From the NCBI GenBank assembly GCA_017615355.1, contig JAGAAJ010000060.1, forward strand, positions 1 to 40,452: a DNA stretch of 40,452 nt, written 5' to 3'. This DNA is from Prevotella sp. Its GTDB lineage: Bacteria; Bacteroidota; Bacteroidia; Bacteroidales; Bacteroidaceae. Shown piece after piece: positions 1-40,452 of this stretch. The translations under genes and the position numbers were made by a program. The notes under the pieces are model-generated. The model ran no database searches and was not told where the DNA came from. It saw nothing but the letters and a program-made list of their open reading frames with translations. How positions within the stretch are numbered: position 1 is the first letter of the stretch; every line of letters starts with the position of its first letter.

Positions 1-248
1 AACTCATCCCACGTAGCGAAGCACTCACAACCCTCCAACTGCTTGCGGCTGCGTGTCAGCACACAGTTGCGACGGTTGGGCAGGGCACCCTTGGGCAGGC
101 TCTCGAAGGTCTTGCGGCCCATCAGGATGGTGTGGCCGGTGGTCAGCGCCTTGAAGCGTTTCAGGTCGTTGGGCAGCCAATAGATGAGCTTGTTCTCATA
201 GCCGATGGCGCGGTTGCGGGCCACGGCGGCAATCATAGTGACAGTCAT
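1..248 (-). CDS. folA: Dihydrofolate reductase, N-terminal part (runs off the window)
   Basis: This is the first 82 codons of a dihydrofolate reductase, which reduces dihydrofolate to tetrahydrofolate with NADPH in the cytoplasm. The reverse-strand translation begins MTVTMIAAVARNRAIGYENK and continues through LPNDLKRFKALTTGHTILMGRKTFESLP. The early A-x-x-RAIG loop, the LPNDLKRF helix and the GHTILMGRKTFESLP segment are family hallmarks; in known enzymes the Asp/Glu of this helix contacts substrate and the MGRKT region binds NADPH. I chose the ATG at 248 because it gives the usual short first strand; an internal ATG at 236 is less likely. The gene is divergent from topB and its -7 box lies at 271-278. 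The C-terminal half is outside the window, so completeness cannot be judged. Confidence 0.93.
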   Translation of the reverse strand, partial: MTVTMIAAVARNRAIGYENKLIYWLPNDLKRFKALTTGHTILMGRKTFESLPKGALPNRRNCVLTRSRKQLEGCECFATWDE

Positions 249-270
249 ATAGGTAATCGGTTTCAAGGGG

Positions 271-278
271 CAAAGGTA
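271..278 (-). promoter_or_regulatory. -7 promoter element of folA
   Basis: On the reverse strand this reads TACCTTTG, the standard Bacteroidetes -7 element (TAnnTTTG). It lies 22 bp before the folA start codon, a normal leader length. No strong TTG -33 element is visible. Confidence 0.7.
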
Positions 279-320
279 CGAATTTTTTTCCATATGAATT
301 ATGATTTATGAATTATTTTG

Positions 321-328
321 TACCTTTG
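321..328 (+). promoter_or_regulatory. -7 promoter element of topB
   Basis: TACCTTTG on the plus strand, 30 bp before the ATG at 359. Transcription should start a few bases downstream, which rules out the in-frame ATG at 308 as the translation start. It is back to back with the folA element, so the two genes share a divergent promoter region. Confidence 0.75.
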
Positions 329-358
329 CACACTCAATCGCATAATTGTCAAAGAAGA

Positions 359-2401
359 ATGGTTGTTTGCATAGCAGAGAAGCCGAGCGTGGCACGCGAC
401 ATCGCCCGCATCATCGGGGCAACGTCCTCACGCGACGGCTATATGGAGGGTAACGGCTATCAGGTGACGTGGACCTACGGTCACCTGTGCACGTTGAAGG
501 AGCCTGGCGACTACACGCAGTCGTGGAAGCCCTGGGCGCTGACACAGCTGCCTATGATTCCGCAGCGCTTCGGCATCAAGCTCATCCCTGAAGAGCATAT
601 CATCAAGCAGTTTGCCGTCATCGAGAAACTGATGCAGGCTGCCGACGCCATCGTCAACTGCGGTGACGCCGGACAGGAGGGTGAGCTCATCCAGCGCTGG
701 GTGATGCAGAAGGCACAGGCCAAGTGTCCCGTGAAGCGCCTGTGGATTTCGTCGATGACCGACGAGGCCATCCGCGAAGGCTTTGACAACTTAAAAGACC
801 AGGACGACTACCAGCCCCTCTACATGGCAGGTATGAGCCGCGCCATCGGCGACTGGCTCCTCGGCATGAACGCCACGCGCCTCTACACGCTGAAATACGG
901 GCAGAACCGTCAGGTGCTCAGCATCGGACGCGTGCAGACCCCTACCCTCGCCCTCATCGTCAATCGCCAGAAGGAGATAGAGAACTTCAAGCCCGAGCCC
1001 TACTGGGTGCTGGCCACCGTCTATCGCGACACCACCTTCACGGCCACTAAGGGAAAATTCACCTCGAAGGAAGAAGGCGAGCAGGCCTTCGCCACCATCG
1101 AGGGCAAGCCCTTCACCGTGACGAAGGTGGAGAAGAAAGAGGGCAAGGAACAGCCGCCACAGCTCTACGACCTCACCTCGCTGCAGGTGGACTGCAACCG
1201 CAAGTTCGGCTTCTCAGCCGAGCAGACGCTCAACCTCATCCAGGCGCTCTACGAGAAGAAGTTCACCACCTATCCGCGTGTCGACACGCAGTATCTCAGC
1301 GACGACATCTACCCCAAGTGTCCGCAGACCATGAACGCCCTCTATCAGACGAAGTTTGCTGGCGTGGCGCCCTATGCCGAGTTCATCAAGCCCATCGGCG
1401 GCAAACCGCTGAAAAAGACAAAGCGCGTCTTCGACACCAGCAAGGTCACCGACCACCACGCCATCATCCCCACAGGCGTCATCCCGCAATATCTCAGCGA
1501 TGCCGAGCAGAAGGTCTTCGACCTCGTGGCCCGTCGCTTCATCGGCGTCTTCCTGCCCGACTGTAAGTTCTCGACCACCACCGTTTTGGGCGAGGTCCGG
1601 TCTGCTGCGACTGAGTCGCAGCCAACGGAACAGGCCGTCGAGTTCAAGGTCACCGGCAAGGAGATCCTCGACCCAGGCTGGCGCATCGTCTATGGCAAGG
1701 ACCAGAAGAACGATGAGGATGATGCTAATGTAGCCCCCTCGGGGGCAGAAGGGGGGTCAGAGCGCACCCTCCCCACCTTCACCAAGGGCGAGAGCGGCCC
1801 TCACAAGCCCACACTCACGGAGAAGTGGACCACGCCCCCACCCTACTACAACGAGGCATCGCTGCTGCGTGCAATGGAGACAGCCGGCAAGTTCGTCGAC
1901 AACGAGGAGCTGCGTGCCGCCATGAAGGAGAACGGCATCGGCCGTCCGTCAAGCCGCGCCAGCATCATCGAGACACTCTTCAAACGCCGTTATATCAAGC
2001 GCGACCGCAAGCGCCTCGTCGCCACACCTACCGGCATCGAGCTCATCGACCTCATCCGCGAGGAACTGCTGAAGAGCTGCGAGCTGACAGGCATCTGGGA
2101 GAAGAAGCTGCGCGACATCGAGCACCAGAAATACGACGCCCGCCAGTTCATCGACGAGCTGAAGCAGCAGGTGACACAAATCGTCAACGAGGTGATGGCC
2201 GACAACAGCAACCGCCGCGTCGCCGTCACCACAGAGGAAGACTTGAAGAAGAAGAAAAAGAAGAAGGGGGAGGCTTCTCCCCTCGTCGGCCAGCCCTGCC
2301 CCCTTTGCGGCAAGGGCCACATCATCAAGGGCAAGACCGCCTACGGCTGTTCAGAATGGAAGAACGGCTGCACTTGGCGGCAGCCGTTCAACACTAACTA
2401 A
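359..2401 (+). CDS. topB: DNA topoisomerase III (type IA)
   Basis: This type IA topoisomerase passes single strands through a transient 5'-phosphotyrosine break and helps to decatenate DNA and resolve recombination intermediates. The 680-residue protein starts MVVCIAEKPSVA, the TOPRIM opening with catalytic Glu7, and has DAGQEGE at residues 103-109 (acidic metal-binding cluster). The active-site tyrosine is Y305 in TTYPRVD. The C-terminus carries one cysteine cluster (CPLCGKGH...CSEWKNGC) typical of a topoisomerase zinc ribbon. An upstream in-frame ATG at 308 precedes the promoter, so I use 359. Two short palindromic stretches appear inserted in frame between conserved blocks: around 1604-1622 (peptide RSAATESQPTEQ) and 1730-1760 (VAPSGAEGGS). 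Both fall in a surface-loop region before the PPYYNEASLLRAME block, so activity is probably retained. The gene converges on cydB with only 18 bp between the stop codons. Confidence 0.95.
   Translation: MVVCIAEKPSVARDIARIIGATSSRDGYMEGNGYQVTWTYGHLCTLKEPGDYTQSWKPWALTQLPMIPQRFGIKLIPEEHIIKQFAVIEKLMQAADAIVNCGDAGQEGELIQRWVMQKAQAKCPVKRLWISSMTDEAIREGFDNLKDQDDYQPLYMAGMSRAIGDWLLGMNATRLYTLKYGQNRQVLSIGRVQTPTLALIVNRQKEIENFKPEPYWVLATVYRDTTFTATKGKFTSKEEGEQAFATIEGKPFTVTKVEKKEGKEQPPQLYDLTSLQVDCNRKFGFSAEQTLNLIQALYEKKFTTYPRVDTQYLSDDIYPKCPQTMNALYQTKFAGVAPYAEFIKPIGGKPLKKTKRVFDTSKVTDHHAIIPTGVIPQYLSDAEQKVFDLVARRFIGVFLPDCKFSTTTVLGEVRSAATESQPTEQAVEFKVTGKEILDPGWRIVYGKDQKNDEDDANVAPSGAEGGSERTLPTFTKGESGPHKPTLTEKWTTPPPYYNEASLLRAMETAGKFVDNEELRAAMKENGIGRPSSRASIIETLFKRRYIKRDRKRLVATPTGIELIDLIREELLKSCELTGIWEKKLRDIEHQKYDARQFIDELKQQVTQIVNEVMADNSNRRVAVTTEEDLKKKKKKKGEASPLVGQPCPLCGKGHIIKGKTAYGCSEWKNGCTWRQPFNTN
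1604..1622. repeat. Perfect palindrome inserted in the topB coding region
   Basis: GCTGCGACTGAGTCGCAGC is a 9-bp perfect inverted repeat around a single G. It encodes part of RSAATESQPTEQ between LGEV and VEFKVTG, a place where I expect a short turn in the family. It looks like an inserted palindromic element rather than conserved protein sequence. Confidence 0.6.
1730..1760. repeat. GC-rich palindromic coding repeat, copy 1 (topB)
   Basis: A C-run, CTC, then G-runs: CCCCCTCGGGGG followed by CAGAAGGGGGG. It is read in frame as VAPSGAEGGS. A close relative lies at 7568-7600 in the tolC-like gene in the same reading frame, giving VPPSGGEGGA. The shared DNA and peptide suggest a dispersed in-frame element. 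Confidence 0.6.
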
Positions 2402-2419
2402 AACATATGTTCCCGTGAC

Positions 2420-3592
2420 TTAATAGGCCTCCTCGTCGACGGCGATTTCCTCGTGGTCGATCTTGCGGCTGTCGATCTTGCGCCAGCAGTAGACGATGTA
2501 GGCAAGGACGAAGGGCACGAGGAGCGAGACGTAGAACATGGTGCGCAGGGTGAACTCACTGCTGCTGGAGTTGTCGATGGTGAGCGACATCTGGATGTCG
2601 TACGTCGAGGGATAGTAGGCGGTGTAGTTCCAGCCGGCGCAGAGCAGCAGGGCGAGGACGGTGAGCACGGTGCCGATGCCCGCAGGCCAGATGCCCTGAC
2701 ACTTGCCCTTCGAGCCAGCCTTGCGCCACACTTCCATTGCGATGCCTGCCAGCACGAGGCCGACGCCTGCGAGGAGCATGATAAGCAGCGGCCACATCTC
2801 GATGAAGTTGTTCAGATACTTATGCGGTATCACCTCGATTGCGCCCGTCTCGATGTTCCATCCATAGCCGTCCTTCGTCAGCAGATGCACGGCATAGGCC
2901 ACGAAGAGCACCACGAAGGGAACGGCAGAGCCCAGCAGGCGCACGGAGGCCCGCGAGCGGATGTCCTCGTCGTTGACATTGTTTATAATGTAGAGCGTGC
3001 CCAGCGTGCGAGCGAGGAACATCACAGCCAGTCCCAGCACGAGCACCCAGGGATTGAGCAGGGCATCGAGACCGTGCGAGGCATTGGCCCAATGGCTGAT
3101 GGCCTGTCCGCCGCCTTCAATCAGCAGGGGTGAGGTGAGGGAGGCTTTCTCCACCACGAAGTTGGAGCCCTCGAAGAAGGTGGCCACGGCGCCGCCGAGG
3201 AGCAGCGGTCCGAGGATGCCGTTGAGCACGAGGCACCACTGGAAGGTGTTGGCTCCGAGGAAGTTGCCCAGCTTGTTCTGGAACTCATAGCTGACGGCTT
3301 GCACCACGAAGGTGAACAGGATGATCATCCACAGCCAGTAGGCGCCGCCGAAGCTGGTGCTGTAGAACAGCGGGAAGGAGGCGAAGAAGGCTCCGCCGAA
3401 GGTGACCAGCGTGGTGAACGTGAACTCCCACTTGCGGCCTGTGGAGTTGACGATGAGGCGTCGTCCCTCAGGCGTCCAGCCCAGGGAGCGCACCATCGAG
3501 TTGGCGCCCTGCACAAACATCAGGAAGACGAGGAGCGCTCCAAGCAGTGATACGACGAACCACCAGTAATGTTGCAGAAATTCGTATGTCAT
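2420..3592 (-). CDS. cydB: Cytochrome bd ubiquinol oxidase subunit II
   Basis: CydB is the structural partner of CydA in the inner-membrane cytochrome bd oxidase, which oxidises quinol and reduces oxygen at very low concentrations. The 390-residue protein has about nine hydrophobic segments, starts MTYEFLQHYWWFVVSLLGALLVFLMFVQGAN, and carries the N-terminal helix with GAN and the GRKWEFT segment seen in Bacteroidetes CydB. The start codon overlaps the cydA stop by 4 bp (ATGA), indicating translational coupling. It ends DEEIAVDEEAY-like, with an acidic cytoplasmic tail. For an anaerobe this oxidase supports oxygen scavenging and nanaerobic respiration (established for Bacteroides; inferred here). 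Confidence 0.93.
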   Translation of the reverse strand: MTYEFLQHYWWFVVSLLGALLVFLMFVQGANSMVRSLGWTPEGRRLIVNSTGRKWEFTFTTLVTFGGAFFASFPLFYSTSFGGAYWLWMIILFTFVVQAVSYEFQNKLGNFLGANTFQWCLVLNGILGPLLLGGAVATFFEGSNFVVEKASLTSPLLIEGGGQAISHWANASHGLDALLNPWVLVLGLAVMFLARTLGTLYIINNVNDEDIRSRASVRLLGSAVPFVVLFVAYAVHLLTKDGYGWNIETGAIEVIPHKYLNNFIEMWPLLIMLLAGVGLVLAGIAMEVWRKAGSKGKCQGIWPAGIGTVLTVLALLLCAGWNYTAYYPSTYDIQMSLTIDNSSSSEFTLRTMFYVSLLVPFVLAYIVYCWRKIDSRKIDHEEIAVDEEAY

Positions 3593-5241
3593 AGTTCAGG
3601 TCCTTTCTTGATTTGTTTCAACATGATACTGATCTCCACAGCCAGCATGGTGGTGAAGAGGATGAGGAAGAGGGCGAAGGTGAGCATGACCGATCCTGAC
3701 TGGAGGTCGCTGGCGGCGGCCCATGTAGGCAGCATGTCCTGGATGGTCCAGGGCTGGCGGCCCATCTCGGCCACTATCCAGCCGCTCTCTGAGGCGATGT
3801 AGGCCAGGGGCAGCATGATGATGGCAGCCCAGCAGAGCCACTTCGGCTGAGAGCCCGATGCGGGCACGTCGGCCTCGGTCTCAGGCAACAGGCCGATGGC
3901 GGCCAGCAGACGACGCGAGAAGATGGAGAGGAACGGGATGTTGTAGCCCAGCACCAGCACCAGTCCGAAGAACAGGATGAGCAGGCATCCCATGCCCACC
4001 ATCGTGCGGAAGGCCCAGAAATTCAGGCCTACTGGCGGCACCAGCTCGCTCTTGTCGCGTATGTAGCCATAGCCGAAGTATTTCTCGTTGTCGCGGAACA
4101 CCTGCAGCTGTCGCACGGCCTCCGGATCGTCCTTGTCGATGCGAGCCTGCCGATAGGCCTGCAGGGCGGCGATGGCCAGCTTGCCGCGGGCTATCTTCTC
4201 GTCGGCTGAGAGCTCACGCGTGCCGTCGGGCTTCGTGTAGCCGTTGAGGATGTCGTTGATGCCAGGCACATAGCCGTCCATCGTGTTCGTCGCCATCACA
4301 GAGAGGGCGTAGGGCAGTCCTATCTTCAGCGGCGGCTCCTGCTCGTTGGCATAGTCGGGCTGCTGCAGGGGATTCACCAGCGCCACCATCGTCAGGCTCT
4401 GCGCATTGCCGCCGTTGTAGAGGGCCTCCATAGCGGCCAGCTTCATGGGCTGCGACTTCGCCACGTCCTGTCCTGAGATATGGCCTGTGAAGGCGGCTCC
4501 CAGAGCGGCCACCAGTCCTACGACGCTGCCGATCTTGATGCTCTGCAGGGCCAGCTGCGTGTGGCGCTTCTTCAGCAGATACCAGCACGAGACGGCCACC
4601 ACGAAGACGGCGCCGATGATCCAGGCAGAGATGACGGTGTGGAAGAACTTGTCGACGGCGAAGGGCGAGAGGGCGACGTCCCAGAACGACGTCATCTCGT
4701 TGCGCATCGTGTCAGGATTGAACTCGCAGCCCACGGGATTCTGCATCCAGGCGTTGGCCACCAGTATCCACCAGGCCGACAGCGTGGCTCCGATGCCTGT
4801 GAGCCAGGTGGCAGCGAGGTGGAAGCCTGCGCTCACCTTCTTCCATCCGAAGAACATCACAGCCACGAAGGTGCTCTCCATGAAGAACGCCACGATGCCC
4901 TCGATGGCCAGCGGTGCGCCGAAGATGTCGCCTACGAGCCATGAGTAGTTGCTCCAGTTGGTGCCAAACTCGAACTCGAGGATGATGCCCGTGGCCACAC
5001 CCATAGCGAAGTTGATGCCGAAGAGGCGCTGCCAGAACTTGGAGGTCTTTTTCCAGAAGGCAGAGGCCTCGGCATCGGCCCGTTTCTGTTTCTTGTAGTA
5101 GATAGTCTCACAGATGCCCATGATGAGTGCCAGGCCCAGCGTCAGCGGGACGAAGAGCCAGTGGTAGATGGCAGTCAGCGCGAACTGTGCCCTCGACCAG
5201 TCGATGGTACCGGCATCAATTGTCAATAGTAAATCGTGCAT
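3589..5241 (-). CDS. cydA: Cytochrome bd ubiquinol oxidase subunit I
   Basis: CydA carries the haems b558, b595 and d and the quinol site. The 550-residue sequence starts MHDLLLTIDAGTIDWSRAQFALT and has an early IYHWLFVPLTLG helix with the conserved haem-ligand histidine, the GFHLAATWLTGIGATLSAWWI helix, a second ligand-type histidine in FFHTVISAWIIGAVF, and MGRQPW near the C-terminus, equivalent to the GRQPW motif of the family. A long Q-loop-like hydrophilic region lies between the fifth and sixth membrane parts. The gene is 10 bp downstream of the DUF4492 gene and overlaps cydB by 4 bp, so the three form one operon read from the promoter at 5497-5504. Confidence 0.95.
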   Translation of the reverse strand: MHDLLLTIDAGTIDWSRAQFALTAIYHWLFVPLTLGLALIMGICETIYYKKQKRADAEASAFWKKTSKFWQRLFGINFAMGVATGIILEFEFGTNWSNYSWLVGDIFGAPLAIEGIVAFFMESTFVAVMFFGWKKVSAGFHLAATWLTGIGATLSAWWILVANAWMQNPVGCEFNPDTMRNEMTSFWDVALSPFAVDKFFHTVISAWIIGAVFVVAVSCWYLLKKRHTQLALQSIKIGSVVGLVAALGAAFTGHISGQDVAKSQPMKLAAMEALYNGGNAQSLTMVALVNPLQQPDYANEQEPPLKIGLPYALSVMATNTMDGYVPGINDILNGYTKPDGTRELSADEKIARGKLAIAALQAYRQARIDKDDPEAVRQLQVFRDNEKYFGYGYIRDKSELVPPVGLNFWAFRTMVGMGCLLILFFGLVLVLGYNIPFLSIFSRRLLAAIGLLPETEADVPASGSQPKWLCWAAIIMLPLAYIASESGWIVAEMGRQPWTIQDMLPTWAAASDLQSGSVMLTFALFLILFTTMLAVEISIMLKQIKKGPEL

Positions 5242-5251
5242 AAGCTATTAT

Positions 5252-5473
5252 TTATTGGTTGTTATTCAACAGTTGTGTAGCCACGAAATCAGCCTCAGCA
5301 CCCTTTTCGGCGTGGGTGCTCAGGAAGTTGGGGAAGAAGAAAATCTTCAGGATGACGAAGATGATAAACAGCTTGATGGCTATGACCAGCCAGAGTGTCT
5401 TCCCCAGCGTCATGCTGCGGAAGCCATCATAGTACAGGCGGAAAGCACGGTAAAGGAAACCGTTGTTTGCCAT
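5252..5473 (-). CDS. DUF4492 small membrane protein preceding cydA
   Basis: A 73-residue protein with one strong membrane helix (TLWLVIAIKLFIIFVILKIF) followed by FFPNFL and a short polar tail. It matches in length and sequence the DUF4492 proteins that stand directly before cydA in Bacteroidetes. By position it may help to assemble or stabilise cytochrome bd, as the unrelated CydX does in proteobacteria, but that role is inference. It is the first gene after the operon promoter and is 10 bp from cydA. Confidence 0.85.
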   Translation of the reverse strand: MANNGFLYRAFRLYYDGFRSMTLGKTLWLVIAIKLFIIFVILKIFFFPNFLSTHAEKGAEADFVATQLLNNNQ

Positions 5474-5496
5474 AAGCTTCAGGTTATTAGTGTGGG

Positions 5497-5504
5497 CAAA
5501 GATA
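5497..5504 (-). promoter_or_regulatory. -7 promoter element of the cyd operon
   Basis: TATCTTTG on the reverse strand, 23 bp upstream of the DUF4492 start codon. It fits TAnnTTTG and is the only such element before the three-gene cyd operon. Confidence 0.65.
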
Positions 5505-5630
5505 AGTGATTTTTTTCAATCTACCAAAAGAAAAACTAAAATAGTTGACATTTTTACTAATTAAACTAAATTTTTACATCGCAAAAAAGCTTTTATCCCG
5601 TTTTTCTTCGCCGTTTTGCAGGAAAGTACG

Positions 5631-5638
5631 TAATTTTG
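5631..5638 (+). promoter_or_regulatory. -7 promoter element of the export operon
   Basis: TAATTTTG followed by CA, about 69 bp before the ATG at 5707. The leader between them is made of 7-bp-periodic repeats. Confidence 0.55.
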
Positions 5639-5647
5639 CACGTTCTT

Positions 5648-5701
5648 TGGACATAAGGACAAAGGAACAGTTTTTTCGACATAAGAACAAAAGAACATAA
5701 A
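5648..5701 (+). repeat. Degenerate heptamer repeat in leader of the export operon
   Basis: Units such as GACATAA, GGACAAA, GGAACAG, then GACATAA, GAACAAA, AGAACAT. Spacing is 7 bp within each half, with a short T-run between. The array ends right before the start codon at 5707. Confidence 0.6.
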
Positions 5702-5706
5702 GAAAA

Positions 5707-6603
5707 ATGAAGAAGACAATCATCATTTCAGTGGCAGCGGCAGTGCTTCTGGCACTCGCTGTGGCAGCCTGTCTGTGGTTTTTCGTCATCCAGCCTAAGA
5801 ATGAAGACCTGAAGCAGCAGGATGAGAAAATGAAGAGTATGCAGGAGCTGGCAGAGCTCGAGAAGGAAGAGATGGAGAGCGAATATGCCCAGCTGGACCT
5901 GCAGTATGGCGAAATGATGATGCAGATCACCAACGACTCACTCATCGCACAGCTCACCCGCGAGCAGCTGCGTGCCCAGCAATTGCTGGAAGAGCTGAAG
6001 CAGGTGAAGGCCGACAACGCCGCTGAGATCACTCGTCTGAAGAAAGAGCTGAACAGCGTGCGTGCCGTGCTGCGCGACTATATCCGTCAGGTGGACTCGC
6101 TCAATCAGGTGAACCAGCACCTGCGCAACGAGAACACGCAGCTCAGCGGACGCCTGGAGGAGAGCACCCGCGAGAACCAGAACCTGCAGCAGGAGCGCCA
6201 GCAGCTGACGGAGCGTGTAACCATCGCTGCCCAGCTCAACGCCACAGCCATCAGCATGACTCGTATGGGCAAGCGCAAGGTGGCCAAGAAGATGAGCGAC
6301 ACGCAGACGCTGCAGGTGAACTTCAACATCGCCCGCAACGTGACGGCAGAGAACGGCGAGCGCACCATCTACGTGCGCATCATGACACCTACAGGCAGCG
6401 TGCTCTTCGGCGGCGGCTATTTCAACTACGAGAACCGTCAGCTGGAATACTCCATGAGGAAGACCATCGAATACTCTGGCGAGGAGACGCCCGTGGTGGT
6501 CTACTGGAACGTGGAGGAGACGCTGATGGCTGGCGACTATCACGTCAGCATCTTCGCCGACGGCAATATGATTGGCGACAAAACTTTCAGTTATGAAAAG
6601 TAA
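5707..6603 (+). CDS. Membrane-anchored coiled-coil protein of an export operon
   Basis: I do not recognise a named family. The 298-residue protein has an N-terminal membrane helix (residues about 4-28) and a long heptad-rich coiled coil (about 30-175, rich in Gln, Glu and Leu, for example LEEL, RLKKELNSV and QERQQLTERV). A C-terminal beta-rich domain (about 190-298) includes RTIYVRIMTPTGSVLFGGG and DYHVSIFADGNMIG. The topology suggests an inner-membrane anchor with a periplasmic coiled coil. Its 3' end overlaps the start of the TolC-like gene by 11 bp, so it is co-translated with the exporter and could act as a spacer or scaffold for the envelope-spanning complex. That role is inference from context. 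Confidence 0.8.
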   Translation: MKKTIIISVAAAVLLALAVAACLWFFVIQPKNEDLKQQDEKMKSMQELAELEKEEMESEYAQLDLQYGEMMMQITNDSLIAQLTREQLRAQQLLEELKQVKADNAAEITRLKKELNSVRAVLRDYIRQVDSLNQVNQHLRNENTQLSGRLEESTRENQNLQQERQQLTERVTIAAQLNATAISMTRMGKRKVAKKMSDTQTLQVNFNIARNVTAENGERTIYVRIMTPTGSVLFGGGYFNYENRQLEYSMRKTIEYSGEETPVVVYWNVEETLMAGDYHVSIFADGNMIGDKTFSYEK

Positions 6604-8143
6604 GATAAAGAACGGATGGATGATGGTGATAGCCTTATCATTTATCATCTGTCTATCATTCAGTTCTGCAGGGGCGCAAACCATCCTCAGCCTCGACAGC
6701 TGCCGCGCGATGGCCCTGCGCAACAGCAAACAGCTGGGCGTGGCTGCCATCAAGCAGGACGTGGCGCAGAACCTGCGGCGATCGGCACGCACGAAGTACC
6801 TGCCGCACGTGTCGGCCATCGGCAGCTATCAGTACACCAGCGAGGAGCTCTCATTGCTCAACGACCAGCAGAAGACAAGCCTCAGCAACATCGGTACGAC
6901 GGCTGCCACAGGCTTGCAGGGACTGGCCGGAGGCGTACAGCAACAGCTGGGACAGCTCGGACAGATGCTGGGCCAGATGGGGGTGCCGATGGAGGCCTTC
7001 CAGCAGATGGCCGGACAGATGCAGCAGCAGATGGGCCAGACGCTGACGAACACAGCCGGACTGCTGAACACGGAGGGACAGAAAATCGTAGATGCCTTCC
7101 GTACTGACACGCGCAACATCTTCGCAGGCAGCATCCTCGTGACGCAGCCCCTCTTCATGGGTGGCGCCATCCTGGCCCTCAACCGCATGGCCGACATCAA
7201 CGAGGACATGATGGAGTATTCAGCCGACGTGCGCAGCCAGGCCGTGCTCTACGGCGTGGATCAGGCCTACTGGCAGGTGGTCTCGCTGAAGCATAAGCAG
7301 GAGCTGGCACAGAGTTTCCTCGACGTAGTGAAGAAGCTCGACAGCGACGTGCAGAAGATGATTGAGGAGGGCGTGGCCACCCGCAGCGAGGGACTCAGCG
7401 TCAGCGTGAAGGTGAACGAAGCCGAGATGACCCTGCAGAAGGTGAACGACGGCCTGACCCTCTCGCGTATGCTGCTCTGCCAGAAGATAGGGCTGCCGCT
7501 GAAAGAGCCCATCATCCTCGTCGACGAGAACGCCGATAACTTAGGAGATATAGACCTCCAGGCTATTGTACCCCCCTCGGGAGGCGAAGGGGGAGCTCTA
7601 CGTCCTGAGCTGAAGATGCTGGGCAGCGCCGTCGACCTCAGCCACGAGGCCACCAACCTGCTGCGTGCCGCCAACCTGCCGCAAGTGGCGCTGACAGGCG
7701 GCTACGCCATCAGCAATCCCAACGTGCTGAACGGCTTCGAGAAGAAATTCGGCGGCTTCTGGAACGTGGGCGTCCTCGTCCGCATCCCCATCTGGAACTG
7801 GGGCGACGTGGCCTACAAGGTGCGTGCCTCGAAGGGAGCTACCGCCATTGCCAACCTCGAGTTGGACGAGGCCCGCGACCTCATCGAGTTGCAGGTGAAC
7901 CAATCGACGCTGAAGGTGGAAGAAGCCAACAAACGCCTCGCTATGGCCCAGACGGCTATCGAGCGTGCTGAGGAGAATCTGCGTGTAGCCAACGTAGGCT
8001 TCCAGGAGGGCGTCATCACTCCCACCACCGTGATGGAGGCCCAGACAGCCTGGCTGCAGGCTCGCTCACAGCTCATCGACGCACAGATCGACGTCCGCCT
8101 CTCGCAGGTGGATTTGCAGAAAGCCTTAGGTACCCTCAAGTAA
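6593..8143 (+). CDS. TolC-family outer membrane efflux protein
   Basis: An outer-membrane channel for tripartite export. The protein (516 residues from the ATG at 6593) has a signal peptide ending around SSAGAQ, the TolC opening LDSCRAMALRNSKQLGVA, and two long helical halves each ending in a beta/alpha repeat (NIFAGSILVTQPLFMGGAI, then NVGVLVRIPIWNWGD). The first half contains a Gln/Met/Gly-rich stretch (about residues 105-150), an expanded loop. A palindromic insert encodes VPPSGGEGGA from residue 326. The ATG at 6593 is preferred to 6572 because it places a basic n-region right before the hydrophobic stretch. The signal-peptide core lies in 7-bp-periodic DNA. The HlyD-like gene follows. 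Confidence 0.9.
   Translation: MKSKIKNGWMMVIALSFIICLSFSSAGAQTILSLDSCRAMALRNSKQLGVAAIKQDVAQNLRRSARTKYLPHVSAIGSYQYTSEELSLLNDQQKTSLSNIGTTAATGLQGLAGGVQQQLGQLGQMLGQMGVPMEAFQQMAGQMQQQMGQTLTNTAGLLNTEGQKIVDAFRTDTRNIFAGSILVTQPLFMGGAILALNRMADINEDMMEYSADVRSQAVLYGVDQAYWQVVSLKHKQELAQSFLDVVKKLDSDVQKMIEEGVATRSEGLSVSVKVNEAEMTLQKVNDGLTLSRMLLCQKIGLPLKEPIILVDENADNLGDIDLQAIVPPSGGEGGALRPELKMLGSAVDLSHEATNLLRAANLPQVALTGGYAISNPNVLNGFEKKFGGFWNVGVLVRIPIWNWGDVAYKVRASKGATAIANLELDEARDLIELQVNQSTLKVEEANKRLAMAQTAIERAEENLRVANVGFQEGVITPTTVMEAQTAWLQARSQLIDAQIDVRLSQVDLQKALGTLK
6614..6663 (+). repeat. Heptamer-like repeat inside the TolC-like signal peptide
   Basis: ATGGATG, ATGGTGA and then TTATCAT, TTATCAT, CTGTCTA, TCATTCA units, in 7-bp phase. 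It encodes the hydrophobic segment MVIALSFIICLSFS. Confidence 0.5.
7568..7600. repeat. GC-rich palindromic coding repeat, copy 2 (tolC-like gene)
   Basis: CCCCCCTCGGGAGG followed by CGAAGGGGG, read in frame as VPPSGGEGGA. It matches the topB copy at 1730-1760 in DNA pattern, reading frame and orientation relative to the gene. Confidence 0.6.
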
Positions 8144-8195
8144 TTTACAATTTGGCAATTTACAATTTACGATTGATTTCCCAATTTCAAGAATT
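8142..8195 (+). repeat. Heptamer repeat between tolC-like and hlyD-like genes
   Basis: AATTTAC, AATTTGG, CAATTTA, CAATTTA, CGATTGA and weaker AATT-containing units fill the whole spacer between the tolC-like stop and the ATG at 8201. Confidence 0.65.
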
Positions 8196-8200
8196 GAATC

Positions 8201-9193
8201 ATGGAACAGAATCAAGCAAAGAAACAGCACAATAATATATTGTTGGCCATCCTCGGCTTTGTCATCGTTGTAGCCATCGTGGCCATGATTGGCTATTTCA
8301 CCTTCGACCGCGACCCTGAAGTCATCCAGGGACAGGTGGAAGTGTCGGAATACCGTGTATCGAGCAAGGTGCCTGGGCGCATCAAGGAGATTCGCGTCAG
8401 AGAGGGCGACTTCGTCCGTGCCGGCGATACGCTGGCCATCCTCGAAGCCCCTGAGGTGATGGCGAAGATGCAGCAGGCACAGGGCGCTGAGGAAGCCGCT
8501 GCCGCCCTGGAGCAGATGGCTCGCAACGGAGCCCGCAAGGAGCAGATTGAAGGAGCCTTCCAGCTGCTGCAGCAGGCAAAGGCAGGCTTGGAGATACACG
8601 AAAAGTCCTACCAGCGTGCGCAGAACCTCTTCGACGAGGGTGTCATCAGCGCCCAGAAACGCGACGAGGCCGAGGCACTCTACAAGTCATCGCAGGCACA
8701 GGTGAAGGCTGCCCAGAGCCAGTATGATATGGCTGTGAACGGTGCCCGTCAGGAGGAGCGACTGGCTGCCCAGGCACAGGTGAACCGTGCCAGAGGCGCT
8801 GTGCAGGAGGTGAACGCCTACATCGGCGAGACGGTGCAGATAGCACAGATGGACGGCGAGGTGAGCAGCATCTATCCCAAGGTGGGTGAGCTCGTCGGCA
8901 CAGGCAGTCCCATCATGACCATCTCGATGATGGACGATATGTGGGGCACGTTCAATGTGCGCGAGGATCAGCTGAAGGGCATGAAGGTGGGCGAGGAGTT
9001 CTCGTGCTTCGTTCCTGCCTTCGGCAAGGATATCAAGATGAAGGTCTATCACATGAAGGACCAGGGCACCTACGCCGTGTGGAAGGCCACAAAGACCAAC
9101 GGCCAGTACGACCTGAAGACCTTCGAGGTGAAGGCCCGTCCCGTCGAGACCATCGAGGGTCTGCGGCCTGGCATGAGTCTGGTAATCAAGTGA
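8201..9193 (+). CDS. HlyD-family periplasmic adaptor subunit
   Basis: The membrane-fusion protein that links the inner-membrane permease to the TolC-like channel. The 330-residue protein has an N-terminal membrane anchor (LLAILGFVIVVAIVAMIGYF), a first biotinyl-lipoyl half (EVSEYRVSSKVPGRIKEIRVREGDFVRAGD), a long alpha-hairpin (residues about 85-205) and the second lipoyl half (GETVQIAQMDGEVSSIYPKV). The beta-barrel segment DDMWGTFNVREDQLKGMKVG follows, and the C-terminus ends GLRPGMSLVIK, typical of YbhG/EmrA-like adaptors. It stands 1 bp before the first ABC-2 permease, so they are co-translated. Substrate unknown. Confidence 0.92.
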   Translation: MEQNQAKKQHNNILLAILGFVIVVAIVAMIGYFTFDRDPEVIQGQVEVSEYRVSSKVPGRIKEIRVREGDFVRAGDTLAILEAPEVMAKMQQAQGAEEAAAALEQMARNGARKEQIEGAFQLLQQAKAGLEIHEKSYQRAQNLFDEGVISAQKRDEAEALYKSSQAQVKAAQSQYDMAVNGARQEERLAAQAQVNRARGAVQEVNAYIGETVQIAQMDGEVSSIYPKVGELVGTGSPIMTISMMDDMWGTFNVREDQLKGMKVGEEFSCFVPAFGKDIKMKVYHMKDQGTYAVWKATKTNGQYDLKTFEVKARPVETIEGLRPGMSLVIK

Positions 9194-9194
9194 G

Positions 9195-10358
9195 ATGTTG
9201 AAGCGGATACCACAAATAGCCTTTCGCGAGTGCCGCCGCCTATGGCAGAATCCCATCTACGGATTCTGCATGGTGGTGTTCCCATTGCTGGTGGTATTCT
9301 TCTTCACGTCGCTGATGCACGAGGGACTGCCGCAGGATATGCCTGTGGGCGTGGTGGACGAGGACAACACGTCGACGACACGCGCCCTGGTGCAGCGCCT
9401 CGACGCCTTCCAGAACTCGAAGGTGGTGGCACACTACCCTACCCTCAGCGATGCCCGTCGCGCCATCCAGCACAACGAGATCTACGGATTCCTCTACATC
9501 CCCAAGGGCACTACCGATAACCTGCTGGCCAGCCGTCAGCCGAAGATTTCTTATTACTATACGCTGACTAGCATCGCAGCCGGCTCGCTGGTGTTCAAGG
9601 ATATGAAGACTATCAGCATACTAGGCTCTGCCGCCGTAGGACAGGCCACGATGCGTGCGAAGGGCTTCACGGAGGACCAGATACAGACATTCCTGCAACC
9701 CATCCGCATCGACCTGCATCAGATCAGCAATCCGCAGACGAACTACAACGTCTATCTCTCCACGATGCTCATCCCAGGTCTGATGATGCTGTTTATGTTC
9801 CTCATCACGGCCTATTCGATAGGCACGGAGCTGAAGTTCAACACGTCGAAGGAGTGGATGCAGGCCGCCAACAACAACATCCTTGTGGCATTGACAGGCA
9901 AGCTGCTGCCGCAGACGCTCATCTTCCTGCTGATCACCTTCTTCTACGAATTCTACGTCTTCGGCATCCTGCGTTGGCCTCACCCTGGCGGCGTGGGTAT
10001 GATTGTGCTCTTAGGCGTGCTCCACGTGCTGGCAGCACAGGGATTCGGCGTCTTCGCCTTCGGCCTGATGCCGTCGCTGCGCATGTCGATGAGTATCTGC
10101 TCGCTATGGGCTGTGCTCAGCTTCTCGATGGCAGGCTCGGCCTTCCCCATCATCGGCATGGACGGACCGCTGCAGGCCGCCAGCTGGCTCTTCCCCTTGC
10201 GCCACTACTACATGCTCTATCAGATCTGCGTCTTCAACGGCTATCCGCTGCTCGAGGCGTGGTTCCACTTTGCAGCCCTCGTGGGCTTTGCCCTCCTGCC
10301 CTGGCTGGTGCTGAAGAAGATCAAGAATGCAATGCTTAACTACGTCTACATACCATGA
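9195..10358 (+). CDS. ABC-2 type transporter permease, first copy
   Basis: An inner-membrane permease of the ABC-2/YhgE-Pip type (YbhS/YbhR-like). The 387-residue protein has one N-terminal membrane helix (YGFCMVVFPLLVVFFFTS), a large periplasmic domain beginning MPVGVVDEDNTSTTRALVQ, and five or six C-terminal helices from about residue 190. It pairs with the next gene, with a 4-bp start-stop overlap (ATGA). In known systems two such permeases form the channel with a cytoplasmic ATPase, but no ATPase gene is present in this operon. Confidence 0.9.
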   Translation: MLKRIPQIAFRECRRLWQNPIYGFCMVVFPLLVVFFFTSLMHEGLPQDMPVGVVDEDNTSTTRALVQRLDAFQNSKVVAHYPTLSDARRAIQHNEIYGFLYIPKGTTDNLLASRQPKISYYYTLTSIAAGSLVFKDMKTISILGSAAVGQATMRAKGFTEDQIQTFLQPIRIDLHQISNPQTNYNVYLSTMLIPGLMMLFMFLITAYSIGTELKFNTSKEWMQAANNNILVALTGKLLPQTLIFLLITFFYEFYVFGILRWPHPGGVGMIVLLGVLHVLAAQGFGVFAFGLMPSLRMSMSICSLWAVLSFSMAGSAFPIIGMDGPLQAASWLFPLRHYYMLYQICVFNGYPLLEAWFHFAALVGFALLPWLVLKKIKNAMLNYVYIP

Positions 10359-11584
10359 ACAGGATTTCAGAAGCCATACATGATACCTGCTACATCTGGT
10401 GGGACGAGATGAAGCAGGTGGTGAAGGACGAGGGCGTGCTCATCTTCTTCATCCTCGTGCCGCTGCTCTATCCGCTGCTCTATTCATGGATATATAATAA
10501 TGAGGTGGTGCGCGATGTGCCCGTGGTGGTGGTAGACGACTGCCACTCGCCGCTGTCGCGACAGTTTACGCGCCAATGCGACGCCTCGCCCGACGTGAAG
10601 GTTCTCTCGTATGCTGCCGATATGGACGAGGCGCAGTCGCTGCTCAGCCGTCAGGTGGCGCGAGGCATCTACTATATCCCCAGCGATTTCGAGACCCGTA
10701 TCAACCGCATGGAGCAGGCCACCATCGGCGTCTACTGCGACATGAGCCTCATGCTGGCCTATAAAGCCATCTACATGACGGCGCGGCTTGTGAGTCTTGA
10801 GATGGGTGCCGACATTCAGACGAAGCTGGGACAGCACTTCACCACACGTGATGAGCAGATAGCCGCCAAGCCGCTGCAGGCCGAGGAGGTGGCGATGTAT
10901 AACCCCACAGGAGGCTACGGCTCGTTCATCATCCCTGCCGTTCTCATCCTCATCATCCAGCAGACGCTCGTCCTGGGCATCGGCCTCTCGGCAGGAACGG
11001 CACGCGAGCGCAACCGCTACCGTAACCTCATACCTATCTCGCGTCACTACAACGGCATGTTCCGCATCGTGGGCGGCAAGGCCCTCTGCTACTTCATGAT
11101 CTACGCTGTGCTGACTGCCTACCTCGTGCTCGTCGTGCCACGACTCTTCGGCTTCACCAGCATAGGGCGATGGGATCAGCTGGCAGTCTTCCTCCTACCC
11201 TACCTGCTCGACTGCATTTTCTTCGGAATGGTAGTGTCGTGTATGGTGCGCTATCGCGAGAATGTCATGCTGCTCGTGGTGTTCATCTCCATCCCGCTGC
11301 TCTTCCTCACAGGCGTCAGCTGGCCGCAGAGCAGCATCCCAGGCTTCTGGCAGGGCATCTCGTGGCTGTTCCCCTCCACCTTCGGCGTACGCGGCTTTAT
11401 CCGTATCAATGAAATGGGCGGCACGCTAAGTGACGTGCTGCCCGAATATCAGGTGCTGTGGGTGCAGGGACTCATCTATTTCATCATCGCCTGCCTGGTC
11501 TATCGCTATCAGATCTTCCTTGCTCGCCAAGATGCCCGCGAGCGCCTCAGCAATATTCAGCAGGCCAGCAGCCAGGAAGAATAA
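10355..11584 (+). CDS. ABC-2 type transporter permease, second copy
   Basis: The 409-residue partner of the preceding permease with the same plan: N-terminal helix (LIFFILVPLLYPLLYSWIY), periplasmic domain opening VPVVVVDDCHSPLSRQFTRQ, and C-terminal helices including YGSFIIPAVLILIIQQTLVLGIG and LLVVFISIPLLFLTGVSWP. Low identity to the first copy suggests an old duplication and a heterodimer. It is the last gene of the operon and converges on the nucleotidase gene, 24 bp away, with no clear terminator hairpin between. Confidence 0.9.
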   Translation: MNRISEAIHDTCYIWWDEMKQVVKDEGVLIFFILVPLLYPLLYSWIYNNEVVRDVPVVVVDDCHSPLSRQFTRQCDASPDVKVLSYAADMDEAQSLLSRQVARGIYYIPSDFETRINRMEQATIGVYCDMSLMLAYKAIYMTARLVSLEMGADIQTKLGQHFTTRDEQIAAKPLQAEEVAMYNPTGGYGSFIIPAVLILIIQQTLVLGIGLSAGTARERNRYRNLIPISRHYNGMFRIVGGKALCYFMIYAVLTAYLVLVVPRLFGFTSIGRWDQLAVFLLPYLLDCIFFGMVVSCMVRYRENVMLLVVFISIPLLFLTGVSWPQSSIPGFWQGISWLFPSTFGVRGFIRINEMGGTLSDVLPEYQVLWVQGLIYFIIACLVYRYQIFLARQDARERLSNIQQASSQEE

Positions 11585-11608
11585 AACCCTTTCCCCAGAC
11601 TTTTCGTT

Positions 11609-13417
11609 TTATCTGCTTCCGAAGAGCAGCTGGCGGTCGCGTTTGGCAGCGGGCTTAGTCCATTGCTCAGGCACGAATTTCCAGTTGTTGGCGGCCTTGG
11701 GACGGACGGTGCCCATGCGCTCGATCTCCCCCATGAGATAGTGGCGCAGGTCGAGCTCGCTCTGATAGATGATGCGGCTCTGCAGCGAGTCGCGAGGGAT
11801 GCCGGCCCCATGCACGATGAGGTCGCCGCCGCCATTGGCGCGATAGCTGTTCATCACCACCTTGTACGTCTTGTTCTCGTCGAAGGGCTCGCCGTTGCTC
11901 ATGCGGAGGATGCTGACCTTCTGGCCATTGGGTTTGGTAACGTCCACCTCATAGTCGATGCCTGATGCTGAATCGAAGTTGAAGGTGAGGTTCTTGAAGC
12001 CCATGCGCTGCTGGTCGCCTGTGCTGGCATCGTTGAGCAGCAGCAGGTGGTCGTCAGGACATTGCATCGTGTTCACCCACAGGTCGTAGCTCATCTCGAG
12101 GTGTCCGCGAATCTCGCGTCCTGTCATATTGAGGACGTAGAGCTGATTCTCATAGCGGTAGAGCTTGAACATATCAGCCACGGTGACAGGGCCTTTGTCG
12201 ATGCTGGCGTTGAAGGACAGCGGTGCGTTCAGCGAGATGTCGGCGCCAGTCAGCTGCAGCTGCATCTTGTGGATGAAGTCGATGAAGGCGGAGTTGCCGA
12301 AATAGGCATCCTGCGTAGAGCAGCCGTTGGCGAAGGTGCCGATTCGGCGTCCCACGAAGTCCTTGATGCGGTCGATGGTGGGCTGGAAGTGTGTCACCAT
12401 TTCCTCGTCTATCTCTTCGTTGCGGATGTCGACGATGTTGCCCTTGAAGCGCTTGTCCACCAGCCTACCACCCTCGTAGGTGAGGGTGACGGTGGCCTCG
12501 GCTATGTTGCGGCCGAAACACGAAGGATCGAGGCAGAGCACCTCGCGGCCCGACGGGCTCTTGATAATTTCGTTGTGCACCTGGTGGTCGTGTCCGAAGA
12601 AGATGGCGTCAAAGCCGTCCACTTGCTGTGCCACGAGCTGTGTGGCATCCTCCTCGAGGCCGTCGTCCATCGTGATGCCGCCATTGAGGCCGCTATGGAA
12701 GAGGCCGATGATGAGGTCGGGCTTCTCCACCTGCTGGATATACTTCACCCAGCGGCGTGCGCTGACAATCATATCCTCGAACTCCAGCCCCTGCCACAGG
12801 CTCTCGTTCAGCCAAGCGCCGATGGTGGGAGTAATCATGCCGAGGACGGCGATCTTGATGGTGGAAGGTTGATGGTTGATGGTGGATGGTGGAAGGAGAT
12901 TTCTCTCAATGATGGCATAGGGCCTAACGTAGGGCAGGCGAGTCTCGCGGTCGATGATATTGGCAGCAATGACAGGACATTGCACCTCGCCTATCCACTT
13001 GTCGTAGACCTTATGGCCCGTCTCCACATCGTGGTTGCCTATGGCCTCCACGTCGTAGCCCATGTAGTTGACGACCTGTGCGGCAAGGTTCTCATCATCA
13101 CGCATGACGTAGTTCGACCAGTAGGTGCAGGGCTGTCCCTGCAGGATATCGCCGTTATCGAGGAGCAGCAGGCGGTCGCCATACTGCTGCCGCTGCTGCT
13201 TGATATAGGTGTTGGCCCTTGCCGACGTGCCGTTCAGTGCACGTCCGTTGACAAAGTCATAGGGGAAGAAGTGGCCGTGAATGTCGCTGGTCTCAATAAT
13301 CTTCAGCTCCACAGTCTGCGCAGATAAAGAGATGAGTGATAAGTGATAAGCGACAAGTGCCAGTAGTACACTGCCTATCCACTTTGCTCTCACTCCATAA
13401 TTTGTTTCTTTTCTCAT
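11609..13417 (-). CDS. Secreted 5'-nucleotidase / 2',3'-cyclic phosphodiesterase family protein
   Basis: A UshA/CpdB-like metallophosphoesterase that removes phosphate from nucleotides or cyclic nucleotides outside the cytoplasm; exact substrate unresolved. From the ATG at 13417 it is 602 residues. It has a signal peptide ending near SLSAQ and the dimetal motifs TSDIHGH (43-49), DNGD (87-90), GNHD (127-130), FHSG and GHDHQVHN. A C-terminal 5'-nucleotidase domain contains GADISLNAPLSF and NSYRANGGGD. The GTG at 13423 is also possible but less likely. Residues about 174-187 (LLPPSTINHQPSTI) are an in-frame insertion coded by a 7-bp repeat before the strand KIAVLGM. The signal-peptide core is also coded by a 7-bp repeat. 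It follows a small lipoprotein gene by 25 bp and is probably co-transcribed. Confidence 0.9.
   Translation of the reverse strand: MRKETNYGVRAKWIGSVLLALVAYHLSLISLSAQTVELKIIETSDIHGHFFPYDFVNGRALNGTSARANTYIKQQRQQYGDRLLLLDNGDILQGQPCTYWSNYVMRDDENLAAQVVNYMGYDVEAIGNHDVETGHKVYDKWIGEVQCPVIAANIIDRETRLPYVRPYAIIERNLLPPSTINHQPSTIKIAVLGMITPTIGAWLNESLWQGLEFEDMIVSARRWVKYIQQVEKPDLIIGLFHSGLNGGITMDDGLEEDATQLVAQQVDGFDAIFFGHDHQVHNEIIKSPSGREVLCLDPSCFGRNIAEATVTLTYEGGRLVDKRFKGNIVDIRNEEIDEEMVTHFQPTIDRIKDFVGRRIGTFANGCSTQDAYFGNSAFIDFIHKMQLQLTGADISLNAPLSFNASIDKGPVTVADMFKLYRYENQLYVLNMTGREIRGHLEMSYDLWVNTMQCPDDHLLLLNDASTGDQQRMGFKNLTFNFDSASGIDYEVDVTKPNGQKVSILRMSNGEPFDENKTYKVVMNSYRANGGGDLIVHGAGIPRDSLQSRIIYQSELDLRHYLMGEIERMGTVRPKAANNWKFVPEQWTKPAAKRDRQLLFGSR
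12856..12895 (-). repeat. In-frame heptamer repeat inside the nucleotidase gene
   Basis: On the plus strand: GATGGTG, GAAGGTT, GATGGTT, GATGGTG, GATGGTG, in 7-bp register. Read on the coding strand it gives PPSTINHQPSTI between conserved segments. Confidence 0.75.
13331..13361 (-). repeat. Heptamer repeat in the nucleotidase signal peptide
   Basis: Plus strand units GAGTGAT, AAGTGAT, AAGCGAC, AAGTGCC. On the coding strand it gives the hydrophobic stretch LVAYHLSLISLS. Confidence 0.65.
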
Positions 13418-13419
13418 GG

Positions 13420-13441
13420 CCACTTATCACTTATCGCTTCA
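13420..13441 (-). repeat. Heptamer repeat between lipoprotein and nucleotidase genes
   Basis: CACTTAT, CACTTAT, CGCTTCA on the plus strand, filling almost all of the 25-bp spacer before the nucleotidase ATG. The unit is the reverse complement of the one in the signal-peptide repeat nearby (AAGTGAT). Confidence 0.6.
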
Positions 13442-13442
13442 A

Positions 13443-13973
13443 TTACTTGAATTTGATGGACTGGAACACGTGCTTGGCTACGTCGCCGCCCAACTTGTCT
13501 TCAAAGCCTGTTTCGTAACAAATACTCACGACGACGTACTTGCTGCCCTTGAAAACATGATAGTCAGTCTGAGTCAGCTCGTCACCAGGGATAGTATAGG
13601 TGAAATAGTCGTCGCCGAGTTCCTCGTTTATGATTTCCTTGTTCTCAGTCCAGAAGGCATAGTCATCCTTCACTTTCTCAGGAGTATACTCCTCGCCGAA
13701 GATCTGCTCGCCACCAGTAATGTCGATACGGTTGAAAGTAACGCCCTCCTCGCCATCATACGAGAAGATAGTGCCATTATCTTCCGTCAGGGTCTCGCGC
13801 TTCGTCATATCGCCAGGCACCTCTACCGAGTAGCCGTAGTTGTCGTTGGTGTAGGTCTGCCAGGTCTGCTCCTGCTGTTCGGTCTGCTCGCCCTCGGTCT
13901 TCGTCTTCTTGTTGTCACATGCTGTTGTCATCAAGGCCAATGCGGCCATTGCCATAAAAACAATCTTTTTCAT
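13443..13973 (-). CDS. Small lipoprotein of unknown function
   Basis: A 176-residue protein with a lipoprotein signal (LALMTTAC, Cys19), a short Lys/Glu/Gln linker (residues 20-40) and a compact alpha/beta domain. That domain begins TYTNDNYGYSVEVPGDM and ends AKHVFQSIKFK. The opening Y-x-V-EVPG and the closing F-x-SIKF strand recall PsbP-like or DUF1795-type stress lipoproteins, but I cannot assign it firmly. It has its own promoter (14018-14025) and is followed by the nucleotidase gene. Confidence 0.85.
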   Translation of the reverse strand: MKKIVFMAMAALALMTTACDNKKTKTEGEQTEQQEQTWQTYTNDNYGYSVEVPGDMTKRETLTEDNGTIFSYDGEEGVTFNRIDITGGEQIFGEEYTPEKVKDDYAFWTENKEIINEELGDDYFTYTIPGDELTQTDYHVFKGSKYVVVSICYETGFEDKLGGDVAKHVFQSIKFK

Positions 13974-14017
13974 TTTCTGTTCTGATTAAATAATGGGTAT
14001 TTTGAACTTTGAGGGTG

Positions 14018-14025
14018 CAAAGGTA
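14018..14025 (-). promoter_or_regulatory. -7 promoter element of the lipoprotein-nucleotidase unit
   Basis: TACCTTTG on the reverse strand, 44 bp before the lipoprotein start at 13973. It is divergent from the ATPase promoter at 14090-14097. Confidence 0.7.
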
Positions 14026-14066
14026 GGCAAAAATCCTCATAATCAGCAAACTTTTCTTCCATTTCT

Positions 14067-14097
14067 TTTGCCCTTTCAGAAAATAGTTGTATATTTG
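14067..14097 (+). promoter_or_regulatory. Promoter of the ATPase-DUF4435 operon
   Basis: TTTG at 14067-14070 (-33 element) and TATATTTG at 14090-14097 (-7 element), separated by 19 bp, a standard Bacteroidetes spacing. The ATG at 14119 follows 21 bp later. Confidence 0.7.
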
Positions 14098-14118
14098 CCC
14101 AATAATACCTAAAACGCT

Positions 14119-14952
14119 ATGCAAAAGTTTGCCGACTATATCAGCAAGATAGAGATAGACTCTCTATGGAGCGGAAAGAAACACATCGTGTGGGAGCTCG
14201 ACCCACGTGTAAACATCCTCAGCGGCATCAACGGCCAGGGCAAGTCCACCATCCTCAACAAAGTGGTGAAGGGTTTGTCGCAGGGAGGCGAGTTCCCCAG
14301 CCACATGCTGAAGGGTGTGCGCCTCGACGTCGTGCCTGAAGATGCCAAGTGGATTCGCTACGACATGATACGCTCGCTCGACAGCAGCCTCTCGCAGGTG
14401 TTTGCCGACGAGGAAGGCATGCTGCGCCAGGTGCTGCCCGTCATCAAGGGAGGAGGCGGCTCGCTGCTCGACTTCCAGCTCTATCATCTGCAGCGCAAAT
14501 ACCTAGACTATCAGGTGAACATCGGCAACCGCATCATCGCTGAGCTGCAGCAGGGCAATGCCGAGGCCGCCCAGCAGCTGAGCCAGAAGAAGACGCGCTT
14601 CCAGGACATGGTCGACGACCTGTTCCAGGACACGGGCAAGCACATCGTGCGCACGGAGAACGAGATACGCTTCACGCAGATCGGCGAGGTGCTCACCCCT
14701 TACCTGCTCAGCAGCGGCGAGAAGCAGATGCTCATCATCCTACTCACCGTCCTGGTGGAGGACGACCAGCACTACGTCCTGTTCATGGACGAGCCGGAGG
14801 TAAGCCTCCACATCGAGTGGCAGAAGCGCCTCATCGACCTCATCCTCGAACTGAACCCCAACGTGCAGATCATCCTCACCACCCACTCGCCAGCTGTGGT
14901 GATGAACGGCTGGGTGGATGCCGTCACCGAGGTAAGTGATATTACGAGCTAA
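14119..14952 (+). CDS. AAA/ABC-type ATPase paired with a DUF4435 protein (AriA-like)
   Basis: A 277-residue ABC-class ATPase of the AAA_21/OLD type. Walker A is GINGQGKST (36-44), the signature-like segment LLSSGEKQ spans 196-203, Walker B with catalytic glutamate is VLFMDEPE (220-227), and the switch histidine is in TTHSP (H256). Between Walker A and the signature there are only about 150 residues, with no long coiled coil, so it is a compact member. The next gene is a DUF4435 TOPRIM-like protein, the same pairing as in the PARIS anti-phage system (ATPase AriA, effector AriB). Whether this pair is defensive or a conserved chromosomal function is not shown by the sequence. It has its own promoter, and the spacer to the next gene is a heptamer repeat. 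Confidence 0.88.
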   Translation: MQKFADYISKIEIDSLWSGKKHIVWELDPRVNILSGINGQGKSTILNKVVKGLSQGGEFPSHMLKGVRLDVVPEDAKWIRYDMIRSLDSSLSQVFADEEGMLRQVLPVIKGGGGSLLDFQLYHLQRKYLDYQVNIGNRIIAELQQGNAEAAQQLSQKKTRFQDMVDDLFQDTGKHIVRTENEIRFTQIGEVLTPYLLSSGEKQMLIILLTVLVEDDQHYVLFMDEPEVSLHIEWQKRLIDLILELNPNVQIILTTHSPAVVMNGWVDAVTEVSDITS

Positions 14953-14988
14953 GAGGTGAGAGGTGAGAAGTAAAAGCTAAAAGCCAAG
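14953..14988 (+). repeat. Heptamer repeat between ATPase and DUF4435 genes
   Basis: GAGGTGA, GAGGTGA, GAAGTAA, AAGCTAA, AAGCCAA in exact 7-bp register, filling the spacer directly before the ATG at 14993. The units are purine-rich and may also affect ribosome loading. Confidence 0.75.
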
Positions 14989-14992
14989 TTCC

Positions 14993-16126
14993 ATGAGCTA
15001 TCGCCTGAGAGATAACGTCAACAACCAGTGGGTGGAAGCCGCCAATGCCCTGCGTGGCAAGAAGGCGCGTCGCCGCATCGTGGCCTATGTCGAGAGCTAC
15101 GACGACATCTACTTCTGGCGTACTGTGCTCTCGCGTTTCGAGGACGACCGCCGCTACTTCGAGGTGATGCTGCCCTCGAAGATGAACCTCACCAGGGGCA
15201 AGAAGTCGGTGCTGATGAACTTTATCAGGGGTGAGAGAATAGAGGAAAGAGGAGAGAGGAAAGAGGAAAGAGGAGAGAGGAAAGAGGAAAGAGAAATGAG
15301 AAGAGAGGAGAGATTGGGTGACTCGATGATTGCATGCGTCGATGCCGACTACGACTACCTGATACAGGGCGCCACCGACCAGTCGAGGAAAGTGCTGCAG
15401 AGCCCCTACGTCTTCCACACCTACGTCTACGCCATCGAGAACTACCAGTGCTATGCGCCCTCGCTGCACGACGTATGCGTGGCGGTGACACTCAACGACC
15501 ACCGCATCTTCGACTTCCGCGACTATTTCGCACGATTCTCCGAGGCCATTTTCCCACTCTTCGTATGGAGCATCATGTTCTACCGCAACGGCAACTATCC
15601 GCGATTCTCCATCAGCGACTTCAACCGCATTGCCGACCCTGGCGGTTTCACCGTGCAGAATCCTGACGCCTCGCTCAACAACGTGAAGCGCAAGGTGGGA
15701 GTGAAGATTCGCGAGCTGCAGCGACAGTATCCCAATGCCAAGGACGAATACCTGCACACCAAGGACGACCTGCGCCGGCTGGGCGTTACCCCGCAGTCCA
15801 CCTACCTCTACATCCAGGGCCACCACCTGTTCGACACCGTCGTGGCACCCATCCTCACCAAGGTGTGCAACCAGCTGCGACAGGAGCGGCAGACCGAGAT
15901 ATACCACGCACAGGCCCATCGCACGCAGAAACGAAATGAGATGTCCTGCTACGAAAACTCGCGGCAGGACATCAAAACCATGCTTAAGAAAAATACGGGC
16001 TATCAGCAGTGCCCGCTGTTCATTAGGCTGCAGGGCGACGTGGAGCGCTATCTCAAGAAGATGAACGCCAGCGCCAACGCTGCTACTACTCCTGAGCCGG
16101 CTGAGGCATCGGCTGATCAGGATTAG
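14993..16126 (+). CDS. DUF4435 (TOPRIM-like) protein, putative effector of the ATPase pair
   Basis: A 377-residue protein with a DUF4435 domain, a TOPRIM-related fold found in AriB of the PARIS system. The likely metal site is built from E34 in AYVESYDDIYFW and D117/D119 in ACVDADYDY. Other conserved segments are RGKKSVLMNF and HTYVYAIENYQCYAPSLHDV. The C-terminal half is basic and helical (RQDIKTMLKKNTGY). Between MNFIRG and SMIACVDADYDY lies a charged insertion (residues about 81-108, repeated ERGERKE and EER) coded by a 7-bp repeat. It sits right before the putative catalytic strand yet keeps the frame. The 3' end overlaps the convergent DUF4890 gene by 41 bp. Confidence 0.88.
   Translation: MSYRLRDNVNNQWVEAANALRGKKARRRIVAYVESYDDIYFWRTVLSRFEDDRRYFEVMLPSKMNLTRGKKSVLMNFIRGERIEERGERKEERGERKEEREMRREERLGDSMIACVDADYDYLIQGATDQSRKVLQSPYVFHTYVYAIENYQCYAPSLHDVCVAVTLNDHRIFDFRDYFARFSEAIFPLFVWSIMFYRNGNYPRFSISDFNRIADPGGFTVQNPDASLNNVKRKVGVKIRELQRQYPNAKDEYLHTKDDLRRLGVTPQSTYLYIQGHHLFDTVVAPILTKVCNQLRQERQTEIYHAQAHRTQKRNEMSCYENSRQDIKTMLKKNTGYQQCPLFIRLQGDVERYLKKMNASANAATTPEPAEASADQD
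15231..15314 (+). repeat. In-frame heptamer repeat in the DUF4435 gene
   Basis: About twelve units of GAAAGAG or GAGAGAG (with AAATGAG and AAGAGAG variants) in 7-bp register. This is the longest array in the window. It encodes a Glu/Arg/Lys-rich segment of about 28 residues. Confidence 0.85.
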
Positions 16127-16691
16127 GACGCACGCCACGAGGGCCGCGGCGCATCATCTGACGCATATTCGCCATGCTCTCCTCATATTTCTTGAACTGA
16201 TCCTCGGTGAAGATCTTCTTCACGCCCTCATTATACTCCTCCATCACCTTGCGCATGTCCTCGCCACGACCAAAGCCCGGACGCTGGCCACGCTGCCCAC
16301 GGCCCTGGCGCAAAGAGTCGGGACGCTGGGGCATCGGCGGACGCATCTCGCCGTTCTGCGGACGAGCCTCACCGTTCTGCATACGCTGGCCGCGCATCGG
16401 ACGGCGCATGTCACCACCACGCTGCGGACGCTGGCCATTGCCAGGCCCCATCATCATCATCGGCATCTTGTCGAAGTACTCCGTGTTCAGCTCCAGCAGC
16501 TGAGCGGCCTGCTCCTCGGTCAGTTCATATTCCTTCACCATCTGCTCGGTGCGCTGCTTCACCATCTCGGCCTTGTCTACAGCCGGCATCTGAGGTTGCT
16601 GAGGCATCTGAGCCTGTTCTTCAGTCTGGGCGACCACGTTGGCGCTCATCATCACTGCGGCCACAAGGGCCATCATTGCTTTCTTCATCAT
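16086..16691 (-). CDS. DUF4890, Spy/CpxP-like periplasmic protein
   Basis: A 201-residue secreted protein from the ATG at 16691. It has a signal peptide (MMKKAMMALVAAVMMSANVVAQ), then a helical segment with an LTxxQ-type motif (YELTEEQAAQLLELNTEYF). A Gly/Arg/Gln/Pro/Met-rich low-complexity region follows (about 80-150), then a second helical motif (KKIFTEDQFKKYEESMANMRQMM). The two LTxxQ-like motifs resemble Spy/CpxP periplasmic chaperones, so a role in envelope stress or binding unfolded proteins is plausible but unproven. An in-frame upstream start at 16742 would give a non-hydrophobic extension and is rejected. Its last 41 bp overlap the end of the convergent DUF4435 gene. Confidence 0.85.
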   Translation of the reverse strand: MMKKAMMALVAAVMMSANVVAQTEEQAQMPQQPQMPAVDKAEMVKQRTEQMVKEYELTEEQAAQLLELNTEYFDKMPMMMMGPGNGQRPQRGGDMRRPMRGQRMQNGEARPQNGEMRPPMPQRPDSLRQGRGQRGQRPGFGRGEDMRKVMEEYNEGVKKIFTEDQFKKYEESMANMRQMMRRGPRGVRPNPDQPMPQPAQE

Positions 16692-16800
16692 AGTTGTTTC
16701 GTTTTGTTGAGAGTTTATGGATAATCGTTTTTTGTGTTGCAACTATTCTTTCTGACGACATGCCATCAAAAAAGTTTAAAGAGCCACAGAAAAAAACTAC

Positions 16801-17844
16801 TCAGATGTAGGTTTCAAGCATCTTTAACTGGCCCTCGACCATGACGGTCTGGGTGGTGGCAGGGAGCAGGAGGGTCTCGCCGGCACGGAGGGTGGTAGTA
16901 GCCACGGAGGAGGAAGGATTCACCCCAGAGGAGGGAAGACTGGCATCGGTGACGGTGAGCTTCGCCTCGCCACGCAGGCCGATGAGGATGACGAAGGAGT
17001 CGAGGTCGGCATAGTCGAGGAGCATGGGCTCGGTGAGGTCGTAGACGGCGGTGTTGAAATAGGGACAGCTGACGAGGGGCTGCGGCATGTTGGGCGCAGG
17101 CTGGTAGTGGGTGCGATAGTCGTCCAGCACGTTGTAGTCGATGGCCTCGGCGGCCTCGCGTGTATGCAGCTGGCGCAGATTGCCGTTGGCATCGCGGCGG
17201 TTGTAGTCGTAGATTCGATAGGTGACGTCGCTGGTCTGCTGTATCTCGGCCACGAAGCTTCCTGCACCGATGGCGTGGATGCGGCCGGCAGGGATGAAGA
17301 AGACATCGCCCTCGCTGACGTCATAGCGAGCCAGCACCTCGGTGATGGTGCCCGCAGCCACCATCTGCGCATACTGCTCAGGAGTGATCTGCTGCTTCAG
17401 GCCGCAATAGAGGTGAGGGGTGATGGATGATGGGTGATGGATGATGGTTGATGGTTGATGGTGGATGGTGGAGGGGGATGCCATCACGTACCACATCTCG
17501 GTCTTGCCTCGAGGATGACCGTGACGGTGTGCCACCTCGTCGTTGGGATGCACCTGTATGGACAGGTCCTTGTGGGCATCGATGAACTTGACGAGCAAGG
17601 GGAACTCGTCGCCGAAACGGGCGTAGTTGTCGTGCCCCATGAGGTGTTCGCGCTGACTGCGCACCAGTTCGTTGAGGGTCATGCCGGCACTGGGGCCTTC
17701 GCTGACTACTGTCTCGCTGCCAGGCACGCCTGACAGTTCCCAGCTCTCGCCTACATGGTCAAGCTGCTGGGAAAGATGTTTAAAGGGGATGATGCTGTCG
17801 CCTCCCCAGATAGTCTGTTTTAGTAATGGTTGGAACTTATACAT
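16801..17844 (-). CDS. manA: Mannose-6-phosphate isomerase, class I
   Basis: A zinc isomerase interconverting mannose 6-phosphate and fructose 6-phosphate, linking sugar catabolism with GDP-mannose supply. The 347-residue protein starts MYKFQPLLKQTIWGG and has GESWELSG, IQVHPND (H99), KTEMWYVM (E116) and GRIHAIG, which carry the metal ligands of the family. Start 17844 is chosen because the -7 box at 17879-17886 overlaps the longer alternative. A 7-bp repeat adds about 22 residues (SPSTIHHQPSTIIHHPSSIT, about 123-142) between EMWYVM and LYCGLK, where relatives have a short turn. A second Ser/Pro-rich stretch (SLPSSGVNPSSS) near the C-terminus also looks inserted. Confidence 0.92.
   Translation of the reverse strand: MYKFQPLLKQTIWGGDSIIPFKHLSQQLDHVGESWELSGVPGSETVVSEGPSAGMTLNELVRSQREHLMGHDNYARFGDEFPLLVKFIDAHKDLSIQVHPNDEVAHRHGHPRGKTEMWYVMASPSTIHHQPSTIIHHPSSITPHLYCGLKQQITPEQYAQMVAAGTITEVLARYDVSEGDVFFIPAGRIHAIGAGSFVAEIQQTSDVTYRIYDYNRRDANGNLRQLHTREAAEAIDYNVLDDYRTHYQPAPNMPQPLVSCPYFNTAVYDLTEPMLLDYADLDSFVILIGLRGEAKLTVTDASLPSSGVNPSSSVATTTLRAGETLLLPATTQTVMVEGQLKMLETYI
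17412..17474 (-). repeat. In-frame heptamer repeat inside manA
   Basis: Plus-strand units GGTGATG, GATGATG, GGTGATG, GATGATG, GTTGATG, GTTGATG, GTGGATG, GTGGAGG. It encodes PSTIHHQPSTIIHHPSSI in a loop of ManA. Related to the repeat at 12856-12895. Confidence 0.8.
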
Positions 17845-17878
17845 TATTATATTATAAAGGTTGGTTGAAATAACGCTG

Positions 17879-17886
17879 CAAAAGTA
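17879..17886 (-). promoter_or_regulatory. -7 promoter element of manA
   Basis: TACTTTTG on the reverse strand, 35 bp before the ATG at 17844. It lies close to the divergent promoter at 17927-17934. Confidence 0.6.
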
Positions 17887-17926
17887 CAAAAAAGTATGAT
17901 AAGAAACGAGAAATTAAAATATTTTG

Positions 17927-17934
17927 TATTTTTG
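17927..17934 (+). promoter_or_regulatory. -7 promoter element of the gluzincin-like gene
   Basis: TATTTTTG followed by CA, 46 bp before the ATG at 17980. It rules out the upstream in-frame ATG at 17896 as the main start. Confidence 0.6.
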
Positions 17935-17979
17935 CAGCGAGATAACCTAAATGCGTTTTTACAAAAACCTAAGCGACCT

Positions 17980-20900
17980 ATGAAGAAGAACAACAAATAC
18001 TGGTATTTGCTCATACCCATCGCGGCTGTCATCGTGGCGGCTATTATTATTCTTATCCCCCGCAACAAACACCACGACTGGGACGACGAAGATGAGGAGG
18101 AAAACCGCACGGAGCGCAGCGACTTCGACATCACCGATGAGGACATTGCAGCCATTCCCGAAGGTGAGCCGCCTGTATGGGGCGGCAACAGCCCTGCCGT
18201 GCACGTGGAGCCGGTGCCTGGTATCACCATCGATGCCCGCGAGAACGCCTTCGACCGCCCCACGACTGTCAAGTTCCGCCCTGCCACCACTGAGGAGCAC
18301 GAGGAGCTGTCAGAGGCCATCAGCCAGCAGCTACCCTCGCACAGCCTGCTCTTCGCCTTCGACCTCGATGCCGGCATAGAGCCGATGCACCGTGCACCAG
18401 GCAATTTCTCCGTGGATCTGGACCTGGAGAAGCTGGACATCCCGGAGGAATTATGGGAAAGACTGCGTGTCTGTCGCTTAGACGAGACGGGCATCGTGCA
18501 GCAGTATTCAAGGACACTCAACGACGGCATCTTCCGCTTCGAGACGTCAAAGAACTGTCTGTGGGGCATTGCCCTGACGGGCCTTGGACTCGCCACGTCA
18601 GGAACGGCAACCACCAAATACTATATTGCAGCCATAGGGTCCCTCCCTTATGCTATCTACTGGATGAAGCTGGGGATTGAATACGGCACCAATGGCGTGG
18701 AGCTGGAAGTCGACGACCCCGCTGTCGGTCTGTTTACCATAGGCTTCAACCCCTATGACACGGAGCACCCCCATCCAGACAAGTACATGAAGGGGCTGAA
18801 GCGCATACAGAACATTGAAGCCTCGCTGCGCGTCAAGGCACGCAGGCAGCTTGACAACGAGCGGCAGCAGGATGCCGAACATTCCTTCTCGCTCTGGTCG
18901 AACAGCAATGCCATACGCGACTCCATCCGCTATCAGGCGCTGCTGACCAGCATGGCCGCCAACCACAACGAATTGCAGGATTTGCTAGCGGACAAAGAGC
19001 TGGCCACCCCCAAAAGCATTGAGAACATCAAGATGATGATACTCTATGCCAAGCGCTACCTCAAGGATGTGGCCCGCGTGAAGGAGCCGGGTGACATCAG
19101 CAAGTTCTTCCTGGCCAGCAGCACCCTGACCAGTGGGGGAGACGGTTCATACGTGCACTTCCTGGACATCTGCCCGATGATTGCCGTCTATTACAAGGGG
19201 AGGTATGTCAGCGGCGAGGCCGGCAACAAGACTGTAGCCACCGGCTACGTAGCGGAGGACTGCCTGAAGGTGACCATCGCCCATGAGCTGTTCCACCACC
19301 ACCAGTCGGCCTACGTATGGTTCAGCCTCTTCCGCAGCAAAACGTGGGACGAGTGCACGGCGTCGGTCATTGAGCGCTCGTATGCCAAATGGATGTACGA
19401 TCAACGGAAGCTGGCGCACGACCCTGCCGTAACCGATCTGGGATTCAGCAACCGTGACAATAAGGAGTGGCTCTTCGCCCCTCTCGACAACAGTCTCATT
19501 GTGCCCACAGGCTTCGACCCCTCATTGGTTGGTCAGCTCTACAAAAAGACAGCCATGAAGCTGATGGTGGACATCAAGGACATGATAAAAGGCAACCGTC
19601 CCGTGAACTTCGAGGAGTTGGAACGCGTGCTGTTCGAGAGCGTCAGTCCCCTGTTTCCTCAGCTGAGACGAGTTGAGATGCTGCGCGACGTCTTCGGATA
19701 CTATGAAGCCGCCACCCACAATTATGGCAACTGCGAAAAAGGCTACATGCTGGGTGAGCTCTACGAGTACATACGCGACAACTATGTACCCGATGCCCGT
19801 CTGCACGACTTCCTGATGTACGGCACCGGCTTCACCGACATGATGTTCTTCACGGCCGGCTGGAACATCGCCAACGCCTTTAAGATGGGCTTCCACGTGG
19901 AAGAAGCTTTCCTCAGCAGGGCTTTCAATGAATACTGCCAGACGGTGATGAAAGATATCGTGAAAAGACAGACATGGCTGATGTCAGAAGGTGACAATGC
20001 CGGCAACAGCTACACCTATTACTACAATCAGGCCTTCAAGCCCTACCTTCCCGTCAGCCGTCAGCAGCCCGTTGTCAAGCTGCAATGCTGGGAGCGTGCC
20101 GGCATGTTCGCATGCCGCACGGCAACCCTCGATCCAGCCGATGGCGAGCTGTACAACCTCTTCCTCGTACCTCACATGAACACTGGACGGGAGGAGGCCG
20201 TGAAGGCTTTCGTGCTCAAGAACGACTCGGCCTATTCCTCCACTCCCTATTACCTGGAGTGCGACAGCAACGGCATGAAGTCGCCCACCAGCGTGGCGCT
20301 GCTCTTCACCGACCAGATAAAAGGACAAGGTCTTTTACTTTCTCTTAACGAATACTATGATGCCGTGGCCTTCTACGCCCCCAAGGAGAAACCCGCTGTG
20401 GAGATGGTCAGCGGCGGCGGAGTCCGGCTGAGGCAGTATGAACAGCCGTCACCTGAGCTAAAAAGGAATGGCTATGTGACGGGTATGGCATACACCGTAA
20501 GGAATAACAAGACGGGACGTGAGAACACCATGTTAAAGTTGCTTGGCGACACCGAACCGCCTGTCATGGCCATTCCCGACTATCAGGCTGGCGAGGAGGC
20601 CGACATCACCGCCTACTGCCGATGGTACTACAAGCCCTGCGACAACGAGTCCACCATCTATTACAGCCCTAACAGTGACATAGAAATGGCAAGCGGCAGG
20701 GAAGAGCAGCAAAGCGGCACCATCGTCGACCGTGAATTCAAGATGACCATGCTTTTGTGGGTGCCATTAGAACAACCATTGGACCAAGGTGATCAGGAAA
20801 CGCGCAGGGCAGCGGAGGAATGGAACAAAATGCTTGAAACAAAAGCGCACCTCACTGTAGGACGTGACGGGAACTTCACCCTGACCGTTAATGCCCTTGA

Positions 20901-21339
20901 CGGTTCGTTCTCTGGGAACGAAGGAGGCGTAGGGGGAACGATGTCCTTTGATATCTCTGCCATCACTATTAAAGGAAAAGGCACATTGATCGAGAAACCG
21001 GGAAGAAACCAGATAGAAATATCCGATTTTGATGCTTCCACATTGCAATGTACGCCCGTGACCGCACATATAAAGTCACATGTGACAACAAAGAATGTGA
21101 ATGACGAACTTGAATCTGAGGACGATAATATGGACCTGGAAATAACACTTAACGGTGAGAAGGGGGTACTAACCTTGACTGCCACCGACTCCGACTTGTC
21201 TACTATCACCTCCTTCAACATGACAATGCTTGACTGCAAAAAGAAAGGCAAGCATCAAACCAAAGAAGGTGACAAACCTTGGGAAACAAAAGATGTGGAC
21301 GAAAAGGAAACAATGAATTTCGCAGGACGCATCCCATAA
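17980..21339 (+). CDS. Large membrane-anchored protein with gluzincin-type metallopeptidase motif
   Basis: A 1119-residue protein I cannot place in a named family. From the ATG at 17980 it has an N-terminal membrane helix (about 8-27) followed by an acidic linker (WDDEDEEEN), so most of it should face the periplasm. The central region has HELFH at 435-439 and a glutamate 18 residues after the second histidine (E458 in TWDECTAS). This is the HExxH-18-E zinc site with W-x-E context found in M1/M61-type gluzincins. Regions before (two beta-rich parts) and after (ADITAYCRWYY...) are unassigned. The last about 190 residues are a beta-rich, Thr/Asp/Lys-rich module whose codons look more AT-rich than the rest. 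It is monocistronic, with a degraded LRR fragment right after it. Confidence 0.85.
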   Translation: MKKNNKYWYLLIPIAAVIVAAIIILIPRNKHHDWDDEDEEENRTERSDFDITDEDIAAIPEGEPPVWGGNSPAVHVEPVPGITIDARENAFDRPTTVKFRPATTEEHEELSEAISQQLPSHSLLFAFDLDAGIEPMHRAPGNFSVDLDLEKLDIPEELWERLRVCRLDETGIVQQYSRTLNDGIFRFETSKNCLWGIALTGLGLATSGTATTKYYIAAIGSLPYAIYWMKLGIEYGTNGVELEVDDPAVGLFTIGFNPYDTEHPHPDKYMKGLKRIQNIEASLRVKARRQLDNERQQDAEHSFSLWSNSNAIRDSIRYQALLTSMAANHNELQDLLADKELATPKSIENIKMMILYAKRYLKDVARVKEPGDISKFFLASSTLTSGGDGSYVHFLDICPMIAVYYKGRYVSGEAGNKTVATGYVAEDCLKVTIAHELFHHHQSAYVWFSLFRSKTWDECTASVIERSYAKWMYDQRKLAHDPAVTDLGFSNRDNKEWLFAPLDNSLIVPTGFDPSLVGQLYKKTAMKLMVDIKDMIKGNRPVNFEELERVLFESVSPLFPQLRRVEMLRDVFGYYEAATHNYGNCEKGYMLGELYEYIRDNYVPDARLHDFLMYGTGFTDMMFFTAGWNIANAFKMGFHVEEAFLSRAFNEYCQTVMKDIVKRQTWLMSEGDNAGNSYTYYYNQAFKPYLPVSRQQPVVKLQCWERAGMFACRTATLDPADGELYNLFLVPHMNTGREEAVKAFVLKNDSAYSSTPYYLECDSNGMKSPTSVALLFTDQIKGQGLLLSLNEYYDAVAFYAPKEKPAVEMVSGGGVRLRQYEQPSPELKRNGYVTGMAYTVRNNKTGRENTMLKLLGDTEPPVMAIPDYQAGEEADITAYCRWYYKPCDNESTIYYSPNSDIEMASGREEQQSGTIVDREFKMTMLLWVPLEQPLDQGDQETRRAAEEWNKMLETKAHLTVGRDGNFTLTVNALDGSFSGNEGGVGGTMSFDISAITIKGKGTLIEKPGRNQIEISDFDASTLQCTPVTAHIKSHVTTKNVNDELESEDDNMDLEITLNGEKGVLTLTATDSDLSTITSFNMTMLDCKKKGKHQTKEGDKPWETKDVDEKETMNFAGRIP

Positions 21340-21340
21340 A

Positions 21341-21599
21341 TGCATTCGCTCGCTGGAAGGTATAGAATGCCTGACTGGTCTCGCTGACTTATGTCAACAT
21401 AAGCGACAATCCCATGGACGAGACGCAACTGAATTACTTCCTCAGCCAACTTCCCAAAGGCGTTAAATTGGACATATCTTGGTCTGACCATATCGCATTT
21501 GAAGACCCCTACATCAGCCTGGGCGACCGCACCCTCACAGAAGCCCAAGAACAGATGCTAAAGCAGACAGGCTGGGAACGCAGAGAGTATCGAGAGTGA
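21341..21599 (+). pseudogene. Frameshifted leucine-rich-repeat protein remnant
   Basis: Immediately after the previous stop, one frame reads CIRSLEGIECLTGL (21341-21382). Shifting by one base near 21375-21383 gives SLTYVNISDNPMDETQLNYF, which stays open to the stop at 21597-21599. The joined peptide SLEGIECLTGL-SLTYVNISDNPM has the L-x-x-L-x-x-L-x-x-N spacing of bacterial leucine-rich repeats, followed by a C-terminal cap-like tail. No start codon or promoter precedes the first part. It is most simply the 3' end of a decayed LRR surface-protein gene. A short intact gene from the ATG at 21414 (61 codons) is possible but less likely. Confidence 0.5.
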
Positions 21600-21621
21600 A
21601 AAGTTTACTTTTTTTTAAAAA

Positions 21622-21650
21622 TATTGAGAATTGTTTGGTCGTTCTCAATA
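21622..21650. promoter_or_regulatory. 9-bp inverted repeat over the -33 region of the fasciclin-SusCD operon
   Basis: TATTGAGAA (21622-21630) and TTCTCAATA (21642-21650) are perfect inverse copies separated by 11 bp. The likely -33 TTTG (21634-21637) is in the spacer. The position, just upstream of the -7 box, suits a dimeric regulator's operator; it might alternatively be the end of an upstream transcript. Confidence 0.55.
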
Positions 21651-21657
21651 ATTATTG

Positions 21658-21665
21658 TACCTTTG
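21658..21665 (+). promoter_or_regulatory. -7 promoter element of the fasciclin-SusCD operon
   Basis: TACCTTTG followed by CA, 37 bp before the ATG at 21703. With TTTG at 21634-21637 it forms a standard Bacteroidetes promoter (20-bp gap). I see no other such element at a gene start in the operon. Confidence 0.75.
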
Positions 21666-21702
21666 CAACCACAAAAAATGTAAAAAACCTAAAAACAGAA
21701 GT

Positions 21703-24700
21703 ATGATAAACCGCTTTTTGGAAAGGGCCGGCAGGGCAAGTATTGCCGTCTGCCTGTCTGTTGTGTGCGGTGTCTTCACGTCCTGTACTGATGACTATGA
21801 CCTCGACGATCCGGGCAACTACCCGTCGTGGCTGGGCAACAGTATCTACGAGGCTATGAAGCACCCTGAGGCCTTATCGGCCGGCACAGGAAATGTGCTG
21901 CAAGGCACATTCAGCAACTACCTGCGACTCATCGACGACTTGGGCTATGCCGAGACGCTGGCCAAGACTGGTTCGAAGACCGTCTTCCCCGCCAACGACG
22001 AGGCTTTCGACCGTTTCTACCAGAGCAACACCTGGGGCGTGAGGCGCTATGAAGACCTCACCGACGCCATGAAGCGCCAGCTGCTCTACGGCTCGATGCT
22101 CGACAACGCCATGTTGGTGGAGATGCTCTCGAACATCAGCGACGGAAGCACGGCAGTGAGGCAGGGCCAGGCATTGAAGCACACCACGGGTGCCGATGTC
22201 ATCGACACCATCACCTTCCTGCCCAACCAGGCCGCCATGCCCGTGAACAACAGCTACTGGGAGAAATACTACGACAGCGGCCTCTACATGGTGATGGACG
22301 CTACCAAGCCGATGATGGTGCACTTCACGGAAGAGGAGATGACCAACAACAATATCACCACGAACGGCGAGAACAGCGACTTCGAGGTGATTACGGGCAC
22401 TCCCTACGACGAGCAGGAACACTCGGCCTACATCTTCCGCAACAAGATCATCATCCCCGACGTCACCTGTAAGAACGGATACATCCATCAGATGCAGGAC
22501 GTGCTGGTGCCTCCCGGCAATATGGCCGAGGTGATACGTACCAGCGGCGAGAGCAACCTTTTCAGCCGTATGCTCGACCGATTCAGCGCTCCCTATGAGG
22601 ACGCAGCCACCACCAAGCGCTACAACGACTGGTACGAGGAGCAGGAGAAGGCCGGCATCGACGTGTCGGGCATCCCCCACCCTGACAAGATCTACCAGAA
22701 GCGTTATATGAGCCAGCGCTCGGAAGGTGTGAACACCACCCAGAAGATGAGAGACCCCAACGGCAATGAGCTGAACCACACCCTCTCCTACGACCCGGGA
22801 TGGAACAACTACAGCTCTGGCAACACCGGCGAAGACCCGCTGAAGGACATCGCCGCCATGTTCGTGCCTACCGACAAGGCCATGCAGGACTATTTCCTGC
22901 CCGGCGGCGAGGGAACGTTCCTTATCGACGCTTTCGGAAAGAAGCCCAACACCCTGGAGAACCTGCCTGAGAACATCGACTCCATCCCCTTGCAGAACGT
23001 GCTGCAGATCGTGGACAACCTGATGCAGGCTTCCTTCACGAGCACCGTGCCCTCGAAGTTCGGACGCGTGATGGACGAGGCCAACGACCCGATGGGCCTG
23101 TCGCTCGATGCCCTGAACAAGACTGAGAATGGCGTCTATGACGTGAGGATAGCCAACAACGGCGTAGTCTACATGCTCAACAAGGTATTTGCTCCGCCTT
23201 CGCTCATCGCCGTATCGGCTCCTGTTACCCTGAACAGCAACATGCGCATCATGAACGAGGCCGTGAACGACGGTAACCACAACCGCACGCCTCTGAACCT
23301 GTCGCAGAACTACTACGCCTACCTGCTGGCCATGAGCGCCAACTACGCATTCTTCATCCCCACCGACGATGCCTTCGCCAACTATTATGTGGATCCTGCC
23401 TACCTGAAGGCCGTGCAGCCGCGTGCGCTGAAGTTCTACTATCAGAACAAGAGTCCCTACGTGTTCTGCTCGAAATGGAAGTACGACCCAGAGACTCGCA
23501 CCGTAGGTACTGAGCCTGCCGACTCCCTCGGCATGGTGAGCACGGACGACTTCCGCCAGCTCTTCATCGACATCCTGAACTACCACACCATCGTGCTGGG
23601 TGACGGCGAGACGCTGGGCACCAACAAATACTACAAGACGAAGCACGGTGGAGCTGTATATTTCGACGGCAACCAAGTGCTCAGCGGCTCACAGATTGAA
23701 GGCATCAGACCTGAGTCGAACATCACGCAGACCTACAACCAGGCCAACGGTAAGGCTTACGCCATCGACCGCGTCATCGAGCCGCCCCACCGCTCAGTGC
23801 TCAACGTGCTGGAAGACAGCACCCGCTTCAGAGAGTTCTACGCCATGTGCAACGACGTAAACATGGATAGCCTCATGGAGTTTGCCAACGACAAGTTCAT
23901 CCAGAAGATGGAAACGACAAACAAGGAGACCAGACTGTCCTACCATCCCTTTGCAAGCAAAGGTGGCCTGACCGAGAACGTCAACTACTTCAACTCGTAT
24001 AACTACACCGTCTATGCTCCTGACGATGCCGCTATGGCCATCGCCTACCAGCGCGGACTGCCCAAGTGGTCGGACATCAAGGTGTTGTTCGACAAGTGGT
24101 ATCCCAAATACCTGGAGTTCCAGGAAGGCGTTGACAGACAGCCTGCCTCTACGGGTTCCGGCTCGAGCAAAGTGTTCCACTCCATCTGGGAAAGGCTGAT
24201 GAACATCGGCGTGCTCTCAGACCGCGAAATCTACGAGCTGCAGTCAGACCGCGACAAAGCCTTGGCTATGGTGGAAGCCATCAACGCCTTTGTGCGCTAT
24301 CACTTCCAGGACAACTCCATCTTTGCAGATGTCACGGTTGAGGCAGGCGAGTTCCCCACAGCCTGTGCTGACACGCTGGGTATCCGACAGCGAGTGACCG
24401 TGGAAGGCGGCAACGGACGTATCAACGTAACCGATGCCAACGGACAAACCATCACCGTCGATGCCAACAACCCCTCGAACCTGACCAACCAGATGACTCG
24501 CGACTACGTGATTACCACCTCAGGCTCAGGACGCAACCAGAGATGCATCCTCTCTACGTCGTCATTTGCCATCGTGCACCAGATCTCCACGCCGCTGAGT
24601 CCCAATGCCGGCTCACGGCGCTACGATGACTTGTGGACTGGCGACAATGCTCCTGCAAGGCTGAAGGCCTATCGCAAGCTATTTGAAGAAAGACTGTATA

Positions 24701-24717
24701 AACGCTATACAAACTGA
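21703..24717 (+). CDS. Multi-domain fasciclin (FAS1) lipoprotein A
   Basis: A 1004-residue surface lipoprotein. From the ATG at 21703 the signal peptide ends VFTSC (Cys28), followed by acidic TDDYDLDD, consistent with export to the outer leaflet in Bacteroidetes. About four FAS1-like modules can be recognised from their YTVFxPxDxAF-type strand: TVFPANDEAF (about residue 92), AMFVPTDKAM (about 385), YAFFIPTDDAF (about 548) and YTVYAPDDAAM (about 769). FAS1 domains mediate adhesion or ligand binding. It is the first gene after the promoter and is 5 bp before SusC1, in the position of an accessory surface protein of a SusCD locus. Starts before 21703 overlap the promoter and are rejected. Confidence 0.88.
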   Translation: MINRFLERAGRASIAVCLSVVCGVFTSCTDDYDLDDPGNYPSWLGNSIYEAMKHPEALSAGTGNVLQGTFSNYLRLIDDLGYAETLAKTGSKTVFPANDEAFDRFYQSNTWGVRRYEDLTDAMKRQLLYGSMLDNAMLVEMLSNISDGSTAVRQGQALKHTTGADVIDTITFLPNQAAMPVNNSYWEKYYDSGLYMVMDATKPMMVHFTEEEMTNNNITTNGENSDFEVITGTPYDEQEHSAYIFRNKIIIPDVTCKNGYIHQMQDVLVPPGNMAEVIRTSGESNLFSRMLDRFSAPYEDAATTKRYNDWYEEQEKAGIDVSGIPHPDKIYQKRYMSQRSEGVNTTQKMRDPNGNELNHTLSYDPGWNNYSSGNTGEDPLKDIAAMFVPTDKAMQDYFLPGGEGTFLIDAFGKKPNTLENLPENIDSIPLQNVLQIVDNLMQASFTSTVPSKFGRVMDEANDPMGLSLDALNKTENGVYDVRIANNGVVYMLNKVFAPPSLIAVSAPVTLNSNMRIMNEAVNDGNHNRTPLNLSQNYYAYLLAMSANYAFFIPTDDAFANYYVDPAYLKAVQPRALKFYYQNKSPYVFCSKWKYDPETRTVGTEPADSLGMVSTDDFRQLFIDILNYHTIVLGDGETLGTNKYYKTKHGGAVYFDGNQVLSGSQIEGIRPESNITQTYNQANGKAYAIDRVIEPPHRSVLNVLEDSTRFREFYAMCNDVNMDSLMEFANDKFIQKMETTNKETRLSYHPFASKGGLTENVNYFNSYNYTVYAPDDAAMAIAYQRGLPKWSDIKVLFDKWYPKYLEFQEGVDRQPASTGSGSSKVFHSIWERLMNIGVLSDREIYELQSDRDKALAMVEAINAFVRYHFQDNSIFADVTVEAGEFPTACADTLGIRQRVTVEGGNGRINVTDANGQTITVDANNPSNLTNQMTRDYVITTSGSGRNQRCILSTSSFAIVHQISTPLSPNAGSRRYDDLWTGDNAPARLKAYRKLFEERLYKRYTN

Positions 24718-24722
24718 AAGCT

Positions 24723-27700
24723 ATGAGAAACAAGATAAGCAAAAGACTGCTGCTTTGCCTGGTGTTCACCATCGGGTATACAGCCCTTATCACCGCCCAG
24801 GAGGTGCGTATATCAGGTACCATCTCTGACTCATCAGGCCCTGTGATGCTCTGTAACGTGGTCGAGGTGGACGCCAACAACCGTAACGTATCCTACACGC
24901 AGACCGACCTGAACGGTAACTTCTCCATGACGGTGAAGAACACGAAGAACAAGCTGAAGGTGTCGTATGTGGGATGCAAGACCGTATTGCTGCCCATCGG
25001 TACCAAGACAAAGTTCAACATTAAGCTGCAAGACGAGAACGTCATGCAGGTGGTGACCGTCACAGCCAAGCGCAAATACAGCCAAGGTGGCCTTTCCATC
25101 CCTGAGCGTGAGGTTTCAGTGGCCACACAGACATTCAACATGAGTGAAGTGGAAGGTTTGGGCTTCACCACCGCCGACGAGGCCCTGCAGGGACAGATTG
25201 CCGGTCTTGACATCGTGGCCAACTCTGGTAACCTCGGCGCCGGCACTTCTATGCGCCTGCGTGGTGTCACCACCATCAACGGTAGTGCTGAGCCCCTCAT
25301 CGTCGTCGACGGCAACATCTTCGAGAATCCTGATGCATCCTTCGACTTCACCAGTGCCAACGAAGAGACCTACGCAGCCCTGCTCTCGGTCAACCCTGCC
25401 GACATCGAGGAAATCCAGGTGCTCAAGGATGCTGCTGCTACAGCCATCTGGGGTAACCGCGGCTCCAACGGTGTCATTCAGATCAAAACCAAGCGTGGTG
25501 CACGAGGCGCAGCCAAGGTGGACTACTCCCTCCGTGTGCAGGCCAGCTGGCAGCCCAAGGGCTACAACATGCTGAATGGTGACGACTACACCATGATGCT
25601 GAAAGAGATGTACTACAACCCTGCCCAGAGCTCCACAGCCACCACCAATATCAACGAGATCAACTACAACAAATCGTGGGCTGAGTTTGAGAACTGGAAC
25701 AACAACACTGAATGGCCGAAAGAGGTGCAGCAGACCAGCTGGACGCAGTACCACACCCTCACCATCACAGGTGGCGGTGAGAAAGCCAACTTCCGTGTCT
25801 CTGCCGGCTATGACCATCAGAACGGTACCATCATCAAGCAGAAGCTCGACCGCTTCAGTACCCGTCTGGCCCTCGACTATTTCGTCAGCGACCGCATCAC
25901 CTTCCGCACCACCTTCCCGCTGACCTATACAGCCAACCACCGCAACTATACCGACATTCTGGGACGTGCACGCGTGCTGTCGCCCAACATGTCAGTCTAC
26001 CGTCAGGACGCTCTTGGCAACAATACCGACGAATACTACATTATGCTGCCGTCAGGCGCCTCCAACGCTGCCGGCTCATCAGTGGCAGGCACCTCGTCGC
26101 TGCAACTCAGCTCCATGCGCGATCAGGGCAACCCCGTCGCCATTGCCAATCTGGCCTGGTCAGACGAGAGCACCTACCGTATCTCGCCTGAGTTCAAGCT
26201 CGACTACTACCTGCTGGGCAAGGATGACCAGAAGACCATGCTGAACTACACGGGTATGGTCTATCTCGACATCTTCTCGTTGAGCGAGGCCAAATACTGG
26301 CCCGGCTCACTCTCCACACAGGGATGGACGGACTCCAACTACAACAAGTCGGACAACTACGACTACAACTCGCTGGGATTCACCACACGACACACGCTCA
26401 CCTTCACTCCCAAATTCCACAACAAGGACTGGTACAGCACCATGCTCCTGCAGTGGGAAATGATCACGAACACCAACAACAGGCAAAGCGTGGCCAACTA
26501 TAATGCTCCCAACGGAACGACATCGCCCACCGTCGACACAGCCATCAGAGACATGAGCACCAGCAACGGACAGGGACGTTCAATGGCAGCAGCCTATTCC
26601 GGACACATCTCTTATAAAGGCGGTCTCTACAGCTTTGCAGTCTCGCTGCGAGCCGACGGTACCACCCAGTTCGGTAAGAACAAGAAGTGGGGCTACTCAC
26701 CTGGTATCTCCCTCCGATGGAACACCATCGACGAGAAGTTCATGAACTGGTCGAAGAAATGGCTGTCGATGCTATCCCTCCGTGCTTCATGGGGTATCGT
26801 GGGACGCACCCCTGGCCAGGAGTACCTGCAATACTCTCGCTACAACGCCGAAGGTATCTATGGCGATGCCCTGAACAAGCGCAGCATCACCTACCTGGAA
26901 GGCCTCCGTCTCGACAACCTCAACAGGGAACAGACGACACAATATAACCTTGGTGGAAACTTCGGATTCCTGAAGAGCACCATTACCGGCGACTTCAACT
27001 TCTACTTCAAGCGCACCAGAGACCTGCTCATGGGTGGTGTCCGCATCCCCTCATACACAGGTTTCACCTCGCTGTCATCAGCCAATGTGGGTGAGATGAC
27101 CAACAAGGGTTGGGAGTTGAACATCCAGGCCAACCAGTTTCTGAAGATTGGAAAGTTCAAGCTCAGCGCCAACTTCAATATCTCGCAGAACTTCAACGAG
27201 ATTGTCGACATGGACGAAAGCGTGCTGGAGAGCATCAATTCGGAGTGGAGCAGCGATTCTCGTGGAGAATACCTCAACCGCATACAGAAGGGTAATCCCC
27301 TCGGCTCCATTTACGGACTGCGCTACAAGGGTGTCTACCAGTACACCTACGAGTATCTGATCAACCTCAAGCAGCGTAACGGCTGGGATGGCGAGCAGCT
27401 GCGCGACTTCATCAACAACGAATTCCTGGCTTCCGGCAAGACGGCACCTATCGCCATCGACGACCAAGGCAGGGTGATGATGGACGCCAAGGGTCTTCCC
27501 ATCCGTCAGAAATACAACTATAAGGACGGTACATGGACGTACGAGTTCCAGGGTGGTGACGCCATCTATGAGGATGTCAACCACGACGGACAGATCAACT
27601 CGCTCGATATCGTCTATCTCGGCAACTCCAACCCACATCTGCAGGGTGGCTTCGGTTTCAATGTCCAGTACGACGACTGGTGGCTGAGAACAAGCTTCAA

Positions 27701-28121
27701 CTATCGTCAGGGCGTCAGCATCGTCAATGCTGCCAAGATGGAGCTGGAGAAGATGTTCAACGCCAACAACCAAAGCTCTGCCGTGAACTGGCGCTGGCGC
27801 AAGAACGGTGATGTGACCATCATACCACGTGCCATGTACAATACAGGCTACAACTGGTTGGGCAGCGACCGCTATGTGGAGGACGGTTCCTTCGTACGCA
27901 TGAGCTACATTCAGCTGGGCTACAAGTTCAAGAGCGCCGTGCTGAAGAAGCTTGGCCTGAGAAGACTGCAGATGAGTGTCTCTGGACAGAACCTCTTCCT
28001 TTGGAGCAAGTACAGCGGCATCGAGCCTGAGAAGGGCGCAGGAGCCTGGGGCATCGCCAAGGACTACGACCAGACACCTCGTTCAAAGTCTGTTACTATG
28101 AACATTGAGGTAGGATTCTAA
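24723..28121 (+). CDS. SusC/RagA-type TonB-dependent outer membrane transporter 1
   Basis: A 1132-residue outer-membrane beta-barrel that imports a bulky ligand using TonB energy, gated by the SusD lid. It has a signal peptide ending ALITAQ, a carboxypeptidase-regulatory-like domain (about 28-100: VRISGTISDSSGPVMLC ... LKVSYVGCKTVLL), and a TonB-box-like segment VMQVVTVTAKRK. The plug domain follows, with the SusC signatures GLDIVANSGNLGAGTSMRLRG, PLIVVDGNIFENP and DIEEIQVLKDAAATAIWG. The barrel ends with an aromatic residue (SVTMNIEVGF). It has no STN domain, so it should not signal to an anti-sigma factor. SusD1 follows after a heptamer spacer. Confidence 0.95.
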   Translation: MRNKISKRLLLCLVFTIGYTALITAQEVRISGTISDSSGPVMLCNVVEVDANNRNVSYTQTDLNGNFSMTVKNTKNKLKVSYVGCKTVLLPIGTKTKFNIKLQDENVMQVVTVTAKRKYSQGGLSIPEREVSVATQTFNMSEVEGLGFTTADEALQGQIAGLDIVANSGNLGAGTSMRLRGVTTINGSAEPLIVVDGNIFENPDASFDFTSANEETYAALLSVNPADIEEIQVLKDAAATAIWGNRGSNGVIQIKTKRGARGAAKVDYSLRVQASWQPKGYNMLNGDDYTMMLKEMYYNPAQSSTATTNINEINYNKSWAEFENWNNNTEWPKEVQQTSWTQYHTLTITGGGEKANFRVSAGYDHQNGTIIKQKLDRFSTRLALDYFVSDRITFRTTFPLTYTANHRNYTDILGRARVLSPNMSVYRQDALGNNTDEYYIMLPSGASNAAGSSVAGTSSLQLSSMRDQGNPVAIANLAWSDESTYRISPEFKLDYYLLGKDDQKTMLNYTGMVYLDIFSLSEAKYWPGSLSTQGWTDSNYNKSDNYDYNSLGFTTRHTLTFTPKFHNKDWYSTMLLQWEMITNTNNRQSVANYNAPNGTTSPTVDTAIRDMSTSNGQGRSMAAAYSGHISYKGGLYSFAVSLRADGTTQFGKNKKWGYSPGISLRWNTIDEKFMNWSKKWLSMLSLRASWGIVGRTPGQEYLQYSRYNAEGIYGDALNKRSITYLEGLRLDNLNREQTTQYNLGGNFGFLKSTITGDFNFYFKRTRDLLMGGVRIPSYTGFTSLSSANVGEMTNKGWELNIQANQFLKIGKFKLSANFNISQNFNEIVDMDESVLESINSEWSSDSRGEYLNRIQKGNPLGSIYGLRYKGVYQYTYEYLINLKQRNGWDGEQLRDFINNEFLASGKTAPIAIDDQGRVMMDAKGLPIRQKYNYKDGTWTYEFQGGDAIYEDVNHDGQINSLDIVYLGNSNPHLQGGFGFNVQYDDWWLRTSFNYRQGVSIVNAAKMELEKMFNANNQSSAVNWRWRKNGDVTIIPRAMYNTGYNWLGSDRYVEDGSFVRMSYIQLGYKFKSAVLKKLGLRRLQMSVSGQNLFLWSKYSGIEPEKGAGAWGIAKDYDQTPRSKSVTMNIEVGF

Positions 28122-28126
28122 TCTTA

Positions 28127-28157
28127 ATTGAAAATTGACAATAGAAAATTGAAAATT
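28127..28157 (+). repeat. Heptamer repeat between susC1 and susD1
   Basis: TTGAAAA, TTGACAA, TAGAAAA, TTGAAAA, TT in 7-bp register, ending exactly at the ATG at 28158. An in-frame ATG at 28128 within the repeat is therefore doubtful. Confidence 0.7.
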
Positions 28158-29933
28158 ATGATTACCAAGATAAAGAAATACATCGTCGGTGGTTTGGTGG
28201 GCTGTAGCGCCGTCGCTTTCCTTACTGGCTGCACCGATTTCCTGACCATCTACCCCAACGACCGCATCGTGGGTAACGAATTCTGGAAGAAAAAGAGCGA
28301 TGTGGAGCAGATGGTGGACGGATGCTACCACTCCATGATTGCAAGCGACATTCAGGAGCGTGCCATCGTTTGGGGAGCTTTCCGCTCAGATGAGCTGGTG
28401 AAGACCACCAACCTTGCAGACAACACGTTGGAAAACATCACAGCCGTCAACCTGCTGCCCACCAACAGATACAGCACATGGGGAGCCTTCTACAAAGTCA
28501 TCAACAACTGTAACATCGTACTCAACCATGCAGCAGATGTGCTGGAAGAAGACCCTGAGTTTACGAAAGGAGACTATGAGGTGGTTCGCGCCCAGATGCT
28601 GGCCCTGCGCTCGCTGTGCTATTTCTATCTGGTGCGTGCCTTCCGCGACGTACCCTATACCACCCACTCCTACGAGGTGGACTCAGAGGTGGAGCTCCTG
28701 CCACAGAGCACGCCGGCAGAGGTGCTGCAGAACTGCCTCAATGACCTGGAGGATGCCCAACGCACCATCATGCGCAGCGGAGCCTACGGCAAAAACGACT
28801 GGCGCAACAAAGGCTATATGACTCGCGACGCCGTCTACTCCCTCATGGCCGACATCTACCTTTGGAGAGCAGCCATGACGCACAGCACTGCCGACTACCA
28901 GCAGGCCATCGCCTTCTGCGACACTGTCATCAACGCCAAGCACCGCTACTACGAGGAGAACAAGATTGCAACCACCTTGAAGGACGATGAGGATGACATC
29001 TATCACCTCATTGACGGCGACGAGGCTATGTACGAGATTTTCGGCTCCAGCGGCAACTCAAGAGAGAGCATCCTGGAATGGCAGTATATCAATCAGGACA
29101 ACGTCAACACTTCATTAGAGAACTACTATTACAGAAACGGCGAGTCCGCCAACAACAGCATCCTGATGGCCTCAGAACTCTTCAACACCGTTGACAAGTC
29201 GGCAGACACACAGAATGGCAAGAAATTCTATCTGACGAAGAATGACTACCGTTTCTGGAACAACGTCTACGAAGCCAACAATGAGGAGATGCAACAGATG
29301 AGCATCAGAAAGATGTGTGACTTGTCAAGACAGACATTCAGTTCCAGCACGACCAAAGGCCCCAAAAAGGACCTTGACAGAGAATACAAGCAGTTTGGCC
29401 AAAACTGGATCGTCTATCGTCTGACAGATGTGATGCTGATGAAAGCCGAGGCACTCGTCGAGACTGCCGTCAACGACAGCGACGCCGTGGTGCTAAAACA
29501 AGCCTTCGACCTGGTGCAGGCCGTGAACAAGCGTTCCATGATGCGCAACAGTGCCGACACGCTGAAATTCGAGACCTATATGACAAAGGACAACATGGAG
29601 CTGCTCGTCATGAACGAGCGTGAGCGCGAGCTCTGCTTCGAAGGCAAGCGCTGGTTCGACCTCCTGCGCTACAGCTACCGCCATATGGAGGGTGTCGATG
29701 TCAACGTCCTGTTGGCCGACATGACAGAGGGCCCGAAGCTCTACAAACCCATGTTGGACATGATTGTACGCAAGTATAATGGCGACGACGGCCCCAGCGG
29801 CGATGCCGTGTCCTACAAGATGAAGGGCGAGCACTATCTCTACTGGCCTGTGGAGGAGAACGAACTCAAGGTAAACAAACTCCTCAGGCAGAATCCGGTC
29901 TACATTCAGGAGAAGACAACTTCTAAGAATTAA
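28158..29933 (+). CDS. SusD/RagB-type surface lipoprotein 1
   Basis: A 591-residue outer-membrane lipoprotein forming the lid of SusC1 and binding its ligand. The lipobox is AFLTGC (Cys25). It has the family's N-terminal region (FLTIYPNDRIVGNEFWKKKSDVEQMVDGCYH), helical TPR-like repeats (MLALRSLCYFYLVRAFRDVPYTT), and the C-terminal block NMELLVMNERERELCFEGKRWFDLLRY, the standard SusD ending motif. I chose 28158, which gives a normal signal peptide; the 10-residue longer form is encoded by the repeat. The next gene is 39 bp downstream. Confidence 0.95.
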   Translation: MITKIKKYIVGGLVGCSAVAFLTGCTDFLTIYPNDRIVGNEFWKKKSDVEQMVDGCYHSMIASDIQERAIVWGAFRSDELVKTTNLADNTLENITAVNLLPTNRYSTWGAFYKVINNCNIVLNHAADVLEEDPEFTKGDYEVVRAQMLALRSLCYFYLVRAFRDVPYTTHSYEVDSEVELLPQSTPAEVLQNCLNDLEDAQRTIMRSGAYGKNDWRNKGYMTRDAVYSLMADIYLWRAAMTHSTADYQQAIAFCDTVINAKHRYYEENKIATTLKDDEDDIYHLIDGDEAMYEIFGSSGNSRESILEWQYINQDNVNTSLENYYYRNGESANNSILMASELFNTVDKSADTQNGKKFYLTKNDYRFWNNVYEANNEEMQQMSIRKMCDLSRQTFSSSTTKGPKKDLDREYKQFGQNWIVYRLTDVMLMKAEALVETAVNDSDAVVLKQAFDLVQAVNKRSMMRNSADTLKFETYMTKDNMELLVMNERERELCFEGKRWFDLLRYSYRHMEGVDVNVLLADMTEGPKLYKPMLDMIVRKYNGDDGPSGDAVSYKMKGEHYLYWPVEENELKVNKLLRQNPVYIQEKTTSKN

Positions 29934-29972
29934 GCTACGGTTTTTACAAGGTTTTAATACGGAACATCAATC

Positions 29973-32054
29973 ATGAATAGTATGAATACCATCAAGAAAT
30001 ACATCGCAAAAGGTCTGGTGTGCTGCGGCATGGCAGCAGCCCTCGCCCCGATGTTCACCTCCTGTAAGGAAGACATCGACGAGTCGAACCTTTACACCTT
30101 CACGGGTGAGACCATCGAGGACTACCTCCTGAACCGCAGCGAGAAGTTCAGCAGCTTCAACTACATCCTGTCACGCATCGGCTACGACAAGATCCTTGCC
30201 GCATACGGCACTTACACCTGCTTTGCACCTACCAATGAGGCTGTGGACGCATATCTCGACAGTCTTTACAACGACCCCATCAACGTGGAAATTCCCCACA
30301 ACGGCATGACGCAGCCGGGCTTGGAGGGACTGACAGACTCGCTCTGCGAGGACATCGCCCTCTTCCATCTGCTCAACACCAAGGTGATGGGCGTGGACAT
30401 GAGCTCGTCCAGAACGCTGAACACGCTGCTAGGACGCGACATCAACACCAGTATCGACCCTGAGACGGGTGAGATGCTCGTCAGCCGCGCCTCCACCATC
30501 ACCAGCATGGACAATGAGCTGGAGAACGGCGTCTTGCATGAGATCAACTGTGTCATCCGCCGTTCAAACATGCTGATATCCGGTGAGATGGAAAATCATC
30601 CCGATCAATTCACCCTCTTCTCGCAGGCCCTGAAGCTCACAGGCCTGGCCGACTCGCTCACCGATGTCAAGTCGACAGACTTTGTCAAGGTGGGTAACCC
30701 CGACTTCTGGACGCCGAAGGAGCGTATGTTGGGCTACACCATCTTTGCTGAGACCGACCAGGTGCTGGCTGATCACGGCATCACCAGCATTGAGGGACTG
30801 AAGGCATATGCCGACAGCGTCTATGCACACTGCGCCGACCAGGGCACGGGTTGGTATGACTATGCCCGCAACCACAAGATTGAGATCAGCACAGGCACAG
30901 ACTACAAGAATCCGTGGAATACGCTGAGCATGTTTGTGCGCTACCACATCCTCGAGGCCAAGATCGCCTACGACATGCTGGTTCGTTCAGGTATAGGAAA
31001 CGAGACAAGCAAGATGCAGTACGTAGATTACTACGAGACGATGCTTCCCTACACCATGATGAAAATCAGCAAGATTCAAAGCAAATTGTTGCTCAATCGC
31101 TGGGTGGCCAACAACTCCCTCACCGATCAGGTGGCTGATGTCGGCACTGCTGCCATGCACACCGTGCTCTTCAACGGCATCGAGCTGCAAGGCGTGAAGT
31201 CACAGATATCGGCTCTCAACGGCTATATCCACCCCGTGAAAGAGATGGTGGCCTACGAGAAGCGTGTGCCGCAGGGCGCACTCAACGAGCGCATCCGCAT
31301 TGACGACACAGCCCTCTTCGGCGAGATGATGTCCACCAACCTGCGCGGCTGCACGGAAGACTGGGTGAAGGCCCAGAACGGCGGCAAGGGCGGCACCAGC
31401 TCCGACCGTCACAACGGCTGTGGCTATATCCGCATCCCGCCTGGTTTCTTCAAGGACTTGGCCATCTTTAATGGCGACGACACACGCTTCCTCTACTTCC
31501 CCCACTGGGGCGACGGCTGGAGCAACTATCAGGGCGACGAGTTCAACTGCATGGGCAACTACGACTTCGCATTCCGTCTGCCGCCCATGCCCGACGGCAC
31601 CTACGAGCTGCGTATCGGCTACACTACTGAGAATGAGCGCGGAATGTTGCAGTTCTACCTTGGCACAAGTTCTGACCTGGCATCGATGAAAGCCCTCGAC
31701 ATTCCTGTCGACATGCGTATTAAATTCTCTAACACAGGCGCTACACCTGAACCCCGTACCGGCTGGTGCGACTGGGAATTGTTTGAGGACAAGGGCATCG
31801 AAAGCGACGGCAACATGCGCAACCTCGGCTATATGCGTGGTCCCCTCTCCTACAACTTCGCGGGCAAGGTAGCCCGCAGCCACCCGCAGGACCTGCGCCG
31901 CATCATTGCCAAGCAGGAGTTCAAGCAAGGCGAATACTGGCTGCGCTGTAAGAGTGTGATCGACATGAAGAACGCCGAGTTCCACCTCGACTACATCGAG
32001 TTCTGCCCAGAGAATGTGTACAACAACACACGCTATCTGGAGGACATGTACTAA
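29973..32054 (+). CDS. Fasciclin (FAS1) lipoprotein B with C-terminal beta domain
   Basis: A 693-residue lipoprotein (APMFTSC, Cys31). The first FAS1-like module covers about 45-195 (FNYILSRIGYDKILAAYGTYTCFAPTNEAV-type strand). A second covers about 205-425 (FTLFSQALKLTGLADSL ... GYTIFAETDQVLADHG). The C-terminal about 260 residues form a beta-rich region with PMPDGTYELRIGYTTENERG, followed by HPQDLRRIIAKQEFKQGEYWLR and HLDYIEFCPENVY. This resembles carbohydrate-binding or jelly-roll modules found beside fasciclin domains in Bacteroidetes. It stands between SusD1 and the third fasciclin protein, so it is likely a ligand-binding accessory of the uptake complex. The start could also be the ATG at 29982. 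Confidence 0.87.
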   Translation: MNSMNTIKKYIAKGLVCCGMAAALAPMFTSCKEDIDESNLYTFTGETIEDYLLNRSEKFSSFNYILSRIGYDKILAAYGTYTCFAPTNEAVDAYLDSLYNDPINVEIPHNGMTQPGLEGLTDSLCEDIALFHLLNTKVMGVDMSSSRTLNTLLGRDINTSIDPETGEMLVSRASTITSMDNELENGVLHEINCVIRRSNMLISGEMENHPDQFTLFSQALKLTGLADSLTDVKSTDFVKVGNPDFWTPKERMLGYTIFAETDQVLADHGITSIEGLKAYADSVYAHCADQGTGWYDYARNHKIEISTGTDYKNPWNTLSMFVRYHILEAKIAYDMLVRSGIGNETSKMQYVDYYETMLPYTMMKISKIQSKLLLNRWVANNSLTDQVADVGTAAMHTVLFNGIELQGVKSQISALNGYIHPVKEMVAYEKRVPQGALNERIRIDDTALFGEMMSTNLRGCTEDWVKAQNGGKGGTSSDRHNGCGYIRIPPGFFKDLAIFNGDDTRFLYFPHWGDGWSNYQGDEFNCMGNYDFAFRLPPMPDGTYELRIGYTTENERGMLQFYLGTSSDLASMKALDIPVDMRIKFSNTGATPEPRTGWCDWELFEDKGIESDGNMRNLGYMRGPLSYNFAGKVARSHPQDLRRIIAKQEFKQGEYWLRCKSVIDMKNAEFHLDYIEFCPENVYNNTRYLEDMY

Positions 32055-32096
32055 TGACAATAAACAATAAACGTTAACCATTAAACATTATTGAGA
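32055..32096 (+). repeat. Heptamer repeat before fasciclin lipoprotein C
   Basis: AATAAAC, AATAAAC, GTTAACC, ATTAAAC, ATTATTG. It fills the spacer up to the ATG at 32097. The 37172-37205 spacer before susD2 is almost the same. Confidence 0.75.
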
Positions 32097-33830
32097 ATGA
32101 AAAAGAAATCAATGATAAGGCTCCTGACCAACAAGATAACGGTTATTGGTTATTGGATATTGGTTATTGGTGCTACTGCCTGCTCCGACTGGACAGACCA
32201 CTACGAGGCCGACAGCACACTCTTGGAGACGCAGCAGCAGACACTGTGGGAGAACATCGCCTCCTCGGCGAACCTGACACAGTTCAAGAGCCTGCTACAG
32301 AAGACGGGCTACGACGCTGTGCTCAACAGCACGCAGACCTTCACAGTGTGGGCTCCGGCTGATGGCACCTATGATTACGAGACGCTCGCTGCCATGAACA
32401 ACAGCCGCCTGCAGCGTGAGTTCGTGGAGAACCATGTGGCACGCAACAGCTATCCGGCATCGGGCCTGGTGGAGAAGAGCCTGTACACCATCAACGAGAA
32501 GCTCATGCACTTCAACGGCAACCACCAGTATGTCATGCAGGGCATCGATGTCTCCAAGCCCAACGTGAACACGCACAATGGCATCCTTCACGTGCTGAAC
32601 GGCAAGATTCCGTTTATGGCGAACATCTATGAGTCGCTGAACAACAACGACTTCCCCATCGACTCCATCGCCAATTACTACCACAGCTTCGATGAGCGCA
32701 AGCTGGACGAGAACAGGAGTATACAAGGCCCCATCGTCGATGGCAACCTCACTTGGCTCGACTCCGTCTTCGACGAGCGCAACGACCTCTACAGCAACTA
32801 CTTTGCCTACATCAACCGTGAGGACAGCAACTACACCATGCTGGTGCCCACGAATGAAGCATGGACAAAGGCCAAGGCAAAGATCAAGGACTACTATAAG
32901 TTCCTGCCCTCGTTCGAGGCTGTTGAGACCATCGACGGCACGGAGATGACAAAGAACACCATTACCATCCGCGACGTGGACTCCCTCACCGAGGCTACCG
33001 TCAACTACATGCTGATGAGAGACCTTTTCTACAACAACAACCTCTACGACAACAAGAAGCTCAACGCCTTGCAGACCGGACAGACGCTGCAGGCAGACTC
33101 TCTGTACTCCACCCTTGGCACGAAGATTTACAGCGAGGATGCTGCCAATCTGTTTGAGGGTGCCATACGCCACGACAAGAGCAACGGAGCCATCTGGATT
33201 ACCGACAGCCTGCGCATGCAGCCCTGGCACACCTGGAATCCCGAGCTGATCATCCAGGCCGAAGGCAGCGTCATGGATGCCGTGAACGTCAGCGAGGCCA
33301 AGCGTGTATACATTTCCTCCGGCACACAGAATCCCGATATCAGCGGCCATGTGTCGAAAGATTCCTATCTCGACCTGCCGCCCATCGCCAAGGGTGCCAG
33401 CCCGAGCGCTGTCTTCAGCTTGCGCAATGTGCGCAGCGCCACCTACAGCATCTATATCGTCACCGTTCCTGGCAACATACTTAGCAATTACTACGAGTCA
33501 AAGCCCTACTGCTTCCGCGTATCCCTGGGATATGTCGACGAGAACGGCAAGAATAAGGACAAGGACAGGAAATGGTGTGTAGAAAGCCAGTTTGTCAGCG
33601 ATCCGACCCGCATTGACACCATCTATTTGGGCGACTTCACATTCCCCATGTCCTACTATGGCACGGGCAACTATTTCCCCTATATGCGTGTCGAGTGCTA
33701 CATCAGGTCCAACTTCGTGGATGTCTACGACCCCAACCTGCGCTTCGACTGCATCATCCTGCGTCCGAAGGAGCTTGACACTTATATGAAAGAGCATCCT
33801 GAGTACAAGTATGACCAGGGCAATTACTAA
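32097..33830 (+). CDS. Fasciclin (FAS1) lipoprotein C with C-terminal beta domain
   Basis: A 577-residue lipoprotein whose signal peptide (lipobox ATAC, Cys29) has a core made of a 7-bp repeat (ITVIGYWILVIG, residues 14-25). FAS1-like modules lie at about 45-195 (LTQFKSLLQKTGYDAVLN, TFTVWAPADGTY) and about 205-370 (YTMLVPTNEAWTKAKAKIKD). A C-terminal beta domain starts near LIIQAEGSVMDAVNV and resembles that of protein B in size and placement. The ATG at 32097 is chosen because it gives a basic n-region directly before the core; TTG at 32091 is not needed. It precedes SusC2 by 33 bp. Confidence 0.87.
   Translation: MKKKSMIRLLTNKITVIGYWILVIGATACSDWTDHYEADSTLLETQQQTLWENIASSANLTQFKSLLQKTGYDAVLNSTQTFTVWAPADGTYDYETLAAMNNSRLQREFVENHVARNSYPASGLVEKSLYTINEKLMHFNGNHQYVMQGIDVSKPNVNTHNGILHVLNGKIPFMANIYESLNNNDFPIDSIANYYHSFDERKLDENRSIQGPIVDGNLTWLDSVFDERNDLYSNYFAYINREDSNYTMLVPTNEAWTKAKAKIKDYYKFLPSFEAVETIDGTEMTKNTITIRDVDSLTEATVNYMLMRDLFYNNNLYDNKKLNALQTGQTLQADSLYSTLGTKIYSEDAANLFEGAIRHDKSNGAIWITDSLRMQPWHTWNPELIIQAEGSVMDAVNVSEAKRVYISSGTQNPDISGHVSKDSYLDLPPIAKGASPSAVFSLRNVRSATYSIYIVTVPGNILSNYYESKPYCFRVSLGYVDENGKNKDKDRKWCVESQFVSDPTRIDTIYLGDFTFPMSYYGTGNYFPYMRVECYIRSNFVDVYDPNLRFDCIILRPKELDTYMKEHPEYKYDQGNY
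32139..32172 (+). repeat. Heptamer repeat in the signal peptide of fasciclin C
   Basis: GGTTATT, GGTTATT, GGATATT, GGTTATT, GG. Three units equal seven codons, so the peptide itself repeats (VIGYWIL then VIG). Confidence 0.85.
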
Positions 33831-33863
33831 CCTGAAGATGAAACTGAAATAGAGTAAACAGCT

Positions 33864-36800
33864 ATGAGACGATACAGCATCCTACTTTTTTCCCTCCTGA
33901 ATGTTTTCATGGTGACGTCAACGATGGCACAAGACGATGACGACATTGTGTACACCACCGAAGAAGAGCCCGTAGCCGTGGTCAAGAAACCCGTGGTGAA
34001 AATACCCACCTACCCCACGATGGAGGTCAAGGGCATCTGCATCGACGCCGTGTCGAAGCAGCCGCTTGTCGGTGTGCTCATCCAGGCATTGGGTGACGCA
34101 AAGTACACCGCCATGACCGACGACGACGGCACCTTCACCATCAAAGTGCCCACCTTTGTTACTTCGCTCTATGTCCACTCGCCTGAGTTTCTCAGCCAGC
34201 AAGTAGGCATCGGCCGTGGCAATGCCGCCCTGCGCATCGAGATGCTCAGCGACAAGTTCCGTCCCATGTACGACAAGACCACCCGTGTCGATGCCTCCGC
34301 AACGGCGAAGATGACGAACACCACGTCGCAGACCATCGAGACCGACATTGAGAACGAGCTGGGTGGCGACGTGCGTTCCATAACACGCTCAGGTGGCCCA
34401 GGCTATGGCGCCGCCATGTTCATACGAGGTCTGAACTCACTCAATGCCAATGCACAGCCTCTCTTCGTCGTCGACGGCATCATTCAGGACATGCAGCAGA
34501 CACGATCCACGCTGCACTATGGCGACTACACCAACCTCCTGCTGAACATCAACCCCGAGGACATCGAGCAGGTCACCGTGCTGAAGAATGCCACCGCCCT
34601 CTATGGTGCCAAGGGTGCCAACGGCGTAGTGCTCATCGATACGAAGCGCGGCCACTCCATGGCCACACGCATTGATGCCAACGTCGGCGTGGGTGTCACG
34701 CTGGTGCCACAGACTCCCGACATGATGAACGCCGCCCAGTACCGCCTCTATGCCACTGAGATGCTGGGCACCTACCCGGAGATCAACGACTTCACCGATC
34801 CGCTGGCGTTCAAGTTCCTCATTGACGACCCGTCGAAGTATTACTACACCAAGTACCACAACGACACCGACTGGAAGAAGGAGGCCTACCGCACGGCCCT
34901 CAACCAGAACTACAACATCAACGTGCAGGGTGGCGACGACATCGGTATGTACAACCTCTCACTGGGCTACACCGACGGTCAGAGCACGGCCAAGAAGAAC
35001 GGCTTCAACCGTCTGAACGTGCGCTTCAACACCGATATCTACATCATCAACAAGCTCACCACTCGCTTCGACATGTCGTTTGCCAAAATCAACCGCGACG
35101 TCTTCGATAACGGTGCTCCGCAGAACCTCACCACCGGCACCATCTCGTCGCCCACCTTCCTGGCACTCATCAAGTCGCCGTTCCTCAACCCCTACACCTA
35201 TAATAATATGACGGGCAAGCTGTCGTCGACGATGAGCGAGGCCGACGACTTTGTCGACATGCTCGACGGCGACCTCACCCTCGGCAACCCCACAGCCCTG
35301 CTGGCCAACGGCGACGACATCAACAAGAACCGTGTGGAGACAACACATTTCAATGCCGTCATCGCACCGCGCTGGGAGTTCAATCCCAACCTCTCGCTGA
35401 CAGAGACCTTCAGCTACAGCCTCGACCGCGTGTCGCAGCGCTACTATCGTCCGAAGGGCGGCATGCCTACCTTCCTCATCGAAGGCATCGGCCGTGTGCA
35501 GAATATGGCCATGTCGATGTTCTCCAAGGAGACCTCCGTCGTCAGCGACACCCGCCTGGAGTGGAAGAAACAGTTCCGCGAGCACAGCCTCGACGTCTAT
35601 GGAGGCCTGCGCTTCACATCCTTCGGCTTCGACAACAACTCGCCTAAGGGCCAGTATTCCTCAGCCGGCAACGACAAGATGCCCAACATCACCACGAGCA
35701 TGGACTTCATCGAGGCTACGGGTACCGACGACGAATGGCGCGGCCTCACCTGGTATGCCAATGCCGACTACAACTACCGCAACCGCTACTTCGCACAGCT
35801 GACGATGGCTATGGAGAGCAACAGCCGCTTCGGCAAAGAGGCCGACGGCCTAAAGCTCGCCGGTGTGTGCTGGGGCCTCTTCCCCAGCCTGCAGCTGGGA
35901 TGGGCCGTCAGCAACGAGGCTTGGTTCCCGCAGTCCAAGGGCATCAACTACCTGCTGTTGAAGACCGGCTATGACATCAGCGGCAATGACGACATCAACA
36001 ACTACGCTGCCCGCACCTCCTTCGGAGTCAGCAAGTACCTTTGGCGCTCCACCGCTGCCGTGCTCGACAATATCGGCAACGAGAGCATCAGCTGGGAGCA
36101 GACGGGCAAGTTCAACATCGGCCTGAAGGCTGCCCTGCTGAACAACCGCGTGGCTGTGGATTTCGACTACTTCTACCACCACACCACCAACCTGCTCACG
36201 CTGAAAAGCTTCAACAACCCCATCGCAGGTATCAACAACTACTGGAGCAATGGTGGCTCGCTCGACAATCAGGGCTTCGAGCTCGCTGTCAGCGCCAAGC
36301 CCATCGTGGCCCGCAACCTCTGCCTCGAGGTGGGTGCCAGCCTTGGCCACTATGTCAACAAGGTGAAGACGCTGCCCAACGACAGCCGCATCTACGTAGG
36401 CGGCAAGCAGGACGCACAGGGCTTCACCACCAGCATCTATGGTCAGGACAATATCGCCACCATCGTGGGTCTGCCCGTCGGCATGTTCTACGGCTATAAG
36501 ACCGACGGCGTCTTCGCCGACGACCAGGAGGCCTCCACAGCCGGCAAGAACGGCTATCTCTACCTCACCGATGCCACGGGCGCACAGCAGCAGTTCCGTG
36601 CTGGCGACATGCATTTCGTCGACATCAACGGCGACGGCGAGATCAGCCTGGCCGACAAGACCATCATCGGCAATCCCAACCCCGACATCTACGGCAATAT
36701 CTTCGCATCCCTCAACTGGAAGAACTTCACCCTGCACGTAGGTCTGAACTACTCGCTGGGCAACGACATCTACAACTATCAGCGCTCGCTGCTCGAGGGT

Positions 36801-37169
36801 GGCTTCAACTTCTACAACCAGACCACCGCCATGACCAATCGCTGGCGTGCCGAGGGTCAGCAGACCGACATCCCGCGCATCAGCTTCGAAGACCCGATGG
36901 GCAACTCCCGCTTCAGCGACCGCTGGATTGAGGACGGCTCCTATCTGCGTCTGAAGACCGTGCGCCTCAACTATCAGGTGCCCGTCAACCTCACCTGGCT
37001 GCAGGGCTTGGCCATCTGGGCCGAGGCCAACAACCTCCTCACCGTCACCCATTACCTAGGCAACGATCCTGAGATGTCAGTCTCCAACTCAGTCCTCTAT
37101 CAGGGCATCGACGCCGGCAACGTGGCATTGGGACGCACCTTCACGCTCGGCATGCGAATCAACCTCTAA
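33864..37169 (+). CDS. SusC/RagA-type TonB-dependent outer membrane transporter 2
   Basis: The second transporter, 1101 residues. After the signal peptide (ends TMAQ) comes an unusual acidic/proline linker (DDDDIVYTTEEEPVAVVKKP), then a carboxypeptidase-regulatory-like domain (VKGICIDAVSKQPLVGVLIQAL ... VTSLYVHSPEF). The plug has SITRSGGPGYGAAMFIRGLNS, PLFVVDGIIQDM and DIEQVTVLKNATALYGAKGANG. The barrel ends LGMRINL. I do not see a canonical VVVTA-like TonB box, unlike SusC1. Only low similarity with SusC1 is apparent, so the two transporters probably handle different ligands or ligand forms. SusD2 follows after a repeat spacer. Confidence 0.95.
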   Translation: MRRYSILLFSLLNVFMVTSTMAQDDDDIVYTTEEEPVAVVKKPVVKIPTYPTMEVKGICIDAVSKQPLVGVLIQALGDAKYTAMTDDDGTFTIKVPTFVTSLYVHSPEFLSQQVGIGRGNAALRIEMLSDKFRPMYDKTTRVDASATAKMTNTTSQTIETDIENELGGDVRSITRSGGPGYGAAMFIRGLNSLNANAQPLFVVDGIIQDMQQTRSTLHYGDYTNLLLNINPEDIEQVTVLKNATALYGAKGANGVVLIDTKRGHSMATRIDANVGVGVTLVPQTPDMMNAAQYRLYATEMLGTYPEINDFTDPLAFKFLIDDPSKYYYTKYHNDTDWKKEAYRTALNQNYNINVQGGDDIGMYNLSLGYTDGQSTAKKNGFNRLNVRFNTDIYIINKLTTRFDMSFAKINRDVFDNGAPQNLTTGTISSPTFLALIKSPFLNPYTYNNMTGKLSSTMSEADDFVDMLDGDLTLGNPTALLANGDDINKNRVETTHFNAVIAPRWEFNPNLSLTETFSYSLDRVSQRYYRPKGGMPTFLIEGIGRVQNMAMSMFSKETSVVSDTRLEWKKQFREHSLDVYGGLRFTSFGFDNNSPKGQYSSAGNDKMPNITTSMDFIEATGTDDEWRGLTWYANADYNYRNRYFAQLTMAMESNSRFGKEADGLKLAGVCWGLFPSLQLGWAVSNEAWFPQSKGINYLLLKTGYDISGNDDINNYAARTSFGVSKYLWRSTAAVLDNIGNESISWEQTGKFNIGLKAALLNNRVAVDFDYFYHHTTNLLTLKSFNNPIAGINNYWSNGGSLDNQGFELAVSAKPIVARNLCLEVGASLGHYVNKVKTLPNDSRIYVGGKQDAQGFTTSIYGQDNIATIVGLPVGMFYGYKTDGVFADDQEASTAGKNGYLYLTDATGAQQQFRAGDMHFVDINGDGEISLADKTIIGNPNPDIYGNIFASLNWKNFTLHVGLNYSLGNDIYNYQRSLLEGGFNFYNQTTAMTNRWRAEGQQTDIPRISFEDPMGNSRFSDRWIEDGSYLRLKTVRLNYQVPVNLTWLQGLAIWAEANNLLTVTHYLGNDPEMSVSNSVLYQGIDAGNVALGRTFTLGMRINL

Positions 37170-37171
37170 TA

Positions 37172-37205
37172 CAATAACAATAAACGTTGAACATTAAACA
37201 TTGAG
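37172..37205 (+). repeat. Heptamer repeat between susC2 and susD2
   Basis: CAATAAC, AATAAAC, GTTGAAC, ATTAAAC, ATTGAGA. It nearly matches the 32055-32096 spacer. Confidence 0.75.
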
Positions 37206-37209
37206 AAGA

Positions 37210-39126
37210 ATGAAAAAGCTATCAATCATAAAGAAAATGGCCGGTGTAATAACGGTTATCGGTTATTGTTTATTGGTTATTGGAACGTCCTCCTGCTCCG
37301 ACTTCTTCGAGACCGACTCCGACCGTCAGATCTTCGACCCGGCACTCGACCAGAAGACCGACTCCATGTTCTACACCCTCGGCATCCTGAAGAGCGTGCA
37401 GATGGTGGCCGACCAGTATGTGATGACAGGCGAGATGCGTGGCGACCTCGTGCAGACCAACCAGTACACCGAGACCGACCTGCGCCGTCTGGCCGATTTC
37501 TCGGCCGACGTCACCAACAAGTACGACTCGGCCTATGCCTACTATCGTATCATCAACAACTGCAACTACTACATCGCCCATCGTGACACCACGCTGAAGA
37601 CAGGCAGCCGCCGCGTAGCCATCCCCGAATATGCCGAGGCCCTGGCCGTGCGTGCATGGACCTACATGCAGCTGTGCAAGACCTACGGTGAGGTGCCCTT
37701 CTACACCGACCCCCTGACCAGCATCGGCGATGCCAACAAGCACTTCGACAAGAAGGACCTGCAGGGCATCAGCGACGCCCTCATCCCTGAGCTGCTGAAG
37801 TTCAGCGGCCTCACCATCGACGGCGGCACCCCCGTGCCCGACTATGGCAGCATCTCTGCCGGCGTACTCAACAGCAGCGAGTCGGGCAGCCCCACCGAGA
37901 AGACCGTACTGTCGAAGAACATCATGATACCCGTCGACGTCATCCTCGGCGACCTCTACCTCGAGACACACCAGTATGAGAAGGCCGCCAAGCACTACTT
38001 CCAGTATATCGTCGACAATGAGCTGAGCCCCATCTCCATTTTGGCCAGTCCCTCCAACGAGCAGCTCGACCGCTTTGAGGACATCCTGCCCGAGGACTTC
38101 AATAGCGCCAGGACATCACCCAGCTGGAGCTCCATCTTCGGCGGCGAGTCCACCACCGACATCATCACCTACATCCCCCTGGCCACCAACCGTCTGCGTG
38201 GCACCGTCACAGAGCTGCCCCGCTATTTCGGCTACGACTTCTATAGCACCACCGGCGGCGATGCCAACAGCTCCTCACGTTTCCTCAAGGAGCGCCAGAT
38301 AGATGCCTCACAGGCCTATCTCACACTCGCCAACAGTCAGGACTACTACTACATCCCTGAGGGCAGCGATGAAGGCTCGGTCGACATCAGCTCCGCCAGC
38401 ATAGGCGACTGCCGACGCTATTCAACCATGCGACAGATCGTGCCCCTCTCACGTGCCGACTCCGTCTACTACGTCATGATCAAGTTCAACAGCGCCAACG
38501 TGCCCCTCTACCGCGTCGCCACCATCTATCTGCGACTGGCTGAGGCCATCAACCGCATGGGCTATCCCGACGCAGCCTTCGCCATCCTCAAGGAAGGCAT
38601 CAACTACGACGGCGACGAGGATCATCCCAACAGGAACATCGAGCTAGGCGACAGCACCGACCTCGAGATGGGACGCTACATCCATCAGGAAACGGCAGCC
38701 ATGCTCTCCACCACCCTGCCCTTCTTCACGGCCGAGAACCGCAACCTCTTCCAGCGCGGCTATGGCATCCACTCACGCGGCAGCAACAACACCAGGGGCT
38801 TGTCGCCCTATCAGTACAAGTCCATCGTGGGACAGAAGCTCGACGAGCTGACGGCTGTCTACGGTCTCAACCCCGACAACTTCACCCTGCAGGACACCAT
38901 CAATGCCGTCGAGGACATCATCTGCGACGAGATGGCACTTGAGCTGGCCTTCGAGGGCAACCGCTTCGGCGACCTCACCCGCTTCGCCCGCCACAAGAAC
39001 AACGCAGGCCTCTACGGCTCCACCTTCGGCAGCGAGTGGCTCGCACGCAAGCTCGAGTTTAAGCATCCCGTCAAGTCACTCCGCGAAGAGAAGAACTGGT
39101 ACCTGCCCTTCCGCACAGAAGAGTAG
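37210..39126 (+). CDS. SusD/RagB-type surface lipoprotein 2
   Basis: The 638-residue partner lipoprotein of SusC2. The lipobox is TSSC (Cys29), and its core ITVIGYCLLVIG (14-25) is coded by a 7-bp repeat and aligns residue for residue with the signal of fasciclin C. SusD features include DPALDQKTDSMFYTLGIL, EALAVRAWTYMQLCKTYGEVPFYTDP and the C-terminal ICDEMALELAFEGNRFGDLTRFARH, which matches the family's ending block. The ATG at 37210 is favoured; a TTG at 37201 lies in the repeat. It is the last gene of the operon, with a strong terminator 20 bp downstream. Confidence 0.94.
   Translation: MKKLSIIKKMAGVITVIGYCLLVIGTSSCSDFFETDSDRQIFDPALDQKTDSMFYTLGILKSVQMVADQYVMTGEMRGDLVQTNQYTETDLRRLADFSADVTNKYDSAYAYYRIINNCNYYIAHRDTTLKTGSRRVAIPEYAEALAVRAWTYMQLCKTYGEVPFYTDPLTSIGDANKHFDKKDLQGISDALIPELLKFSGLTIDGGTPVPDYGSISAGVLNSSESGSPTEKTVLSKNIMIPVDVILGDLYLETHQYEKAAKHYFQYIVDNELSPISILASPSNEQLDRFEDILPEDFNSARTSPSWSSIFGGESTTDIITYIPLATNRLRGTVTELPRYFGYDFYSTTGGDANSSSRFLKERQIDASQAYLTLANSQDYYYIPEGSDEGSVDISSASIGDCRRYSTMRQIVPLSRADSVYYVMIKFNSANVPLYRVATIYLRLAEAINRMGYPDAAFAILKEGINYDGDEDHPNRNIELGDSTDLEMGRYIHQETAAMLSTTLPFFTAENRNLFQRGYGIHSRGSNNTRGLSPYQYKSIVGQKLDELTAVYGLNPDNFTLQDTINAVEDIICDEMALELAFEGNRFGDLTRFARHKNNAGLYGSTFGSEWLARKLEFKHPVKSLREEKNWYLPFRTEE
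37254..37284 (+). repeat. Heptamer repeat in the signal peptide of SusD2
   Basis: GGTTATC, GGTTATT, GTTTATT, GGTTATT, GG in the same frame and residue position as the fasciclin C copy. Confidence 0.85.
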
Positions 39127-39145
39127 ATGCTGCAAAAGCAATAGG

Positions 39146-39187
39146 AAAACAAAAGAAAACCATGATTTTTTGGTTTTCTTTTGTTTT
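39146..39187. terminator. Perfect 17-bp stem terminator after the fasciclin-SusCD operon
   Basis: AAAACAAAAGAAAACCA (39146-39162) and its exact inverse complement (39171-39187) around an 8-base loop, then a T-run. The stem is AT-rich but long. It ends the operon before the corA promoter, and as a palindrome flanked by A- and T-runs could work in both directions. Confidence 0.75.
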
Positions 39188-39190
39188 TTT

Positions 39191-39220
39191 TTGCCCAAAA
39201 GAAAAAATTGTGTACCTTTG
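39191..39220 (+). promoter_or_regulatory. Promoter of corA
   Basis: TTG at 39191-39193 and TACCTTTG at 39213-39220, 19 bp apart. Transcription from here gives a leader of roughly 185 bases before the corA ATG, unusually long for this window. Confidence 0.75.
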
Positions 39221-39257
39221 CAACCGAAATTATCAACAAAACAAAACAAGCAACAAC

Positions 39258-39293
39258 ATGGACGACTACCCGGCGGACAATTTCCAACGCTAA
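39258..39293 (+). CDS. Possible 11-codon leader peptide in the corA leader
   Basis: ATG to TAA encoding MDDYPADNFQR. It begins with acidic residues around a proline and overlaps the first of two mutually exclusive hairpins. Small acidic/proline leader peptides such as MgtL control magnesium transport genes in enterobacteria; a similar role here is only an inference from position and composition. Confidence 0.3.
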   Translation: MDDYPADNFQR

Positions 39294-39327
39294 GGCCGGG
39301 GGATAGCGAGCAAGGCTGCCAATCCCC
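39269..39327 (+). promoter_or_regulatory. Alternative hairpins in the corA leader
   Basis: CCCGGC (39269-39274) can pair with GCCGGG (39295-39300). GGGGAT (39299-39304) can pair with ATCCCC (39322-39327). The two stems share bases 39299-39300, so they compete if fully formed. This is the architecture of an attenuator or other leader switch, but both stems are only 6 bp. Confidence 0.35.
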
Positions 39328-39357
39328 TTGCCGCATTACTATTTTCGTAAACAATTC

Positions 39358-39390
39358 TCGTACCCGCGTACCTCCGTACCCGCGTACCCT
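39358..39390 (+). repeat. GTAC-containing octamer repeat before corA
   Basis: GTACCCGC, GTACCTCC, GTACCCGC, GTACCC, an 8-bp period, 22 bp before the corA start. A different GTAC octamer array follows corA at 40395. Confidence 0.7.
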
Positions 39391-39411
39391 TGAAAAAAAC
39401 GGATTAGCACA

Positions 39412-40338
39412 ATGAAGACATTCTGGAACTTCCAAGGAGGACTGACGCAGCTCTCCGAGTGGCAGCCCAACAGCTGGATCCAGGTGACCTGTCCCACAGA
39501 AGAGGATCAGCATCACCTCGAGGAGCAGTTCGGCATACCCGACTATTTCATCACCGACATCAGCGATACCGACGAGCGGGCCCGCTACGAGTACGACGAC
39601 GGTTGGATGCTCATCATCCTCCGTATCCCCTACGTCCGTGAGGTACGCTCACGCACACCCTACACCACTGTGCCCCTCGGCATCATCCACAAGCGCGACG
39701 TCACCATCACCGTCTGCTACTACGAGACCAACATGATGATCGACTTCGTCAGCTACCAGCAGAAGCGCGGCGTAGGCTTCACCGACTATGTCGACATGAT
39801 CTTCCGTCTCTTCTACTCCTCAGCCGTGTGGTACCTGAAGCGACTGAAGCAGATCAACTCACTCATCGACAAGGCCAAGCGCAACCTCGACCGCGACGTG
39901 AACAACGAGTCCCTCATCGGCCTCTCGCGCCTGCAGGACTCGCTCACCTATTTCCAGACCTCCATCCGAGGCAACGAGACCCTCCTCTCCAAGCTGAAGT
40001 TCAAGCTGCAGATTGACGAATTGGACGCCGACCTCATCGAAGACGTCAACATCGAGATGACTCAGGCCCGCGAGACCACCGCCATCTATTCCGACATCCT
40101 TGAGTCGACGATGGACACCTACTCCTCCATCATCAACAACAACATGAACACGGTGATGCGTACCCTCACCTCCGTCACCATCATCATGATGTTCCCCACC
40201 CTCATCGCCTCACTCTTCGGCATGAACCTCATCAACGGCATGGAGGACAAGCCCTTCGGCTTCATCCTCGCCCTCGTCATCAGCGTGGGCACCGCTGCCG
40301 CCGCTTGGTGGTTCTTCCGCCACAAGCGCCTCGTGTGA
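39412..40338 (+). CDS. corA: CorA-family magnesium/divalent cation transporter
   Basis: A 308-residue homopentameric-type channel for Mg2+ or other divalent cations in the inner membrane. The N-terminal cytoplasmic domain opens MKTFWNFQGGLTQLSEW. A long helix with DSLTYFQTSIRGNETLLSKL leads to two C-terminal membrane helices (about 250-270 and 282-303). The selectivity motif GMN is at 270-272 (FGMNLING). The C-terminus is basic (FFRHKRLV), as usual. It lies in its own transcription unit with a long structured leader. Confidence 0.93.
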   Translation: MKTFWNFQGGLTQLSEWQPNSWIQVTCPTEEDQHHLEEQFGIPDYFITDISDTDERARYEYDDGWMLIILRIPYVREVRSRTPYTTVPLGIIHKRDVTITVCYYETNMMIDFVSYQQKRGVGFTDYVDMIFRLFYSSAVWYLKRLKQINSLIDKAKRNLDRDVNNESLIGLSRLQDSLTYFQTSIRGNETLLSKLKFKLQIDELDADLIEDVNIEMTQARETTAIYSDILESTMDTYSSIINNNMNTVMRTLTSVTIIMMFPTLIASLFGMNLINGMEDKPFGFILALVISVGTAAAAWWFFRHKRLV

Positions 40339-40357
40339 TGGGCAAAAAAAATAGCTG

Positions 40358-40393
40358 CGTGGGCTGAAATTACAGCCCACGTTGGGGTGTAAT
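40358..40393. terminator. Palindromic element after corA, possible terminator
   Basis: CGTGGGCTG (40358-40366) and CAGCCCACG (40373-40381) form a perfect 9-bp stem with loop AAATTA. A second pairing is possible: ATTACAGCCCA (40369-40379) with TGGGGTGTAAT (40383-40393), 10 of 11 bases. No T-run follows directly, so it may be a dispersed palindromic repeat rather than a standard terminator. Confidence 0.5.
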
Positions 40394-40394
40394 T

Positions 40395-40423
40395 AGTACG
40401 AAAGTACGAAAGTACTCAGTACG
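40395..40423 (+). repeat. GTAC-containing octamer repeat after corA
   Basis: AGTACGAA, AGTACGAA, AGTACTC, AGTACG, an 8/8/7-bp period. A short GCCTC/GAGGC hairpin follows at 40428-40443. Confidence 0.65.
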
Positions 40424-40452
40424 TTTAGCCTCGGATTTGAGGCCAATATTTA

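Follow-up and report, generated by a model that had tools for sequence, protein, structure and literature searches.

Heptamer tandem repeats write signal-peptide cores in Prevotella sp. and probably overwrite them repeatedly

Repeats in the coding region of a leader peptide are known from the opa genes of Neisseria, in which CTCTT pentamers are coding in that region (PMC3960869, in excerpt). Heptanucleotide simple-sequence repeats have also been described, including the intergenic heptamers TAACTGA and GGGAATC, and heptamers are given as the most abundant repeat class in most genomes (excerpts of PMC4679880 and PMC4692102; Mrazek 2007 as quoted there). The term "signal peptide" does not occur in the main texts of these two papers. 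Furthermore, the abstract openings of PMC8794818, PMC8604942 and PMC7202029 report that template-switch mutations create hairpins and change proteins. The original prediction stated that heptamers serving as signal-peptide cores had not been described. This holds for the titles and abstract openings among the open-licence papers listed, although repeats in the signal-peptide region as such are known (PMC3960869, in excerpt).

The window analysed here is a stretch of 40,452 nucleotides of Prevotella sp. DNA (contig JAGAAJ010000060.1), in which GGTTATT-type heptamers had been proposed to write the signal-peptide cores of two lipoproteins. Both arrays were found at the expected position, and residues 14-25 were as proposed, namely ITVIGYWILVIG in fasciclin C (counted from the ATG at 32097) and ITVIGYCLLVIG in SusD2 (from the ATG at 37210). 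The signal peptide of fasciclin C, MKKKSMIRLLTNKITVIGYWILVIGATAC, extends on the + strand from the ATG to the lipobox Cys codon (32097..32183), the lipobox being called with a home-made pattern and no trained predictor. Its array (32141..32170, + strand) reads GGTTATT GGTTATT GGATATT GGTTATT GG, i.e., four units plus GG with one substitution in unit 3, and writes the core VIGYWILVIG; Tandem Repeats Finder gives it period 7, 4.4 copies and a score of 55. The signal peptide of SusD2, MKKLSIIKKMAGVITVIGYCLLVIGTSSC, lies on the + strand at 37210..37296, again from the ATG to the lipobox Cys codon. Its array (37253..37283, + strand) was found by direct reading, GGTTATC GGTTATT GTTTATT GGTTATT GG, and by Tandem Repeats Finder (period 7, 4.3 copies, score 46), and it writes the core TVIGYCLLVIG. 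The two proteins match Pfam Fasciclin (3.4e-18) and SusD_RagB (6.8e-11), respectively.

Weaker heptamers had been proposed under the signals of a nucleotidase and a TolC-like protein. The nucleotidase core indeed carries an array on the - strand (13331..13357, CTTGTCG CTTATCA CTTATCA CTCATC) with a lag-7 score of 11. Another heptamer array within this gene (12860..12893, - strand) writes the loop residues PPSTINHQPSTI, and 12 of the other 15 sequences in the alignment have a gap at this place. In the TolC-like protein, the TTTATCA heptamers at 6635..6660 (+ strand, ATG 6593) are weak in the window, with a score of only 7, whereas four units with a score of 19 are present in the ortholog of the sister genome G593, so the window array may be decayed. 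The copies of the sister genome G595 are non-periodic by the lag-7 score, both for the nucleotidase (5) and for TolC (4).

The signal-peptide heptamers are real and wider than first reported. An excess of 7-bp periodicity, proposed as a check, was present in the 361 kb of the genome sampled: a lag-7 score of at least 11 was reached by 6 of 97 predicted signal peptides, compared with a mean of 0.02 in their synonymous shuffles (maximum 1 in 100 shuffles) and 0.00 in codon permutations. The same score was reached by 1 of 96 internal transmembrane segments, 8 of 1425 internal coding tiles and 13 of 300 intergenic tiles, where the signal peptides average 69 nt and the tiles measure up to 87 nt. 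Three of the six strongly periodic signal peptides come from the window that prompted the question. With the window left out, 3 of 86 signal peptides scored at least 11 (synonymous shuffles: mean 0.005, maximum 1 in 200), as did 6 of 1252 internal coding tiles when these were trimmed to 69 nt. The signal peptides were predicted with a home-made rule that yields false positives and overlooks some true ones, and the assemblies are drafts, mostly MAGs. In four further genomes, picked for repeat-written signal peptides in orthologs there, 6 of 124 signal peptides scored at least 8 (0.17 expected, maximum 1) and three at least 11. In genomes G016, G024, G266 and G059, two of 92 signal peptides reached a score of 8 and none reached 11; thus, richness in heptamer signal peptides differs by lineage. 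A seeming internal-coding excess in genome G097 consisted of runs of N and was excluded from the counts. Because 91 of the 97 sampled signal peptides are without a strong heptamer, heptamers represent a minority route. Palindromes were also more frequent in signal peptides, with inverted repeats scoring at least 6 in 58 of 221 (shuffle mean 30, maximum 39) and in 22 of 259 transmembrane control segments. This effect is only modest, since at a score of at least 8 there were 4 of 221 against 2.4 expected. The CCCTCCC/GGGAGGG palindrome is plain in some signal peptides.

The same 361 kb contain 54 period-7 arrays in 32 classes. Period 7 exceeds the other periods, which gave 19 arrays (period 8), 8 (period 6), 6 (period 9), 5 (period 12), 2 (period 13) and none (periods 5, 10 and 11); the one block-shuffled control had no array at any period counted. 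By the tile counts above, heptamers are denser between genes than inside them. GGTTATT-type arrays occupy 27 distinct places (40 rows), and 25 of these, read by eye, comprise 12 signal-peptide cores, 12 intergenic regions or gene ends and one C-terminal coding site. The 12 signal-peptide genes include SusD, fasciclin, TonB receptor, GH3, GH38, Omp28, BACON and PD40 genes. Nine of the ten scanned against Pfam match, with hits spread over several unrelated families, and the other two are the window pair; in-frame heptamer arrays occur in unrelated genes. One 31-nt GGTTATT-type variant with an identical interruption is found both in a signal peptide (C63) and between genes (C38). All eight signal-peptide-borne classes are stop-free in sense and all eight have stops in antisense, with KD values of 0.73 to 1.97. 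Only 5 of the 54 arrays can be read as a strongly hydrophobic peptide (mean KD 1.5 or higher), fewer than the 20% among composition-matched random heptamers, so the arrays as a class are not tailored to signal peptides. In an order-wide search, the TTTGTCA pattern was found in 6 of 295 genomes, the own genome included; nine of its 17 loci were inspected, and the array lies near an ORF N-terminus in two of them (own genome and L236) and not in seven. Carriage by phage was considered and dropped: two IMG/VR contigs match an 18-mer, and the array there adjoins an ORF without a signal peptide. Both contigs are identical around the match.

Among four close genomes with SusD2 proteins 84-91% identical, the SusD2 signal peptides carry four different repeat families (GGTTATT, CATTCTT, CCTCTCT-type and CTCATTTT). 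The fasciclin C signal peptide has GGTTATT in three genomes and CTCATTTT in one, and the TolC signal peptide has TTTATCA in two, weakly in the window, and TTTTCAA in G594. Such differing repeats at one gene in close relatives suggest that repeat DNA keeps rebuilding signal-peptide cores. The proposed role of the repeats in making signal peptides is thus supported, as several heptamers write cores, orthologs differ and a 7-bp excess exists. We consider it probable that dispersed heptamer repeats, stop-free in three frames of one strand, repeatedly overwrite signal-peptide cores. This reading is based on the excess in signal peptides, the sharing among non-homologous genes, the differing repeats of orthologous signal peptides and the inverted partners in leaders. 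The heptamer (sometimes octamer) tandem repeats would be a class of short dispersed DNA of this lineage, often in inverted pairs, and the families borne by signal peptides would be, in one orientation, stop-free and more or less hydrophobic in three frames, with stops on the other strand. As 7 and 3 are coprime, a perfect array encodes one cyclic 7-residue peptide in every frame. A signal-peptide core needs little beyond hydrophobicity and therefore tolerates array DNA better than most coding sites; because of this tolerance, cores would be repeatedly overwritten, unrelated genes for secreted proteins within a genome would come to have leaders in common, and the heptamer family at a given gene would differ from species to species. 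Slippage may make the arrays, template switching may make the inverted copies, and recombination may copy leaders between genes. We infer the direction of each core replacement; no dated strain pair caught one.

The abundance of Ile, Val and Leu in signal-peptide cores could suggest that hydrophobic codons (NTN) yield low-complexity DNA by chance. This is refuted by the synonymous shuffling and codon permutation (0.02 and 0.00 against six), and with only 1 of 96 among internal transmembrane segments and 3 against 0.005 outside the window and, at a score of at least 8, 6 against 0.17 in the four further genomes, such an origin has practically no probability. The original prediction also held that the repeats may tune or phase-vary signal peptides. 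In such contingency loci, heptamer slippage would shift the frame and so turn lipoproteins on and off, in the manner of Neisseria opa, and the tandem units are indeed not multiples of three, lie near the start codon and belong to surface-type proteins. However, at the species level the kept arrays keep their unit number or length: the fasciclin C array is unchanged at four units in the window and in two other genomes, whose proteins are 91 and 81% identical to that of the window, the nucleotidase array has an identical length of 49 nt in three, and the sole change is 3 nt, in frame, in the TolC signal peptide, in a comparison of consensus assemblies, which cannot show minority variants. Moreover, the signal-peptide arrays are short and interrupted, with about 3-4.5 imperfect units. 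All 12 GGTTATT-type signal-peptide genes are in frame, a partly circular count, as an array out of frame would be taken for an intergenic one; the only counter to this circularity is the eye reading of the 13 other places. No out-of-frame signal-peptide gene was seen by eye among 25 of the 27 places, off-frame copies being hard to tell from intergenic ones. Phase variation found no support and is very unlikely.

Leader cassettes could instead have spread only via gene duplication and conversion, the heptamers being incidental passengers. By comparing fasciclin C and SusD2 in 20 genomes, the likeness of their signal-peptide cores was 19.95 within and 10.04 between genomes (0/5000 permutations), and it extended to the 80 nt upstream (11.85 and 9.38; 27/5000), as expected of cassettes, while the 90 nt after the Cys had no within-genome effect (682/5000). 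Eight of the 20 genomes, with scores of 17 and above, carry the sharing; the highest single score, 58, belongs to a between-genome pair. The cores common to both genes include non-heptamer types, and in C124 the fasciclin, SusD and TonB genes have the same core and resemble the window genes, so part of the within-genome sharing could come from gene duplication. As the only route it is unlikely, because the core is also common to the GH3, GH38, Omp28, BACON and PD40 genes, the GH3 and GH38 arrays start with a unit in a different codon phase, signal peptides carry heptamers of several classes, and similar arrays lie between genes and in the nucleotidase loop. The inverted partners raise a different alternative. 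For 42 of 179 arrays a partner lies at most 180 nt away, whereas three of the 179 have one at a distance of about 1 kb. The reverse complement of a signal-peptide array matches the 5' leader of its own gene with a score of 12.85, against 9.94 for leaders swapped within the genome (0/5000 permutations, n = 40); without the GGTTATT family, 28 of 5000 permutations did as well (n = 24). In fasciclin C, the leader arm CAATAAACAATAAACG (32058..32073, + strand, within the leader array 32057-32090) is, by eye, reverse-complementary to the start of the signal-peptide array at 14 of 16 positions. The match is weak for the AACAATAAACATTG-type leader array of SusD2 (37172..37204, + strand, from Tandem Repeats Finder and leader-arm scoring), which scores 11, its mean score against other genes being 10.2. 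The nucleotidase leader arm AAGCGATAAGTGATAAGTG (13421..13439, - strand) scores 15 against a mean of 7.6, and the start codon sits between the two arms. The leader arm might pair with the signal-peptide-coding arm in a selected mRNA hairpin that controls translation, the array being half of an RNA switch. Predicted cross pairs are 19.9 with the own leader and 14.2 with swapped ones, the nucleotidase fold has a z of -2.69, long stems are predicted in L062 and L210, and the L111 fold keeps 40 cross pairs in a different register although its arm changed. On the other hand, the fold z of the two main sites is modest (-1.88 and -1.15), the fold energy per base resembles that of signal peptides without arrays, and for just 24 of 40 does own pairing surpass the mean of the swaps. 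Read by eye, the leader arm of L111 has three changes, each of which costs a window-register pair and is uncompensated, and inverted pairs are likelier between genes (13/29) than over gene starts (8/29). We regard a selected hairpin as decidedly improbable. It is possible, and proposed only tentatively, that a signal peptide is born in one step: a template switch would copy the A-rich array of the own leader inverted into the gene start, so that, whatever the frame, a hydrophobic core that is T-rich and free of stops would arise together with a leader-signal peptide hairpin, and recombination would then spread the leader among the secreted proteins of the genome.

If the overwriting of cores by dispersed repeats is true, it provides a concrete path from noncoding repeat DNA to a signal for protein targeting and helps account for close orthologs whose signal peptides cannot be aligned; how signal peptides originate would become testable via strain sequencing. 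For annotation, it is a warning that N-termini like LSFVICHLSF, ILHSSFFISC and VIGYCLLVIG are repeat-written in these bacteria.

By comparison with known systems, template switching would give nearby inverted copies like those around the starts here, and the abstract openings (PMC8794818, PMC8604942, PMC7202029) name neither signal peptides nor heptamer arrays. Like the heptanucleotide repeats in the excerpts of PMC4679880 and PMC4692102, the arrays are dispersed between genes, often near starts, and lineage-patchy; those repeats are mainly outside genes, whereas the present ones also form signal-peptide cores. The palindromic elements of Rickettsia (RPEs) are likewise dispersed repeats in frame in unrelated genes, with tolerated peptide inserts, but they are about 150 bp long with a conserved encoded peptide, while the arrays here are about 30 bp, of many sequences and enriched in signal-peptide cores (PMC10969869, in excerpt). 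Inverted pairs are common among the heptamer arrays, yet their arms and encoded peptides differ, and the 32 classes do not share a long palindrome with a conserved peptide of the RPE type. There is also a likeness to opa, as described in the excerpt of PMC3960869, where a short tandem repeat with a unit that is not a multiple of three also lies inside the leader-peptide coding region. In opa, one gene family carries one unit, the unit number varies and switching rates have been measured; here, unrelated genes carry several unit sequences in short, imperfect arrays with no unit-number variation seen and, unlike in opa, other repeats stand at the same gene in other species.

The GGTTATT-type arrays of fasciclin C and SusD2 lie where the original prediction placed them, as confirmed by direct reading and by Tandem Repeats Finder, and they encode residues 14-25 of both lipoprotein-type signal peptides (SPs). 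The fasciclin C array (32141-32170; ATG at 32097) contains four GGTTATT units with one substitution, and the SusD2 array (about 37254-37283; ATG at 37210) likewise has four units. Heptamers had also been proposed for two further SPs. That of the nucleotidase (13331-13357, minus strand) is present and differs from GGTTATT, and that of the TolC-like protein (6635-6660) is present but weak. Elsewhere, the window holds an AGAGGAA array at 15233-15313 (10.4 copies by Tandem Repeats Finder, the highest copy number among its heptamer rows), a TGATGGT/TGATGGA array of about 7 copies at 17412-17480, and two copies of the 28-bp unit GTTCTTTCGACATAAGAACAAAAGAACA (5642-5697) directly upstream of an ORF starting at 5707.

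The host genome comprises 3.25 Mb in 147 contigs, from which the window and 20 systematically chosen contig stretches were sampled (361 kb, 257 ORFs, 97 SPs). The counts are based on sampled stretches of draft assemblies, one genome per species, with greedy ORF calls, SPs called by a home-made rule and score thresholds of our own choice; the score is the best run per lag (match +1, mismatch -2). The predicted excess over shuffled controls was observed: a lag-7 score of at least 11 was reached in 6 of 97 SPs, against a mean of 0.02 after synonymous recoding and an expectation of 0.00 after codon permutation. Lag 14, a harmonic, gave two such SPs, lags 8 and 16 one each, and the remaining lags between 4 and 16 none of the 97. 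The lag-7 controls gave 1/96 internal transmembrane segments, 8/1425 internal coding tiles (some within spurious-looking ORFs) and 13/300 intergenic tiles, the control tiles being up to 87 nt long and the SPs 69 nt on average. Three of the six strong SPs come from the window (3/11 window SPs). Outside it the proportion was 3/86 (shuffle mean 0.005, maximum 1 in 200), compared with 6/1252 internal coding tiles of a matched 69 nt. Thus, relative to other coding DNA, heptamers are enriched in SPs about sevenfold outside the window and about elevenfold over all SPs, a level close to that of intergenic DNA. At a score of at least 8, genes without a called SP gave 4/125, including one missed SP (locus L098). 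In four other genomes (G097, G090, G121 and G072), selected for containing orthologs with repeat-written SPs, a score of at least 8 was reached by 6/124 SPs (expected 0.17, maximum 1) and a score of 11 by 3 (expected 0.01). Their controls were 0/163 transmembrane segments, 8/1845 internal tiles (G097 left out because its tiles had runs of N) and 3/221 N-termini without a called SP, and these three look like missed SPs. A further four genomes (G016, G024, G266 and G059) gave 2/92 SPs at a score of at least 8 and 0/92 at 11.

The same repeat recurs in unrelated genes. A host genome search with GGTTATTGGTTATT, allowing at most one mismatch, returned 40 rows that collapsed to 27 places. By eye, 25 of these were assigned to 12 SP cores, 12 intergenic sites or gene ends and one C-terminal coding region. 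The 12 SP genes are the window pair and ten scanned against Pfam, which matched SusD (2), fasciclin, TonB plug, GH3, GH38, BACON, PD40 and Omp28 and gave no match for one of the ten. A 31-nt variant with an identical interruption occurs in an SP on host contig C63 and at an intergenic site on contig C38. The exact 15-mer GGTTATTGGTTATT was found in 6 genomes of a 60-genome genus draw, the host among them, and in those genomes there are also both SP and non-SP copies. In L236, a stretch from a different family within the same order, TTTGTCA heptamers lie near an ORF start, some residues before a lipobox-like LAGC, a hint of reach beyond the genus.

Orthologous SPs carry different repeats. The three named fasciclin C relatives are MAGs, two of uncultured Prevotellaceae and one of Prevotella sp.; two bear RUG names, which we take to denote a rumen series. 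Two of the three keep four GGTTATT units; in the third, an unrelated leader bearing CTCATTTT octamers lies between flanks with 85-87% DNA identity. The ortholog searches matched 75, 154 and 75 genomes, and 30 loci were taken from each search. Among these, a lag 7 or 8 score of at least 8 was found in 7/32 fasciclin SPs (window and two named relatives counted), 6/30 SusD2 SPs and 1/27 nucleotidase SPs, namely that of the window, with three more nucleotidase loci lacking a called SP. The repeat-written fasciclin SPs include TTTGTCA, TTCATTA and CTATTCA types. For SusD2, the window SP carries GGTTATT, and the SPs of its close relatives carry CATTCTT (G593, 91% protein identity with the window), a CCTCTCT type (G594, 85%) and CTCATTTT (G595, 84%). 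For TolC, TTTATCA types are found in G593 and, weakly, in the window; the SP of G594 carries TTTTCAA, and that of G595 shows no clear periodicity (score 4). The nucleotidase has an equal-length 49-nt stretch in the window, G593 and G595, with 9 and 10 differences; the lag-7 score in G595 is only 5, and G594 has a different SP without an array.

By comparing the non-homologous fasciclin C and SusD2 genes in the 20 genomes having both, SP DNA scored 19.95 within genomes and 10.04 between them (0/5000 permutations). The 80 nt upstream gave 11.85 versus 9.38 (27/5000), and the 90 nt past the Cys showed no such sharing (8.25 versus 7.93; 682/5000). SP scores of at least 17 occurred in 8/20 genomes; the top score overall, 58, belonged to a between-genome pair. 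Non-heptamer cores are also shared, e.g., a CCCCTC..GGAGG palindrome in genomes G023 and G155. GC-rich palindromic repeats (CCCTCC..GGGAGG type, e.g., APLTLGGIGGGL and PLPWGGVGIGLL) form SP cores at loci L107, L215, L082, L085, L157 and L158.

The 100 nt before the ATG tended to match, in reverse complement, the SP array of the same gene (score 13.49, compared with 9.18 for other genes; 0/5000, 39 SPs), and the direct strand showed no such tendency (759/5000). Same-genome swaps gave 12.85 versus 9.94 (0/5000, n=40); with GGTTATT left out, the permutation count was 28/5000 (n=24), and non-array SPs showed no such effect (223/1000, n=195). These permutation rows include close relatives of one another, so the draws are not independent. 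In 1.04 Mb with 225 arrays, 179 of them with flanks, an inverted partner lay within 180 nt of 42 arrays, compared with 3 at about 1 kb, and the corresponding numbers for direct partners were 12 and 0 (both arms of one pair may count). Inverted pairing is a general feature of arrays. The 29 collapsed inverted pairs were intergenic (13), across a gene start (8), within ORFs (7) or at a C-terminus (1), by mechanical ORF calls. The strongest internal pair, a perfect 32-bp inverted repeat with heptamer arms (G090 locus L206, 9335-9420), lies in a 399-residue ORF, presumably resembling isochorismate synthase, and may encode a linker insert. By eye, short hairpins of the type GCTGCGGC-ATT-GCCGCAGC were seen in several lipoprotein SPs (SP regions of L067, L072, L073 and L078).

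Pairing between leader and SP array could act in the RNA or simply record how arrays arise. The predicted nucleotidase fold (z -2.69) is suggestive of leader-SP pairing; the other two sites were weak (z -1.88 and -1.15). Array leaders formed 20.4 predicted pairs with the SP versus 11.4 for non-array leaders, and own leaders 19.9 versus 14.2 for swapped ones, with own pairing above the swap mean in only 24/40. Fold energy per base was about equal in array and non-array leaders. In L111, a relative's fasciclin C locus, three leader-arm changes each break one window-register pair and none is compensated (by eye); its predicted fold retains 40 cross pairs in a different register. We consider leader-SP pairing mainly a trace of array origin, which may also have a function.

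A perfect heptamer array reads identically in all frames because 7 and 3 are coprime. All eight SP-borne heptamer classes checked are stop-free in sense and contain stops in antisense, with a mean KD of 0.73 to 1.97. Hydrophobic readings (KD of at least 1.5) were given by 5/54 arrays versus 20% of random heptamers, and no bias of these 54 toward such readings was found. Since arrays generally lack hydrophobic bias, we hypothesize that the SP is a tolerant site at which fitting arrays would be retained. A similar array in a nucleotidase loop (12860-12893) encodes PPSTINHQPSTI; these residues are absent in 12/15 other aligned sequences, and 3/15 have other inserts.

Previous work describes repeats in the SP region of Neisseria opa (PMC3960869), intergenic heptamers from several groups (PMC4679880, PMC4692102) and repeats inside genes of Rickettsia (PMC10969869). 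In the open-licence literature searched, mostly by title and abstract, no account was found of SP cores in unrelated genes being written time and again by several families of heptamers. The variation in unit number that characterizes opa, and on which the proposed phase variation depended, was not seen in our comparison between species. We class the SP arrays reported here with dispersed heptamer repeats and not with contingency systems of the opa type.
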